DNA of 64,000 nucleotides, from contig NZ_CP088017.1 in NCBI RefSeq assembly GCF_021049285.1, positions 2,181,380 to 2,245,379 on the forward strand, in the 5' to 3' direction. Every line of letters starts with the position of its first letter. Position 1 is the stretch's first letter. The notes under the pieces are model-generated. The model saw only the letters and a program-made list of their open reading frames with translations. It had not been told where the DNA came from and ran no database searches. Of the stretch, positions 1 to 64,000 are shown piece after piece. A program made the translations under genes and the position numbers. The DNA is from Ruania halotolerans. GTDB lineage: Bacteria > Actinomycetota > Actinomycetes > Actinomycetales > Beutenbergiaceae.

Positions 1-310
1 CCGCGAGTGTCGGTGGCGTCATGCCCAGCTCGGCCAGGATGGTTGCCACGGCCACCGGGTGGGTGATGTACGGGTCGCCGCTCTTGCGCATCTGCCCGGT
101 ATGCGCGCGTTCGGCCACCCGGTAGGCACGCTCGATCAGCGAGAGATCGCCCTTCGGGTGGTTACTGCGGACCACCTGGATGAGCGGGTCGATCGCGGCC
201 GGCGGCGTCGCCGCCCGGCCGCCGAAGCGGACCAGGCGGGATCGCATGCGCGCCGGAGGCGTGACCTGGTCAGCGCCCGCCCCGCGCTCGGCTGCGAGAT
301 CCTCACTCAT
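1..310 (-). CDS. relA: RelA/SpoT-type (p)ppGpp synthetase/hydrolase, N-terminal part (runs off the left edge)
   Basis: Only the first 103 codons are present; the gene continues beyond base 1. The ATG at 310 opens a 50-residue leader, then the start of the HD hydrolase domain with the family signature HTGQMRKSGDPYITHP (about residues 71-86). The family makes and degrades the stringent-response alarmone (p)ppGpp from GTP/GDP and ATP in the cytosol. Being next to apt and the secDF-ruv block matches the mycobacterial relA neighbourhood. The catalytic HD pair and the synthetase, TGS and ACT domains lie outside the window, so activity cannot be judged. No strong Shine-Dalgarno sequence is visible before the ATG. 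Confidence 0.93.
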   Translation of the reverse strand, partial: MSEDLAAERGAGADQVTPPARMRSRLVRFGGRAATPPAAIDPLIQVVRSNHPKGDLSLIERAYRVAERAHTGQMRKSGDPYITHPVAVATILAELGMTPPTLA

Positions 311-419
311 ACTGTGCCGTCCTGGTCTGAGCACTGCGGTGCCTCGCTTCGGTACACCTCGTACCTCGGCGTCCCTTCGCGGGGGCTCCTCATGCTCATC
401 CAAATATCCTACGCGCCGA

Positions 420-438
420 CGGCGGCCATCAGCCGCCG
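420..438 (-). terminator. GC-rich hairpin at the apt 3' end
   Basis: A perfect 7-bp inverted repeat (CGGCGGC / GCCGCCG) with a 5-nt loop starts just downstream of the apt stop codon, between apt and relA. There is no T-run after it, as is common for actinobacterial hairpin terminators. Partial termination or transcript end protection is inferred only from position and symmetry. Confidence 0.4.
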
Positions 439-439
439 C

Positions 440-982
440 TCAGTAGGTCACCAGAGGATGCACGACCCGGCCAGGCAGCTGCTCTCGACCGTGTAGCGCG
501 ACAAGCTCGATCAGGAAACCGAGACCAGTCACGGTGGCCCCGGCTCGTTCCAGCAGTCCACAGGTAGCTGCGGCCGTCCCGCCCGTGGCCAGCACGTCAT
601 CGAGCACGGCAACACGCGCCCCGGGCCGCACGGCACCTTCGGACAGTTCGATGCTGGCGCTCGCGTACTCGAGCTCGTAGTCAGCGCGCAACACCGGAGG
701 CGGAAGCTTCCCGGCCTTACGCACGGCCACCAACGAACATCCAAGCACCGCCGCCAACGGCGCCGCGAGCAAGAACCCGCGCGCCTCCACCCCGGCCACC
801 GTGTCCACTTCGCCGCCGAACGTATCGGCGAGGTGACCGATCACCGCAGAGAACGCCGTACCATCGGCGAGTAACGGAGTGATATCGCGGAATACGATGC
901 CTGCCTCGGGATAATCGGGCACCGATCGAACCCGCGCCCTGACCAACTCTTCCAGCCCGGGGGGCACGGGTAGAGGACTCAT
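440..982 (-). CDS. apt: Adenine phosphoribosyltransferase
   Basis: A 180-residue protein that salvages adenine: adenine + PRPP to AMP + PPi, in the cytosol. The type I phosphoribosyltransferase PRPP loop VLDDVLATGGTA is at residues 126-137 and the Apt-specific RKAGKLP segment at about 88-94. The frame stays open to 1288, but the ATG at 982 has GGAGG eight bases upstream and matches the normal Apt N-terminus (FRDITPLL at 31-38), so I use it. It lies 64 bp after secF and before relA, as in mycobacteria, where apt sits between secF and relA. Length is typical for the family. Confidence 0.95.
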   Translation of the reverse strand: MSPLPVPPGLEELVRARVRSVPDYPEAGIVFRDITPLLADGTAFSAVIGHLADTFGGEVDTVAGVEARGFLLAAPLAAVLGCSLVAVRKAGKLPPPVLRADYELEYASASIELSEGAVRPGARVAVLDDVLATGGTAAATCGLLERAGATVTGLGFLIELVALHGREQLPGRVVHPLVTY

Positions 983-1046
983 GGTGGCGGCCTCCGGTCC
1001 ACACCGGGCCACGTGCGCTGAGCAGGAACCCGTGCGGAACCGGACC

Positions 1047-2147
1047 TCACTTGCGCGGCCTTCCCCGCTTCCGGCGCGGTTGAGCCTCGTGACCCTGGTG
1101 GCCTCCGGCCACCAGGCCGCCCGTACCGGCGAGCACTGGCTCGTCCTCGCCGCGTGCATGCGCCTCCTCGAGGGCAGCCTCGCGCCGTGCAAAGACCGTC
1201 TGCGTGTGCTCGGCGATCGGGGGACGGCGTGATTCCAGGAACGCGTGCAACGGGGTCGCGATGAAGATCGACGACGCCGTCGAGGCAATCATGCCGATGA
1301 ACAGTGCAAGTGCGATATCGCGCAGGGTTCCGGCACCCAGGAGGAACGCGCCGATGAAAAGGATGGCAGCGACCGGCAGCACGCCCACCACCGACGTATT
1401 GATCGAACGCACCAGCGTCTGATTCACCGCGAGATTGGCGCCCTCGCTGTACGTGTAGCGGGTCTGCTCGCCCAGCTCCGCGGTGTTCTCACGCACCTTG
1501 TCGAAGACCACCACCGTGTCGTACAGCGAGTACCCAAGGATCGTGAGGAAACCGATCACTGTGGCCGGTGTGACCTCGAAGCCGATGGCGGCGTAGATCC
1601 CGACCGTGAGCACCACATCGTGCAGGAGGGCCACGAGTGCCGCCACTGCCATGGTCCACCTGCGGAAGTACAGCGCCATCACCGCGCTGACCAGGATCAG
1701 GAAGATCACCAGCGCCTGCAAGGCTTTGGTGGTCACGTCCTGCCCCCATGCGGGGCCCACGAAGGAGGATGTCACGTCCTCGGGGGCCACGTCATAGGCC
1801 TGCGCGAGTAACCCGGCCAGTTCCGTGGTCTCGGTGTCGGTGAGTTCCTCTGTCTGCACTCGGACGCTGTCGCCGCCGACGATGCTCACGCGGGCTACCT
1901 GATCGGCGTCAACTCCGGTGAGGACCTCGTGGGCGATGTCCTCCTCAGGTGTGGACGTGCCAGAGACGGTGAACTCCGAACCGCCGCTGAACTCAATACC
2001 GGCGTTCAGCCCGCGCACACCGAGTACAAGGATCGACAGGAGAACAAGGACAACTGCTGCCGTGAACCAGCGCCGCCGGTGGCCGACGATGTCGTAGGAC
2101 CGGCTCCCCGTGTAGAGCTGGTTGCCGAATGTGGCGAAACTCGCCAT
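1047..2147 (-). CDS. secF: Protein translocase subunit SecF
   Basis: A 366-residue membrane protein that with SecD and YajC assists SecYEG export using the proton gradient. There is one TM at about 29-47, then the periplasmic SecF domain with the conserved GIEFSGGSEF segment (50-59), then five TMs including GFLTILGYSLYDTVVVFDKVREN-like motif sequence (the SecD/SecF D4-type motif). The tail after the last TM is basic (RRKRGRPRK). The ATG at 2147 overlaps the secD stop by one base (TGATG); a GTG at 2150 is the alternative. Overlap implies translational coupling to secD. Confidence 0.96.
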   Translation of the reverse strand: MASFATFGNQLYTGSRSYDIVGHRRRWFTAAVVLVLLSILVLGVRGLNAGIEFSGGSEFTVSGTSTPEEDIAHEVLTGVDADQVARVSIVGGDSVRVQTEELTDTETTELAGLLAQAYDVAPEDVTSSFVGPAWGQDVTTKALQALVIFLILVSAVMALYFRRWTMAVAALVALLHDVVLTVGIYAAIGFEVTPATVIGFLTILGYSLYDTVVVFDKVRENTAELGEQTRYTYSEGANLAVNQTLVRSINTSVVGVLPVAAILFIGAFLLGAGTLRDIALALFIGMIASTASSIFIATPLHAFLESRRPPIAEHTQTVFARREAALEEAHARGEDEPVLAGTGGLVAGGHQGHEAQPRRKRGRPRK

Positions 2148-4048
2148 CACCGCTCACCGTCCTTCGTGCTCGGCCCGGCAGCCGCATCGGCGCGGACATC
2201 CGTTGCTGCATCTGGATCCGGTGGATAGTGCTCGCCCTGAACGGAAGCGTCCGGATCCGACTGCTGCTCCCGCTCTGCCCGTGCCGCGAGCTCAGCTGCG
2301 CGACGGCGTTCGGCGATCGTCTGGCCACCTGTCGGGGCCTCGGCACTGGTGCGTACCCGTCCACGGCCACGGTAGAGCGGGACAGTGGATCCAAGGTGTT
2401 CCGGGTCCAGCCCGGAGAGCCGATGCCCGCCGCCGAAGAATCGGGTGCGCACCAGGAGCTGCATCATCGGATGGGTGAACAGGAACACTACGAGCACATC
2501 GATCAGCGTGGTCAGGCCCAGAGTGAAGGCGAACCCTCGCACTCCCCCGACCGCGAGGGAGTACAGCACCACGGCCGCCAGCAGGTTGACGGCGTCCGAG
2601 GCCAGGATCGTGCGCTGGGCACGAGCCCAGCCGAGATCCACGGCGTCCTCGAGGCGTCGCCCCTCGCGGACCTCGTCCCGGATCCGTTCGAAGTACACGA
2701 TGAACGAGTCGGCGGTGATACCGATCGCCACGATCAGGCCCGCCACACCGGCCAGAGAGAGCCGATAGCCGATCAATGACGACAGTCCGGTGATCGCCCC
2801 ATAGGTGAGCGCACCGGCCATCAGCAGGCTCGCCATCGTCACCAAACCAAGTCCGCGGTACTGCAGCAACGAGTAGAAGACCACCAGCACCAGACCGATC
2901 AGGCCGGCGATGATGCCCCGTTCGAGCTGCTGGGCACCGAGCGTGGCAGAGATCTGGTCCTGGCTCTGCACTTCGAAAGTGATCGGCAAGGCACCGAAAT
3001 TCAGCTGGTTCGCCAGCGCCTGCGTCTCCTCCTGGGTGAACGGATTTGCTGCGCTCCCCTGGATCGACGCCTCGCCACCCGGGATCGGCGTGTCCACGCT
3101 GGGAGAGGAGATCACCAAACGGTCCAGCACCATCGCGAACCGGTTCTGACCGGTTCCCGCCAACCCGGCGAGCCGCTCGGTGATGTCGGAGAACACCTCA
3201 CCGCCGGCGTCGTTGAATGTGATCTGCACGATGTACTCGTTCGTGACATTGCCCTGCTGGTCCACGTACAAGCCGGAGTTCGCGTTCTCGATATCGGTTC
3301 CGGCCAGTTCGGAAGGACCGAGGATGTACTTGGCCGTGCCGTCCTCGGCACAGGCCACCAAGGGAGCGTCGGGATCGTCGCCGCCGGCGCCAACCAGGTT
3401 GGCGGGATCGGTGCAGTTCAGGCGGTAGAAGTCGAAGAGCACCTGTTCGGTGATCCACGCCGTGTCCGAGGCGCTCGTCGGCTCCGTGGCCGGCTCGTCG
3501 GAGAGCTCGCCATCGCCGTCCTGATCGGCTGCGGTCCGGGCCGCTTCCTCGAGTTCTGCCTCCGTGAAGTCAGCGGGATCAGCAGGCTCCTGCGCAGGCT
3601 CCTCATCTGCAGCCTCCGGATCCTCAAGCGCCTCCAGAGCGGATGGGTCGATCGGGCCAGGGCCGGCCTCGGTCAGCAACACACGGAATCGCATCTGCGC
3701 GCTGCGGCGAACCAGATCGAGGGTCTCCTGAGTCGGGTTCCCCGGTAGCGCAACGACGATGTTCTGCCCGCCCTGGCTGGTGATCTCGGCCTCAGCCACA
3801 CCGCTGGCGTCCACCCGCTGGCGCATGATGCGAATCGCCTCGGCGATCTGATCCTCAGTCACCTCGCTGCCCTCGGCCGTCGGCTGCAGGATGAGCTGGG
3901 TGCCTCCTTCGAGATCCAGGGCGAGGCTTGGGGTGAGCTGACCGTCCGACCACTTGGTCGCCGCGCCCAGGCCCCCGAAGAGTAAGGCGGTGATCACAGC
4001 GAGGAGGATCACGGAGCGCGCAGGATGCACCCGATTACGTGTAGCCAC
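2147..4048 (-). CDS. secD: Protein translocase subunit SecD
   Basis: A 633-residue SecD. TM1 spans about residues 13-32, followed by the large periplasmic P1 domain (LALDLEGGTQL, 42-52). A very acidic, Ala/Glu/Pro-rich insertion lies at about 140-205. The C-terminal RND-like bundle has AGVAGLIVAIGITADSFIV (the motif with the proton-relay Asp) and FERIRDE. The GTG at 4048 is preceded by AGGAAG and fits the family N-terminus (positively charged, then TM). It lies between yajC and secF and is co-oriented with both. The acidic insertion and the extended cytoplasmic tail (about 70 residues after the last TM) make it longer than the 615-residue E. coli protein. Confidence 0.96.
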   Translation of the reverse strand: MATRNRVHPARSVILLAVITALLFGGLGAATKWSDGQLTPSLALDLEGGTQLILQPTAEGSEVTEDQIAEAIRIMRQRVDASGVAEAEITSQGGQNIVVALPGNPTQETLDLVRRSAQMRFRVLLTEAGPGPIDPSALEALEDPEAADEEPAQEPADPADFTEAELEEAARTAADQDGDGELSDEPATEPTSASDTAWITEQVLFDFYRLNCTDPANLVGAGGDDPDAPLVACAEDGTAKYILGPSELAGTDIENANSGLYVDQQGNVTNEYIVQITFNDAGGEVFSDITERLAGLAGTGQNRFAMVLDRLVISSPSVDTPIPGGEASIQGSAANPFTQEETQALANQLNFGALPITFEVQSQDQISATLGAQQLERGIIAGLIGLVLVVFYSLLQYRGLGLVTMASLLMAGALTYGAITGLSSLIGYRLSLAGVAGLIVAIGITADSFIVYFERIRDEVREGRRLEDAVDLGWARAQRTILASDAVNLLAAVVLYSLAVGGVRGFAFTLGLTTLIDVLVVFLFTHPMMQLLVRTRFFGGGHRLSGLDPEHLGSTVPLYRGRGRVRTSAEAPTGGQTIAERRRAAELAARAEREQQSDPDASVQGEHYPPDPDAATDVRADAAAGPSTKDGER

Positions 4049-4101
4049 TCGTACTTCTTCCTAGCAGGCGCCGACCCTCACGGCCCGGCGGCGGTGGGAA
4101 C

Positions 4102-4512
4102 TCAGATCCGGTCGTCCCGGCGCATGTCCTTGAGCTCGTCCCGGGTCTCGAAGGCCGCGTTCCGCGGCTCGTCGGTAGTCGAGGAGGTCTCGCTCACGTG
4201 CTCGTCATCCGATTCGGCCAGGGCGTCCTCGTCCTCACCGTCGTCGTCGACGGCGTCCTCATCCTCAATCAGGCGTGCGAGCGCTGCTTTGACGAACTTC
4301 AGCTGGGTCCCCGGGCCGGACTCCAAGGTGACCGTCTCGCCCTCGACTGCCACGACCGTCCCGATCAGGCCGCCGATGGTCTGGACCTGCTGCCCCTCGG
4401 TGAGGTCGTCTCGAAAGGAGAGCTTCGCCTGCTGCTGCTTGCGAGTGCGCCAGTTCAGGAAGAGGAGAGCACCTAGTCCGACGACCAGGATGATCAGAAA
4501 TGTGGGATCCAT
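4102..4512 (-). CDS. yajC: Preprotein translocase accessory subunit YajC
   Basis: A 136-residue single-pass protein: N-terminal TM at 4-20 (LIILVVGLGALLFLNW), then RKQQQ and a cytosolic domain with the YajC signature GQQVQTIGGLIGTVV. The C-terminal third is acidic (EDEDAVDDDGEDEDA) and poorly conserved. In bacteria YajC associates with SecDF. Position 53 bp upstream of secD in the same direction supports the call. A promoter-like sequence lies about 60 bases upstream (4571-4599). Confidence 0.95.
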   Translation of the reverse strand: MDPTFLIILVVGLGALLFLNWRTRKQQQAKLSFRDDLTEGQQVQTIGGLIGTVVAVEGETVTLESGPGTQLKFVKAALARLIEDEDAVDDDGEDEDALAESDDEHVSETSSTTDEPRNAAFETRDELKDMRRDDRI

Positions 4513-4570
4513 GAGCAGGCACGCTCCAGCGAGTGAGAAGTCAGGTCTTCAGAAGACAACGGTCCGCTCG

Positions 4571-4599
4571 ATTGTAGGTGACCGGCCGCGGGCCACCAA
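4571..4599 (-). promoter_or_regulatory. Predicted promoter of the yajC-secD-secF operon
   Basis: Minus-strand hexamers TTGGTG (4599-4594) and TACAAT (4576-4571) are separated by 17 bases. The -10 fits TANNNT fully; the -35 fits only its TTG. It lies in the 95-bp gap after ruvB. A short near-palindrome, GTCTTCAGAAGAC (4545-4557), sits just downstream and could be an operator or chance. Confidence 0.5.
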
Positions 4600-4607
4600 C
4601 CACCACG

Positions 4608-5636
4608 TCACTCCCAGAGAGTCGCTGCCGGGTTCGGCGGTGTCAACCCCAGGTGGGCGAAGGCCGCCGCGGAGGCGACGCGACCGCGTGGTGTGCGCAC
4701 CATGAGCCCCTCCCGGACGAGGAACGGCTCGACCACCGTCTCCACTGTCTCTGGTTCCTCTCCCACGGCCACCGCGACCGTCGTCAGGCCCGTCGGGCCT
4801 CCGCCGAACCGCTCGCACAGGGCGCGCAGAACAGCCCGGTCCAGGCGGTCCAGCCCACGCCGATCCACCTCGAAAACGTCCAGGGCTGCCATCGCGGCGG
4901 CCAGGTCCAGCGCGCCCGTACCGCGCACCTGCGCCCAGTCCTGGACGCGCCGCAGCAGACGGTTCGCGATCCGCGGTGTACCCCGGGCGCGCGAGGCGAT
5001 CTGTGCAGCGGCATCGGGGTGTAGTTCAGCCCCGAGTAAACGAGCCGATCGGGTGAGCACCAACTCCAGCTCGTCGTGAGAGTAGAAGTCCATATGCGCG
5101 GTGAACCCGAATCGATCCCGCAACGGTGCCGGAAGCAGTCCCGACCGGGTGGTGGCGCCCACCACAGTGAAATGGGGCAGGGAGAGCGGGATGGCAGTGG
5201 CGCCCGGTCCCTTGCCGACCACGACGTCCACCCGGAAATCCTCCATCGCGAGGTAGAGCATCTCCTCGGCAGGCCGGGCGAGCCGATGGATCTCGTCGAT
5301 GAACAGCACGTCCTGCTCCTGCACCGCCGAGAGGATCGCCGCCAAATCCCCCGCGTGTTGCACAGCCGGACCGGACGTGATGCGCAGCGATCCGCCCACC
5401 TCGGCGGCAATGATCATCGCCAGTGTGGTCTTTCCGAGCCCTGGCGGCCCGGCGAGGAGGACATGATCGGGCGGTTTAGCGCGTGCATTCGCGGCATCGA
5501 GCACCAGCGAGAGCTGGTCGCGCACCACGGGTTGCCCAATGAACTCATCCAGCCGGCGCGGCCGCAGTGCCGCCTCAGCGGCCCGGTCCAGCTCATCGGC
5601 CTCGGCGGCGAGCAGGTGGTCCTCATGCTCAGCCAC
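4608..5636 (-). CDS. ruvB: Holliday junction branch-migration ATPase RuvB
   Basis: A 342-residue AAA+ motor that drives RuvA-bound Holliday junctions. Walker A GPPGLGKT is at 63-70, Walker B DEIH at 114-117, sensor-1 GATTRSG and the Arg-finger segment LRDRFG follow, and the C-terminal winged-helix domain ends in [16 protein letters not shown]. The frame is open up to 5666; GTGs at 5636, 5642 and 5645 all lie inside the end of ruvA. I chose 5636 because it gives the usual RuvB length. Overlap with ruvA indicates translational coupling. Confidence 0.96.
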
Positions 5637-6237
5637 GTCCACCACCGAGATGCAGCAGGGCGGCACGGAGCACGGCGCCGGTGTCCGCTTCGTCCTGGGA
5701 GCTATTAGTCAGCACGGCATCGACGGCCGATTCGGCCTGTTTGACCGCCCAGCCGAGCCCCGTCAGAGCCGCCACCACATCGGCGCGCGTACTCGCCGCC
5801 GACGCCGTTGCCGGTGTCGGCGGGGCGCCCTCGGTCGCAGGGCCGAGCCGATCACCCAACTCCAGGATGATCCGGCGAGCTCCCTTCTGGCCGATCCCCG
5901 GAACGAGCGTGAGTGCCTTGGTGTCTTCAGTGGCCACGGCGCGGCGCAAATCCTCGGGATTGTGCACGGCCAGCATCGCCAGCGCCAGTCGCGGGCCGAC
6001 ACCGCTGACGGTCTGCACCATCTCGAACACGTCACGCTCTTCGGAGTCGACGAATCCGAACAGCGTCATGGAGTCCTCGCGCACCACCAGCGTGGTGGCC
6101 AACGTGGCCTCGGCCCCGCTGCGTAGACGCGCCAACGTGCCCGGCGTGGCGTGCACGCGATACCCAAGCCCGCCGGTTTCGAGCACGCAGGCGTCGAGTC
6201 CGATATGCGCAACGCGACCGCTCACCGAAGCGATCAT
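5629..6237 (-). CDS. ruvA: Holliday junction DNA helicase subunit RuvA
   Basis: A 202-residue RuvA. The N-terminal OB fold starts [12 protein letters not shown] and the two helix-hairpin-helix motifs are visible at about 71-85 ([15 protein letters not shown]) and 106-122 ([17 protein letters not shown]). A Thr/Ala-rich linker leads to the RuvB-binding three-helix domain III ([20 protein letters not shown]). It binds four-way junctions and loads RuvB. The order ruvC-ruvA-ruvB is the usual actinobacterial one; the 3' end overlaps ruvB. Confidence 0.96.
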
Positions 6238-6318
6238 GTGGCGATCCTTTCGTGGCCGGGGAGACGATGAGGACGGAACTCGGACACATGTTCGCGAACA
6301 TCCGTACGAGTGCCGAGA

Positions 6319-6915
6319 CTACCTGCCGCGAGCCACCTGCCGCGCACGACCCGCCGAGCGCGCACGAGCCTCGGCCTGCGCCCACGCGCGCTGCGCCCCG
6401 GTCTGCTCCGCTGCGCCGGACTGATGGATCGCACCGACGGCGTGGGCACGCCACGCATGTGTGATAGCCAGCGCCAGTGCATCGGCTGCATCGGCGGGCC
6501 GCGGCGCCTGATCAAGCCCAAGGAGCCGCCGGACCATCTCCTGCACCTGAGCCTTCTCGGCCCGGCCGTGACCCGTCACCGCCGCCTTGACCTCGCTCGG
6601 CGTGTGCAGGGCCACCGGGATGCCGGCCCTGCTGGCTGCCACCATCGCCAGGCCCGCGACCTGTGCGGTTCCGGTCACCGTGCGCACGTTGTGCTGGGCG
6701 AAGACCCGTTCGACCGCCACTGCATCAGGCTCCAGCCGGGTGATCCAGGCATCGATCTCATCTGCGATCATTCGCAACCGAGTGCTGGGGTCATCGCCGG
6801 GCTCCGTGCGCGCCACCTGCACATCGATGAGCCGCAGCTCCCGGCCACGGGACTCGACCACGCCGAGACCGCACCGGGTCAGGCCAGGGTCGATGCCGAG
6901 AATGCGAAAACTCAC
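6319..6915 (-). CDS. ruvC: Holliday junction resolvase RuvC
   Basis: A 198-residue RNase H-fold endonuclease that cuts Holliday junctions symmetrically. The four acidic catalytic residues are present: Asp9 (GIDPG), Glu69 (AVERVF), Asp142 and Asp145 ([11 protein letters not shown]). The start is GTG at 6915, which puts the first beta-strand at residue 3 as in the family. The last 40 residues are an Ala/Arg-rich tail not needed for the fold. It is 81 bp before ruvA and 75 bp after yebC, consistent with one operon. Confidence 0.96.
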
Positions 6916-6990
6916 ATCCTCACTCTCTCAGCCTGGTGATACCGCAGCGCTGACCGACACCCGCTGGCGTACCCACGACCCGGCGCGGGA

Positions 6991-7752
6991 TCAGTCGTCG
7001 GCGTCGAGCTCGGCGAGCACCTCGTCAGAGGCATCGAAGTTCGCAAAGACGTTCTGCACGTCGTCGCTGTCCTCGAGCGCCTCGATCAGGCGGAAGATCT
7101 TTCGTGCGCCATCGGCGTCCACCTCGATCTGCGTGGCGGGCACGAACTGAGCCTCAGCAGAGTCGTAGTCGATGCCTTCACCCTGCAGCGCCGTGCGGAC
7201 GTCCACCAGGTCGGTCGCCTCGCTCAGCACCTCGAAGGACTCGCCAAGGTCGTTCACCTCTTCGGCGCCGGCATCGAGCACCGCCGCGAGTACATCGTCC
7301 TCGGTGAGCCCGTCCGTCTTGGAGACCAGCACCACGCCCTTGCGGGTGAACAGATAGGAGACGCTGCCCGGATCGGCAAGTGAACCGCCGTTGCGGGTGA
7401 ACGCCACGCGCACGTCCGAGGCTGCGCGGTTCTTATTGTCCGTCAGGCATTCGACCAGCACCGCCACGCCACCGGGCGCATACCCCTCGTACATGATCGT
7501 CTCGTAGTTGGCGCCACCGGCCTCATCGCCCGAGCCACGCTTCAGCGCGCGCTCGATATTGTCGTTCGGAACGGATGACTTCTTCGCCTTCTGGATCGCG
7601 TCGTACAGCGTCGGGTTCCCGGCCGGGTCCGCACCGCCAGTGCGAGCGGCCACCTCAATGTTCTTGATCAGCTTCGCGAAGAGCTTGCCCCGCTTGGCGT
7701 CGATCGCCGCCTTCTTGTGCTTGGTCGTCGCCCACTTGGAGTGACCCGACAT
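6991..7752 (-). CDS. YebC/TACO1-family protein
   Basis: A 253-residue cytosolic protein starting [23 protein letters not shown], the invariant YebC N-terminus, with the expected three-domain length (~250). The family has been described both as a DNA-binding regulator (YebC, PmpR) and, for TACO1 and bacterial relatives, as a translation factor that helps ribosomes through proline stretches; sequence alone does not decide. GAGAGGTG precedes the ATG. The C-terminus is acidic. It lies between pdxT and ruvC as in mycobacteria (yebC-type gene upstream of ruvC). Confidence 0.94.
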
Positions 7753-7814
7753 GTGTGTTCACCTCTCGCATCAGTTCGTGTGCCCCGCAGCGTGTGCCCT
7801 ACGAAGCACGTGAC

Positions 7815-8432
7815 TCAGCGGTGCGCATGGACCAGATCGAGGAAAGCGCGGTGGACGCGCACGTCCCCGCTGATCTCGGGATGAAAGGCCGTCGCCATCA
7901 GCGCACCCTGACGTACTGCAACGATCCTACCGGTCGCGGGTCCCGTGCTCACCGTGGCCAGCACCTGCACGCTCGGACCTGCCGTCTCGACCCATGGCGC
8001 CCGGATGAACACCGCTCGCATCGGCGCGTCACTCGATCCCGCGCCCAGAGCAGGCGCGTGAAGGGCCTCCTCGAAGGAGTCCACCTGCCGCCCGAACGCG
8101 TTCCGGCGGACTGTCACGTCCAAACCACCAACGGTCTGCTGGCCCTCGATACCGTCGAGAATCCGGTCGGCCAGCAGGATCATGCCCGCACATGAGCCGT
8201 ACACCGGCAGACCCGCCGCGATGCGTTCGCGGAGCGGGTGCATCACGTCGAATCGCCGGAGCAGTTTGTCGATCGTGCTGGATTCGCCACCCGGCAAGAC
8301 GAGGGCGTCCACCTCCGCGAGCTCGCTGGCGCGGCGAACCGGTGCGGTCCGCGCACCGCACTGCTGGAGTGCACGTGTGTGCTCGAGTACGTCGCCTTGC
8401 AGCGCGAGCACTCCGATCACCGGGGGGCTCAT
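7815..8432 (-). CDS. pdxT: Pyridoxal 5'-phosphate synthase glutaminase subunit PdxT
   Basis: A 205-residue class I glutaminase that makes ammonia from glutamine for PdxS. The triad is visible: Cys81 (YGSCAGM), His184 and Glu186 (AFHPEIS). The GGESST loop at 49-54 is diagnostic for PdxT. The ATG at 8432 overlaps the stop of the Nudix gene by one base (TGATG), so translation is coupled to that gene rather than directly to pdxS. A TTG at 8435 is an unlikely alternative. Confidence 0.96.
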
Positions 8433-9025
8433 CAACGCATCTGCCCATCGCCGTCGTCAGTGTCCGGCAGCGAGCCGGTGATGGCGACATCCTCGCGTTG
8501 CAGACCTAACGCGAGAACCGTTCCGTCCCATCCCTGACGCCAGGCTCGAAGCAATTCGGGAAGCTCGGCAGGGAAAATCTCCACGCTCACCTGAGCGAGA
8601 TCCTCGGGATGCCACCAGGCCACCTCGTCCATGAACCCTCGTTCGACGGCGGTCCAGCCGTGGGTGCTCACACTCACCCCCGTGCGCACATGCGCGAGGT
8701 AGAAGACCTCATCCTGGCGCACGGTCTCAGCGAGGAAGTCGAACTCCGCCGCCCGCGTCAGCACCGGACCGACGAGCCTGTCCGGATCGACGACCAGGCT
8801 CGTCTCCTCGGTCAGTTCGCGAACGGCGGCCTCGCGCGGAGTCTCCCCGGGTTCGATACCGCCGCCGATGGTGAAGTACCACGAGCGTTCGGGCTGATCC
8901 GCATCGTGTCCGCGGGCGAGCAGCACGCGTCCATCGTCGTCGAAGACGACCACGCGTGCCGCCCGGCGGAACGCGGTCCCGTCGGGCAGTCGTTGCCAGT
9001 CGGGCCCGAGGTTCGAGCCGGTCAC
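8432..9025 (-). CDS. Nudix hydrolase, inserted between pdxS and pdxT
   Basis: A 197-residue protein with a Nudix box [23 protein letters not shown] (about 68-91), which fits GX5EX7REUXEEXGU except that the penultimate Gly is Ser. The metal-binding Glu residues are intact, so hydrolysis of a nucleoside-diphosphate-linked substrate is plausible, but the substrate cannot be read from sequence. The start is uncertain: GTG at 9025 (10 bp after the pdxS stop) is chosen; GTG at 9046 would overlap pdxS. The frame is open to 9145, but that stretch is antisense-like Arg/Trp-rich and lies in pdxS. The stop overlaps the pdxT ATG. The context suggests co-expression with PLP synthesis; a role there is inference. 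Confidence 0.85.
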
Positions 9026-9035
9026 GCCCTCGCGC

Positions 9036-9953
9036 TCACCAGCCACGCTCGGCGAGCCGGTGTGCGACCGGCAGGTCGTCGACGTTGATACCCACCATGG
9101 CCTCGCCCAGGCCGCGGGACGCATCGGCCACCTGGGCCGGATCATCGTAGAAGGTGGTCGCTCGCACGATCGCGGCAGCGCGCTCGGCGGGGTTGCCGGA
9201 CTTGAAGATGCCCGATCCCACGAACACTCCCTCGGCGCCGAGCTGCATCATCATGGCGGCGTCGGCAGGAGTCGCGATGCCACCGGCGGTGAACAGCACC
9301 ACCGGCAGTTTGCCGGCGGTCGCGACCTCGCGTACCAGCTCGTACGGGGCAGCCAGCTCCTTCGCGGCGACGAACAACTCATCGTCCGGCAGGTTCTGCA
9401 GGCGACGGATCTGCTGGCGGATCTGGCGCATGTGAGTGGTCGCATTGGAGACGTCACCGGTGCCGGCCTCACCCTTGGACCGGATCATCGCGGCGCCCTC
9501 GGTGATCCGGCGCAGCGCCTCGCCGAGGTTCGTCGCACCACAGACGAAGGGCACGGTGAAGGCCCATTTGTCGATGTGGTTGGCGTAGTCGGCCGGGGTG
9601 AGCACCTCGGATTCGTCGATGTAGTCCACGCCGAGGCTCTGCAGCACCTGCGCCTCCACGAAGTGCCCGATCCGGGCCTTCGCCATCACGGGGATGGAGA
9701 CGGCCGAGACGATCCCGTCGATCATGTCCGGGTCACTCATCCGGGAGACGCCGCCCTGGGCACGGATATCGGCAGGAACCCGTTCCAGCGCCATCACAGC
9801 CACGGCGCCCGCATCTTCAGCAATCTTCGCCTGATCGGGTGTGACGACGTCCATGATGACGCCGCCCTTGAGCATCTCCGCCATCCCTCGTTTCACTCGA
9901 GCGGTACCACGCTCAGTGCCGTGGGTGGGCGGGGGCGTCATCGACTCAGACAC
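9036..9953 (-). CDS. pdxS: Pyridoxal 5'-phosphate synthase subunit PdxS
   Basis: A 305-residue (beta/alpha)8 barrel that forms PLP from ribose 5-phosphate (or ribulose 5-phosphate), glyceraldehyde 3-phosphate and ammonia supplied by PdxT. Family blocks seen: [54 protein letters not shown] (with catalytic-site Lys), [16 protein letters not shown] and [30 protein letters not shown]. The GTG at 9953 has GAGGT upstream. The first 20 residues are a variable Pro/Thr leader. Together with pdxT this is the DXP-independent vitamin B6 route. Confidence 0.97.
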
Positions 9954-10006
9954 AGTGACCTCGAACAGGTAGGCGGACGGCGGCGGAGCACCGCGAGACG
10001 ATGACC

Positions 10007-10012
10007 AGTCTA
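10007..10012 (-). promoter_or_regulatory. Candidate -10 box for pdxS
   Basis: TAGACT on the minus strand about 54 bases upstream of the pdxS GTG, in the 136-bp gap after the PrsW gene. No good -35 partner is visible. Nothing else recognisable lies in 9954-10089 apart from a short, weak GAGGC/GCCTC hairpin at 10060-10073. Confidence 0.35.
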
Positions 10013-10089
10013 GTGGCCCGCCGGCGCTCCCCCGCTGTTCGCCCCCACCATCTCACTGTGAGGCGGACGCCTCGCTTGGGCAGGATGTC

Positions 10090-11328
10090 TCACCTGCGCG
10101 CAGCGGCCGCATCGGCAACTGCGCGACGAGCAGCTGCGATCCCCTGCAGCAACTCGGTCTCGGTTCGTTCGGCCCGCGTGGAGCGGCCGGAGCGAACCTT
10201 CTGGCGCCGGTAGGCCAGGGTGGTCGCATCCCGCTGGAATGACACGGTGGCCGCCTTGGCACGCTCGCCGTAAGCCGCCGCCCACGTCTTTGCCTGGCTA
10301 CGCAGCCGTAGCGACGCGAGCATGTCGACCTCATGCGGGGCGAACCAGCCCGCCGCGGCATACTCCCCCAGCCGGGACCGGATCACCCGGGCCTCGAGGT
10401 GTCGGAGCCAGAACAGCAGACCGACGGTGCCCAGGAACAACGGCATCTGCACCAGGAGGTACACCGCGAAGAAGTTGCCGCTGAGCGAGGCGCTCCCGTT
10501 CCAGAGTGCGTGCAGGACAATTGCTCCGAGCAGTCCGATCGGGAAGGCGAGCACGATCATCACCTTCCGCGGTGAACGCGCCGCAAGCCCGATCGCCAGA
10601 CCGATGCAGGACGTGAACAGCGCGTGCGCGAACGGGGACACGAGCCCACGCAGCACGAACACCTCTGCCACCAGTTCAGCGTTCTGGGAGAAGTAGAGGA
10701 TGTTCTCCGTGAACGCGAAACCCGCCGCAATCGTGGCCGCATAGACGACGCCGTCGACGGGGCCGTCCAGGTGGTTGCGCCGCAGGAGGAAGATCAACAA
10801 CACGCCAAGCCCCTTGACCAGCTCTTCCGAGATCGGCGCGACGATCACCGCACCATAGGTCTCGGCCAGGGTGGGGTCCTGGGTGGACTCATAGATCCGC
10901 ATGATCGCCGTCGTATTGATCACCAACGCACTCAGCACGGCGACACCGGCGCCCCAGAGCAGTGCCATCACCAGCATGGTGGCGGGTTCCGGGTCCCATC
11001 TGTCCAGCCACCGCACCCCGAGCAGGACGATCGTCAACGGCACGAGTGCGAGGACGAATCCAATCGAGGTGTTCCCCAGACCGGTCGCGATGGCGATGTA
11101 ACCGATGGCCACCAACATGGCGAGTCCACCCACGATCGAGACGATCAGCTGGAACACGAAACGGTTCCCACGCCGCTGACCCGGCGCCCACACCTGTTCG
11201 ATCGGCCCGTGAGCCGCTGTCAGGCCGACCTGCGGCCACGGGGACGGCGTCAGCGGCGCAGCACCGGCTCCCGGAGTGTGGCGCACAGATGCCCCGGGTC
11301 GATACGCGGGTGGGTATTCCAGCGGCAT
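10090..11328 (-). CDS. PrsW-family intramembrane metalloprotease
   Basis: A 412-residue membrane protein with about eight TM segments between residues 57 and 320, after a Pro/Ala-rich cytosolic leader. The PrsW/CAAX-protease-like motifs are intact: EELVK at 168-172, FTEN at 206-209 with Glu208, His235 (SPFAHALFTS) and His273 (VLHALWNG). B. subtilis PrsW cleaves the anti-sigma factor RsiW; the target here is unknown and no anti-sigma gene is nearby. The last 90 residues are a charged, Arg/Lys-rich soluble tail absent from short PrsW proteins. It follows the pimA operon by 10 bp. Confidence 0.88.
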   Translation of the reverse strand: MPLEYPPAYRPGASVRHTPGAGAAPLTPSPWPQVGLTAAHGPIEQVWAPGQRRGNRFVFQLIVSIVGGLAMLVAIGYIAIATGLGNTSIGFVLALVPLTIVLLGVRWLDRWDPEPATMLVMALLWGAGVAVLSALVINTTAIMRIYESTQDPTLAETYGAVIVAPISEELVKGLGVLLIFLLRRNHLDGPVDGVVYAATIAAGFAFTENILYFSQNAELVAEVFVLRGLVSPFAHALFTSCIGLAIGLAARSPRKVMIVLAFPIGLLGAIVLHALWNGSASLSGNFFAVYLLVQMPLFLGTVGLLFWLRHLEARVIRSRLGEYAAAGWFAPHEVDMLASLRLRSQAKTWAAAYGERAKAATVSFQRDATTLAYRRQKVRSGRSTRAERTETELLQGIAAARRAVADAAAARR

Positions 11329-11338
11329 GGCGTCGCCC

Positions 11339-11950
11339 CTAGGAGGGTGGGCCCGCGGAAGGCGCAGTCGGGTCGAGCACGTCGAGCGCGTCGTCCATCT
11401 CGAACGGCCGGGGCATCGGCGCCCTCCCAGCTAGCCGGAACGCGCGGATCACCGGCGAACGCCGGATATGGCGAATCTGCACGACAGCGTCGTTGTGGAA
11501 GCGTCGGGCGAGCTGAACGCGATATGCGTGGTGCGCCAACCGGGCAAGGAGCGCAACGCCGTCGGGATCCTCGGCGATCCTGCGCTGGTCGGACTCTGCG
11601 CCGAGCGCACCCCGCAACGCCCGGGTCAGTTCGCTCTCGACCAGACCGCGGGCCTCCGCCGCCGCGACCGAATGCTCACCCACCGTATCCTCACCGACCA
11701 GGCGCTCGGACTCCACGGCCGCGCGCCAGCCGGCATCGGCCACGATCAGCGCACCGGCCGGGTCCAAGATTCCGGACTCGGCCACCGCGATCGCAGCTTC
11801 GGCCCGCCGCACCAACTGCGCTTCCAAGGTGGCGCGCGATGTTGCCTCCCGGCGGTGCAGACGGTCCAGGCGCCGTGCCAGACTCACCAGAACGAGGACG
11901 GCCACCGCCACGATGGCCACCACGATCAGTGCCACTTCGGCCGAGCCCAT
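11339..11950 (-). CDS. Membrane-anchored protein of unknown function, weakly LemA-like
   Basis: A 203-residue protein with one N-terminal TM (about 5-24, VALIVVAIVAVAVLVLVSLA), then a long Ala/Glu/Arg-rich helical domain, probably coiled. The segment ARRFHNDAVVQIRHIRRSPVIRAFRLAGRAPMP (written here only as key words RRFHNDAV...RSPVIRAFRLAG) recalls the C-terminal part of LemA proteins, which have RFYNDAV and a short hydrophobic repeat; I cannot confirm this. It starts with ATG overlapping the pimA stop (TGATG). In mycobacteria the equivalent position after pimA also holds a membrane protein (Rv2609c); homology is my inference. Confidence 0.7.
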   Translation of the reverse strand: MGSAEVALIVVAIVAVAVLVLVSLARRLDRLHRREATSRATLEAQLVRRAEAAIAVAESGILDPAGALIVADAGWRAAVESERLVGEDTVGEHSVAAAEARGLVESELTRALRGALGAESDQRRIAEDPDGVALLARLAHHAYRVQLARRFHNDAVVQIRHIRRSPVIRAFRLAGRAPMPRPFEMDDALDVLDPTAPSAGPPS

Positions 11951-13128
11951 CAGGTCCTCCCCCCGCCGAACAGGCGGCCGAGCATTCCACGGCGACGGCC
12001 ATCTCCTGCGTGCGCATCTCCCGCTGACTCGTGCACCATCGCGTACACGTCCAGGATACGGGTGGAGACCTCGTCCCAGTCGAATCTGGCCACCGCGGTG
12101 CGCGCATACCGACGGCGGGCATCCCGCTCGTCGACGTCCTCCAGAGCACGGCAGACCGTGGCAGCGAGCGAATCGGAGTTGCCCGTGCTGAACAGGAAGC
12201 CGGATCCGCCGTTGTCGAGCACTCGACGAAAGGCCGACAGGTCACTCGCCACGACTGTGGTGCCAGCGCTCATCGCCTCCACCAGGACGATCCCGAAGCT
12301 CTCGCCACCGGTCTGCGGGGCGACGTACACATCCACCGATGCCAGCAGGGCTGCCTTCTCCTCGTCCGAGATGCCACCCAGGCCCTGCACGGCCTGCGCA
12401 TGCTCGCCGAGTCCGGCCAGTGCCCCGTCCAGATCCCCGCGACCGGCGATCAGGAAGCGCGCGCCTGGGTGCCGGGCGCGAATCCGTTCGACCGCACCGA
12501 GCAGGACCGGTAGCCCCTTGCGGGGCTCGTCCAGGCGCCCCAGGAAGGCAATCGTCGGCGCATCCGGGGCGCCCACCCATTCCGGATTCCGGGTCGCCGC
12601 AGCGAACGTACGCGTGTTCACCCCGTTCGGAATCACCACGGCGTCCCCACCCAGGTGCTCCACCACCGTGCGCCGGGCATCCTCGGAGACGGCGATCCGT
12701 GCACTGATCCGTTCCAGACCCGGGCGCACCAAAGGGTAGGCGAGCTGCAGCGCGCGGGAGCGCTCTTGTGCGGAGTGAAAGGTGGCCACCACTGGGACTT
12801 CGGCGAGGCGGAGCGCGATCAGGCCGACAGAGGGGGCGAACGGTTCGTGGATGTGCAGCACGTCGAAATCGCCCGCGGCGAGCCACCGTCCGGTCCGAGA
12901 CGCCACGACGGGCCCGAACGCCAACCGGGCCACGGATCCGTTGTACCGCACGGGCACGGCGCCCCCGACGGACTCGAGGTACTCCGGGACCTCCGTGTCC
13001 TCTTCAGCGGGCGCAAGGACCGAGGTGGGATGCCCTTGCTCGATGAGCCGATCGGCGAGGTCTCGGATGTGGAACTGCACGCCTCCTGGAGCATCGAAGG
13101 AGTACGGGCAGACCAGTCCGACCTTCAC
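11950..13128 (-). CDS. pimA: Phosphatidyl-myo-inositol mannosyltransferase PimA
   Basis: A 392-residue GT-B (GT4) enzyme that transfers mannose from GDP-mannose to phosphatidylinositol on the inner face of the membrane, giving PIM1. The N-terminal PYSFDAPGGVQFH loop (8-20), HIHEPFAPSVGL (92-103), His118, Arg198 and Lys204 of the donor site, and the EX7E pair Glu276/Glu284 correspond to residues known in mycobacterial PimA. The start is GTG at 13128 in a GTGA overlap with the acyltransferase gene. The neighbours pgsA and the PatA-like gene make the pathway assignment firm. Confidence 0.93.
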   Translation of the reverse strand: MKVGLVCPYSFDAPGGVQFHIRDLADRLIEQGHPTSVLAPAEEDTEVPEYLESVGGAVPVRYNGSVARLAFGPVVASRTGRWLAAGDFDVLHIHEPFAPSVGLIALRLAEVPVVATFHSAQERSRALQLAYPLVRPGLERISARIAVSEDARRTVVEHLGGDAVVIPNGVNTRTFAAATRNPEWVGAPDAPTIAFLGRLDEPRKGLPVLLGAVERIRARHPGARFLIAGRGDLDGALAGLGEHAQAVQGLGGISDEEKAALLASVDVYVAPQTGGESFGIVLVEAMSAGTTVVASDLSAFRRVLDNGGSGFLFSTGNSDSLAATVCRALEDVDERDARRRYARTAVARFDWDEVSTRILDVYAMVHESAGDAHAGDGRRRGMLGRLFGGGRT

Positions 13129-14177
13129 CTCTGGACACCATTCGGTTCCGCTCCCGGCGCGGGACGTCCCTCAGTGCTCGAGGACGTCGCGGGAGGCGCG
13201 TACTGACCGCGATGGCGCTGTGATGCTGCGCGGGCGCGTGCCAGTCGCTCCGGATCCAGATCCTTCGTGTAGATCTTCTGCAGCATGTGCCAATCCTGCG
13301 GCACCCGTGCGAGGGCGTCGGCGTAGCGCCGGAACCAACGGCGCGTCAGCGCGGCGACGCGCTCCTGGCTGCCCGCGTACTCCGCACGGTCGGGCGCCGG
13401 TACCTCCTCAAGAAAGTGGATGTGGATCCCCCACGGACTGCGGGCCGCTTTGCGTCGCGCACCGTACAGGCGTTCATAGTGGATGAGCACGGGAACCAAC
13501 CGGAGGTTCCGAGCCAGCGCGAGCGCCGCAGGCCCGGGTGCGACCATCACCGTGTGCGCTCCGAGGGGCACCTCCACCCCGGTACTGGAAAGGTCACGAT
13601 CTGCGAGAAGGGGGACCACACCGGGGCGACGAGAGGCGCTCAGCAGACGCCGGAACACGCCCCCACCACGCTCGAACGGAACGATCACCATGCCGAGCGA
13701 CTCGCGGAACTCGACGAACTCCTGAAAGAGCTCCTCCGGCTCCAGTCGTTCGGCCACCGTGATGACGGTGCCGAGATGCCGGTTCGCCCACGCTCCGGCG
13801 AGGTCCCAGTTGCCGGCATGACCGAGCGCCAGGACGACGGTCTCACCGGCGGCCGTGTGCGCAGCGATCCGCTCATGCCCGGTAGCCCGCACGCGGGCGT
13901 CCACCTGGGCCTGAGTCATCGCAGGGAGCTGGAACGCCTCACAGTAGTAGCGCATGTACGAGCGCATCCCGGCGCGGCTGAGGCGGCGCAGCCGGCGCCT
14001 GCTCTGGCCCGGCACAAACCGGTCGAGATTGCGTTCGAGCTGAACGACACCGGGCACCCGCAGGCCGTGCGCAACGATCGCGACGACGTCGAAGATCCCG
14101 CGGGCCAGGGGCCCCGGCAGCCGCGGCACCACCCGCCAGGCGAGGGCGAACACCCGGGCCGGATCGACCGCACTCAT
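13125..14177 (-). CDS. PatA-like phosphatidylinositol mannoside acyltransferase
   Basis: A 350-residue LpxL/HtrB-type acyltransferase. The HX4D motif is HAGNWD (His120, Asp125). In mycobacteria PatA (Rv2611c) adds an acyl chain to the mannose of PIM1/PIM2 at the cytosolic face of the plasma membrane. The ATG at 14177 overlaps the pgsA stop (ATGA); the frame stays open upstream through pgsA, but that sequence is Arg/Gly-rich shadow and is excluded. The C-terminus beyond residue 300 is low in conservation. The exact lipid substrate is inferred from synteny. Confidence 0.88.
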   Translation of the reverse strand: MSAVDPARVFALAWRVVPRLPGPLARGIFDVVAIVAHGLRVPGVVQLERNLDRFVPGQSRRRLRRLSRAGMRSYMRYYCEAFQLPAMTQAQVDARVRATGHERIAAHTAAGETVVLALGHAGNWDLAGAWANRHLGTVITVAERLEPEELFQEFVEFRESLGMVIVPFERGGGVFRRLLSASRRPGVVPLLADRDLSSTGVEVPLGAHTVMVAPGPAALALARNLRLVPVLIHYERLYGARRKAARSPWGIHIHFLEEVPAPDRAEYAGSQERVAALTRRWFRRYADALARVPQDWHMLQKIYTKDLDPERLARARAASQRHRGQYAPPATSSSTEGRPAPGAEPNGVQR

Positions 14178-14806
14178 TGCTCCTCCTCGACGCGTCGGCT
14201 CTGCCGGAACACGGTGGCGATGCGTTGTACGACCGTGATCATGCTTGCCACCGCGAGTACGCCAAGCACCACCACGAGAAGCTCGTCGGGAGCGCCGAGG
14301 CCGACGGCCAACGTAGCCACGAGGGCGACGATGAGACGATCCGCTCGCTCGGCGATCCCCACTTTGGCTGTGAAACCGAGGCCCTCGGCACGCGCGCGCA
14401 CATAGGAGACCACCATGGAGAGCACCAGGCAGGCCGTTCCGACCGCCAGGCCGGGCAATTGCCACGCCGGAGGGGCCGACGTCACCAGATACCAGCTCAG
14501 GCCGACGAACACTGCAGCATCGGAGAACCGGTCCAGGGCGGAATCGAGGAACGCGCCAAACTCCGATGTTGTGCCGCGTTCGCGGGCCATCAACCCGTCC
14601 ACCGAATCGGTCAGGGCGAGCGCCCCGATCACCAGCGCACCCACGGTGAGGTGGCCGGTCGGGAAGAGCCACAGCGCTGCCGCAACCACCAGGATTGCGC
14701 CACCTACGGTGACCGCGTTCGGACTCACTCCCGCGCGCACGAGGGCGCGTGCCAGTGGACCGAAAAGCGTCTCTGTGAATCCTCGTCCACGCCTACCCAG
14801 GACCAT
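14174..14806 (-). CDS. pgsA: CDP-alcohol phosphatidyltransferase, phosphatidylinositol phosphate synthase type
   Basis: A 210-residue membrane enzyme with the full CDP-OH-P motif DX2DGX2ARX8GX3DX3D: Asp67, Asp70, Gly71, Ala74-Arg75, Gly84, Asp88, Asp92. It has about six TMs. In Actinobacteria the enzyme at this locus (PgsA1/PIPS) joins CDP-diacylglycerol with inositol 3-phosphate to make PI-phosphate, the base of the PIM anchor. Its position between the HIT gene and the PatA-like and pimA genes supports this rather than PG-phosphate synthesis. Its 5' end overlaps the HIT gene by 14 bp. Confidence 0.93.
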   Translation of the reverse strand: MVLGRRGRGFTETLFGPLARALVRAGVSPNAVTVGGAILVVAAALWLFPTGHLTVGALVIGALALTDSVDGLMARERGTTSEFGAFLDSALDRFSDAAVFVGLSWYLVTSAPPAWQLPGLAVGTACLVLSMVVSYVRARAEGLGFTAKVGIAERADRLIVALVATLAVGLGAPDELLVVVLGVLAVASMITVVQRIATVFRQSRRVEEEQ

Positions 14807-15344
14807 CGCTGCCCCCCCAATGCTCGCTCAACTCGCGCCGCGTGTCCTCGAGGAGTTCGGGCAATGCCTTGGTACGGGCGATGATCGGCAGGAAGTTGGC
14901 GTCGCCGGCCCACCGGGGCACCACGTGTTGATGAGCGTGCGCGGCCACCCCTGCCCCCGCCACCTCACCGGCGTTCATGCCGAGATTGAAACCTGCCGGA
15001 CTCTTCGTGGCACTCAGCGTCCGCATTGCAGCCTCGGTCAGCTCGATGAGCTCACCGCGTTCCTCCACCGACATCGTCACCAGGTCCGGGACGTGCCGGT
15101 ACGGGCAGATCAACAGGTGTCCGGGGTTATACGGGAAGAGGTTGAGGACCACGTAGCAGTGTGTTCCGCGGTACACCACCAGCCCGTCAGCATCCGGGCG
15201 ATCCGGCGATGAGCAGAACGGGCAACCGATCCCTGGGCGGTCGTCGGTCGGCTTCGACTCTCCCGCGATGTACGCCATCCGGTGCGGGGTCCAGAGCCGC
15301 TCGTAGCCGTCCGGCGTGCCAGCTAGTGAGTCGATGTCCTCCAC
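14793..15344 (-). CDS. HIT-family protein, AP4A phosphorylase-like
   Basis: A 183-residue histidine-triad protein. The triad HAHQHVV is at 136-142 (His136, 138, 140). A CPFC pair at 41-44 may bind zinc with a downstream His. M. tuberculosis Rv2613c, in the same place between thrS and pgsA, is a diadenosine tetraphosphate phosphorylase; transfer of that function is inference. The GTG at 15344 begins one base after the thrS stop, so the two are probably translated together. Longer upstream readings lie inside thrS and are rejected. Confidence 0.92.
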   Translation of the reverse strand: MEDIDSLAGTPDGYERLWTPHRMAYIAGESKPTDDRPGIGCPFCSSPDRPDADGLVVYRGTHCYVVLNLFPYNPGHLLICPYRHVPDLVTMSVEERGELIELTEAAMRTLSATKSPAGFNLGMNAGEVAGAGVAAHAHQHVVPRWAGDANFLPIIARTKALPELLEDTRRELSEHWGGSDGPG

Positions 15345-15345
15345 C

Positions 15346-17355
15346 TCAGACCTGCACGCGCTGCTCGATCGCGTCCCGCACCAGTGCCACGGCCTCGGCC
15401 ACCGGGACCCCGTTGCGCTGGCTACCGTCCCGGAACCGGAACGACACTGCCCCTGCTTCGGCATCGTCGCCGCCGGCGATCAGCACGAACGGCACCTTCT
15501 GCTTCGTGGCGTTGCGGATCTTCTTGTTGAACCGGTCATCGCTGACGTCGACCTCGGCGCGTACGCCGGCTGCCACGAGCTGTGCGACCACGTCGCGGAC
15601 GTAATCGTCGAAGACCTCAGCCACGGGGATCGCGAGCACCTGCACCGGTGCCAGCCACGGCGGGAAGGCACCCGCGTAGTGCTCGGTGAGTACTCCGAAG
15701 AAGCGCTCGATGGATCCGAACAGCGCGCGATGGATCATCACCGGACGCTCGCGTGCGCCGGAACTGGAGGTGTACTCCAACTCGAAGAGCTCGGGCTCGA
15801 AGAAGTCGAGTTGAATCGTGGACAGCTGCCAGGTGCGCCCGATTGCGTCCTTGGCCTGTACGGAGATCTTCGGGCCGTAGAACGCTGCCCCGCCGGGGTC
15901 TGGCACCAGATCGAGGCCGGAGGCTTCAGCAACTTCGGCGAGGGTACGAGTCGCCTCGTCCCAGGTGTCTTCATCCCCGACCGACTTCTCCGGGTTCCGG
16001 GTGGACAGTTCAAGGTAGAAGTCGTCCAGGCCGTAGTCCTTGAGCAGATCGAGGACGAACGTCAGCAGGGATCCGAGCTCGTCGCGCATCTGCTCCCGGG
16101 TGCAGTAGATGTGCGCATCGTCCTGGGTGAAGCCGCGGGCCCGGGTGAGCCCGTGCACCACCCCGGACTTCTCATACCGGTACACGTGGCCGAACTCGAA
16201 GAGCCGCAGCGGGAGCTCACGATAGGAGCGTCCGCGTGAGCGGTAGACGAGGTTGTGCATCGGACAGTTCATCGGCTTGAGGTAATAGTCGTGTCCGGCC
16301 TTGGTCACGGTGCCATCGGCGTCACGTTCTTCGTCCACCCGCATCGGGGGATACATGCCGTCGGCGTACCACTCGAGGTGCTTGGAGGTCTCGAATAGGT
16401 GGCCCTTGGTCACATGGGGGGTGGAGACGAATGAGTAGCCGGCCTCCACATGGCGGCGGCGGGAATAGTTCTCCATCTCCATCCGGACCATGGCGCCCTT
16501 GGGGTGGAACACCGGAAGGCCTGATCCGATCTCCTCCGGGAAGGAGAACAGATCGAGTTCAGAGCCCAGCCGCCGATGGTCTCGGCGTTCGGCCTCGGCG
16601 AGGCGCTCAAGGTGTGCGCGCAGGTCGTCCTTGTCTGCCCAGGCAGTGCCATAAATGCGTTGCAGCTGCGGGTTCTTCTCGCTCCCCCGCCAATACGCGG
16701 CCGCACTGCGCATGAGTTGGAAGCCGTTCCCGATGAGCTTGGTGGTGGGCAGGTGCGGACCGCGGCACAGGTCCTTCCACGCCACCGAACCGTCCCGGCG
16801 CAGGTTCTCATAGATGGTCAGGTCCCCGGCACCCACCTCGGCGGCGGCGCCCTCGGCCGCCGCGCCGGCGTCCCCGCCGGCTCCCTTCAGCCCGATCAGC
16901 TCAAGCTTGTACGGCTCGTCGGCCAGTTCGGTGCGCGCCTGCGCATCGGTCACCACCCGACGGCGGAAGGACTGACCCTCCTTCACAATCCGGGCCATGG
17001 CCTTCTGGAGAGCCTTGAGATCGTCGGGGGTGAAGGGAGTCTCGACGTCGAAGTCGTAGTAGAAGCCGTCCGTGATCGGCGGCCCGATACCGAGCCTGGC
17101 CTGTGGGTCAACCTGCTGTACGGCCTGCGCGAGCACGTGGGCGGTGGAATGGCGCAGGATCTCGAGGCCGTCGGGACTGTTCAAGCGCACCGCCTCGACC
17201 ACGTGACCACCGCTGACGACGACGTCGAGGTCTCGCAGGGCTCCGTCCACGCGCACCGCGACGACGTCCCGCTGATCGCCGTACAGGTCCGTGCCCGTGG
17301 TGCCCACCGGGACCGATCGCGGTGAGTCGTCAACACGGAGAGTGATCTCGGGCAC
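15346..17355 (-). CDS. thrS: Threonine--tRNA ligase
   Basis: A 669-residue class II synthetase that charges tRNA-Thr and edits Ser-tRNA-Thr. The order is: TGS domain (1-60), editing domain with HSTAH (69-73) and DLCRGPH (about 190-200), catalytic core with [28 protein letters not shown] and motif 3 near GSIERFFG, then anticodon-binding domain. The start is GTG at 17355 with AGGAG six bases upstream; the open frame to 17403 is not needed. It heads a run of tightly coupled genes (HIT, pgsA, patA-like, pimA, unknown, prsW). No T-box or attenuator is seen in its leader. Confidence 0.97.
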
Positions 17356-17392
17356 GGGGAACTCCTGAATGGATGGGCGGTGGTCGTTCACG

Positions 17393-17398
17393 ATCGTA
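17393..17398 (-). promoter_or_regulatory. Candidate -10 box for thrS
   Basis: TACGAT (minus strand) would place the transcript start about 31 bases before the thrS GTG, leaving room for the AGGAG site. No clear -35. It lies just downstream of the tRNA terminator hairpin. Confidence 0.35.
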
Positions 17399-17478
17399 TC
17401 CACTCCCGGGAGCCGACCTGGACTCGATTTCGGCAGTCCGCCCCGTGCGCCATGCCGTGCTCCAGGGGGAACGACGCA

Positions 17479-17514
17479 CGAAGCCCCAGAGCGTGGCGAC
17501 GCTCTGGGGCTTCG
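17479..17514 (-). terminator. Strong hairpin terminator after the tRNA cluster
   Basis: A perfect 16-bp inverted repeat (CGAAGCCCCAGAGCGT and its complement) with a GGCG tetraloop. It begins 8 bases downstream of the tRNA-Val 3' end on the minus strand and precedes the thrS promoter region. It is the most stable hairpin noted in the window; being symmetric it would also stop plus-strand reading. Confidence 0.85.
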
Positions 17515-17521
17515 TATCGTG

Positions 17522-17596
17522 TGGTGGGCGATACTGGGATCGAACCAGTGACCTCTTCCGTGTCAGGGAAGCGCGCTACCGCTGCGCCAATCGCCC
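17522..17596 (-). tRNA. tRNA-Val (GAC)
   Basis: Cloverleaf on the minus strand: acceptor GGGCGAT/ATCGCCC, D-arm GGCGCAGCGGTAGCGC, anticodon arm CTTCC-CTGACAC-GGAAG (anticodon GAC), T-arm with GGTTCGATCCC. The 3' ACCA is encoded. It is the last gene of a three-tRNA transcript and is followed by a strong terminator. Confidence 0.96.
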
Positions 17597-17607
17597 TCTC
17601 GAGTGCG

Positions 17608-17678
17608 AGGTGGGTACGGGATTCGAACCCGTGTATACGGCTTTGCAGGCCGCTGCCTCGCCTCTCGGCCAACCCACC
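17608..17678 (-). tRNA. tRNA-Cys (GCA)
   Basis: Minus strand: acceptor GGTGGGT/ACCCACC, anticodon arm GCGGC-CTGCAAA-GCCGT (anticodon GCA), T-arm GGGTTCGAATCCC, discriminator U as expected for tRNA-Cys. CCA is not encoded. It lies between tRNA-Gly and tRNA-Val. Confidence 0.96.
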
Positions 17679-17725
17679 GGGTGACGGTTCGGACCCGCCA
17701 TCTCCACTATGGGTCCCCGTCTCCG

Positions 17726-17798
17726 AGCGGATGACGGGACTCGAACCCGCGACCCTCACCTTGGCAAGGTGATGCTCTACCAACTGAGCCACATCCGC
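17726..17798 (-). tRNA. tRNA-Gly (GCC)
   Basis: Minus strand: acceptor GCGGATG/CATCCGC, D-arm GGCTCAGTTGGTAGAGC, anticodon arm TCACC-TTGCCAA-GGTGA (anticodon GCC), T-arm GGGTTCGAGTCCC, discriminator U. First gene of the three-tRNA transcript; CCA not encoded. Confidence 0.96.
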
Positions 17799-17839
17799 AT
17801 GCTGCCTCCCGCACAAATGCGTTCGGCGTGCGTCAGGAA

Positions 17840-17868
17840 CTTTAACCCACACTGTCGGACACGTACAA
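17840..17868 (-). promoter_or_regulatory. Predicted promoter of the tRNA Gly-Cys-Val operon
   Basis: Minus strand TTGTAC (17868-17863) and TTAAAG (17845-17840) with a 17-base spacer, about 42 bases upstream of the tRNA-Gly 5' end. It is among the more A+T-rich spots nearby. Divergent from the PabB-like gene. Confidence 0.4.
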
Positions 17869-17884
17869 ATCGCACCGGTGTCGT

Positions 17885-17890
17885 TAGCGT
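17885..17890 (+). promoter_or_regulatory. -10 box giving a probably leaderless pabB-like mRNA
   Basis: TAGCGT ends 7 bases before the ATG at 17898; transcription would start at or next to the A of the start codon. No Shine-Dalgarno sequence of note is present. Confidence 0.5.
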
Positions 17891-17897
17891 GTGGGGC

Positions 17898-19007
17898 ATG
17901 CCACATGAGCCCCCGGCCGCCGCACCGGGCCACCGTGCGCCGTCGACGCGTGCCCTCTCCGACGAGGCCTGGTCCCGCTCGCGTGCATGGTTCCGAGGCG
18001 TCCATGCAGAGGGCGTCACTGAGTACGCGAACCTCTCGAGGCAGCCGGACGCGCTTGCTCAGGGTGGGTGGTGGGCCGTCGTGGCCGAGTTCGAGGGGGA
18101 CGTGCACGCCTGGCGATTCGCCGACGTCGAACGATCGGCCCGGGTGGTACGCGATGCGGGCCCATGGCACGGACCCGTGGCACAGGAATGGACCTCGTCC
18201 ATGGATCGCACGGCCTACACCGCAGCCGTCGCGGCCGTTCGTGCGGCGATTCGCGATGGTGAGGTGTACCAGGCCAACATCTGCCGGATCCTTACGGCCC
18301 GATTGCCCGGACGCCCCGATCCCGCCCCGCTCGCTGTGCGACTCGCCCGCGGCAATCCCGCGCCATATGCGGCTCTCATCGACGTTCCCGAGGTGCCCGG
18401 GACGCCGGGCTGCTGGGTCGTCAGTGCCTCTCCGGAGCTGTCCATCGAGGTGGCCGACGGCACGATCGCGTCTGGTCCGATCAAGGGGACCGCCGCACGT
18501 GAATCGGAACTGCTGGAGAAGGACCGCACGGAGAACGTCATGATCACCGATCTGGTGCGCAACGATCTGCAGCGGGTGTGCCGCCCTGGCACGGTGACCG
18601 TGACTGACCTGCTCCGCGCCGAACACCACCCCGGGCTGGTGCACCTGGTCTCCCGCGTACGGGGCAACCTGCACATCGATCCCGCCCGTGATCGAACTCA
18701 ATGGCAGGCGATCCTTGCCGCCACCCACCCGCCCGGCAGCGTCTCCGGAGCGCCGAAGTCCTCGGCGCTACGCCTCATCGACCAGCTTGAGAGCGCTCCT
18801 CGCGGTCCCTATTGCGGGCAGATCGGCTGGATCGACGCCGATCGGGGAACTGCTCGACTCGCGGTGGGAATCCGGACGTTCTGGTGGTCCGATGGCACGC
18901 TCGCCTTCGGTACCGGCGCTGGGATCACGTGGGGAAGCGATCCGGCCGGTGAGTGGTCCGAGACCGAGTTGAAGGCAGCTCGCCTTCTTGGCCTGGCGAG
19001 CCGATAG
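17898..19007 (+). CDS. pabB: Chorismate-binding enzyme, aminodeoxychorismate synthase component I-like
   Basis: A 369-residue member of the anthranilate/ADC synthase component I family. Seen: DGEVYQANICR, SGPIKGTAAR (192-201, with Lys196 of the PIKGT motif that marks PabB), ENVMITDLVRNDLQRV, and PGSVSGAPK. It converts chorismate and ammonia to 4-amino-4-deoxychorismate for folate; the amidotransferase partner is not adjacent. The ATG at 17898 is chosen because upstream in-frame codons run through the tRNA-Gly gene. The PIKGT Lys versus PIAGT Ala/Gly distinction supports PabB over TrpE, with moderate certainty. A PabC-like gene is in the window at 29.6 kb but unlinked. Confidence 0.87.
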   Translation: MPHEPPAAAPGHRAPSTRALSDEAWSRSRAWFRGVHAEGVTEYANLSRQPDALAQGGWWAVVAEFEGDVHAWRFADVERSARVVRDAGPWHGPVAQEWTSSMDRTAYTAAVAAVRAAIRDGEVYQANICRILTARLPGRPDPAPLAVRLARGNPAPYAALIDVPEVPGTPGCWVVSASPELSIEVADGTIASGPIKGTAARESELLEKDRTENVMITDLVRNDLQRVCRPGTVTVTDLLRAEHHPGLVHLVSRVRGNLHIDPARDRTQWQAILAATHPPGSVSGAPKSSALRLIDQLESAPRGPYCGQIGWIDADRGTARLAVGIRTFWWSDGTLAFGTGAGITWGSDPAGEWSETELKAARLLGLASR

Positions 19008-19042
19008 ACCGTGCGGCGTGCGAAGGTCGCTCACAACCCTGC

Positions 19043-19048
19043 TAGCAT
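19043..19048 (+). promoter_or_regulatory. Candidate -10 box for tRNA-Val (CAC)
   Basis: TAGCAT 34 bases upstream of the mature tRNA 5' end; no good -35 seen. Confidence 0.35.
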
Positions 19049-19082
19049 CGTCTACCGTCACACCGCGAGCGGAATGACACCC

Positions 19083-19154
19083 GGGCGATTGGCTCAGTGG
19101 TAGAGCGCCTCGTTCACACCGAGGAGGTCACTGGTTCGAACCCAGTATCGCCCA
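19083..19154 (+). tRNA. tRNA-Val (CAC)
   Basis: Acceptor GGGCGAT/ATCGCCC, D-arm GGCTCAGTGGTAGAGC, anticodon arm CCTCG-TTCACAC-CGAGG (anticodon CAC), T-arm GGTTCGAACCC. It shares acceptor and T-stem bases with the tRNA-Val(GAC) gene at 17.5 kb, as expected for isoacceptors charged by one ValRS. Only CC of CCA follows the discriminator. Confidence 0.96.
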
Positions 19155-19388
19155 CCGGGATCAGACGGAGCCGTCCGCACGGCGGCGCCGCAGCATCGCA
19201 TCTGCATCCCGATTCAGCGGCCCTCGGTGTGCGCACGGACGCTCTCTCGAGCGGTCGGTTGAGGCGTTTCCGAGGGCAACCCAGGTTGAGGGCGTGTTCG
19301 TCAGGCCACGACCGGGCCCGGAGCGCGAGAGAGAGCGCAGGGCAGCATCGCTGATTCTGCGTCCGTTGTGCCTGCTCAGGAGGACCAC
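19155..19388. other. Intergenic gap between tRNA-Val and the helicase gene
   Basis: No gene is supported in these 234 bases. A weak GCCGT/ACGGC hairpin at 19170-19183 may help end the tRNA transcript. TTGAGG at 19259-19264 is a possible -35 for the helicase but no convincing -10 follows. No integrase, att-like repeat of the tRNA 3' end or mobile remnant was seen. Confidence 0.5.
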
Positions 19389-21527
19389 GTGCCGTCAGCC
19401 GGCTCCCGTACGTCGACCCGATCCGGTCGGCGGCCTTCACGCGCCAATGACCCGGCGCCGATCCTTCCGATCCTGGCTCGCCGGGTGCGTGAGGTGGAGT
19501 CCAAGTCCGTCAAGGGCAAGGTCGGTCCGACCAACCGCATCAAGTTCCAGGTGATCGCGCTGCTGGTACGCGAGGAGCGCGCCCGGATCAAGGCCGACGA
19601 GAGCCTCGGGAACGCCGCCCGGGCGGAGGTCCTCAAGCGGCTGGACGGGGTGGCCACCATCCTCGCCCGGACGGCGGCGCAGGACACCTCACTGCTGAGC
19701 CTGATCGATCCCCAGGGTGCCCCCTCAGCGGCTGCCCAGCGGATGCGCAATGAGTGGCTGATTGAGTCCGGCGTCGAACTCACTGAAGACGAACTCACGA
19801 TCAAGGCGCCGGCGCACCACAAGAGTGCCGTGGTTCCCGACGAACTCGCCGCGCGCCAAGTGGTTCCCACTCAAGTGCGCGCACGGGTGCGTGCCAATCC
19901 GTTCCTCGAGCCAGATCTCAGCGCCAAGTCGGCCGCTGACGGTTCCGGTTACCTGTCCGGCTGGGACCTGATCGACCCGCTGTACCGGGCGTTCGAACAG
20001 GGCGCCGGCGGTGGTGCGGCGACGATGCGTCTGCCGGATGCGCCCAGGCGCGACCTGTTCTCCCCTCGCGACCTCGAGCTGATGCCGCATCAGGCTCGCT
20101 TCCTTGAGGCCGTTCGGCGCGGGCATCGCACATTCCTGCTGGCGGACGAACCGGGCCTGGGCAAGACGGCACAGTCGGTGCTCGGTGCATCGGTCGCCCA
20201 GGCCTATCCGATGCTCGCCGTGGTGCCGAACGTGGTCAAGATCAACTGGGCTCGTGAAGTGCAGCGATGGACCCCGCAACGCCGGGTCACGGTGATCCAC
20301 GGCGACGGCCGGGACATGGACGCGTTCGCCGATGTGTTCGTGGTGAACTACGCCGTCCTCGACCGGCACCTGGCCTGGCTTGCCACCCTGGGATTCCGCT
20401 CCATGGTGGTGGACGAGGCACACTTCATCAAGAATCTCTCCTCTCAGCGCTCACAGCACGTACTCGCACTCTCCCGGCAGATCCGGGAGCGCAGTCCCGG
20501 CAACAACCCGCTGCTGATGGCGCTGACCGGAACGCCCCTGATCAACGATGTCGAGGACTTCAACGCGATCTGGCAGTTCCTTGGCTGGACGGACGGGCAC
20601 CAGCCCTCACCAGCGCTGACCAGGCGGCTCGAATCCACCGGCCTGACGCCCGCGGATCGGGCCTTCTATCCCGAGGCGAGGGCCGCCGTCATCGATCTGG
20701 GCATCGTCCGCAGAACGAAAACGGACGTGGCCAAGGACCTGCCGGCCAAGCGGGTGGCTGACCTGCCGGTGGAGCTGGACAACGAGGTGGGCAAGTCCAT
20801 CCGTGCTGCTGAGCGTGAGTTGGCCCAACGCCTCGTCACCCGGTACCGCCGCCTGCTGGAGAGCCGCGCGGGTGGATACGACCCCGAGGCCGGGCCCGAC
20901 CTGGACCTCATGCGCCGGGTCGCACGCGCAGAACTTGAGTCCACCTCCCCCACCGCTGACGGCGAGAACGTGTTCACCATGGTGCGGCGGATCGGTCAGG
21001 CCAAGGCGGCCGTGGCGGCCGACTACGCCGCACAGCTGGTGCATTCGGTGGGCAAGGTGGTCTTCTTCGCCAAGCACATCGACGTGATGGACACCGCCGA
21101 ACGCGTGCTGGCCGAGGCCGGACTGCGCACCGTCTCCATCCGCGGCGACCAGTCGGCGAAGGCTCGCCAGTCCGCGATCGACGCATTCCAGAAGGACCCC
21201 GAGGTCTCCGTGGCGGTCTGCTCCCTGCTCGCTGCGGGAGTCGGTCTCAACCTGCACGCCGCCTCGAATGTGGTGCTCGCCGAACTCTCCTGGACGGCGG
21301 CCGAGCAGGAGCAGGCGATCGATCGCGTCCACCGGATCGGACAGGAGGAGCCGGTGACGGCCTGGCGGATCCTCGCTGCGCACACGATCGACACGAAGAT
21401 CGCGGAGCTGATCGACTCCAAGCAGAGCCTCGCGGCCCGGGCCCTCGACGGAAGCGACACCGAGATCGTCTCCAGCGAGACCGTGCAGGTGGACGCGTTG
21501 GTCCACCTGATGCTCACCGCTTTGTAA
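19389..21527 (+). CDS. Stand-alone SNF2-family DEAH helicase/translocase, SMARCAL1/HARP-like
   Basis: A 712-residue protein. Residues 1-220 are a basic/helical domain I do not recognise, with KGKVGPTNRIKFQVIALLV near 40-60. The SNF2 motor follows: motif I DEPGLGKT (253-260), motif II DEAH (342-345), motif III LTGTPL, and the C-terminal helicase half ending in QAIDRVHRIGQ. The single-motor layout without SWIM, PHD or restriction domains resembles annealing helicases of the SMARCAL1 type; DNA remodelling or repair is inferred. The GTG at 19389 has AGGAGG (19378-19383) five bases upstream; GTG at 19368 is less likely. Monocistronic. Confidence 0.85.
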   Translation: MPSAGSRTSTRSGRRPSRANDPAPILPILARRVREVESKSVKGKVGPTNRIKFQVIALLVREERARIKADESLGNAARAEVLKRLDGVATILARTAAQDTSLLSLIDPQGAPSAAAQRMRNEWLIESGVELTEDELTIKAPAHHKSAVVPDELAARQVVPTQVRARVRANPFLEPDLSAKSAADGSGYLSGWDLIDPLYRAFEQGAGGGAATMRLPDAPRRDLFSPRDLELMPHQARFLEAVRRGHRTFLLADEPGLGKTAQSVLGASVAQAYPMLAVVPNVVKINWAREVQRWTPQRRVTVIHGDGRDMDAFADVFVVNYAVLDRHLAWLATLGFRSMVVDEAHFIKNLSSQRSQHVLALSRQIRERSPGNNPLLMALTGTPLINDVEDFNAIWQFLGWTDGHQPSPALTRRLESTGLTPADRAFYPEARAAVIDLGIVRRTKTDVAKDLPAKRVADLPVELDNEVGKSIRAAERELAQRLVTRYRRLLESRAGGYDPEAGPDLDLMRRVARAELESTSPTADGENVFTMVRRIGQAKAAVAADYAAQLVHSVGKVVFFAKHIDVMDTAERVLAEAGLRTVSIRGDQSAKARQSAIDAFQKDPEVSVAVCSLLAAGVGLNLHAASNVVLAELSWTAAEQEQAIDRVHRIGQEEPVTAWRILAAHTIDTKIAELIDSKQSLAARALDGSDTEIVSSETVQVDALVHLMLTAL

Positions 21528-21560
21528 GATGTCCACCCCGCTCACCTGCGGCCCGCCGCG

Positions 21561-21566
21561 TAGCGT
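21561..21566 (+). promoter_or_regulatory. -10 box for leaderless start of the molybdoenzyme gene
   Basis: TAGCGT, then exactly six bases, then the ATG at 21573. Confidence 0.55.
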
Positions 21567-21572
21567 GAGGCC

Positions 21573-23096
21573 ATGGCAGAGAGTCGCTCGTCCCCCTCGC
21601 GGCGGCACGCAGCCGCCGGTGTCCTTGCCGGCGGGGCATTCTTCGCCGTCGGTTGGCTGACCGCCACCCTGATCGATCCGCCAGCAGCACCGCACGCGGC
21701 GCTGGGCGCAGCAGTGGTGGATCTGACTCCCCCATGGTTGAAGGATTTCGCGATCGCCACCTTCGGGACCGCCGACAAGGCCGTCCTGTTCGTGGTGCTG
21801 GGTATCGTCGCTCTCGCCCTGGCAGCCGTCACCGGCATCCTTGCCGGCCGGCGGCGGCCCCTCGGGGTGGGCGCAGTGCTCGCCCTGGCAGCAGTGTGCG
21901 CGCTGGCCGCAGCCAGTCGACCGGACACCACGCAGTACGCGATCGTTCCGACCGGCCTGGGTGCCGTCGGCGGCATCGCTGGTCTGCTGCTCGTGCTCGG
22001 AGCGATCGAGCGGGACATCAGTTCAGGACCGGCTCGGCGAACGTTCCTGCGCACGGCCACCGCAGTGGGGGCCACAGCCGCGCTGATCACCGTGGCCGGG
22101 TCGGCGCTGTCCCGCACGCGGACGTCCGTCCAGGCCGCTCGCAGGAGTATCGACCTACCGGACCCTGTCGATCCGGCCCCGCCAGTGCCTGCCGCTGCAC
22201 AAGTCGACCTGGACGAGATGCCGGAGTTCGTCAGCCCCAATGACACCTTCTATCGGATCGACACCGCACTCTCGGTTCCCCAGGTCGATCCGCACGAGTG
22301 GGAACTGCGGGTGTACGGACTGGTCGACCAGGAGGTTCGACTCAGCTACGCCGAACTGGCCGACTCGGCGCTCGTGGAGGCGCTGGTGACACTCACCTGC
22401 GTCTCCAACGCTGTTGGCGGGACACTGGCCGGGAACGCGACCTGGCTGGGCTTGCCGGTCCGGGACGTGCTGGCACGAGCAGGGGTGCAGGACTCCGCGG
22501 ATATGGTGCTCTCCCGAAGTGCCGACGGATGGACGGCCTCTACTCCCCTGGAGGCGCTCACCGACGACCGAGACGCGCTCCTGGCGATCGGGATGAACGG
22601 TGAGCCGCTTCCGACCGAGCACGGCTTCCCCGTGCGCCTGGTGGTTCCGGGGTTGTACGGCTATGTCTCGGCGACCAAGTGGGTGACCGAGCTCAAGGTC
22701 ACCCGCTTCGCGGACGATGAGGGGTACTGGACCCCCCGCGGATGGGCCGAGCGCGGTCCGATCAAGACCGCCTCACGCGTGGATGTGCCCCGAACCGGGG
22801 CTACTGTTCCCGCCGGAGTGGTCACCCTCGGGGGTACGGCATGGGCACAGCAACGCGGCATCACCCGGGTGCAGGTGCAGATCGATGACGGTCCGTGGAT
22901 CGATGCCGACCTCGCTGCCGATGCCGGCATCGACAGTTGGCGGCAGTGGTCCTTCACCTGGACCGACGCGACTCCGGGAGATCATGCCGTCCGCTGCCGG
23001 GCTTGGGACGATCAGGAGCCGCAGACCGCCGAACGCGCGGCGCCCGCACCCGACGGTGCGTCCGGATACCACGTGGTCTCGCTCAAGGTGGAGTGA
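21573..23096 (+). CDS. Membrane-anchored molybdopterin oxidoreductase, sulfite-oxidase fold
   Basis: A 507-residue protein. About five TMs span residues 14-34, 70-91, 98-114, 126-144 and 163-180; a twin-arginine-like ARRTFLRTATAVG precedes the last. The external part is an oxidoreductase molybdopterin domain (FVSPNDTFYRIDTALSVP, 219-236; WELRVYGLV; VTLTCVSNAVGG with Cys276 as the likely Mo ligand; PTEHGFPVRLVVPGLYG) followed by an Ig-like dimerisation domain (about 405-505). The substrate is unknown; sulfite oxidase, YedY/MsrP-like and nitrate-reductase-like relatives share the fold. No heme or partner gene is adjacent. The combination of a TM bundle with this fold is common in Actinobacteria. 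Confidence 0.87.
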   Translation: MAESRSSPSRRHAAAGVLAGGAFFAVGWLTATLIDPPAAPHAALGAAVVDLTPPWLKDFAIATFGTADKAVLFVVLGIVALALAAVTGILAGRRRPLGVGAVLALAAVCALAAASRPDTTQYAIVPTGLGAVGGIAGLLLVLGAIERDISSGPARRTFLRTATAVGATAALITVAGSALSRTRTSVQAARRSIDLPDPVDPAPPVPAAAQVDLDEMPEFVSPNDTFYRIDTALSVPQVDPHEWELRVYGLVDQEVRLSYAELADSALVEALVTLTCVSNAVGGTLAGNATWLGLPVRDVLARAGVQDSADMVLSRSADGWTASTPLEALTDDRDALLAIGMNGEPLPTEHGFPVRLVVPGLYGYVSATKWVTELKVTRFADDEGYWTPRGWAERGPIKTASRVDVPRTGATVPAGVVTLGGTAWAQQRGITRVQVQIDDGPWIDADLAADAGIDSWRQWSFTWTDATPGDHAVRCRAWDDQEPQTAERAAPAPDGASGYHVVSLKVE

Positions 23097-23151
23097 GCGG
23101 GAGCACGCTCACGCCAGGTGATCGGGCGCGCGGGGAGCGGGTCACCCGTGG

Positions 23152-23157
23152 CAGTCT
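23152..23157 (+). promoter_or_regulatory. Weak -10 candidate for the glgX-treY-treZ operon
   Basis: CAGTCT, six bases before the glgX ATG: the same spacing as the clear leaderless starts but with C in place of the first T. GGGAGC in the gap could instead act as a poor ribosome-binding site. Confidence 0.3.
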
Positions 23158-23163
23158 GGGAGC

Positions 23164-25308
23164 ATGCAGACCTGGCCCGGACACGCCTACCCGTTGGGCG
23201 CCACGTTCAACGGAACCGGCACCAACTTCGCCCTCTACTCCAGCGTCGCCGAACGGGTTCAGTTGTGCCTGATCGACGACGATGGTGCCGAGGAGCGAAT
23301 CGAGATCACCGAGATCGACGCCTCCGTATGGCATATCTATCTTCCGGAGATTCGACCCGGCCAGCGGTACGGATACCGCGTACACGGCCCACACGAGGTG
23401 GAACAGGGACACCGGTGCAATCGATCGAAGCTGCTGCTCGACCCGTACGCCAAGGCGATCGACGGGCAGATCGATGGACATGAGTCGCTGTACTCCTACC
23501 ATTTCGGCGACGACTCGGGGCGGTTGAATACGCTCGACTCGGCTGGGCACACGATGACCTCAGTGGTGACCAATCCGTTCTTCGACTGGGGGCACGACCG
23601 CCCCCCGGAGACCGAGTATCACGAAAGCGTCATCTACGAAGCACACGTACGCGGGATGTCGATGCAGCACCCGGAGGTCCCCGAGGACATCCGTGGCACC
23701 TACGCTGCAATGGCGCATCCCGCCGTCATCGCCCACCTGGTCGACCTCGGCGTGACCGCTGTGGAGTTGATGCCGGTGCACCAGTTCGTTCAGGACCCGC
23801 CACTGATCGAACGCGGGCTGACGAACTACTGGGGTTACAACACGATCGGCTATTTCGCCCCGCACAACGGATACTCCGCGTGGGGCTCGCGTGGTGAACA
23901 GGTTCTGGAGTTCAAGAGCCTCGTCAAGGCCATGCACGCCGCTGGGATCGAAGTGATCCTGGACGTGGTCTACAACCACACGGCCGAGGGCAACCACATG
24001 GGCCCGACGCTGTCATTGCGCGGACTGGACAACGCCTCCTACTACCGGCTCGTCGACGATGACCTCGAGCACTACTTCGACACCACCGGTACCGGCAACT
24101 CGTTGCTGATGCGTTCTCCCCACGTGCTGCAGATGATCATGGATTCGCTGCGGTACTGGATCACCGAGATGCACGTGGACGGCTTCCGCTTCGACCTGGC
24201 GGCCACATTGGCGCGGCAGTTCCACGAAGTGGACCGGCTGTCCTCCTTCTTCGACATCATCCAGCAGGATCCGGTGATCTCTCAGGTCAAGCTCATCGCC
24301 GAGCCGTGGGACCTCGGCTCCGGTGGGTACCAGGTGGGCGGCTTTCCGCCGCTGTGGACGGAGTGGAACGGCAAGTACCGGGACACCGTCCGTGACTTCT
24401 GGCGCGGCGAGCCCTCCACCCTCGGTGAGTTCGCGAGCCGCCTGACCGGTTCCTCCGACCTCTACGAGCAGACAGGGCGAACCCCGATCGCATCGATCAA
24501 CTTCGTCACCGCGCATGATGGCTTCACGCTGCGGGATCTGGTGTCGTACAACGACAAGCACAATGAGGACAATGGCGAGGACAACCGGGACGGTGAGAGT
24601 CACAACCGGTCGTGGAACTGCGGGGTCGAGGGGCCCACTGACGATCCGGAGATCCGCGCTCTGCGCGCACGCCAGCAGCGCAACTTCCTCACCACCCTGA
24701 TGCTCTCCCAGGGCGTGCCGATGCTGGCGCACGGAGACGAGCTCGGCCGTACCCAGGGCGGGAACAACAACACCTACGCCCAGGACAATCCGACCAGCTG
24801 GATCGATTGGGACCTCGATGCGGATGCGCAGAGTCTGCTCACCTTCACCCGGACGCTGATCGAGTTCCGCCGCGATCACCCGGTGCTGCGCCGTCGTCGG
24901 TTCTTCGACGGTTCCACCTCGGCGGCCAATGGTCTGCCTGAGCTTCCCGACATCGCGTGGTTCGAGCCGAGCGGTGCGCTGATGGACTCGCAGGGATGGA
25001 ACACCGCCTACGCCCGTTCCCTCGGTGTGTTCCTGAACGGTGAAGCAATCGATGAGCCAGACGCACGAGGACGGCGGGTGGTGGACGACTCGCTGCTGGT
25101 GCTCATCAACGCCGATGGATCCGACCTCGAGTTCGTCCTGCCGGACGCCACCTACGGCAATACCTGGAGCCCGGTGCTCAGTACGGACTCCGACCAGGAC
25201 CTTCCGGCGGAACTCGCGGCCGAGACGAGCGTCACGGTCACCGGTCGTAGCATCGTGATCCTCGCCCGGCCCGCCAGCGACGCCAGTGACGACGCGGCGG
25301 CCCTATGA
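23164..25308 (+). CDS. glgX: Glycogen debranching enzyme GlgX/TreX
   Basis: A 714-residue GH13 isoamylase-type enzyme that hydrolyses alpha-1,6 branches and releases linear malto-oligosaccharides. N-terminal CBM48 (YPLGATFNGTGTNFALYS), then the barrel with VYNHTAEG, the nucleophile Asp344 (GFRFDLA), acid/base Glu380 (LIAEPWD) and Asp452 (TAHDGF). GDELGRTQGGNNNTYAQDN is typical of GlgX. It is the first gene of an operon; its stop overlaps the treY ATG (ATGA). In this context it supplies substrate for TreY, so TreX is an equally valid name. Confidence 0.95.
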   Translation: MQTWPGHAYPLGATFNGTGTNFALYSSVAERVQLCLIDDDGAEERIEITEIDASVWHIYLPEIRPGQRYGYRVHGPHEVEQGHRCNRSKLLLDPYAKAIDGQIDGHESLYSYHFGDDSGRLNTLDSAGHTMTSVVTNPFFDWGHDRPPETEYHESVIYEAHVRGMSMQHPEVPEDIRGTYAAMAHPAVIAHLVDLGVTAVELMPVHQFVQDPPLIERGLTNYWGYNTIGYFAPHNGYSAWGSRGEQVLEFKSLVKAMHAAGIEVILDVVYNHTAEGNHMGPTLSLRGLDNASYYRLVDDDLEHYFDTTGTGNSLLMRSPHVLQMIMDSLRYWITEMHVDGFRFDLAATLARQFHEVDRLSSFFDIIQQDPVISQVKLIAEPWDLGSGGYQVGGFPPLWTEWNGKYRDTVRDFWRGEPSTLGEFASRLTGSSDLYEQTGRTPIASINFVTAHDGFTLRDLVSYNDKHNEDNGEDNRDGESHNRSWNCGVEGPTDDPEIRALRARQQRNFLTTLMLSQGVPMLAHGDELGRTQGGNNNTYAQDNPTSWIDWDLDADAQSLLTFTRTLIEFRRDHPVLRRRRFFDGSTSAANGLPELPDIAWFEPSGALMDSQGWNTAYARSLGVFLNGEAIDEPDARGRRVVDDSLLVLINADGSDLEFVLPDATYGNTWSPVLSTDSDQDLPAELAAETSVTVTGRSIVILARPASDASDDAAAL

Positions 25309-27815
25309 CCGGCCGCAGGCCCGTCTCGACCTACCGGTTGCAGCTCGGCGCGTATCTGACCTTCGACGATGCAGCCGACCTCACTGCCGCACTAGCGGGC
25401 CGCGGTGTGAGCGACCTGTATCTCTCCCCCATCCTGGCTGCCGCCCCAGGATCGACGCACGGCTACGACGTCGTGGATCACACCCGGATCAGTGACGTGC
25501 TCGGGGGCCGGGATGGCTTCGAACGACTGGTTGCCAGCGCACGGCAGCACGATCTCGGCATCATCGTCGACGTCGTGCCCAATCACATGGCGGTGCCCAC
25601 CCCGGCGAGCCACAACCGCCAGCTCTGGTCGCTGCTCGAGCACGGCCCCGACTCCCCCGTGGCGAGCTGGTTCGACGTTGACTTCGCCGATGACGCCCAG
25701 GTGCTGATGCCGATCCTTGGCCAACGTGTGGGTGCGGCAATGGCCGCCGGTGAGATCACCGTGCGATATGTGGACGAACCGGAGAACCGGATCTCCCCGG
25801 ACCGTCCGGTGCTGTGCTACTACGAGCACCGGTTTCCGATCCGTGCCGGTACCGAGAACCTGCCGCTGGCGGAGATGCTGCAGCGCCAGCACTATCGACT
25901 CGCCTACTGGCGGGTAGCCGATGAAGAGCTGAACTATCGGCGCTTCTTCGACGTGGGCTCGCTCGTGGCGGTCCGGGTAGAACGACCGGAGGTCTTCGAG
26001 GCGACACACGCACTGATCTTCGAACTGATGGACGCCGGCCTGGTGGACGGGCTACGCATCGATCACCCTGACGGCCTTGCTGACCCCCGGGAGTACCTGC
26101 AACGCCTCCACGAACGCACCGGGGGTGCCTGGACGGTCGCCGAGAAGATCTTGGAACCGGACGAGGGGATCCCGCAGGATTGGCTGGTGGCCGGAACCAC
26201 GGGTTATGACGCGGCGTGGCGGGTGAACCAGGTCCTGGTCGACCCGGCCGGGGCGGCGCCCCTGGGGGCGTTGATGAGTGAGCTCGCCTCAGATGGCGTG
26301 GGGACGCTACCGGCGGTCGTGTCCGAGGCGAAGCGAGAGATCGCCACTGGTTCGCTGTATGCCGAGGTGCACCGGCTCGCGACCCTTCTGGCGCAGTTGT
26401 GCGATGACGACGTTCGCCTCAGGGACCACACGCTGCGAGCGATCACGGACTGCGTGACCGAGTTGGTGGTGGCGTGTGACCGGTACCGGGCCTACGTCGT
26501 CCCTGGCTCGCCACTCGCTGCGGCAGATGCCGAACTCGTCGAGAGCTGGTCCGCCGAGGCGGCACAGCACCTCGAACCGGAGCGGTTGGAGACGTTGGAG
26601 GTTGTCACCGACCTCGTCCTCGGACGCGAAGTCGGCAGCGCCGGGCGCCAGCACGAAGCGCGCCGGGACGAGGTGATCATCCGGTTCCAGCAGGTGTGCG
26701 GGGCCGTGATGGCCAAGGGGGTCGAGGACACCGCCTTCTACCGCTGGACGCATTTGACGTCATTGTGCGAGGTGGGCGGCAACCCGCACCGCTTCGCCGT
26801 CGGCCCGGATGCGCTGCACGCGTGGGCCTCACGCACGCAACTGCACCACCCGCTCACCATGACGGCCGCCAGTACCCATGATGCCAAGCGAGGCGAGGAC
26901 GTGCGCGCCCGCATCGGAGTGCTCTCCGAGTTCGGAGAGACCTGGGTGGACCATGTCCATGCGCTGCGCGAGGCCACCGAACGTTCCCGACCCGGCGATC
27001 TCGACGGTCGGACCGAGAACCTGCTGTGGCAGACCCTCGCCGGCACGTGGACCGAGACGGGGCCGATCAGCGCCGAGCGATTGACCGGATATCTCGTGAA
27101 GGCGGCGCGCGAAGCCAAGCAATGGACCACGTGGACGGGCCCGGACGACGCCCGGGAGTCTGCGCTGGGCGATTTCGTGACCGATCTGCTCAGCAGCGAC
27201 TCCGTCCACGAACTGATGTCGGCCTGGGTGGAGCGCACCAGGGAGCCCGTCCGTGCCGCCACGCTCGCCGCCAAGGCCGTACAGCTGACGCTACCCGGCG
27301 TGGCCGATGTGTATCAGGGCACCGAGATCACCACGGTGGCCCTGGTCGATCCGGACAACCGGCGTGCCGTGGACCATGCGCACATCTCGACGATGCTGGA
27401 CCGGCTCGACGAAGGCGCCAATCCGCACGATCTCGCCACCGAGAAACTCCGCCTGACCACGGCTGTGCTGCGTCTGCGGCGCCGACGGCCGGAGGCTTTC
27501 GTCGGTTCGGGCGCCGGCTATCACCCGCTGCCCACATCGACCACGCACGCTGTGGCCTTTGCCCGCACTGACCACGATCGTGCGGTCGCGATCACGGTGG
27601 TGACGCGCCTGTCGGTGGTGCTGCGCACGATCGGGGGGTGGGGCGAGCACACCGTCGTCCTTCCCGAGGGTCAGTGGCGGGATGTGGTGACCGGCCAGGC
27701 CGTTGATGGCGGATCTGTCCCACTGGTCAGTCTGTTGTCAGAATCGCCTGTCGCCGTGCTCGAGCGCGCGGATATCAGCGATGATGAGGCACCGAACGAG
27801 CAGCCAGTCCCGTGA
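25305..27815 (+). CDS. treY: Malto-oligosyltrehalose synthase
   Basis: An 836-residue GH13 enzyme that isomerises the reducing-end alpha-1,4 bond of a maltodextrin to alpha,alpha-1,1. It starts STYRLQL, as TreY proteins do; VVPNHMAV, the nucleophile Asp253 (LRIDHPDGL) and acid/base Glu280 (VAEKIL) are present, as is AKGVEDTAFYRW. The length is slightly above the usual 720-830. It is coupled to glgX upstream (ATGA) and treZ downstream (GTGA). Confidence 0.96.
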   Translation: MTGRRPVSTYRLQLGAYLTFDDAADLTAALAGRGVSDLYLSPILAAAPGSTHGYDVVDHTRISDVLGGRDGFERLVASARQHDLGIIVDVVPNHMAVPTPASHNRQLWSLLEHGPDSPVASWFDVDFADDAQVLMPILGQRVGAAMAAGEITVRYVDEPENRISPDRPVLCYYEHRFPIRAGTENLPLAEMLQRQHYRLAYWRVADEELNYRRFFDVGSLVAVRVERPEVFEATHALIFELMDAGLVDGLRIDHPDGLADPREYLQRLHERTGGAWTVAEKILEPDEGIPQDWLVAGTTGYDAAWRVNQVLVDPAGAAPLGALMSELASDGVGTLPAVVSEAKREIATGSLYAEVHRLATLLAQLCDDDVRLRDHTLRAITDCVTELVVACDRYRAYVVPGSPLAAADAELVESWSAEAAQHLEPERLETLEVVTDLVLGREVGSAGRQHEARRDEVIIRFQQVCGAVMAKGVEDTAFYRWTHLTSLCEVGGNPHRFAVGPDALHAWASRTQLHHPLTMTAASTHDAKRGEDVRARIGVLSEFGETWVDHVHALREATERSRPGDLDGRTENLLWQTLAGTWTETGPISAERLTGYLVKAAREAKQWTTWTGPDDARESALGDFVTDLLSSDSVHELMSAWVERTREPVRAATLAAKAVQLTLPGVADVYQGTEITTVALVDPDNRRAVDHAHISTMLDRLDEGANPHDLATEKLRLTTAVLRLRRRRPEAFVGSGAGYHPLPTSTTHAVAFARTDHDRAVAITVVTRLSVVLRTIGGWGEHTVVLPEGQWRDVVTGQAVDGGSVPLVSLLSESPVAVLERADISDDEAPNEQPVP

Positions 27816-29572
27816 CAGTCCGGGTGTGGGCTCCGAATGGAGAAGCCGTCGAGGTGGAGCTCGAGGCAGGCCGCGAGCCCCTCACGCGGTCCGCGGACGG
27901 CTGGTGGGACCTTGGGCGCGAACTCGAGGCCGGCACCGATTACGCCTTCGTCGTCGACGGCAACGGGCCGTTCCCTGACCCGCGCAGCCCCTGGCAACCT
28001 CACGGAGTGCACGGCCCCAGCCGCACGTTCGACTCCGCCGCTCACCGGTGGCAGGACAGTGCATGGGCTGGCCGGGACGCACGCGGAGCTTTGCTGTATG
28101 AGCTTCATGTGGGCACCTTCACCACGGAAGGCACATTCGACGCTGCGATGGAGCGGCTGGCCTACCTGCGCGACCTTGGTGTCCAGATGATCCAGCTCAT
28201 GCCGGTGGCCGCCTTCCCCGGGCAGCACGGGTGGGGGTATGACGGCGTCGCGCTGTTCGCCGTCCATGACGCCTATGGTGGTCCGGCGGCGCTGCAGCGA
28301 TTCGTCGATGCCGCCCACCGCCACCAGATCGCCGTCAGTCTCGACGTGGTTTACAACCACCTCGGCCCGTCCGGGAACTACCTGGGCGTCTACGGGCCGT
28401 ATTTCACCGATACCCACAGCACGCCCTGGGGTGACGCGGTGAACCTGGACGGTCCTGGCAGTGGGCAGGTACGCCAGTTCATCATCGACAACGCGGTGCG
28501 ATGGCTCCGCGATTTCCATCTCGACGCGTTGCGGCTCGATGCCGTACATGCGCTCATCGACGCCTCACCCAGGCACGTGCTCGCCGAGCTGGCCGACGCC
28601 GTCGCTCACCTGGCTGAGGAAGTCGGCCGACCGCTTTCCCTGATTGCGGAGTCCGATCTCAACGACGTGCGCATGGTGACGGCGACCGCAGCCGGCGGAC
28701 TCGGGATGACCGCCCAGTGGGCCGATGACGTCCACCACGCCATCCACGCCTACGTCACCGGCGAGCGGCACGGCTACTACGTGGATTTCGGTTCACCCGG
28801 GGCGCTCGTGAAGGCGCTGGAGCGGGTGTTCGTTCACGACGGAGGTTATTCGACATTCCGGGGCCAGGACTGGGGCGCTCCGGTGCCGCAGGACGCTGAC
28901 GGGCACCGGTTCGTGGTCTTCACCAGCAACCACGACCAGGTGGGCAACCGGGGCCGGGGTGACCGCCCGGCGGCCACCCTCTCGGACGCGAAGGTTGCCT
29001 CCGCGGCGGCGCTGCTCCTGACCGGGCCGGGGACACCGATGCTGTTCATGGGCGAAGAGTGGGCGGCCAGCACACCCTGGTTCTACTTCACCGATCACGC
29101 CGAGCCAGAACTCGCCGAGGCGATCCGCACCGGGCGCGCCCGGGAGTTCGCCGAACACGGGTGGGAGGCGATCTACGGCGCCGGAGTCGAGGCCCCCGAT
29201 CCCCAGGATCCGGGCACCGTGGCCGCCAGCATCCTGCGGTGGGACGAGCGCGAGCACGGCCGGCACCGTGCACTCGGGGACTTCTATCGAGAGCTGATGC
29301 GGCTGCGCCGGGAGGTACCGGATCTGTCCAGCGGTGATCGTCGGCACACCCGCGTCACTGCCACACCGGACTGGGTGCGGATGCAGCGCGGTGATGTGAC
29401 AGTGGCCGTGAACGTCACCTCCGAGCCGCAGCGGATCCCGATGCCCGGCGCGAACGCGCTCGCGGTGCTCCTCGCCTGGGAGGCCCCGAGCGAGCGGGAC
29501 GCCGGCGGTCTGGTGCTGCCGCCCGGCGCCGCGGTGCTGGGCCAGGACGCCACGAGCGCGCACTCCACCTGA
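27812..29572 (+). CDS. treZ: Malto-oligosyltrehalose trehalohydrolase
   Basis: A 586-residue GH13 enzyme that cuts trehalose from the product of TreY. CBM48-like N-terminus (VRVWAPNGEAVEVEL), YELHVGTFT, VVYNHLGPSGNY, Asp243 (LRLDAVHAL), Glu280 (LIAESDLND), Asp375 (SNHDQVGNR), and the TreZ-specific FMGEEWAASTPWFYFTDH. The start is GTG in a GTGA overlap with treY. Completes a full glycogen-to-trehalose route; trehalose acts as a stress protectant and carbon store. Confidence 0.96.
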   Translation: MTVRVWAPNGEAVEVELEAGREPLTRSADGWWDLGRELEAGTDYAFVVDGNGPFPDPRSPWQPHGVHGPSRTFDSAAHRWQDSAWAGRDARGALLYELHVGTFTTEGTFDAAMERLAYLRDLGVQMIQLMPVAAFPGQHGWGYDGVALFAVHDAYGGPAALQRFVDAAHRHQIAVSLDVVYNHLGPSGNYLGVYGPYFTDTHSTPWGDAVNLDGPGSGQVRQFIIDNAVRWLRDFHLDALRLDAVHALIDASPRHVLAELADAVAHLAEEVGRPLSLIAESDLNDVRMVTATAAGGLGMTAQWADDVHHAIHAYVTGERHGYYVDFGSPGALVKALERVFVHDGGYSTFRGQDWGAPVPQDADGHRFVVFTSNHDQVGNRGRGDRPAATLSDAKVASAAALLLTGPGTPMLFMGEEWAASTPWFYFTDHAEPELAEAIRTGRAREFAEHGWEAIYGAGVEAPDPQDPGTVAASILRWDEREHGRHRALGDFYRELMRLRREVPDLSSGDRRHTRVTATPDWVRMQRGDVTVAVNVTSEPQRIPMPGANALAVLLAWEAPSERDAGGLVLPPGAAVLGQDATSAHST

Positions 29573-29599
29573 TCGCCGGATCCAGCTCCCTCGTGCGCG

Positions 29600-30481
29600 T
29601 CAGTCGTGGGTGCGCTGCAACCACATCAGCATCTGTGCCGTCAGTTCCCGATCCATCCGTAGATCCCGTCCGTCCAGACTGCGTACCGGCGCGCACAACC
29701 GCACGCTCGAGACCAACCAGATGTGGTCAGTCTCGGTGAGCTCGTGCGCCTGGACCCGCCGTGCCCGGGTCGACAGGCCCGCCTGGGACGCACACCGGAA
29801 CACCCTGTCCTGCGTGGTTCCCGGCAGGATCGACTGGTCGGTCCCAGGAGTGATGAGCTCATCGCCCAGGCGCAACACCACCGACGCAGTCGGCCCCTCC
29901 AGGACCGCACCATCGGAGCTGACGAAGATGACGTCCTCGGCGCCGCTGCGCCGCGCGTGGCGCAGTGCGGCCATGTTCACCGCGTAGGAGGTGTACTTCG
30001 CCCCCTGGAGGAGCCAGGGGGCGGTCTCCGCGATGTCCGCGCGGTAGCCCCGGTCCAAGGTGAGCACGGCCACACCGCGGGTCCGCGCATCACTCATATC
30101 GGGTGCCGGTGCCGCCCGCACCCAGCCGGTGCATCGCCTGGCTCCCTCCTCACCGCGGGTGAGTACCAGCTTCACCGAGAGTTCCGGCGCAGGGTCCACC
30201 GCAGCGAGCACCGCCTGCACTGCGGCGTACCAGACATCCAGCCGGGGCCGGGGCAGATCGAGGATGGCGGCTGAGGCGGCGAGGCGCTCGAGGTGTGGGG
30301 TCAGCGATTGTGGATGCCCGTCGATAACCCCGATGGTTTCAAAGACCCCGTCGCCACGGGTGGCTCCCAGGTCGGTGACCCGCAGGTGCGGCGCATCCGG
30401 GTCCACATCGTGGAATCCACGCCCGTCCATCGGTTCCTGCTCCGTGGGCGCGGTCACGAGCAGCACTCTCGCGTCGGACAC
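29600..30481 (-). CDS. Class IV PLP aminotransferase/lyase, aminodeoxychorismate lyase-like
   Basis: A 293-residue fold-type IV PLP enzyme. The PLP Lys is Lys162 (GAKYTSYAVNM) and Glu195 (VLEGPTAS) contacts the pyridine nitrogen. DLGATRGDGVFETI and the LxPLxxHLxRL-like SLTPHLERL match PabC and branched-chain transaminases. I favour 4-amino-4-deoxychorismate lyase because of length and EGPTASV, but D-amino acid transaminase cannot be excluded. The GTG at 30481 has AAGGAG five bases upstream. Convergent with treZ (27-bp gap); no folate genes are adjacent. Confidence 0.8.
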   Translation of the reverse strand: MSDARVLLVTAPTEQEPMDGRGFHDVDPDAPHLRVTDLGATRGDGVFETIGVIDGHPQSLTPHLERLAASAAILDLPRPRLDVWYAAVQAVLAAVDPAPELSVKLVLTRGEEGARRCTGWVRAAPAPDMSDARTRGVAVLTLDRGYRADIAETAPWLLQGAKYTSYAVNMAALRHARRSGAEDVIFVSSDGAVLEGPTASVVLRLGDELITPGTDQSILPGTTQDRVFRCASQAGLSTRARRVQAHELTETDHIWLVSSVRLCAPVRSLDGRDLRMDRELTAQMLMWLQRTHD

Positions 30482-30561
30482 GGCATCTCCTTCAGCGGAC
30501 GGGTCCAGTGGGTTCAGCGTAACGAGTCAGCATGCGCCGTGCGTTCGAGGCGCATGCACAT

Positions 30562-30567
30562 TAATCT
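30562..30567 (+). promoter_or_regulatory. -10 box for leaderless HIT gene
   Basis: TAATCT, six bases, ATG at 30574. Confidence 0.55.
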
Positions 30568-30573
30568 GCGACC

Positions 30574-30999
30574 ATGACCACGCTCTTCAGCCGCATCCTG
30601 GACCGCGAGATTCCCGGGCGTTTCGTGTGGGAGGACGACGTCTGTGCGGCGTTCCTCACGATCGAGCCCCTCCAGCCCGGGCACACGCTGGTCGTTCCAC
30701 GCGCGGAGGTCGACCATTGGACGGACCTGCCCGAGGATGCGTGGGCCCACGTGATGGCTGTGGCCCAGTCCATCGGCACCGCCCAGCGGGAGACGTTCAG
30801 CGCCGAGCGGATCGGCCTGCTTGTGCAGGGGTATGAGATCGCGCACGCTCACGTGCACGTGTGGCCGTCGCAGTCCTCAGCGGATTTCGACCTGGCCGCA
30901 GCCCGTCGGGACGTTCCCGCCGACGAACTGGATGAGGCTGCTTCGCGGCTCGCCCGCGCCCTTCGCGATCTCGGGCATGGCCACCACGTACCCGACTGA
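30574..30999 (+). CDS. HIT-family nucleotide hydrolase
   Basis: A 141-residue histidine-triad protein with HAHVHVW at 91-97 (His91, 93, 95) and the N-terminal block FSRILDREIPGRFVWEDD typical of HINT-like enzymes that cleave nucleoside phosphoramidates. EPLQPGHTLVVPR at 31-43 is also standard. It is distinct from the longer AP4A-phosphorylase-like HIT gene at 14.8 kb. No Shine-Dalgarno sequence; see the -10 box. The biological substrate is unknown. Confidence 0.92.
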   Translation: MTTLFSRILDREIPGRFVWEDDVCAAFLTIEPLQPGHTLVVPRAEVDHWTDLPEDAWAHVMAVAQSIGTAQRETFSAERIGLLVQGYEIAHAHVHVWPSQSSADFDLAAARRDVPADELDEAASRLARALRDLGHGHHVPD

Positions 31000-31038
31000 T
31001 CCTCAGATCCGGTGTGGGTGCGCGGGCGATGAGGCACC

Positions 31039-31044
31039 TATGCT
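31039..31044 (+). promoter_or_regulatory. -10 box for leaderless start at 31051
   Basis: TATGCT, six bases, ATG. Confidence 0.55.
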
Positions 31045-31050
31045 CGTGCC

Positions 31051-31530
31051 ATGCCCGTGATCATCGTTCTCACCGAAGAGGCTCTGCGCGAGTCCGACGT
31101 TGCGTCCATCCGTGAACTGCATGCCGATCCCGCTACCAGCTTCCACGTGCTGGTTCCCGAGGACACCGAGCGCAGCCTGGTGGCCGACTTCATCGATCAT
31201 CTGAGCCTGGGCGAACTCCGTGAAGCCTGGGAAGAACTCACCCATCGACCGACACCCGAGGAGACCTCCGCGGAAGCGAACGAGGCGTTGCAGACGTCGC
31301 TCGAGCGGTTCACCGCCTCCGGGGCCACCGCGGACGGCGCCGTCATCGCCGACGACCCGATCCCGGTACTGCGTCAGGCGGTGAACTCCCTGGCCGCCGA
31401 TCAACTCGTCGTGGTCACTCGTCCGCACGCGGTGGAGGACACCTTCCATCGCGACTGGGCCTCGCGCGCACGTGAGGATCTCGGCCTGCCGGTCCTTCAC
31501 CTGTACTCGGGGACCAATCGGCTCGGCTGA
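31051..31530 (+). CDS. Small Rossmann-like protein, universal-stress-protein-like, function unknown
   Basis: A 159-residue soluble protein: MPVIIVLTEEAL (strand 1), SFHVLVPEDTE (strand 2), an acidic helical stretch (about 55-100), DQLVVVTRPHAVEDTFHRDWASRAREDLGLPVLHLYSG. The alternating strand/helix pattern and terminal strand resemble UspA-type alpha/beta domains, but no ATP-binding GX2GX9G loop is seen. It follows the HIT gene by 51 bp with its own promoter and is convergent with the ATP-grasp gene. I do not assign a function. Confidence 0.75.
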   Translation: MPVIIVLTEEALRESDVASIRELHADPATSFHVLVPEDTERSLVADFIDHLSLGELREAWEELTHRPTPEETSAEANEALQTSLERFTASGATADGAVIADDPIPVLRQAVNSLAADQLVVVTRPHAVEDTFHRDWASRAREDLGLPVLHLYSGTNRLG

Positions 31531-31549
31531 CCTCGCGCGAGGATGGCGG

Positions 31550-32791
31550 TCAGAAGCCGGAGTCGGTAGGCCGCGGATAGAACGTGCGCAACGCCCGGAG
31601 CTGATTCACCTGCGCGAGGATGCGGTACCACCACCGTCGAAGGCTGCGGTCGGCTGCATAATCCAGCGGGTGAACAGCCTTGCGACGGCGGAGCACCGCT
31701 CGCACGCGCCGGTACAGTTCCGGATCACGGATGTACCGCCGCAGGACAAAGGTCGGAATGTAGGCGTAGATCCCTGCCTCGCGCGCTTCCTGCACGGCAA
31801 GGGCTTCGCCCAGAACGAAGTCCGCCACCACCGAGCGCGCGGCGGAGGCACCGCCGACGTTGGCGTAGTAGTGCGAGCGGCCGGGCCGGGAATTGATGTC
31901 AAGCAGCCGAGCAACGCCGTCCCGGGGGTCCACCTTGAAGTCGACGCTGGCGAAGCCACGGTAGTCGACCCGCTCCAAGACCCGCCGCACCGCTTCAATG
32001 AGGGCCGGGTCGTAATCGACCATGATCACGGCCGAGTTTCCGATGAACGTGGGCTGGTGCATCGCCAGGAGGACCTGACCGGAGGCCGCCATGGTCAACT
32101 CACCGCGAGCGTCCCGATAGCAGTTCACCACGCGGTTGGCAGTGTCGTCGCCCGGGATGAGCTCCTGCAACAACATCGTGCCGCCGTAGCCGGCGTGGGC
32201 GATGCGGTCCAACTCGACCACCAGCTCTCCGGCGTCGGCGAGCCGGTACACCTTCCGGCGGCCGGCGAACGTCAGCTCCTCGAACTCCGCACCGGCGAAG
32301 GGCTTCATCACGAGGGGGAACGTCAACGCTGCGGCCGCAGCGCGCCACGCCTGCTCATCTCGAGGTAACGCGGTCACCTCCACGGTCCGCGGTGCGGGGA
32401 TGCCCAGATCGACCAGCACGGAGTTCATGGCGCGCTTGTCGGCGAGCCGATCCACCACCGCTGCCGCGGCGTAGGGAACCACGAACTGCTCCTCCAGGCG
32501 CGCTCGGTGACGCATCACGAACGCCAGCTGATGGTCGGAGTTGACCACCAGGAGCCGCACCTGTTCAGCGTGCTCGGCGGCGACCGCGTCCAGGGCGGCA
32601 AGGGTGTCGGTATCGGAGGAGTTCGCGCCGGTGAACACGTTCGCGAGGATCGCGGAATCGTTGATCGGCCCGCGCGCCTGCTCGCTGATCACGACCGAAC
32701 GCACACCGTAGGCCTCGTGGAACGAGCGTGCCATCGCGTAGATGCCCAGATCCGTGCCGAGCAGCACCGGGCACAGGGCGACCGAGCGCAT
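31550..32791 (-). CDS. ATP-grasp carboxylate-amine ligase, substrate unknown
   Basis: A 413-residue ATP-grasp protein: N-terminal Rossmann-like pre-ATP-grasp domain (MRSVALCPVLLGTDLGIYAMARSF), central lid with Lys163 (PLVMKPFAG), and metal-binding DINSRPG near 297-303. The family joins a carboxylate to an amine through an acyl phosphate; relatives include D-aspartate ligases that build peptidoglycan cross-bridges and peptide-tag ligases. The ATG at 32791 has AGGAGG seven bases upstream. After the grasp domain a 90-residue basic tail (YIPTFVLRRYIRDPELYRRVRAVL) may contact the membrane or a polymer. It stands alone, convergent with the gene at 31.0 kb. Confidence 0.82.
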   Translation of the reverse strand: MRSVALCPVLLGTDLGIYAMARSFHEAYGVRSVVISEQARGPINDSAILANVFTGANSSDTDTLAALDAVAAEHAEQVRLLVVNSDHQLAFVMRHRARLEEQFVVPYAAAAVVDRLADKRAMNSVLVDLGIPAPRTVEVTALPRDEQAWRAAAAALTFPLVMKPFAGAEFEELTFAGRRKVYRLADAGELVVELDRIAHAGYGGTMLLQELIPGDDTANRVVNCYRDARGELTMAASGQVLLAMHQPTFIGNSAVIMVDYDPALIEAVRRVLERVDYRGFASVDFKVDPRDGVARLLDINSRPGRSHYYANVGGASAARSVVADFVLGEALAVQEAREAGIYAYIPTFVLRRYIRDPELYRRVRAVLRRRKAVHPLDYAADRSLRRWWYRILAQVNQLRALRTFYPRPTDSGF

Positions 32792-32841
32792 CCGCCATCC
32801 TCCTGTCGTTGCCGCCGGCGGCCCGATCTCGAGCCCGCGCA

Positions 32842-32847
32842 AGTCTA
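32842..32847 (-). promoter_or_regulatory. Candidate -10 box for the ATP-grasp gene
   Basis: TAGACT on the minus strand, giving a leader of about 45 bases that holds the AGGAGG site. No clear -35. Confidence 0.35.
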
Positions 32848-32894
32848 CCCACTCCTCTTCGGCGCGCCCTCGGAGCACTCCGGCGTGCGCGCCC

Positions 32895-32900
32895 TAGCCT
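32895..32900 (+). promoter_or_regulatory. -10 box for leaderless DUF3000-RNase D transcript
   Basis: TAGCCT, six bases, GTG at 32907. Confidence 0.5.
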
Positions 32901-32906
32901 GGAGCG

Positions 32907-33485
32907 GTGAACGTGCAGCGAACTCCGGCCACTCCCCCGGACTTTGAGGCTGCGTTGCTGAGTCTGCGCGGACACCGGATGCGGCCCGAGTTCCACCTCG
33001 AGGAGGTTCCCGCTCCCACCCGGATCGCCCCGTACGCCTTGGCGTTGACCGGTGAGGTCAATCCCACCCGCGATCCGGATGACATGGTCGGCAACGGTCG
33101 CTTCGTCGTGCTCTACGACCCGGAGGGTCAAGAGGCATGGAACGGTGAGTTCCGTGTGATCGTGATGGCACGGGCCACTCTGGAACCGGAGTTCGCCGCC
33201 GATCCGATGCTCGGCGAGGTGGCGTGGACCTGGTTGACTGAGGCGCTGGCCGTGGAAGAGGTTGCCTACCACTCGCTCTCCGGTACCGTCACCCGGGTGC
33301 TCTCGGAGACGTTCGGAGGTCTGGAACTGCGCGCGGGAGAGGTCGAGATCGAGATCCGTGCCTCGTGGACCCCGCAGACCTCTGATCTCGCCCCTCATCT
33401 ACGCTCCTGGGCGCTGCTTGCCTGCCAAGCGGCAGGTCTCCCCCCCGTTCCCGACAACGTCAGCCAGCTGAAGCAGAGACGATGA
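32907..33485 (+). CDS. DUF3000 family protein
   Basis: A 192-residue soluble protein of the actinobacterial DUF3000 family, recognised from its text (RIAPYALALTGEV, GRFVVLYDPEGQEAWNGEFRVIVMARA, EWTW-like VAWTWLTEAL) and its place directly before RNase D. No catalytic motif is evident. The stop overlaps the RNase D ATG (ATGA). The function is unknown; the constant linkage to RNase D hints at RNA metabolism, an inference only. Confidence 0.85.
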   Translation: MNVQRTPATPPDFEAALLSLRGHRMRPEFHLEEVPAPTRIAPYALALTGEVNPTRDPDDMVGNGRFVVLYDPEGQEAWNGEFRVIVMARATLEPEFAADPMLGEVAWTWLTEALAVEEVAYHSLSGTVTRVLSETFGGLELRAGEVEIEIRASWTPQTSDLAPHLRSWALLACQAAGLPPVPDNVSQLKQRR

Positions 33486-34768
33486 CTCGCCCCACAACGC
33501 CACCGGCCACGCCCGAGGCCCCGACTCACGAACCGGTCGAGGAGTCGGACGACAAGGCCCCGGTCGAACTCACCCCTTTGCGCGAACCCGCCGAGGGTGT
33601 CCCGGAGGTGATCGAAACCGAGCAGGCGTTCGCGCAGGTTGTCAGCCGCTTCGCTTCCGGTTCGGGCCCTGTGGCGGTCGACGCTGAGCGTGCGTCCGGA
33701 TACCGGTACGGGCAGCGTGCCTACCTCGTGCAACTGCGCCGCCACGGTGCTGGCACCGCACTGCTCGATCCTCAGCAACTCCCGGACCTGAGCGCCCTCT
33801 CCGAGGTACTGAAAGACACGGAGTGGGTGCTGCATGCGGCGAACCAGGATCTGGCGTGCCTGGCCGAGGTGAACCTGGTGCCGATGCGATTGTTCGACAC
33901 CGAACTCGCCGGACGTCTGCTCGGGCGGGAGCGAGTGGGCTTGGGCGCGATGGTCTCCGGCGAGCTCGGCCTGGAGCTCGCCAAGGAACACTCCGCTGCC
34001 GATTGGTCCACCCGGCCGCTGCCGCAGGATTGGTTGCGCTATGCGGCCCTGGATGTCGAGGTGCTCGTGGAGCTGCGGGACCGCCTTGCTGCAGAGCTGG
34101 AGCGGGAGGGCAAACTCGAGTGGGCGCTCGAGGAGTTCGAGGCCGTGCGCACCGCACCGCCACCGCCACCGCGGCTACAACCGTGGCGCCGTACATCCGG
34201 TTCCCAGCAGGTCCGAGACGGACTCGGCCTGGCCATCGTCCGCGAGCTGTGGCAGGCCCGTGAGGAACAGGCGCGGCTCGCCGATATCTCCCCCGGACGA
34301 CTGCTCCAGGACGCAGCGATCGTGGCCGCGGCGACCAGCAAACCTGCCACGATGGCTGAACTCGCCGGCCTGCGGCCGTTTCGTCAGAAGGCTGCGGCAC
34401 GGCGCACCCGCATCTGGTTCGAGGCGGTCGAGCGCGCCCGTGAGTTGGATCCGGCCGCGTATCCGTCCCGCCGGGGACCAGCCACCGACACACTCCCCCC
34501 GCCCCGCGCGTGGAAGGACCGGTTCCCAGAAGCTGCGCTGCGGCTCGACGCTGTCCGTGGCACCGTCCGGGAGCTGGCCGAGCAGTTCAATCTCCCCCAG
34601 GAGAATCTGCTCACCCCGGCCTTCCAACGCCGTCTCGCGTGGGAACCGCCGCACCCGGTGAACACTTCCACAGTGGCCGGCACACTGGAGGGTCTCGGTG
34701 CTCGCACGTGGCAGGTGCACCTCGTTGCGGAGCGTCTCGCAGCAGCGATCAGCGCCGTCGGGGAATAG
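33482..34768 (+). CDS. Ribonuclease D-like 3'-5' exonuclease with HRDC domain
   Basis: A 428-residue DEDDy exonuclease. Asp67 and Glu69 (VAVDAERASG), Asp123 (HAANQDLACL), Tyr187 and Asp191 (LRYAALDVEVL) make a complete active site. The HRDC domain is at about 225-310 and a C-terminal extension (330-425) follows, as in actinobacterial homologues. Likely role: trimming stable RNA 3' ends. The first 40 residues are a Pro/Thr/Glu-rich tail. Translationally coupled to DUF3000. Confidence 0.93.
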   Translation: MTRPTTPPATPEAPTHEPVEESDDKAPVELTPLREPAEGVPEVIETEQAFAQVVSRFASGSGPVAVDAERASGYRYGQRAYLVQLRRHGAGTALLDPQQLPDLSALSEVLKDTEWVLHAANQDLACLAEVNLVPMRLFDTELAGRLLGRERVGLGAMVSGELGLELAKEHSAADWSTRPLPQDWLRYAALDVEVLVELRDRLAAELEREGKLEWALEEFEAVRTAPPPPPRLQPWRRTSGSQQVRDGLGLAIVRELWQAREEQARLADISPGRLLQDAAIVAAATSKPATMAELAGLRPFRQKAAARRTRIWFEAVERARELDPAAYPSRRGPATDTLPPPRAWKDRFPEAALRLDAVRGTVRELAEQFNLPQENLLTPAFQRRLAWEPPHPVNTSTVAGTLEGLGARTWQVHLVAERLAAAISAVGE

Positions 34769-34884
34769 CAGACTGCACGATCCGCACACAGAATCGGGCT
34801 CGGTGCGCAGTGCGCCCCTGCATGTGAGACCACACCAGTGGCAGTCGCGCCACGAATGGCTCCCGCGACATGTCGTCGACGGGT

Positions 34885-34890
34885 TAGGGT
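34885..34890 (+). promoter_or_regulatory. Candidate -10 box for the fadA-fadB operon
   Basis: TAGGGT in the 177-bp gap upstream of fadA, implying a leader of roughly 50 bases. A nearby A+T-rich patch with AGTAtctagTACT (34900-34912) has dyad symmetry and could be an operator; this is weak. Confidence 0.35.
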
Positions 34891-34945
34891 GAGACCAGAA
34901 GTATCTAGTACTACCAGTCCCACTGACGTGACCCCGGAGGCCTCC

Positions 34946-36169
34946 ATGCCCTTGCTCGGCCGCGACGTCGTCCTCGCCGACGCCGTCCGTACCCCGTTCG
35001 GCCGTGCCAAATCGGACGGACTATACGCCCACACCAGGGCGGACGACATGGCCGTCGCCGTCGTGCGTGAACTGCTGCGCAGGCATCCCAGCGTCATTCC
35101 GGATCGGATCGGAGACGTTGCCATCGCCGCCACCACCCAAGACGGTGACCAGGGACTCACCCTCGGACGCACGGTCGGTATGCTCGCCGGGCTCCCTCGG
35201 GCAGTGCCTGGCTACGCGATCGACCGCATGTGCGCAGGCGCGATGACCGCCGTCACGAACGTGGCCGCCCAGATCGCGGTGGGCGCCGTCGACGTTGCAC
35301 TTGCTGGCGGTGTCGAGCACATGGGCCGGCACCAGCTCGGTGCCGCGGCCGACGTGAATCCCCGGTTCGTGGCCGAGCGGCTGGTGGCCGCCGATGCCTT
35401 GGTGATGGGCGCAACGGCCGAGAACCTCCACGATCGCTACCCCCAGCTCACCCGCGATCGCGCCGATCGCTATGCCGAAGCCTCACAGCACAAGTACGCC
35501 CAGGCATTGGCCGCGGGGAAGATCACCGGTGATCTGGTTCCTGTCGCGGTCTCCGACCCCGAACGAGGCTGGGGCCTGGCCACCGCTGACGAACCTCCCC
35601 GGCCCGGGACCACAGTGGCCGGGATGTCCACCCTGCCCACACCGTTCCGGCCCGGCGGCCGGGTCACGGCGGCGACGTCCTCACCGCTGACGGACGGCGC
35701 CACAGCCGCCCTCCTGATGGACGCCGACACCGCCCAGAGCCTTCAACTGTCGCCGCGACTCAAGCTCGTCTCGTACGCCTACGCCGGGGTCGAACCCGAA
35801 GTGATGGGTGTGGGCCCGGTCCCAGCGACGCATCGGGCCCTGGAGCTCGCCGGACTGACCATGGACGACATCGGCGCCATCGAGATCAACGAGGCGTTCG
35901 CCGTCCAGGTGCTCGCCTTCCTTGACGCATTCGAGCTCGCCGACGACGACCCCCGAGTGAATCCCTACGGCGGTGCGATCGCCGTCGGACATCCGCTGGC
36001 TGCTTCGGGTATCCGGCTGATGAGCCAGCTCGCCACCCAGTTCGCTCACGACCCCGGCATTCGATTCGGGATCACCACGATGTGCGTCGGCCTGGGCCAG
36101 GGCGGGACAGTCATCTGGGAGAACCCGCACCACGAGGCCTCCCGCTCTACCCGGCGGGACCGACGCTGA
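34946..36169 (+). CDS. fadA: Acetyl-CoA acyltransferase (3-ketoacyl-CoA thiolase)
   Basis: A 407-residue thiolase, the last step of beta-oxidation. Active-site Cys96 (DRMCAGAM), His349 (GHPLAASG) and Cys380 (MCVGLGQGG) are all present, as is EINEAFAVQ. The ATG at 34946 has GGAGG five bases upstream; in-frame codons back to 34838 lack family sequence. It is followed 17 bp later by fadB, so the pair forms a fatty-acid oxidation complex gene set. Confidence 0.93.
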   Translation: MPLLGRDVVLADAVRTPFGRAKSDGLYAHTRADDMAVAVVRELLRRHPSVIPDRIGDVAIAATTQDGDQGLTLGRTVGMLAGLPRAVPGYAIDRMCAGAMTAVTNVAAQIAVGAVDVALAGGVEHMGRHQLGAAADVNPRFVAERLVAADALVMGATAENLHDRYPQLTRDRADRYAEASQHKYAQALAAGKITGDLVPVAVSDPERGWGLATADEPPRPGTTVAGMSTLPTPFRPGGRVTAATSSPLTDGATAALLMDADTAQSLQLSPRLKLVSYAYAGVEPEVMGVGPVPATHRALELAGLTMDDIGAIEINEAFAVQVLAFLDAFELADDDPRVNPYGGAIAVGHPLAASGIRLMSQLATQFAHDPGIRFGITTMCVGLGQGGTVIWENPHHEASRSTRRDRR

Positions 36170-36186
36170 GACAGGAAGGTAAACCA

Positions 36187-38226
36187 GTGAGCGAGCGCAT
36201 CACCCACTCCCTGATCCGGGACGTCACGCTGGAGGATCTGGGCACCCTGGCGCTGATCACCCTCGACAACGCCGCCGGCCCCCGCAAGCCGAACACGCTA
36301 GGGCCCGACGGTATGGCCGAGCTGCGCGCCGCCCTGGAATCGGTCACCACCCGCGCACACGCGGGTGAGATTGCCGCTGTGGCGATCACCGGCAAGCCGT
36401 TCCACTTCGCCGCCGGTGCAGACCTGCACGGCGCTGCCGAGATCAGTAATCCTGTGGCCGCCCGCACGATCGCCGAGGCCGGGCACGACACGTTTCAGTT
36501 GCTCAGCGATATGCCGGTGCCGACCTTCGCCTTCATCGGCGGCGCCGCGCTCGGTGGCGGGCTCGAGCTCGCCCTCTCCTGCCACTACCGCACCGTCTCC
36601 TCGGCAGTCCGAGGGATCGGCCTGCCCGAGGTCTTCCTCGGTCTCATCCCTGGCTGGGGCGGCACCTATCTGCTCCCCCGGCTGATTGGGATGGAGCGGG
36701 CCTTGACCGTCATCGTGGAGAACCCGCTGCGCCAGAACACTCAGCTCAGTGGGCCGGAGGCCGCCCGGATCGGCATCGCGGACGCCGTCTTCGATCCGGC
36801 TGACTTCATCGCTGAGTCGTTGCGGTGGAGCGCCCAGGTGGTCCGTGGCGATGATGTTCCCTCGCGCCGTGAGCCCGACGACCCGGACACCGCCCGTGCC
36901 CTGGTGGAGTCGGCCCGCACCGACATACGCTCGCGGCTGCATGACGCCGCCCCGGCACCGGGCCGCGCGTTGGACCTGCTGCATCTCTCGGCCGGTGGTG
37001 ATCGGCAGGAGTGCTTCGAGGCGGAGAACGCTGCCCTCACCGACCTGATCTGCTCACCGGAGTTCGCGGCCTCCGTGTATGCCTTCGATCTGACCACCCG
37101 GCGTGCCAAGTCGCCCGCCGGAGCACCGGATGCCGAACTCGCGCGTCCGGTCCGTTCCATCGGCGTGGCCGGAGCGGGTCTGATGGCTTCCCAGCTCGCG
37201 CTGCTGTTCGCCCGCCGGATGCGCCTGCCCGTGGTGATGCGCGATCTGGACGTCATCCGCACTGAGCGGGGCCTGCAGTTCGTGGCAGAGGAGGTGCAGA
37301 AGCTGGTCACCAAGGGCCGGATGAGTGCCGCTGAGGGGAACCGAGTCCGTTCGCTGGTCTCGGCCACCACCGACCTCGCCGAACTGCGTCACGCGGATCT
37401 GGTGATCGAAGCGGTGTTCGAGGAACTCGAGGTCAAGAAGCAAGTCTTCGCCGAGCTCGAGCACGTGATCTCGCCGGACACGGTGCTGGCCACCAACACC
37501 TCCGCGCTCTCCATCACGGCAATGGCAGCCGATCTGGCGCATCCCGAGCGGGTGGTGGGACTGCACTTCTTCAACCCGGTGGCCCAGATGCCGCTGGTGG
37601 AAGTGGTCCGGGCCGAGCGCACGGACGATTCGGCCTATGCCACGGCGTTCGCCGTGGCCGCCTCGTGCCGCAAATCCGCCATCGCAGTGGCTGATGCACC
37701 GGGGTTCGTGGTCAACCGCCTCCTGGTCCGCCTGCTGGGCGAAGTGCTCGGATCGCTGGAGGACGGCACCGACGTGCGGACAGCGGACCGTGCGCTCTGG
37801 CCGCTCGGACTCCCGATGGGGCCCTTCCAACTGCTCCAGCTGGTCGGTCCGGCCGTCGCGGGGCACGTACTGGACACCCTCCGGGAGCAGTTGGGCGAGC
37901 GGTACCCCACCTCGCCTGGTCTGCAGGCCATGATTGCCGACGGCGTCCCGTTCGTGGAGTTTGAGGGTCGTCCGAGCGCCAGCTCGCCGGTGGACCCCAC
38001 GATCAGCCGGTATTTCGGGTCACGTCCCGAGGTCGGAGGTCAGGATGAGGCAGGTCTCTTGCAACGAGTCCGGGACGCCTTGGCCCAGGAGGTGGACCTG
38101 ATGCTCGCCGAGGGTGTGGTGGCCGAGGCCGCCGATATCGACCTGGGCATGATCCTCGGCGCCGGGTGGCCGTTCCACCTCGGCGGCATCACCCCGTATC
38201 TCGAACGCACAGCCGGTACGCCCTGA
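36187..38226 (+). CDS. fadB: Fatty-acid oxidation multifunctional protein: enoyl-CoA hydratase / 3-hydroxyacyl-CoA dehydrogenase
   Basis: A 679-residue two-enzyme protein. Residues 1-290 are the crotonase domain with GKPFHFAAGADL and FIGGAALGGGLELALSCHY (oxyanion loops) and PEVFLGLIPGWGGTYLLPR. From about 325 follows the NAD-binding 3HCDH domain (GVAGAGLMASQ; GxGxMxS instead of the usual GxGxMG), then HFFNPV with its catalytic-site His and the C-terminal 3HCDH domain. The GTG at 36187 has AGGAAGG upstream. It hydrates and oxidises intermediates handed on to FadA. Confidence 0.93.
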   Translation: MSERITHSLIRDVTLEDLGTLALITLDNAAGPRKPNTLGPDGMAELRAALESVTTRAHAGEIAAVAITGKPFHFAAGADLHGAAEISNPVAARTIAEAGHDTFQLLSDMPVPTFAFIGGAALGGGLELALSCHYRTVSSAVRGIGLPEVFLGLIPGWGGTYLLPRLIGMERALTVIVENPLRQNTQLSGPEAARIGIADAVFDPADFIAESLRWSAQVVRGDDVPSRREPDDPDTARALVESARTDIRSRLHDAAPAPGRALDLLHLSAGGDRQECFEAENAALTDLICSPEFAASVYAFDLTTRRAKSPAGAPDAELARPVRSIGVAGAGLMASQLALLFARRMRLPVVMRDLDVIRTERGLQFVAEEVQKLVTKGRMSAAEGNRVRSLVSATTDLAELRHADLVIEAVFEELEVKKQVFAELEHVISPDTVLATNTSALSITAMAADLAHPERVVGLHFFNPVAQMPLVEVVRAERTDDSAYATAFAVAASCRKSAIAVADAPGFVVNRLLVRLLGEVLGSLEDGTDVRTADRALWPLGLPMGPFQLLQLVGPAVAGHVLDTLREQLGERYPTSPGLQAMIADGVPFVEFEGRPSASSPVDPTISRYFGSRPEVGGQDEAGLLQRVRDALAQEVDLMLAEGVVAEAADIDLGMILGAGWPFHLGGITPYLERTAGTP

Positions 38227-38300
38227 CCGATCGCACGCCGTGGGCCGCCGTCCATCGCGACGCGCGCGACCTGCTGGCGCTGTGCGGGACCGAACCTGGC

Positions 38301-39311
38301 TCAGACGGGTTCGAACAGACTGGGCTGAGGCGGTGCGTGCGCGGGATCGACGCCGTCGAACAGGCTGCTCACCGATTCGCCGAGATGGATCCGGCGGATC
38401 GCCTCGGCGAACAGTTGTGAAGTCGATCGCACGGTGAGGTCATGCCACTGCGGCGGCGCGGGCACGGTATCGGTGGTGACCACTTCGGAGATCATCGGGT
38501 GATCCCGGAGTCGTTCCATGGCGGGGCCGGTGAACAGCCCGTGGGTGCACACCACCGATGCCTCGCTGCACCCCGCGTCCGCGAGACGGTCCATCAACTC
38601 CACGATCGAACCACCCGTGGCGATCTCATCATCGAGCACGATCGCACGTTTGCCCGCCACATCGCCGACGATGGCGTCGATCACCACGCGATCGTCGGCC
38701 AGGCGCTGCTTGTTCCCCGCTGCCACCGGCAGGCCGAGCAGCCGCGCGAACTGCGTCGCTGATTTGGCGTTGCCGAGATCCGGGGAGACCACGATCGAGT
38801 CGGTCAGATCCTTGTCGCGGAAGTGCTCGGCGAGCACGCCCAACGCCGTGAGATGATCCACCGGCACTGAGAAGAACCCGTGCACCTGCGGCGCATGCAG
38901 GGTCATCGTCAAGACGCGGTGCACGCCGGCCGTGATGAGCATGTCGGCCACGAGCCGACCGCCCAGCGAGATCCGGGAGGCGTCCTTCTTGTCCGATCGG
39001 GCGTACGCGAAGTGCGGCATCACTGCGGTGATCTGAGCCGCCGAGGCACCGCGGGCGGCATCGATCATCAGCAGCAGCTCCATCAGGTGCTCCTGCGTCG
39101 GCGGCACGAGCGGTTGAACGATGTACACGTCCCGCTGGCGGCAGTTCTCCAGAAGTTGAGCCTGGAGGCAGTCATTGCTGAACCGGGTGATCCGGGACGC
39201 GCTGAGCTCGAGGTCGAGCTCAGCGCAGATCCGCTTCGCCAGCGCCGGATGGGCACCGCCACTGAAGACCACGATGTCGCGGGCGGCGATCGGAGTACCG
39301 GCATTACGCAC
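38301..39311 (-). CDS. Ribose-phosphate pyrophosphokinase family protein (divergent PRPP synthetase)
   Basis: A 336-residue protein with PRPP-synthetase architecture: FSGGAHPALAKRI, MPHFAYARSDKK (canonical IPYFGYARQDRK), TLHAPQVHGFF, SPDLGNAKSA and the PRPP loop VLDDEIATGGSI. Several canonical positions differ (SDKKDASR for QDRKxxxR, DEIATGG for DMVDTGG), so it is a paralogue rather than the main Prs, which in Actinobacteria usually sits with glmU. It probably makes PRPP from ribose 5-phosphate and ATP; a specialised pool or regulatory role is possible. GTG at 39311 has AAGGGA upstream; TTG at 39332 is the alternative. Confidence 0.87.
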   Translation of the reverse strand: MRNAGTPIAARDIVVFSGGAHPALAKRICAELDLELSASRITRFSNDCLQAQLLENCRQRDVYIVQPLVPPTQEHLMELLLMIDAARGASAAQITAVMPHFAYARSDKKDASRISLGGRLVADMLITAGVHRVLTMTLHAPQVHGFFSVPVDHLTALGVLAEHFRDKDLTDSIVVSPDLGNAKSATQFARLLGLPVAAGNKQRLADDRVVIDAIVGDVAGKRAIVLDDEIATGGSIVELMDRLADAGCSEASVVCTHGLFTGPAMERLRDHPMISEVVTTDTVPAPPQWHDLTVRSTSQLFAEAIRRIHLGESVSSLFDGVDPAHAPPQPSLFEPV

Positions 39312-39385
39312 GGGTGTTCCCTTCAGATGCAAGGCTCGTTGTCGGTCATGCTAAGGGATATCGCCGCCAGCGAGGAGTGAGGACC

Positions 39386-41314
39386 TCAGCCCGGCCCGCT
39401 GGCGTGCCGAGCAGCGACGGCGTCACTGTGCTGCTGCCCCCGAGCGATCGCCGCTGACACCTCCCGTGCGATGTCTTGGGGTCGCAGTCCGAACTCCTCT
39501 TCGAGCTGCGCCCGTGAGGCATGGTCGAGGAAACGGTGCGGAATGCCATGCGCCTGCACGGGCACAGCCACACCGCGATCGGCCATGGCTTCACGGACCG
39601 CCGCGCCGAAACCGGAGGTGACGAGCCCATCTTCGATCGTGACCACCAGGTCTACGTCCGTGGCGGCATCCACCAAGGCCGCCGGGACCGGGATCACCCA
39701 TCGCGGATCCAGTGCCGTGGCGCCGATGCCCTGATCCTTGAGGCGGGACACCACCTGCACCGCAGTGGCTGCGAACGGACCGATCCCGACGACCAGCACG
39801 CGGGCCTCACCATCGCCCGCCTCCCGGGCCAGCACGTCCATCCCGCTCATCCGGGACTGCGCCGGCAGCGGCTCGGGAAGCGCGCCCTTCGGGTAGCGCA
39901 CCACGGTGGGGGCGTCCGAGACGGCCACCGCCTCGCGCAACGCGCTGCGCAGGGTTGCCTCATCCCGTGGCGCTGCCAGTTGGAGCCCAGGGACGATCCG
40001 CAGCAGCGCCAGGTCCCACATACCGTTGTGACTCGCGCCGTCGTCACCGGTGATCCCCGCGCGATCCAAGGTGATCGTCACCCCGGCGCGGTGCAGTGCC
40101 ACATCCATCAGAAGCTGGTCGAACGCGCGATTCACGAAGGTGGCGTACAGCGAGACCACCGGATGCATCCCGGCAAAGGCCATTCCGGCCGCCGACGTGA
40201 GCGCATGCTCCTCGGCAATCCCGACGTCGATCACCCGCCCGGGCAGCTCACGTGCCATCGGGGCCAGGCCCACGGGTTCCGGCATCGCCGCCGTGATCCC
40301 CACCACGTCCGACCGGGTGCGGGCGATCTTGAGGATCTCGTCGGAGAACACCGACGTCCAGCCGAATCGTGAGGGAACCACGGGTAACCCGGTCTCGGGA
40401 TGGATCTTGCCGACCGTGTGGAACCGGTCCACCAGATCGCTTTCAGCCGGGACGTATCCGCGGCCCTTCTCGGTGATGGCATGGACGATCACTGGGCCGG
40501 CGTAGCGGCGCGCATTGCGCAGTGCCGCATCCAGGGCGTCCAGGTCGTGCCCGTCGACGGGGCCGATCGACTTCAGGCCCAACTCCTCGAAGAGTCCGTG
40601 CTGCGGGCGCAGCACATCCTTGAGCCCCTTCTTCATCCCGTGCAGCGCGTCGTAGGTGAATCGCCCGGGAGGTCCTGCCCTGTGCAACGTTCGCTTGCCC
40701 CAGCCGAGCATACGTTCGTAGTTCCGATCGGTCCGGACGGCGTCGAGATACCGTGCCAGTCCGCCGACAGTGGGCGAATAGGACCAGCCGTTGTCGTTGA
40801 CGACGATCACCAATCGCTGATCGGGTGAATCGGCGAGGTTGTTCAGGGCCTCCCACGCCATCCCCCCGGTCAACGCGCCATCGCCGATCACGGCCACGAC
40901 ATAGCGATCGGTGTCTCCCGCGAGCAGTCGAGCCCGCGAGATGCCGTCTGCCCAAGACAGTGCCGTCGAGGCATGAGAGTTCTCGACCACGTCATGGTCG
41001 GACTCGGTTCGGCTCGGATAGCCGGAGAGTCCACCTCGCTGACGCAGGTGCGCGAAGTCCTGCCTGCCGGTGAGCAGCTTGTGCACGTACGCCTGGTGTC
41101 CGGTGTCGAAGACGATCGAATCGCGTGGTGAGGAGAACACTCGGTGGATCGCCAGCGTGAGTTCGACCACTCCCAGGTTGGGGCCGAGGTGCCCGCCGGT
41201 CCGAGCGACTGAGTCCACCAAGAACTCGCGTACCTCGTCGGCGAGGGCCCGCAACCGGCGCGGACTCAGGGCGCGCAGGTCATCAGGGCTGCGCAGGTGC
41301 TCCAGCTCGCTCAT
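39386..41314 (-). CDS. dxs: 1-deoxy-D-xylulose-5-phosphate synthase
   Basis: A 642-residue thiamine-diphosphate enzyme that joins pyruvate and glyceraldehyde 3-phosphate, the first step of the MEP isoprenoid route. Seen: [10 protein letters not shown], the TPP motif [33 protein letters not shown], and the C-terminal transketolase domain. The ATG at 41314 has CGGAG upstream. The YqaJ-like gene ends 14 bp upstream in the same direction, so read-through is likely. Confidence 0.96.
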
Positions 41315-41328
41315 GGTCCACTCCGTTC

Positions 41329-42030
41329 TCAGCCTGCTCGAGGGTCCATGCTACGTGCCTGCGCAGGCCGTGGCCCGGGACGCAGGTCCCGGGTCAGCGC
41401 GCCAGGGCGTCGTGGATCGAGCAGTTCGTCCCCAGCGGCGATGTGCAGGGCACGTAGTTCGTCGAGTTCGGACAGGAAGGCGTCCGCGTGGTCGGTCAAT
41501 GTGCCGATACGATCCTCGTCGCGTTCCACCCACCGGAAGTCGCGCCGGTAGGTGTGCCGGTTCTCCACCACGAACAGCACCCGGGAACGTCCGGTCACGT
41601 GCAGTTGCCACTGGAGTTGGTCCCGGTAGATCCGGGCGGCACCGTCCAGGTCATCAACCGAGGTCTTGATCTCCGCGATGGAGTGCTCACCGAGGCCATC
41701 CGGGGTGGCCAGATGCCGGGGATTCTGCCCGGCACAGAGTAGGCCACTGGGGGCGATCCCAAACCGTTGTTGTACCCATGCCGCAATCACCGGCTCGCGC
41801 ACGATGCCGTGCTCGAACTGGGGCAGCCGGGGACCTTCCCAGCCGGTGAGTTTGGCCTCCAGGAGCCGGCGGCGCTGCTTGCTCACCCGCCCGTCGGCAG
41901 TCACCAGCCGCCGCGCGTCAGTGGCAGTCACCCCCCACAGCCGGGCCCGTAACCATGCGACCCGATGGCGCGAAGAGACGGGAGTGCCATCCGTTGTACG
42001 CACCAGCCGATACCCTGCCGCCTCCATCAC
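41329..42030 (-). CDS. YqaJ-like nuclease (lambda-exonuclease fold), chromosomal orphan
   Basis: A 233-residue protein. Order of features: [15 protein letters not shown] (34-43 region, the YqaJ R-x-GIGASD-like helix), GIVREP with Glu79, ATPDGL with Asp111, IAEIKTS with Glu120 and Lys122, and [11 protein letters not shown] with Gln138/140/142. This is the complete G..E-D-ExK-Q pattern of YqaJ/RecB-type PD-(D/E)XK nucleases, which in phages degrade DNA for recombination. No phage genes or Bet/RecT partner are near. GTG at 42030 is chosen because TAGGCT lies six bases before it; ATG at 42027 is also possible. Confidence 0.75.
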
Positions 42031-42036
42031 CCCGGC

Positions 42037-42042
42037 AGCCTA
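42037..42042 (-). promoter_or_regulatory. -10 box for leaderless YqaJ-like gene
   Basis: Minus-strand TAGGCT, six bases, GTG at 42030. The divergent GuaB1 gene uses an identical TAGGCT with the same spacing. Confidence 0.5.
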
Positions 42043-42110
42043 CGACGAGTCGTCTCCAAGAAGGCTCAGCACACGCGGGCAGGCCAGGCTCCGTCGTCAG
42101 CGGTTGCGCC

Positions 42111-43577
<1,467 letters not shown>

Positions 43578-43580
43578 CCC

Positions 43581-45533
43581 ATGTTCACCACACTCCCCTA
43601 TGGCTCGTGGCCATCCCCGCTGGGGGCCGATGATCTCGCTGACGCCTCAGTGCGGCTCTCCGAGCTGTTGCTCTGCGGAGCAGACACCTACTGGATCGAG
43701 TCCCGTCCGCTCGAGGGTGGTCGCAACGCTCTCGTGCGCCACCGCGCCGGCTCGACGGTCGATGTGGTGACCACACCAGCTGACGGTGGGACCTTCGACG
43801 TACGCACCCGCGTCCACGAGTACGGCGGGGCGTCCTACGCCGTCACCGACTCGCTCGTGGTCGCCTCCCGCCGGGAGGACGATCGCCTCTATCGGATCGA
43901 CCTCACCGAGGACGCGTTCGCTCCCCCGGCACCGCTGGTGCCCGCTGACGGGCGCCGGTACGCCGATCTGGAGATCGATACTGCCCGTGGCGTGCTCTAC
44001 GCCGTGGCCGAGGATCACGGCGGACCGGGCGAGTACCGCACGGACCCCACGGCCACTCTCGTCGCGATCCCGTTGGACGGCTCCGCCGCCGAGGATGGCG
44101 ACGCAGTGATCACCCTGATCAACGGCCCGGACTTCATCAGCTCGCCACGTCTCAGTCACGACGGCGCCTTCCTTGCCTGGATCACCTGGGATCACCCAGC
44201 AATGCCCTGGGACTCCAGCACCCTGCAGGTGGCCACGGTGGCCGATGGCGGCGGTCGCCTCCTGCACCACCGGACAATCGCCGGCGGGCCGGAGATCTCC
44301 GTAGCCGAACCGCTGTGGACACCGGCGGGCGATCTGGTGCACGTGGACGACCGGTCCGGCTGGTGGAACCTGTACCGCACGGAGTTCGAGGCCGCGCACC
44401 GCCGCACCCGGCACCTGCACCCGGCCGACGCCGAGTTCACGATGCCGCAGTGGGGCTTCGGCCCGCGGACCGCCGACCTGCTCGATGAGCATCATCTGAT
44501 GGTCTCCTTCGGTGTCGGGGGGCGTCGCCGGCTCGGGGCGGTGCAACTGGAGAACGGTGCCCTGGAGATCTGGCCGGGCGACTGGGAACCGGAACGGGAC
44601 GTGCGCGCCGCGCCTGGTCGCGTCGTCTTCATCGGATGTTCTGCCACCGAACCGCAGTCGGTCATCGAACTCGATCTCGTCCGTGGGCGGGTGAGCGTGC
44701 TGCGCACCAGTTCCGGTCTGCGCGTGCCCCCCGAGGCGATCGCCGCGGGCGAGGCCGTCTCCTGGCCCTCCGCGGACGGCGTGGCACACGGCTTCCTGTA
44801 CCAGCCCAGTTCCGAGGTCGCCATCGGACCCGATGGCGAATTGCCGCCCCTGCTCGTGCTCTCCCACGGCGGACCAACGGCGGCGACCTCGGCAGGGTTC
44901 GACCCCGCTGTGCAGTTCTGGACGACCCGAGGGTTCGCCGTACTGGACGTCAACTATGGCGGCAGCACGGGCTACGGCCGTGCCTACCGGGAGCGACTTC
45001 ACGGCCGATGGGGTGTGGTGGACGTGGCCGACTGCGCGTCCGGTGCGCGCTGGCTCGCCGACCAGGGCATCGTGGATGGCGCCAGGATGGCTGTGCGCGG
45101 CGGCAGCGCCGGCGGGTTCACCACGCTCGCTGCCCTCACCTTCACCGACACTTTCGCCGCGGGCGCCAGCTACTACGGAATCGGCGATCTGGTGGCACTG
45201 GCCGAGCACACCCACAAGTTCGAGAGTCATTATCTGGACACCCTGGTGGGACCGTACCCGCAGGCCGCCGAGACATTCCGGGAACGGTCACCGATCCAGC
45301 ACACCGGCCAGCTCCGGGCTCCGATGATCCTGCTGCAGGGCACCGAGGACCGGGTGGTCCCGCCGGAACAGGCCGAGACGATGGCCTCCGCGGTGCGGGA
45401 TGCCGGGATGGACGTAGACGTGCACATGTTCGACGGGGAAGGTCACGGTTTCCGGCGCGCCGAGAACAAGCGCGCCGCGTTGGAGGCCGAACTGGCCTTC
45501 TACGGCAGGGTGTTCGGCTTCACGCCCGCGTGA
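43581..45533 (+). CDS. S9-family prolyl oligopeptidase-like serine peptidase
   Basis: A 650-residue protein: N-terminal beta-propeller (about 1-390) and C-terminal alpha/beta-hydrolase. The triad is Ser509 (RGGSAGGF), Asp590 (GTEDRVV) and His622 (GEGHGF). LSHGGPTAATSAGFDPAVQFWTTRGFAV is a family signature of S9C acylaminoacyl/dipeptidyl peptidases. No signal peptide, so cytosolic. It starts 4 bp after guaB1; functional linkage is not obvious. The 3' end is followed by a strong hairpin. Confidence 0.92.
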   Translation: MFTTLPYGSWPSPLGADDLADASVRLSELLLCGADTYWIESRPLEGGRNALVRHRAGSTVDVVTTPADGGTFDVRTRVHEYGGASYAVTDSLVVASRREDDRLYRIDLTEDAFAPPAPLVPADGRRYADLEIDTARGVLYAVAEDHGGPGEYRTDPTATLVAIPLDGSAAEDGDAVITLINGPDFISSPRLSHDGAFLAWITWDHPAMPWDSSTLQVATVADGGGRLLHHRTIAGGPEISVAEPLWTPAGDLVHVDDRSGWWNLYRTEFEAAHRRTRHLHPADAEFTMPQWGFGPRTADLLDEHHLMVSFGVGGRRRLGAVQLENGALEIWPGDWEPERDVRAAPGRVVFIGCSATEPQSVIELDLVRGRVSVLRTSSGLRVPPEAIAAGEAVSWPSADGVAHGFLYQPSSEVAIGPDGELPPLLVLSHGGPTAATSAGFDPAVQFWTTRGFAVLDVNYGGSTGYGRAYRERLHGRWGVVDVADCASGARWLADQGIVDGARMAVRGGSAGGFTTLAALTFTDTFAAGASYYGIGDLVALAEHTHKFESHYLDTLVGPYPQAAETFRERSPIQHTGQLRAPMILLQGTEDRVVPPEQAETMASAVRDAGMDVDVHMFDGEGHGFRRAENKRAALEAELAFYGRVFGFTPA

Positions 45534-45586
45534 GTCTCCGCCCTCGAGCCCACCGGGAATCGGTGCGCCGTGGCAGGGGCAACGAA

Positions 45587-45626
45587 GGGCCGGGGAACGC
45601 GGCTCGAGACCGCGTCACCCCGGCCC
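45587..45626. terminator. Bidirectional hairpin between the S9 peptidase gene and acnA
   Basis: Nested inverted repeat: outer GGGCCGGGG / CCCCGGCCC and inner ACGCGG / CCGCGT around a 7-nt loop, with a 1x2 internal mismatch. It sits between two convergent genes and can serve both strands. Confidence 0.75.
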
Positions 45627-45644
45627 CACTGCCGGATCGAGCGC

Positions 45645-48407
<2,763 letters not shown>

Positions 48408-48480
48408 GTGCCACTCCTCGGTGCGGATCTTCGTTGGCGCTCTACGCTCCTGCCGACTTACGGAAGGATCGCGTTTCACA

Positions 48481-48504
48481 ATTTATCTCGATATCGAGAT
48501 AAAT
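48481..48504. promoter_or_regulatory. Perfect 24-bp palindrome upstream of acnA, probable operator
   Basis: Left half ATTTATCTCGAT, right half ATCGAGATAAAT: no spacer, no mismatch, and very A+T-rich for this genome. The centre is 85 bp upstream of the acnA start. On the minus strand TAAATT (48485-48480) and TAGTAT (48508-48503) overlap it and could be -10 elements. The size and symmetry suit a MarR-type dimeric repressor. Streptomyces TamR, a MarR protein that responds to citrate/aconitate, has been reported to control aconitase; that this is its equivalent site is inference. Confidence 0.75.
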
Positions 48505-48519
48505 ACTATCGCAGCGGGA

Positions 48520-48535
48520 CGGCGCCTGCGCGCCG
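48520..48535 (-). terminator. Hairpin after the uracil methyltransferase gene
   Basis: CGGCGC-CTGC-GCGCCG, 9 bases beyond the stop codon of the methyltransferase and before the acnA operator. Stem of 6 bp, all G-C; no T-run. Confidence 0.45.
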
Positions 48536-48544
48536 GACGCGCCA

Positions 48545-49789
48545 TCACGCTGGTGTGAGTACCGCCACCGTCTCCACATGGTGGGTATGCGGGAAGAGAT
48601 CCAGTGCGTCGAGTGCGTCGAGGCGGTACCCGTGCTCGCGTGCGTAGGCCACATCGCGGGCCAACGCGGCCGGGTCACAGGCGACGTACACCACCCGCTG
48701 CGGACGGGCGGCCAGTACCTGTTCAACGACCAGCTCACCCGCTCCTGCGCGCGGGGGATCCAGAACGACGACGTCGGGGCGGACATCCGCCAGGAGGCTG
48801 GGCAGAAGCTGGCCCACCGCCCCCTCGTGCAACTGCACCTGGGGCCGGTCATGCACGTTGCGGCGTGCATCCCGCACTGCACGTGGATCCGACTCGACTG
48901 CATGAACCACACCAGTGCCTGTCACTGCGTCCGCCAACGGAACGGTGAGCAACCCCGCACCGCTGTACAGGTCCAGCATCGTGTCGCCCGGTTCGGCCTT
49001 GGCGGCCTCGAGTACCGCGGAGATGAGTTCACCAGGGGCGCAGTCGTGCACCTGCCAGAACCCGGTCGCCGACACGCGGAACGACCAGGAACGCTCGCCG
49101 ACCCGGACCCGTTCACGCACGGCGCGCCGGGCGCTGCGCATCGGCACACCGTCGACCAACACCATGGGATCGCCCACGCTCGGGGCAATGGCATCGATGC
49201 GCGCGCCCGGTCGCCACTCCCGAGCCAGCAGTTCCGAGACGTCGAGCGCGGGCACCGCCAGCGGCATCGACGCCAACGGCACCACCTCGTGGGTGCGATG
49301 GCGGTACATCCCCGCCCGGCCGAGGCTGTCGGCAACCAGCTCGATCCGGGTGCGGTATCCCAAGCCGTTGCGATCGTGGTCCGGAGCCGCTGATCGCACC
49401 GACACCGTCGCCAGCCGGTCGTCGTCAGGTTCAAGACCGCCGATCCGCGTCAGTGCGTCGCTCAGGACATCTTTCTTCCACCGGCGCTGACCGTCCAGGC
49501 TGACGTGTGCCAGCTCGCCCCCACCCACACCGCCCGGTCCGGCCTCCGGCCACACCGAGGGCACCCGGTCCGCCGAGGCCTCCAGCACGTCGATCGCGTC
49601 GGCACGCCAGTGCCCACGCCTGCTCACGTCGGTCAAGATGGCACGAACACGCTCTCCTGGGAGGGCATGTCGCACGAACACCACACGTCCATCCATCCGG
49701 GCCAGGCAGTGCCCACCATGCACCGGAGCACCCACAGTCAGCTCGACGACGTCCCGCATCCCAGTCTCTTCGATCGCATCCGTGCTCAT
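48545..49789 (-). CDS. TrmA/RumA-family uracil-C5 methyltransferase with TRAM domain
   Basis: A 414-residue SAM-dependent RNA methyltransferase. An N-terminal TRAM domain (VVELTVGAPVHGGHCLARMDGRVVFV) precedes the Rossmann core: DLYSGAGLLTVPLA (SAM), LDPPRAGAG, and catalytic VACDPAALARD with the nucleophilic Cys. The RumA [4Fe-4S] cysteine cluster is absent. Target is U in 23S rRNA or tRNA; which one is not decidable. The ATG at 49789 overlaps the permease stop (ATGA). Upstream in-frame sequence is rejected because it lies in the permease gene. Confidence 0.9.
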   Translation of the reverse strand: MSTDAIEETGMRDVVELTVGAPVHGGHCLARMDGRVVFVRHALPGERVRAILTDVSRRGHWRADAIDVLEASADRVPSVWPEAGPGGVGGGELAHVSLDGQRRWKKDVLSDALTRIGGLEPDDDRLATVSVRSAAPDHDRNGLGYRTRIELVADSLGRAGMYRHRTHEVVPLASMPLAVPALDVSELLAREWRPGARIDAIAPSVGDPMVLVDGVPMRSARRAVRERVRVGERSWSFRVSATGFWQVHDCAPGELISAVLEAAKAEPGDTMLDLYSGAGLLTVPLADAVTGTGVVHAVESDPRAVRDARRNVHDRPQVQLHEGAVGQLLPSLLADVRPDVVVLDPPRAGAGELVVEQVLAARPQRVVYVACDPAALARDVAYAREHGYRLDALDALDLFPHTHHVETVAVLTPA

Positions 49790-51801
49790 TCGGCCTCCGT
49801 ATCGCCATCGGTCCGTACGTCGTGCACTGTCCCGCCCGCTGCCGGACCGACCAACTGCGCCGAGCGCAGTTGCCACGGAACCGAGGCCATGACGACCCCC
49901 GGCATATGCAGGAGTCGCGCCTTGAGTCGCGCCGAGCTGCGGTTGTGTAGCAGTCGTTCCCACCAGGAACCCACCACATACTCAGGGACGTAAACCACCA
50001 CCAGGTCTCGGGGTGACTCCCGGCGAATCGCTTTGACGAATTCCAACACCGGTCGCGTCACTTCACGGTAGGGCGAATCGAGCACTGTCAATGGCAACGG
50101 CAGGCCGAGCCTGTCCCACGACGCGCGCAGTGCGCTCGTCTCCTCTGCATCCACGGCCACCGAGATCGCCTGCAACGTCGACGGGCGCGTCGCACGCGCG
50201 TACGCGAGCGCCCGCATCGTCGGCTTGTGCACCTGCGAGACCAGGACCACCGCGTGCACTCGGGAGGGCAGCGCCTTGGCCTTGCCCTCATCATCGAGTG
50301 CGAGTTCCTCGGCGGCCGCGTCGTAGTGGCGCCGGATCAACCCCATCAGCACGTACAACAGGGCCATCAACCCGACGGCGATCCACGCACCGTGCGTAGC
50401 CTTGGTGACCACCACGACCGCCAGTACCACCGCCGTCAACGCGAAGCCGAAGGCATTCACCGCCCGCGCACGCACCATCTGAGCCCGCTCCTGCGCGGCG
50501 ATCACCGTCCGTAACAGCCGGTTCCAGTGCCGCACCATGCCCAACTGGCTCAGGGTGAACGAGACGAACACTCCCACGATGTAGAGCTGGATGAGCTGGG
50601 TGATCTGCGCCTCGAAGATCCAGATGAGCGCGATCGCCGCGACCGCGAGACTGACGATCCCGTTGGTGAGTGCGAGTCGGTCCCCCCGGGTGTGCAGCTG
50701 ACGCGGGAGGAAGCCGTCCTTACCCAGCACGGAGGCCAATTGCGGGAAGCCGTTGAACGCCGTGTTCGCGGCCAGCACCAAGATCAACGCGGTGGCCCCG
50801 ACCACCACGAAGAACAACCACGGCACCGAAGCGAAGACCACCTCGGCGATCTGGCCGATCACCGGCGTCTGCACGAAGTCGTCCCCCGGTGCGACGCCAT
50901 CGAGGCGCAGGTCCCGGCTCGGGTCCTCCACGAACCGCACCCCAGTGGCCCGGGCCAAACCGAGCACGCTCATCAGCATCGTCGCGCCGATCAGACCGAG
51001 CATCGCCAAGGTGAGCGCCGCATTGCGCGCCTTCGGCCGACGGAACGCCGGGACGCCGGTGCTGATCGCCTCCACGCCGGTCAGTGCCACAGCACCGGAG
51101 GAGAAGGCGCGCAAGACCAGAAACGCCCCTGCGATTCCCATCAGGCCCTGATCCAGCCCGTCGAGGGGAACCACCTCGTAGTCGGCGCTGGTGGCCCGGC
51201 CGATAGACCCGGCAGCCCACTGAATACCGCCCACCACCGCCATCACGCCCATCGCGGCAAGGAACAGGTACACCGGCACGGCGAATCCCAGCCGGGACCG
51301 CAACCGTCCGCGCACGTTGGCAAGGGCAACGAGGGCGACCATGCCCGTGGCCACCCACTCCTCGTTGCCGCGCAAGGCGGGCCACAGAGTTGCCAGGTAC
51401 TGAGCACTCGAGGACAGCGAGACCGCCACAGTGAGGACGTAGTCGACGAGCACCGCGCTGCCGACCGCAAGGCCAGCCCTCTTCCCGAGGTTCACCGTGG
51501 TGACGTGATAGTCGCCACGACCATCGGGATAGGCGCGAACCAGATGCCGGTAGGAGGCCACCACGGTGAGCATCACACCGACGACCGCCAGGCCCACCCA
51601 CGGAGAGATCGTGGCCGCGGCGAGGCCGGCGAGAGAGAGCGTAAGCAGAATCTCGTCCGGAGCGTAGGCCACCGAGGACAGCGCGTCCGAGGCGAAGATC
51701 GGCATCGCCTCTCGCTTGCGGAGCAATGCGTGCCCGAGACGGTCACTGCGGACCGGTCGCCCGACCAGCAGCCGTTTCGCGGCGTCGACGATGTCTGGCA
51801 C
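49786..51801 (-). CDS. KimA-like APC/KUP-type potassium importer with C-terminal cytosolic domain
   Basis: A 671-residue membrane protein with about 12 TMs (37-470) and a soluble Usp-like domain (about 505-640). The N-terminal text FASDALSSVAYAPDEILL (36-53), SYRHLVRAYPDGRGDYHVTTVNLG and LVDYVLTVAVSLSSS closely parallels B. subtilis KimA (SSDALSSVAY..., SYRQ..YAYPQGGGAY.., LVDYILTVAVS), a high-affinity K+/H+ symporter inhibited by c-di-AMP. Older annotation would call it an amino-acid permease. It is divergent from two TrkA genes, which supports potassium. GTG start; no Shine-Dalgarno, TAGCAT six bases upstream. Confidence 0.85.
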   Translation of the reverse strand: MPDIVDAAKRLLVGRPVRSDRLGHALLRKREAMPIFASDALSSVAYAPDEILLTLSLAGLAAATISPWVGLAVVGVMLTVVASYRHLVRAYPDGRGDYHVTTVNLGKRAGLAVGSAVLVDYVLTVAVSLSSSAQYLATLWPALRGNEEWVATGMVALVALANVRGRLRSRLGFAVPVYLFLAAMGVMAVVGGIQWAAGSIGRATSADYEVVPLDGLDQGLMGIAGAFLVLRAFSSGAVALTGVEAISTGVPAFRRPKARNAALTLAMLGLIGATMLMSVLGLARATGVRFVEDPSRDLRLDGVAPGDDFVQTPVIGQIAEVVFASVPWLFFVVVGATALILVLAANTAFNGFPQLASVLGKDGFLPRQLHTRGDRLALTNGIVSLAVAAIALIWIFEAQITQLIQLYIVGVFVSFTLSQLGMVRHWNRLLRTVIAAQERAQMVRARAVNAFGFALTAVVLAVVVVTKATHGAWIAVGLMALLYVLMGLIRRHYDAAAEELALDDEGKAKALPSRVHAVVLVSQVHKPTMRALAYARATRPSTLQAISVAVDAEETSALRASWDRLGLPLPLTVLDSPYREVTRPVLEFVKAIRRESPRDLVVVYVPEYVVGSWWERLLHNRSSARLKARLLHMPGVVMASVPWQLRSAQLVGPAAGGTVHDVRTDGDTEAE

Positions 51802-51807
51802 GCGGCC

Positions 51808-51813
51808 ATGCTA
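51808..51813 (-). promoter_or_regulatory. -10 box for leaderless KimA-like gene
   Basis: Minus-strand TAGCAT, six bases, GTG at 51801. Part of a ~100-bp divergent promoter region. Confidence 0.5.
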
Positions 51814-51887
51814 CGCGGAACGCCCACCGGACGGCGTCGCCTCATCGCGCGAACACTCGCACCTGCCACACCACGGCGCAGCGGGTG

Positions 51888-51893
51888 TAGCGT
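51888..51893 (+). promoter_or_regulatory. -10 box for the two-gene TrkA operon
   Basis: TAGCGT, eight bases before the GTG at 51902; near-leaderless. Confidence 0.45.
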
Positions 51894-51901
51894 CTTCTCC
51901 C

Positions 51902-52570
51902 GTGCACTTCGTGATCATGGGCGCGGGACGCGTCGGCACCACTCTCGCCGAGACACTCGAGTCTCGCGGACACTCCGTCGCGATCATCGACCAGAACCCG
52001 GACTCGTTCCGCCGGCTCCCGGAATCCTTCGAGGGCCGGCGCGTCACCGGGATGGGGTTCGACCGGGACGCCTTGGCGCAGGCCGGCATCGAAGACGCCT
52101 ACGCCTTCGCGGCGGTCTCCAGCGGCGACAACTCCAACATCATCGCAGCGCGGGTCGTCCGTGAGACCTTCGGCGTGGAGAACGTCGTCGCCAGGATCTA
52201 CGATCCAGCCCGCGCCGAGATCTACCAGCGCCTCGGGATCACCACGGTGGCCACCGTGCGCTGGACAGCCGATCAGGTCCTTCGCCGGATGATGCCCGCC
52301 GGTGCAGCGAGTGAGTTCCGTGACGCTTCCGGTTCAATCACTTTGTGCGAGCTCGATCTCGATCCGGGTTGGCTGGGGCGAACGGTACGTGAAGTCCAGT
52401 CCGCCACCGGGGCACGAGTGGCTTTTCTTTCCCGGTTCGGCGACGGGTACATCCCCTCCCCCGACGACGTCCTGCAAGAGCAGGACGTGCTGCACGCCCT
52501 TGTCTACACCGAGGCTCTGGACGCGGCCCAGCGCACGCTCAGCCGCCCGCCCAGCCCCGAGGAGGACTAA
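51902..52570 (+). CDS. ceoB: TrkA/RCK potassium-uptake regulator, first copy
   Basis: A 222-residue RCK protein: Rossmann GAGRVG (7-12) with Asp30 at the end of strand 2 (NAD(H) type), then an RCK_C domain (about 135-215). Such subunits gate K+ transporters in response to NAD(H), ATP or c-di-AMP. The gene pair matches mycobacterial ceoB-ceoC at the same locus. The GTG at 51902 is chosen; longer frames upstream run into the divergent promoter. Its stop overlaps the next ATG by one base (TAATG). Confidence 0.9.
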   Translation: MHFVIMGAGRVGTTLAETLESRGHSVAIIDQNPDSFRRLPESFEGRRVTGMGFDRDALAQAGIEDAYAFAAVSSGDNSNIIAARVVRETFGVENVVARIYDPARAEIYQRLGITTVATVRWTADQVLRRMMPAGAASEFRDASGSITLCELDLDPGWLGRTVREVQSATGARVAFLSRFGDGYIPSPDDVLQEQDVLHALVYTEALDAAQRTLSRPPSPEED

Positions 52571-53250
52571 TGCGCGTCATCATCGCCGGCGCCGGCAGTG
52601 TCGGTCGGTCCATCGCCCGGGAGCTGATCGGCCACGAGCATGAGGTCACTCTCATCGACAAGAATCCTGCTGCGATGAAGGTGTCCTCGGTCAGTTCGGC
52701 CGAGTGGTTGCTTGGTGACGCCTGCGAGATTGCCTCATTCGCCTCGGCACACCCGGAGGCGTGTGACGTGGTGGTAGCTGCCACCGGAGACGACAAAGTC
52801 AACCTCGTGGTCTCATTGCTCGCCAAGACGGAGTTCGGGGTGCCACGGGTAGTTGCCAGGGTCAACAATCCGAAGAACGAGTGGATGTTCGACGATGCGT
52901 GGGGCGTAGATGTGCTCGTCTCCACGCCACGGATCATGACCGCTCTGGTCGAAGAGGCAGTCTCGATCGGCGACCTGGTGCGGATCTTCACGTTCCACCA
53001 GTCCGGCGCAAGCATGTACGAGATCACCCTCGCACCGCGTGCGGCGGTGGTCGGCGAACGCGTGGCAGACATCGACTGGCCGACCGGAGCGGTGCTTGCG
53101 GCGATCATTCGGGGCGATCAGCCGATTGCGCCCACCCCAGATGACACTCTGGAGGCCGGTGACGAACTGCTCCTGATCGTCACGTCGGCGGAACCGGACG
53201 ATCTGGTGACCTTGCAGCATCTGCTCGGGGACGCACCCACAGCCACGTGA
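52570..53250 (+). CDS. ceoC: TrkA/RCK potassium-uptake regulator, second copy
   Basis: A 226-residue RCK protein with GAGSVG (7-12), Asp30, and RCK_C from about 140 (MYEITLAPRAAVVGERVADIDWP). It is coupled to ceoB by a 1-bp overlap, suggesting a hetero-oligomer. No TrkH/KtrB pore gene is present; the KimA-like transporter across the divergent promoter is the natural partner. The last 24 codons overlap the oppositely oriented DUF3159 gene. Confidence 0.9.
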   Translation: MRVIIAGAGSVGRSIARELIGHEHEVTLIDKNPAAMKVSSVSSAEWLLGDACEIASFASAHPEACDVVVAATGDDKVNLVVSLLAKTEFGVPRVVARVNNPKNEWMFDDAWGVDVLVSTPRIMTALVEEAVSIGDLVRIFTFHQSGASMYEITLAPRAAVVGERVADIDWPTGAVLAAIIRGDQPIAPTPDDTLEAGDELLLIVTSAEPDDLVTLQHLLGDAPTAT

Positions 53251-53920
53251 TCCACAGCACCAACGCCCACATCGGCACGCCCATCACCAGCCGTGCGGTA
53301 CCAAGCCACCCCGCCTCGGCATTGAGGTAGAGCGGGACCTGAACCGCCAATCGCGCGATGAATGCACCGAACCAGAGCCAGGACGCCTGCACATAGAGAC
53401 GCCGCAGGCGCTCATCGGCACGCCATGAGGTGTCCTGACCGGTCAGTGTGGCCACGAGCACGCCGACCACGGGCCAACGCACCAGGATCGAGATCAGCAC
53501 ACCGACTGCGAAGCCGGCATTGACGAGGAGGCCCCACGCAAAGAAGTCCGAGGCCTCACCCGATCGCCACGCCCAGACTGCACCGATCGCGACTCCCACC
53601 AGTCCACTGAGTGCCTGCGTCAGCGGCGTGCGGCCGATCAGACGGGCAATGGAGGCGACCACAGCGACGCTGACGGACGCCACCACTGCGGGTACCAGTT
53701 CGCGGGTGGCGACGAAGATCACCACGAACACGAGCCCCGGTGCAATCGTCTCGATCAGGCCCCGGACCCCACCGACGGACTCGGCGAGGCTGAACTCGTT
53801 CGCGGTGAGTTGGCGAACGCCGCGGCCCTCTGCTGCGGCGGCGACCTGCGGCGATGTACTCTCGATCGGCTCGGCGCCATCGGCCCGCTCAGAGCCGTGG
53901 CCGCCAGGTCCCGTACTCAC
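53180..53920 (-). CDS. DUF3159 family membrane protein
   Basis: A 246-residue protein with about six TM segments (about 55-220) after a 45-residue acidic/Ser-rich cytosolic head. Family text: GGVRGLIETIAPGLVFVVIFVAT, SGLVGVAIGAVWAWRSGEASDFF, GQDTSWRADERLRRLYVQASWLWFGAFIARL. Intracellular-septation-protein A-like topology has been noted for this family; function unknown. It starts with GTG in a GTGA overlap with the OB-fold gene, and its 3' end overlaps ceoC tail-to-tail by 71 bp. Confidence 0.87.
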   Translation of the reverse strand: MSTGPGGHGSERADGAEPIESTSPQVAAAAEGRGVRQLTANEFSLAESVGGVRGLIETIAPGLVFVVIFVATRELVPAVVASVSVAVVASIARLIGRTPLTQALSGLVGVAIGAVWAWRSGEASDFFAWGLLVNAGFAVGVLISILVRWPVVGVLVATLTGQDTSWRADERLRRLYVQASWLWFGAFIARLAVQVPLYLNAEAGWLGTARLVMGVPMWALVLWITWLWVRPRADAARSPDRPVPPT

Positions 53921-54294
53921 GAAACGGCCTGCGAGGGCAGGATCCGGTAGCTGGGGTTGTAGATCGCGGGGCGGGCACGCTCCGGCGACGTCCGGCTGAG
54001 CATGCCCTCAGCGCGCAAACGCCGACCCGGATCGATTCCGGGGATCGCTCGGCGCCCGAGCCAGATCAGATCAATCGTGCCGGATCCATCGTAGAGCTCA
54101 GCCCTCAGTTCCGGAGCACCGCTCACCGGAGAATAGGTGACCGATCGGATCACTCCCGAAATGGCGACGCGTTGCCGATTCCGGCAGCTCGACACCGGAA
54201 CAGTGTTCTGACGTTCCACTTCGAGCCGTTCCTGCCCGGCGTCGAGTTCCGACTGCGAGGCAAGCAGCTGCCCCACTCGCTCGCGCCAGCTCAC
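53917..54294 (-). CDS. OB-fold nucleic-acid-binding protein
   Basis: A 125-residue protein with an OB fold of the RecG/tRNA-anti type (VAISGVIRSVTYSPVSGAPELRAELYDGSGTIDLIWLGRRAIPGIDPGRRLRAEG reduced here to key parts: GVIRSVTY, DGSGTIDLIWLGR, GIDPGRRLRAEG). It may bind single-stranded nucleic acid. GTGA overlaps on both sides tie it to DUF3710 and DUF3159. The same gene triplet occurs at the mycobacterial dut locus. No enzymatic motif. Confidence 0.85.
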   Translation of the reverse strand: MSWRERVGQLLASQSELDAGQERLEVERQNTVPVSSCRNRQRVAISGVIRSVTYSPVSGAPELRAELYDGSGTIDLIWLGRRAIPGIDPGRRLRAEGMLSRTSPERARPAIYNPSYRILPSQAVS

Positions 54295-55001
54295 CGTGCC
54301 TCCCCTTGCACCGGCGCGCTGCCGGGCAGGTCGAGGGTGGGCACGCTCTGCTCAGGTGCACCCGCGCGCTGGCCCGGCATGTGCAGCGGGAGCAGATCGC
54401 GTGGCGGCCGAGGTTCGGGACCGCGCACCACCACGACATCTCCGAAAAGAGACTCCATCACGGCGCCGGCGTCGGCGTCGACGGCTGCCTTACCCGTCAG
54501 GACCCCGCGGAGGAACCAGCGAGGTCCGTCCACGCCGAGGAACCGTGCTGGCCGGTGCCCACTGCGACCGTCGGGCAGGCGCACTGGCAACCGCACGAGC
54601 AACTCAGTGCCGAAGGGACCGGTCCGTTCATCGACGGAGCCCCCTTGTTTCCCGATCTGCGTGGCGAGCTCCGACCGCAACGTCGACCACAGGCCCGCCG
54701 ATCGCGGAGCCGCGAACGCCTGCACCTGCAGAGCAGAACCGTCCACTGCGAGATTGACACCGACCACGCGTCGCGTCTTCTTGTCCAACTCCATCCGCAC
54801 CTGGAGTCCCTGTCGCTTGGGCAACCGCACCGCACCGAGATCGATCCGGTCGCCGAGCTCAGGGACCTCCTCGAGATCCCAGGGGCCGATCAGGCCCTCG
54901 TCCGCCCCCTCCGCCGCGGGCGCCTCTGCTGCGCCGATTACGTCGGCATCCGGCGCGGCGGGCTCCGGGGAGGTGGCCCCTCGGCGACGAAACAATCCCA
55001 T
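54291..55001 (-). CDS. DUF3710 family protein
   Basis: A 236-residue soluble protein: MGLFRRR head, acidic Ala/Pro linker, then the DUF3710 core (GPWDLEEVPELGDRIDLGAVRLP, VRLPDGRSGHRPARFLGVDGPRWFLRGVLTG). Its function is unknown. The ATG at 55001 shares its A with the dut stop (TGATG), so translation is coupled to dut. The constant dut-DUF3710-OB-DUF3159 linkage in Actinobacteria suggests a shared process not yet defined. Confidence 0.88.
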   Translation of the reverse strand: MGLFRRRGATSPEPAAPDADVIGAAEAPAAEGADEGLIGPWDLEEVPELGDRIDLGAVRLPKRQGLQVRMELDKKTRRVVGVNLAVDGSALQVQAFAAPRSAGLWSTLRSELATQIGKQGGSVDERTGPFGTELLVRLPVRLPDGRSGHRPARFLGVDGPRWFLRGVLTGKAAVDADAGAVMESLFGDVVVVRGPEPRPPRDLLPLHMPGQRAGAPEQSVPTLDLPGSAPVQGEAR

Positions 55002-55480
55002 CAGTGCTGTCCTTCCATCAAGGATGCGCTCCCAGTCGAACCGAGGCCGCCCGATCCTCGCGCGCTGCCCGGCAGCCGGTCCACCTCAACCAGGTCCGCG
55101 GTCCAGACCCGCTGGATGACCAGCTGAGCGATTCGGTCTCCCCGTTCGAGAAGGACCGGGGCCGAGGCGTCGGTGTTGATCACGATCACCTGAATCTCTC
55201 CACGGTACCCCGCGTCGATCGTGCCTGGAGCGTTCAGCACGGTGAGGCCGTGCCGGGCAGCCAAACCCGAGCGCGGATGGACGAATGCCGCGTAGCCGGC
55301 AGGCAGAGCGATGGCCAGCCCGGTCGCGATCGCTCGGCGCTCCCCCGGCCGGAGCTGATGCGCCTCGCGGGTGAGTAGGTCCATACCCGCGTCGCCGGGC
55401 TGCGCGTAGCGCGGCATGGGTAGATCGGGGTCGAGTCGGTGAACCAGCACCTCGACCCGTTCGTCGGCGCTCTCGGTCAT
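55001..55480 (-). CDS. dut: Deoxyuridine 5'-triphosphate nucleotidohydrolase
   Basis: A 159-residue trimeric dUTPase: dUTP to dUMP + PPi, keeping uracil out of DNA. All five motifs are visible: PGDAGMDL, HPRSGLAARHG, NAPGTIDAGYRGEI, RGDRIAQLVIQ and the C-terminal RGSGGLGSTG. The ATG at 55480 has GGAGG six bases upstream; in-frame codons further up run through the divergent DUF3093 gene. First gene of the block dut-DUF3710-OB-DUF3159. Confidence 0.96.
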   Translation of the reverse strand: MTESADERVEVLVHRLDPDLPMPRYAQPGDAGMDLLTREAHQLRPGERRAIATGLAIALPAGYAAFVHPRSGLAARHGLTVLNAPGTIDAGYRGEIQVIVINTDASAPVLLERGDRIAQLVIQRVWTADLVEVDRLPGSARGSGGLGSTGSASLMEGQH

Positions 55481-55540
55481 CGTCACCCTCCCGAGCCTAC
55501 TGGCCGAGGTGCGACCGGCCGACCGTGGCACCCTTGCCAT

Positions 55541-55981
55541 ATGACTGACTCCTTCACCGAGCGGGTGCTTCCTTCTGCAGCAGCATGGCTGCTCGCCCCC
55601 GCCGGGGGCATCCTCGCGGGAATCGCGCTGCTCCCGGCTAGTGCTTGGGCTGCACTGACCGCATTCCTCGTCATCACAGCGACGATCGCTGTGGTGTTGG
55701 TACTCCTGTCCCCCACGATCCGGGTGAGCGAGCAGTTCCTCGTCGTCGATCGCGCACGACTTCCACTGGACGTGGTGGGCCCCGTACAGCGCTTGGAGGG
55801 CGGTGACCTCAAGGAAGCGATGGGGCCGGGCCTGGATGCCCGTGCGCACGTGCGATTTCGGGCATGGGCTCGTTCAGCGGTGCGGATCACGGTGGTCGAT
55901 GCCGCGGATCCGACGCCGTACTGGTTGATCTCCACACGCCACCCGGACACCCTCGACCGAGCACTCCGTGGCGGCGAATAG
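55541..55981 (+). CDS. DUF3093 family membrane protein
   Basis: A 146-residue protein with two TMs (about 11-31 and 34-55) and a soluble tail with VSEQFLVVDRARLPLDVVGPV, DARAHVRFRAW and PYWLISTRHP, the DUF3093 signature. It lies divergent from dut as in mycobacteria. A CACCCT -10-like box sits six bases before the ATG. The stop codon lies inside a hairpin. Function unknown. Confidence 0.87.
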   Translation: MTDSFTERVLPSAAAWLLAPAGGILAGIALLPASAWAALTAFLVITATIAVVLVLLSPTIRVSEQFLVVDRARLPLDVVGPVQRLEGGDLKEAMGPGLDARAHVRFRAWARSAVRITVVDAADPTPYWLISTRHPDTLDRALRGGE

Positions 55982-55989
55982 CCGCCACG
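55967..55989. terminator. Hairpin spanning the DUF3093 stop codon
   Basis: Perfect 9-bp repeat CGTGGCGGC / GCCGCCACG with a 5-nt loop; the TAG stop (55979-55981) straddles loop and stem. It lies between convergent DUF3093 and DUF4193 and could end both transcripts. Confidence 0.6.
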
Positions 55990-56024
55990 TTGCCTCGATC
56001 GGTGGTGTGGGGTGGCGATAGGTG

Positions 56025-56324
56025 TCAGGCCGCGCACTCCGAGCAGACAGGCTGGCCGCCCTTCTCGTAGGCCAGTTGGCTGCGGTGGTGCACCAGGAAG
56101 CACTCGGAGCAGGTGAATTCGTCAGCCTGGCGCGGCAGAACGCGGACGGAGAGCTCTTCACCGCTGAGATCGGCTCCAGGGAGCTCAAATCCCTCAGCTG
56201 CTTCGGTCTCGTCCTCGTCGACCGCACCAGAGTTCTTCTCCGCACGCCGAGCCTTGAGTTCCTCGAGTGAATCCTCGCTCAAGTCCTCTTCAGTCTTGCG
56301 CGGTGCGTCATAGTCGGTCGCCAT
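56025..56324 (-). CDS. DUF4193 zinc-ribbon protein
   Basis: A 99-residue acidic protein. It starts MATDYDAPRKTEEDLSEDSL, the invariant family N-terminus, so ATG 56324 is used over earlier in-frame codons. The C-terminus has two Cys pairs, FTCSECFLVHHRSQLA and PVCSECAA, which should hold one zinc ion. Nearly universal in Actinobacteria and next to dut/DUF3093 there too; function unknown, possibly RNA-polymerase or ribosome associated (speculative). Confidence 0.9.
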   Translation of the reverse strand: MATDYDAPRKTEEDLSEDSLEELKARRAEKNSGAVDEDETEAAEGFELPGADLSGEELSVRVLPRQADEFTCSECFLVHHRSQLAYEKGGQPVCSECAA

Positions 56325-56685
56325 AGTGGGCAAGCGCTCCGGTTTCTCTCGTGATGGACAGTCGCACGTACAACGCTCGGCGCGCCGATATGTTCCCGTG
56401 GCGGGTGAATTGTGCACCATTGGCGCTCGGATTGCATCCTCGACCAGCCGCCGACATGCAGAGCACGCCCGGATCGCGGTCCGCTGAGGGCATGGCCTAG
56501 CATCGACGGTGTGGGTTCACGGCGATCCAGTTGCCTCCTTCGGAGGAGAACCCACCGGCGGGAACACGGTGGATTTCACCAGAATCGGACGCCACACCGC
56601 TGACAATCCGCTCTCGGGCGGCCCGAACCTGGCAGGCTCGAGACGAGCTGAGGATCGGCTCGTCGGAGCCGAGCACGGAGGCGAC
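56325..56685. other. 361-bp divergent intergenic region between DUF4193 and sepH
   Basis: No separate gene is supported. It holds the SepH -10 box TAGCAT at 56498-56503 and about 180 bases of SepH leader that stay open in frame. For DUF4193 I see no convincing -10. Confidence 0.5.
56498..56503 (+). promoter_or_regulatory. -10 box upstream of sepH
   Basis: TAGCAT five bases before a GTG (56509) that is in frame with sepH. Transcription would begin near 56510, 176 bases before the conventional SepH start. Confidence 0.4.
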
Positions 56686-57759
56686 ATGGTCGAGTTGGAA
56701 CTTGTGGGTATCCACACGGACGGGGAGCGCGTCGTCCTGATGGGGCCCGAAGGGGAGCGGTACCGCCTGGTGATCGATGATGCGCTGCGCGCGGCCGTGC
56801 GTCGGGACCGCCCGCAGCTCGAACAGGTGCGCACCGAAGGTGCCGTACGCCCCCGTGAGATCCAGGTGATGATCCGGGCCGGCGCGAGCGCCGAGGAGAT
56901 CGCTGAGGAGTCGGGGGCTCCGCTGGAGACCATCCGCCGCTATGAGGGGCCGGTGATCGCTGAACGTCAGCACGTCAGTCAGCGGGCTCGAGCACTCGCC
57001 ATCGGTCGCGATCCGGGTGCTCCCGTGCTCGCCGACGTCGTCGTGGACCGGTTAGCCTCGCGGGGCGTCGCGGCCAGCTCGATCGAGTGGGACGCCCGGC
57101 GGAGCGGAGGTGACCCCTGGGTGCTGGTCGCACGCTTCGTCGCCGGCGAGCGTGAACGTGAGGCGACGTGGCAGGTCGACTTGTCCGCGCGAATGCTCGT
57201 TGCACTTGACGACGAAAGCCGTTGGCTCTCCGAAACCGAATGGCCGGTCTCCCCCGGGCCCCGCCGCCACCTTTCCTCGGTACGCGGGGGCGCCCCGTAC
57301 GACGTCGAGTCCGATGATGAGGTGGACCTTTCTGGTCCTCTGCACGCGGTCGACGCCGCCCTGCACCCGAGCCAGGACGCTGATGGTCCGGACCAGCCAG
57401 GATCGGACGACGACGCGAGCCACACCGAGGCCCTGCTGGATCAGCTCTCGGCCAGTCGCGGAGTGCGTCTGCCGGTGGCTGACCCAGAGGAGGACGACGA
57501 CCTGCATGAACCGATGCTCTGGGACGACCCGCCGCCCGCGCACCCGCCCGCCTCGCACCCGCAGGAGCGACCGGACGCTACGGTCCTGAGCGCACCCGAG
57601 AACTCAGGCACGCCCGACGGCGCCACCGCGGCCGGGATGGATTCGGAGTCCAGCACCGAGCATCCCGACTCCGAGACCGAACGTCCCCGGCGCAGTCGCC
57701 GACGCCGGACGAGTGTTCCCTCCTGGGACGAGATCGTCTTCGGCGCGAAGCACGACTGA
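56686..57759 (+). CDS. sepH: SepH-type cell-division regulator (DUF3071)
   Basis: A 357-residue protein. The DUF3071 domain (1-165) begins VELELVGIHTDGERVVL and contains a helix-turn-helix (REIQVMIRAGASAEEIAEESGAPLETIRRYEG, residues ~58-88 in part). The C-terminal half is acidic, disordered and ends in a basic patch PRRSRRRR. Streptomyces and mycobacterial SepH promote FtsZ assembly at division sites. GGAGG lies four bases before the ATG at 56686, which matches the family start. Confidence 0.9.
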   Translation: MVELELVGIHTDGERVVLMGPEGERYRLVIDDALRAAVRRDRPQLEQVRTEGAVRPREIQVMIRAGASAEEIAEESGAPLETIRRYEGPVIAERQHVSQRARALAIGRDPGAPVLADVVVDRLASRGVAASSIEWDARRSGGDPWVLVARFVAGEREREATWQVDLSARMLVALDDESRWLSETEWPVSPGPRRHLSSVRGGAPYDVESDDEVDLSGPLHAVDAALHPSQDADGPDQPGSDDDASHTEALLDQLSASRGVRLPVADPEEDDDLHEPMLWDDPPPAHPPASHPQERPDATVLSAPENSGTPDGATAAGMDSESSTEHPDSETERPRRSRRRRTSVPSWDEIVFGAKHD

Positions 57760-57842
57760 CCGCACCAGACCGGGGGCGCCGTGATTCGTCGACGGACTGG
57801 ACGATCATCGCAAGCGGCGGGACGGGGTCATTGCCGGATTCC

Positions 57843-58979
57843 TTATGCCTGCACGGTCACGAGCGGTACGGTCACCTCGGCCAGCGTCAGTGCACCGTGC
57901 ATCCCCACGAGCGCGAGCGACGATTCGCTCTGGCTACGGGAGTCCACCACGGCATGCGTGCCGTTCGCGATCACCACCACATCGCCGACGGTCTCCCTCA
58001 CCCCAGCACTGACTGGCCCGATCAGCCCGGAGTCGATCAGCTCGGCGCGGGTGATCACTGTCGTGAGATCCCCGAGGGTGTCCCGCCATCGGGTCGCCAC
58101 CTCTTCGGCGCTGCCCGGGCGGCAGTACAGATGGACGGCGCGCGGCTCGCCCCCGACGAGGTCCACATCGCGGTGGAGCCGCTCGTCGGCGGCGATATCG
58201 GTGCGATCTGCCACCGGCACGTCTACCATGCCGTGATCAGCTGTCACCTGCATCAGGGTGCCGGGCGGGAGCATCCGGGCGAGGCGAGCCAACTCCTGGT
58301 CGAGAATCGTGAGCGCCTCGGCCCACTCCGGGCACCGCCACCCGTTGCGGTGGCCGATGGCGTCCAGATCACCCCAATAGAGGTAGACCACGTCGACCTG
58401 GGGATCCCGCAGTTCCCGCAGCGCCGCATCCACCCGCTCAGACAGTGACTGCGCGGGCGTGTATTCGCCGCCGCGCAGCGCTGCCCGAGTCAGCCCGGAG
58501 TCGGCAAAACGCCATGGGCCCACACTGACCGCCAGCCTCCCGGACCGGTCCAGACGTTCGAAGACCGTCGGAATCTGCTGCCACTCGTGCGGGTCCGCGC
58601 CACCGTTCCACGAGACCAGATTGACCAGCCCGCCACGCTCACCACGGACCGTGTAGCCGAGCATCCGGGTACGACCCCCTTCACGACCGGTACCGAGATA
58701 GGTCACATTCGTTGCGGTCGTCGTGGGGAAGGTCGCCTGCAGCGCACGCAATCGATCTGCACCAGTGAGGAAGGGAGCCCGGTCCGAACAGTCGGTCAGG
58801 TTGTACCACCCGAGACCGTCCACCAGGACCACACAGGCCTTTCGGCTGTCGGGCAGACCCAACCGGGACCGGGCGTCTGCCACCTCAGCCTGCTCGTCAC
58901 CGCCCAGGTCGATCCCGCACGCGCCCACGGCCCCCAGTAGCACGTCACCGAGTCGGCCGACCGGTTCCGCCGGCTTCAC
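57843..58979 (-). CDS. Alkaline-phosphatase-superfamily phosphodiesterase/pyrophosphatase
   Basis: A 378-residue enzyme. Metal site residues: Asp54 (LVDGLGWYN), Thr in FPTTTATN (84-91, probable nucleophile), DLDAIGH, ADHGM and a C-terminal MHG. The layout matches nucleotide pyrophosphatase/phosphodiesterases, with cytosolic location because no signal peptide is seen. The substrate is unknown. The GTG at 58979 overlaps the DUF5998 stop (GTGA), so the two proteins are made together, as in other Actinobacteria. Confidence 0.88.
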   Translation of the reverse strand: MKPAEPVGRLGDVLLGAVGACGIDLGGDEQAEVADARSRLGLPDSRKACVVLVDGLGWYNLTDCSDRAPFLTGADRLRALQATFPTTTATNVTYLGTGREGGRTRMLGYTVRGERGGLVNLVSWNGGADPHEWQQIPTVFERLDRSGRLAVSVGPWRFADSGLTRAALRGGEYTPAQSLSERVDAALRELRDPQVDVVYLYWGDLDAIGHRNGWRCPEWAEALTILDQELARLARMLPPGTLMQVTADHGMVDVPVADRTDIAADERLHRDVDLVGGEPRAVHLYCRPGSAEEVATRWRDTLGDLTTVITRAELIDSGLIGPVSAGVRETVGDVVVIANGTHAVVDSRSQSESSLALVGMHGALTLAEVTVPLVTVQA

Positions 58980-59563
58980 TCTCGGGCGGCCACCGTGGCC
59001 GCGGAGAGCTCGGACGCGAAAGCGGTGGCTGCTGCCATCGCGTGCGGGCCTTCCGCCTGAGCGCTGACGCGCACGACAAGATCGTCAGGCATAGCCGTGC
59101 CCGTCAGGCCATGGTCGGCCTCGCACTCCGGATCCGGGCAGGTCGCCGGTTCTAGATCGATCCGGCTCACCGAGCCCCAGTTGATCGCAATGGTCAGCTC
59201 GGTGCCACCAGTGCCCTGAGTATAGGTGACCGGGTCGCTCACCCCGTGGGTCAATCCCACCGAACGAATCTCGCGCAACGCGACTGCCTCTGTCGTGGCC
59301 GCCGCGTTCACCGCACCCAGTGGCGCCTCACCCGGAATATCGTCCACGTGAGCAACGACCAAGCGTGTGGGCGTCAGCACCAACGTGGTGATGTGCCGGC
59401 GGACCTCGGTCCGATCGAACATGGTCTCCGGATGCACGAGATAGGCGCGCACCGGTTCGCCGGCGAGCGCCACTTCCAGCACATCGGTCACCAATGCCGG
59501 GTAATAACCGGCGCGATCGATCTCCCGCCTCAGGTCTCGCAGCTGATCCGTTCGTGAACTCAC
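58976..59563 (-). CDS. DUF5998 family protein
   Basis: A 195-residue soluble protein of an actinobacterial family (LRREIDRAGYYPALVTDVLEVALAGE, VHPETMFDRTEVRRHITTLVLTPTRLV). CPDPEC near residue 140 may be a small metal knuckle. The start is GTG at 59563, with GAGACT six bases upstream and GGGAG nine bases upstream, so both leaderless and SD-led starts are possible. Constantly paired with the phosphatase; function unknown. Confidence 0.82.
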   Translation of the reverse strand: MSSRTDQLRDLRREIDRAGYYPALVTDVLEVALAGEPVRAYLVHPETMFDRTEVRRHITTLVLTPTRLVVAHVDDIPGEAPLGAVNAAATTEAVALREIRSVGLTHGVSDPVTYTQGTGGTELTIAINWGSVSRIDLEPATCPDPECEADHGLTGTAMPDDLVVRVSAQAEGPHAMAAATAFASELSAATVAARE

Positions 59564-59589
59564 GTCGCTAGTCTCCCACTTCGGGGGCG

Positions 59590-62283
59590 TCAGGGAAGTA
59601 CCCGACGAGCCGCATCGCCGCGCTGCGGCTGCGCGACGTCCACATGCATCCCGAGGATCGCTACTCCGGACTCTGCAACGAGCACCGGGTTGAGCTCCAC
59701 CACGGACACTTCCGCCAACTCGTCCTTGAGCACGGAGACCCGTCCAAGCACGTCCTCCAGCGCAGCCACATCAGAAGCCGGCAGACCACGCTGTCCGAAG
59801 AGACGCGGCGAAGCGCGGAGCGACCGGATCATCTCGGAGACGTCCTCATCGGTGAGCGGCGGCACCCGGTAGCTCACATCTCCCAACAGTTCTACGGCGT
59901 CTCCGGCCAGCCCGACACTCAGGATCGGGCCATAGAGCGGATCCTCTGCCGCACGGATGACACAGGCGACACCCGGAGGCGCCATGGCCTGGACGTCGAA
60001 GCTGGCGGTCCGGCCAGTCAATGCTCGAACGCGCGCCTCTGCTTGCCGGTAGGCCTCGGTCAGCTCGGCCGGCGTCGACAGGTCCAGCCTGATGGCGCCG
60101 AGATAGGAACGATGCCGAAGCAATTCGTCCACGGTCTTCAGCGCCACCGGCCACCCGACCTCCTCCGCGGCGATCAGCGCCTCCTCCAGAGTGCTCACCC
60201 GGCGTTCGGACCATGTCCGGATTCCGTGTGAGCCCAGCAGCTGGCGGGCACGTTCGGGCGGGAGACGCTTGGTGGTGCCGGCTGGCAGACCGGTGAGTTC
60301 GGCCTGGACGAGGTTTTTGGCTCCCCGGCGGTCCACATCGTCGAAGTCGACCCGCCGGCCACGTCCACTCTCGCGCCAGCGCCGGTACTGGCGCGCCTGT
60401 GCGATCGCGGCGACGGCGGTCTCCGCACTCGGAAAGGTCGGCACCTCGACGGATTCGACCGCATCCTCATGGCCCGCTTCACCCGCTGATCCGCGCGGGC
60501 CTGCTGGTCCGATCAAGCCGGTGACTGCGTACAAGGTCGCCGCGACGGTCCGCCCGGACACCTCAGCGAGTCTGCGGATGTGTGCGCTGATGGGACCGGT
60601 CTCGGGGGCCAGCAGGGGGGCATACCCGACCACGGCCACGTCCCAATCATCCCTGGCCAGCGCCGCGTCCACCTGTTCGGCGTACTCTGCGGCCCCGGCA
60701 CGGGGGCTCATCGCGATCGGGTCGCAGGCGAGGGTGAGGCGATGGTGGCGGACGAGCTCCGCGAGGACCGCAGCCTGCGCACCGGTGTTCGTGATGACCA
60801 GCACGCGGTCTCCGGCCGGGAGCGGCTGCTCGCTGAGCAGGGCCGCCAGGTCAAGCATCTCCGTGACCGACTGGGTCTGCAGCACCCCCGCCTGGCGCAT
60901 CAGCTCGTCCAATGCCCGCCGCGGTACCCGGGTGGTCCGCACGGAGTGCCCCGGGAGCTGCAACTGTCCGGTGGTGCCCGCGATCATGGCCACCACCGGT
61001 CCCTTCTCGGACAGGCGCCGTGCCACCCGGGAGAACTTGCGCGGGTTGCCGATCGACTCCAGCCGCACGCAGGCCACCGTGGTCTGATCGTCGGTGGTCC
61101 AGTACTGCATCGCGTCGTTGCCGGACACATCGACCCGATGTCCGGCCGAAAGGAACGAGGACAGACCGAGGCGACGTTCGGCGGCCCCGTCCAGCAGGTG
61201 GAGCCCGGCTGCCGCGGACTGGCAGAAGATCCCGATACGGCCTGCGCGCACGGGCCCCGTCCACAGCGTTGCGTTCAACGCCTCGGCCTCCCCGCCGGTG
61301 AGTACGCCGAAGGATCGCGGTCCGACCAGCCGCATCCCGTACTGACGCAGCGTTCGCACGAGCGTGCGTTGCGGCACCTTTCCGGAGGGCTGCCCCGACT
61401 CGTAGCCACCGGTGTACAGCACCACCGCGCGGACCCCCACACGGGCCAGCTGCGGGACCAGATCCAACACCTGAGCTGCTGGGGCGGCCACCAGCGCCAG
61501 GTCGATCTCTGCACCCGCCTCGGGTTCGAGGTCCTCCACTCGTGGGGCGCCAGGGCCTAGACCGGCGGTGACGACGCGCCCAGCAGCGACCCGACCCAGA
61601 CCCGAGCGAAGCCGCTCAGCGAACGCCGTACCCTCCTCCCCGGCACCGACCAGGAGCACCCGGCGCGGTGCGAGCACTGCACGCATACTCAGCGCCTCCG
61701 CGCGACGCTCACGCTCCATCAACACCGCCAGCGAACGATCGGTCGGTCGGATCGTGAAGGAGACGCTCACGATTCCGTCGTCGAAAACCTGATGGACGTC
61801 GTACCCGGCATCGGTGAACACCCGCAGCATCCGGGCATTCTGCGGCAGGACGTCCGCGACGAACCGGCGCACCCCGAGTTCTCGACCTGCGGCCGCGAGG
61901 TGCTCGAGCAGCACGGAGCCGAGTCCTCGTCCCTGCGCGGAGTCAGAGACGTTGAAGGCGATCTCGGCGGAGTCCTCGTCGACCCGGTCGAACCGGCCAA
62001 TGGCCACCAGCTCCCCACCGGACTCCAACACGAGCGCCACCCGGGTGCGGTGGTCCACGTGCGTGAAGTGATGCAGATCCCGCGCCGGCAATCGCTCCAG
62101 CGGGGCGAAGAATCGCAGGTACACCGATTCCGGCGATTGCCGCGCGTGGAATCGCTCGACGGCGTCAGCATCCGTCGGCAGGATGGGCCTGATCCGCATA
62201 GTGGTCCCGTCCCGCAGCACCACATCGGCTTCCCAGTGCTCCGGGTAGGTGGTCTCCCCCACCGGGGCGTTGCCGTGAGCCAT
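59590..62283 (-). CDS. GNAT acetyltransferase fused to NDP-forming acyl-CoA synthetase (Pat-like)
   Basis: An 897-residue protein. Residues 20-170 are a GNAT domain with acetyl-CoA loop QGRGLG (117-122). Then come a CoA-binding Rossmann domain (about 190-310, VLLVGAGEEGTAFAERL), a succinyl-CoA-ligase-like domain (about 330-600) and a C-terminal ATP-grasp domain (about 670-890). E. coli/Salmonella Pat has the GNAT at the other end. Known relatives acetylate acetyl-CoA synthetase and other lysines; the ligase part often acts as a sensor. TAGGAT lies six bases before the ATG. Confidence 0.9.
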   Translation of the reverse strand: MAHGNAPVGETTYPEHWEADVVLRDGTTMRIRPILPTDADAVERFHARQSPESVYLRFFAPLERLPARDLHHFTHVDHRTRVALVLESGGELVAIGRFDRVDEDSAEIAFNVSDSAQGRGLGSVLLEHLAAAGRELGVRRFVADVLPQNARMLRVFTDAGYDVHQVFDDGIVSVSFTIRPTDRSLAVLMERERRAEALSMRAVLAPRRVLLVGAGEEGTAFAERLRSGLGRVAAGRVVTAGLGPGAPRVEDLEPEAGAEIDLALVAAPAAQVLDLVPQLARVGVRAVVLYTGGYESGQPSGKVPQRTLVRTLRQYGMRLVGPRSFGVLTGGEAEALNATLWTGPVRAGRIGIFCQSAAAGLHLLDGAAERRLGLSSFLSAGHRVDVSGNDAMQYWTTDDQTTVACVRLESIGNPRKFSRVARRLSEKGPVVAMIAGTTGQLQLPGHSVRTTRVPRRALDELMRQAGVLQTQSVTEMLDLAALLSEQPLPAGDRVLVITNTGAQAAVLAELVRHHRLTLACDPIAMSPRAGAAEYAEQVDAALARDDWDVAVVGYAPLLAPETGPISAHIRRLAEVSGRTVAATLYAVTGLIGPAGPRGSAGEAGHEDAVESVEVPTFPSAETAVAAIAQARQYRRWRESGRGRRVDFDDVDRRGAKNLVQAELTGLPAGTTKRLPPERARQLLGSHGIRTWSERRVSTLEEALIAAEEVGWPVALKTVDELLRHRSYLGAIRLDLSTPAELTEAYRQAEARVRALTGRTASFDVQAMAPPGVACVIRAAEDPLYGPILSVGLAGDAVELLGDVSYRVPPLTDEDVSEMIRSLRASPRLFGQRGLPASDVAALEDVLGRVSVLKDELAEVSVVELNPVLVAESGVAILGMHVDVAQPQRGDAARRVLP

Positions 62284-62289
62284 GACACG

Positions 62290-62295
62290 ATCCTA
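62290..62295 (-). promoter_or_regulatory. -10 box for leaderless Pat-like gene
   Basis: Minus-strand TAGGAT, six bases, ATG at 62283. Divergent from the topoisomerase gene. Confidence 0.5.
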
Positions 62296-62355
62296 GATGG
62301 CGCTCACCGGTGTGTACTGGCCGTGCTGATCGGCCCGGCAGGGGATGATGAGTAG

Positions 62356-64000
62356 ATGGCACGCCGCAGCACGCCCGGACCAGAGCAGACCCCGGTCGAC
62401 TCCATCGTCATCGATACCGACGTCTCCACCGAGATGCGTGGTTCGTTCTTGGAGTACGCCTACTCGGTGATCTACTCCCGTGCCCTTCCCGATGCGCGGG
62501 ACGGGTTGAAGCCGGTGCACCGTCGCATCCTGTTTCAAATGGCCGAGATGGGGCTGCGGCCCGACCGTGGGCATGTGAAGTCGGCCCGGGTGGTCGGTGA
62601 GGTCATGGGCAAACTGCACCCGCACGGCGACGGTGCCATCTATGACGCCCTCGTGCGGATGGCGCAGTCATTCTCACTGCGACTGCCGCTGGTCGACGGT
62701 CACGGCAACTTCGGGTCCTTGGACGATGGCCCCGCGGCCCCGCGGTACACCGAGGCGCGGCTGGCGCCGGCGGCCCTGGTGATGACCGCGGATCTCAACG
62801 AGGACGTCGTTGATTTCGTTCCCAATTACGACAGCCAGCTGACTCAGCCGGAGGTGCTGCCCTCCGCGCTTCCGAACCTGCTGGTCAACGGTGCGTCCGG
62901 GATCGCCGTCGGTATGGCCACCAACATGCCTCCGCACAATCTCGTCGAAGTGGTCGCCGCGGCGCGGCATCTGATCGCTCATCCGGATGCCGATCTGGAG
63001 GCGCTGATGCGGTTCGTGCCTGGCCCGGACCTGCCAGGCGGGGGCAAGATCGTCGGGTTGGACGGAATCCGGGAGGCGTATGCCACCGGTCGCGGTTCAT
63101 TCCGCACCCGGGCTACGGCCCGAGTGGAGAGCCTCACCCCTCGCAAGAAGGGAATCGTGGTCACCGAGCTGCCGTACCAGGTGGGCCCGGAACGGGTCAT
63201 CGAGAAGATCAAGGACGCCGTCCAGGCAAAGAAACTCCAGGGCATCGCAGCGGTGAACGATCTCACCGACCGCGCCCATGGGCTGCGGCTGGTGATCGAG
63301 GTGAAGAACGCCTTCAACCCCGAAGCCGTGCTCGCCCAGTTGTACCGGCTCACCCCGCTTGAGGAGTCTTTCGGGATCAATAACGTGGCGCTGGTGGAGG
63401 GCCAGCCGCGCACTCTCGGGCTACGTGAACTCCTTCAGGTCTACGTCGCGCACCGGCTCACCGTGGTACGCCGCCGGTGCGAGTTCCGGCTCGCCAAACG
63501 GCGCGAGCGTGCTCACCTTGTCGAGGGCCTGCTCATCGCCATCGCGGACATCGACGAGGTGATCTCGGTGATCCGCACCAGCGATGACGCCGAATCTGCG
63601 CGCGCTCGCCTGATGGCAGTCTTCGACCTTTCTGAGGCCCAAGCCGAGTACATCCTCGAACTGCGCCTGCGGCGGCTGACGAAATTCTCCCGGATCGAAC
63701 TCGAGGCCGAGCGAGACGAGCTGGCCAAGGAGATCGAGGCGCTCGAAGAGATCCTCGGCGACGAAGGCCTACTCCGGGATGTGGTCTCGGACGAACTGGC
63801 CCGCGTAGCAGCTGAGCATGGAACGCCGCGACGTACGGTCTTGCTGGAAGCTTCCGGTGCCACCGCCACGGCGGAGTCCCACCAGTCTCGTGCACGGCAG
63901 GGTCGTGGCAATGACGTCCCGCTGGAGATCGCCGACACTCCGTGCCGAGTCCTGCTCTCGGCGACCGGTCTCCTCGTCCGGACCGCGGACGCTGCCGAAC
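62356..64000 (+). CDS. Type IIA topoisomerase subunit A (ParC/GyrA-type), 5' part
   Basis: The first 548 residues; the gene runs off the right edge. Core signature: [41 protein letters not shown] and the catalytic Arg130-Tyr131 (APRYTEARL). Then the tower and coiled-coil ([28 protein letters not shown]). In the quinolone pocket the position of E. coli GyrA Ser83 is Gly93 and Asp87 is Asp97. In Actinobacteria a ParC/GyrA-like gene near the dut-sepH region pairs with a gyrB/parE gene and is distinct from the origin-linked gyrA, so ParC is favoured, but the C-terminal domain is not visible. Confidence 0.92.

Follow-up and report, generated by a model that had tools for sequence, protein, structure and literature searches.

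Introduction

In Corynebacterium glutamicum, an actinobacterium, aconitase is repressed by the TetR-type regulator AcnR, and mycobacteria as well as corynebacteria use TetR-type AcnR instead of the MarR-type regulator TamR. In Streptomyces coelicolor, TamR is reported to repress aconitase and to be released by citrate and trans-aconitate (PMC5487221). We analysed a stretch of 64,000 nucleotides from the genome of Ruania halotolerans (the window, to whose positions plain coordinates refer). An earlier note on this DNA had proposed that a palindrome in front of the aconitase gene acnA is the operator of a TamR-type switch.

Results

A perfect palindrome at the putative acnA promoter

The palindrome, ATTTATCTCGATATCGAGATAAAT (48481..48504, assigned to neither strand), was confirmed letter for letter as perfect over 24 bp, with 0 mismatches and 0 spacer, and as A+T-rich, with 75% A+T compared with 67.6% G+C in the window. 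No other perfect palindrome longer than 16 bp occurs in the 64-kb window, and the 18-bp core TATCTCGATATCGAGATA (48484-48501, inside the palindrome) is found there once at ≤ 3 mismatches (mean of 0.01 in shuffled sequences). Base composition predicts ∼0.015 perfect 24-bp palindromes per 64 kb and about one per 4.27-Mb genome, so the weight of this element comes mainly from its conservation and position, not from its perfection alone.

The acnA gene (45645..48407, minus strand) encodes an aconitate hydratase A of 920 aa (NF006757, 1448 bits; TIGR01341, 1328 bits). Homologue alignments and the Shine-Dalgarno sequence GAGGAG (48414..48419, minus strand, read directly from the sequence) place its start at the GTG at 48407, and the palindrome lies 73 bp upstream of this codon; the GTG at 48479, which opens the longest ORF, was rejected because homologues align from 48407. 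In the direction of acnA, TGCGATAGTATT is followed by the core, AATTGTGAAACG, the remaining leader, GAGGAG and the GTG. The palindrome had been placed between a terminator-like hairpin and acnA. The downstream boundary stood, the terminator did not: the GC-rich hairpin at ∼48505-48550 was rejected as an intrinsic terminator, as it lacks a T-tract and folds no better than shuffled sequences (z −0.13). The upstream neighbour of acnA is an RNA (uracil-5) methyltransferase-like gene (TrmA/RlmCD type, named by inspection; 48545..49963, minus strand, start approximate), which is on the same strand, adjoins acnA in many relatives also, and is outside the proposed acnA switch.

A scan for consensus sigma-70 promoters found nothing at acnA, and hence we infer the promoter from a recurring TAnnnT hexamer. 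Among 54 distinct acnA promoters, such a hexamer often borders the operator on its upstream side. It is TAGAGT in Streptomyces, TAGATT or TAAGAT in other bacteria, and TAGTAT in R. halotolerans (48503..48508, minus strand), where it overlaps the operator at the promoter-proximal end. As these 54 loci were chosen by presence of the motif, the core carries no evidence there, while the flank still counts. In Streptomyces, ATGACC precedes TAGAGT by 17 bp, and among the matches listed the arrangement TAGAGT-TATCTCGACATCGAGATA lies mostly 125-150 bp before acnA. Thus, TAGTAT is likely to be the −10 element of acnA, abutted by the operator.

Further predicted operator sites include one at a tamR-like gene

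The earlier note had suggested looking for further copies near central-carbon or marR genes. At ≤ 3 mismatches, the exact 18-mer occurs at three places in the whole genome (acnA, a marR gene and sucC), all with palindromic cores, and its reversed control at none. A degenerate 18-mer consensus at the same threshold matched 11 places, eight of them beyond the exact-18-mer set (reversed control, three places). Four of the 11 are intergenic, namely acnA (0 mismatches), icd (2), the marR gene, below called tamR (3), and sucC (3); the other seven fall within ORFs, one of which (L158) is short and doubtful. The tamR site is 10 bp upstream of its gene, the sucC site 39 bp (sucC: NF001913, 532 bits) and the icd site 38 bp upstream of an ORF that opens like a monomeric isocitrate dehydrogenase and was named by likeness to L059 (859 bits against TIGR00178). 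The sucC site is present in five of the eight genomes of the genus (R. halotolerans and four others), missing in three, and also found elsewhere in the family, in several genera. A relaxed 14-mer scan with 2 mismatches gave 25 places, many within ORFs, and was left out of the target calls.

The tamR-like gene (G000:C1:1066608-1067099, or L002:996-1490; minus strand) encodes a MarR protein of 164 aa. It gave no specific family above cut-off when compared with curated families, but shares 59-66% identity with homologues encoded next to tam and clusters with these, apart from the MarR paralogues L004 and L009 of its own genome (the grouping does not cover L023); the homologue tree is poorly resolved at its base and supports orthology within the family. 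Judged by its sequence, this protein is the TamR orthologue. The segment S85-G86-T87-M88-T89-x-R91, part of what is likely the DNA-recognition helix, is nearly invariant in 60 TamR homologues. The closest solved structures are 8ylh (E 4e-31) and 8ylf (4e-29), followed by 5dd8 and 2fbk; 8ylh, 8ylf and 2fbk we take to be PecS/HucR-type, urate-responsive MarR proteins.

In the family of Ruania, the region upstream of tamR reads TCTCTCGATRTCGAGTAATCTC, with the ATG a few bases on, 6-8 nt past TAATCT, and the sequence further upstream is not conserved. The family tamR promoter is therefore likely to be leaderless and overlapped by its operator, which would account for the odd right half GAGTAA. Directly before tamR lies a FasR-like TetR gene (L002:1535-2194, minus strand; NF053731, 102 bits, below the cut-off of 330), which keeps this place in many relatives. 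A tam gene was not found in the R. halotolerans genome (best match 35 bits, cut-off 320). It had been noted that no regulator gene adjoins acnA and that control would act in trans, and this view holds: the neighbours of acnA are peptidase-like and RNA methyltransferase-like, no AcnR-type tetR was found among the adjoining ORFs in the window, and the TamR-like MarR protein is encoded elsewhere.

Conservation of the proposed operator in relatives

To gauge conservation, 30 acnA homologues from 29 relatives, not selected for the motif, were searched within 250 bp upstream. The motif TATCTYGAYRTCRAGATA was present at ≤ 1 mismatch in 24 of the 30, and one more carried it at 3 mismatches; none of 6,000 shuffled upstream regions reached ≤ 1 mismatch. 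The expected conservation of the palindrome in front of acnA was thus found. The exceptions include G026 and G028, both of which lack TamR as well as the site, and two homologues from G008 with 63-65% identity. The regulator gene gave a similar picture: among 53 tamR genes collected by likeness of their proteins, and likewise without regard to the motif, 46 had a site at ≤ 3 mismatches within 250 bp upstream (0.0001 in shuffled sequences). Divergent pairs of tam and tamR (L092/L115, L106, L116, L152 and L156), the arrangement from which TamR has its name, also have the motif between them; elsewhere it precedes tam (L075 and L110; the L075 gene reaches 266 bits with NF010703, whose cut-off is 320) or icd/mdh (L059, L126, L131 and L142).

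Across the class, the exact motif, with no mismatch allowed, was compared with the presence of a TamR homologue at E ≤ 1e-30 in 394 genomes. Both were present in 167, the motif only in five, TamR only in 92 and neither in 130 (Fisher p 7e-36, a value that overstates significance because the genomes are related and not independent; we rely on the pattern rather than on this figure). Motif carriers thus encode TamR in 167 of 172 cases, and four of the five motif-only genomes are incomplete (77-84% complete). The reversed pattern did not occur in any of the 394 genomes. That 92 of the 259 genomes with a TamR homologue lack the exact motif is due at least partly to the ban on mismatches and to paralogues that may be included among homologues at E 1e-30. 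The exact motif is missing from one large family, f22, of the sample.

Several lineages showed patterns of their own. In the genus g16 (L069, L070, L071, L072 and L073, at about position 1501), a PrpD-type 2-methylcitrate dehydratase gene is preceded by the same palindrome (the L070 gene matches NF042438 with 854 bits), so that propionate/2-methylcitrate metabolism may be under TamR control there as well. In the family f44 (L139 and L140), tamR persists in very small genomes of 1.2-2.2 Mb, as does an exact operator placed 20-29 bp ahead of acnA. The tamR genes of L094, L096 and L105 (genus g8) and of L097 have no recognisable upstream operator, and acnA in G014 and G018 has one; autoregulation of tamR seems to have been lost in this branch. 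In G032 (L076 and L354), TamR has diverged (48% identity); its gene carries an exact operator but acnA has none upstream, a possible change of regulon. Finally, L051:1501-1518 holds an exact motif between nucleoside hydrolase and transporter genes, without a link to the citric acid cycle, and may reflect chance or an unexplained target.

Other readings of the palindrome

Could a regulator other than TamR bind the palindrome? The genome encodes many MarR-domain proteins, one of which (G000:C1:471423-471902) is 38% identical to TamR, and the FasR-like TetR gene stays next to tamR in many relatives. However, the motif precedes tamR itself, tracks TamR over the 394 genomes and is carried by divergent tam-tamR pairs, whereas the paralogue has no upstream site (best match with 6 mismatches) and, in the locus examined, no copy of the motif stands at the promoter of the TetR gene. 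We regard either protein as an improbable occupant of this site.

The element could also act in the acnA leader as an RNA hairpin, be it riboswitch-like or for mRNA stability. The 24-mer folds into a 10-bp stem with a 4-nt loop (−10.5 kcal/mol, z −4.1), as any perfect palindrome would. Yet it is the letters that are conserved, not pairing alone, and the motif is found between divergent genes as well as before icd, tam, tamR and sucC. As it abuts a −10-like element, the transcript probably holds only part of it, and at tamR the operator lies upstream of the likely leaderless start. A role as RNA is thus more doubtful still than binding by another regulator. Least credible of all is a chance palindrome without function: one such element is expected per genome, but chance hardly explains conservation in front of 24 of 30 acnA homologues when none of 6,000 shuffled sequences matched.

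Discussion

Collectively, the data support the TamR-type (MarR) operator proposed in the earlier note, by virtue of the sites at icd, sucC and tamR, the conservation at acnA and the motif between tam and tamR. We estimate a probability of about 0.9 that a TamR-type MarR repressor, whose gene lies in another part of the genome, uses the palindrome as its operator; this protein would repress acnA and be released by citrate or aconitate. The site is almost certainly bound by the organism's own TamR-like protein, as far as sequence comparison can tell; binding, repression and ligand response are transferred here from S. coelicolor TamR. A search of the open literature for the letters of the operator found no match.

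In the mechanism we propose, a TamR dimer would occupy TATCTYGAY/RTCRAGATA, a pair of half-sites of 9 bp each. The operator would start at the downstream edge of the −10 hexamer of acnA and span the likely transcription start, and TamR binding should therefore block RNA polymerase. Together with the operator that overlaps the predicted tamR promoter, this points to repression by occlusion. When the iron-sulfur cluster of aconitase is damaged, citrate, cis- or trans-aconitate or isocitrate would build up; these ligands would loosen TamR, and acnA expression would rise. The same TamR may also control icd, sucC and tamR itself via weaker sites.

What we describe is an extension of a known regulon and not a new kind of system, the new details being the absence of tam and the addition of sucC. 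A broader interpretation, to which we give even odds, is that TamR is a class-wide repressor of the citric acid cycle whose ancestral role was the control of aconitase and its neighbours rather than of trans-aconitate methylation; TamR and its acnA operator would then have outlasted tam, and the regulon would have grown to take in sucC in the family of Ruania and, it seems, prpD in the genus g16. With a defined consensus and a list of targets, what was a finding in a single organism, S. coelicolor TamR, becomes a regulon that can be tested throughout the Actinomycetes. Adjusting the TCA cycle under oxidative stress by detecting a failing aconitase via citrate and aconitate may well be widespread, also among genomes as small as 1.3-1.5 Mb, and the acnA operator could be used for a citrate/aconitate biosensor.

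Of the systems to which this locus may be compared, AcnR belongs to the TetR family and is unrelated to TamR in both protein and operator; FasR (below cut-off), not AcnR, is the best match of the TetR gene close to tamR. The PecS/HucR-type proteins share a fold family with TamR, and the N-terminal motif W..ERPDLD and the helix WEFD(V/M)L of the R. halotolerans protein recur in 8ylh and partly in 8ylf, but their targets differ from those of TamR and, according to the Streptomyces work, so do their ligands. The counterpart is S. coelicolor TamR, with some differences: tam is missing from the R. halotolerans genome, the tam-tamR motif being found in other genera; tamR is preceded by a FasR-like TetR gene rather than diverging from tam; and sucC is a predicted target in the family of Ruania. 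As in S. coelicolor, an orthologous MarR protein is encoded, a predicted operator stands before both acnA and tamR, and the predicted targets belong to the TCA cycle (PMC5487221).
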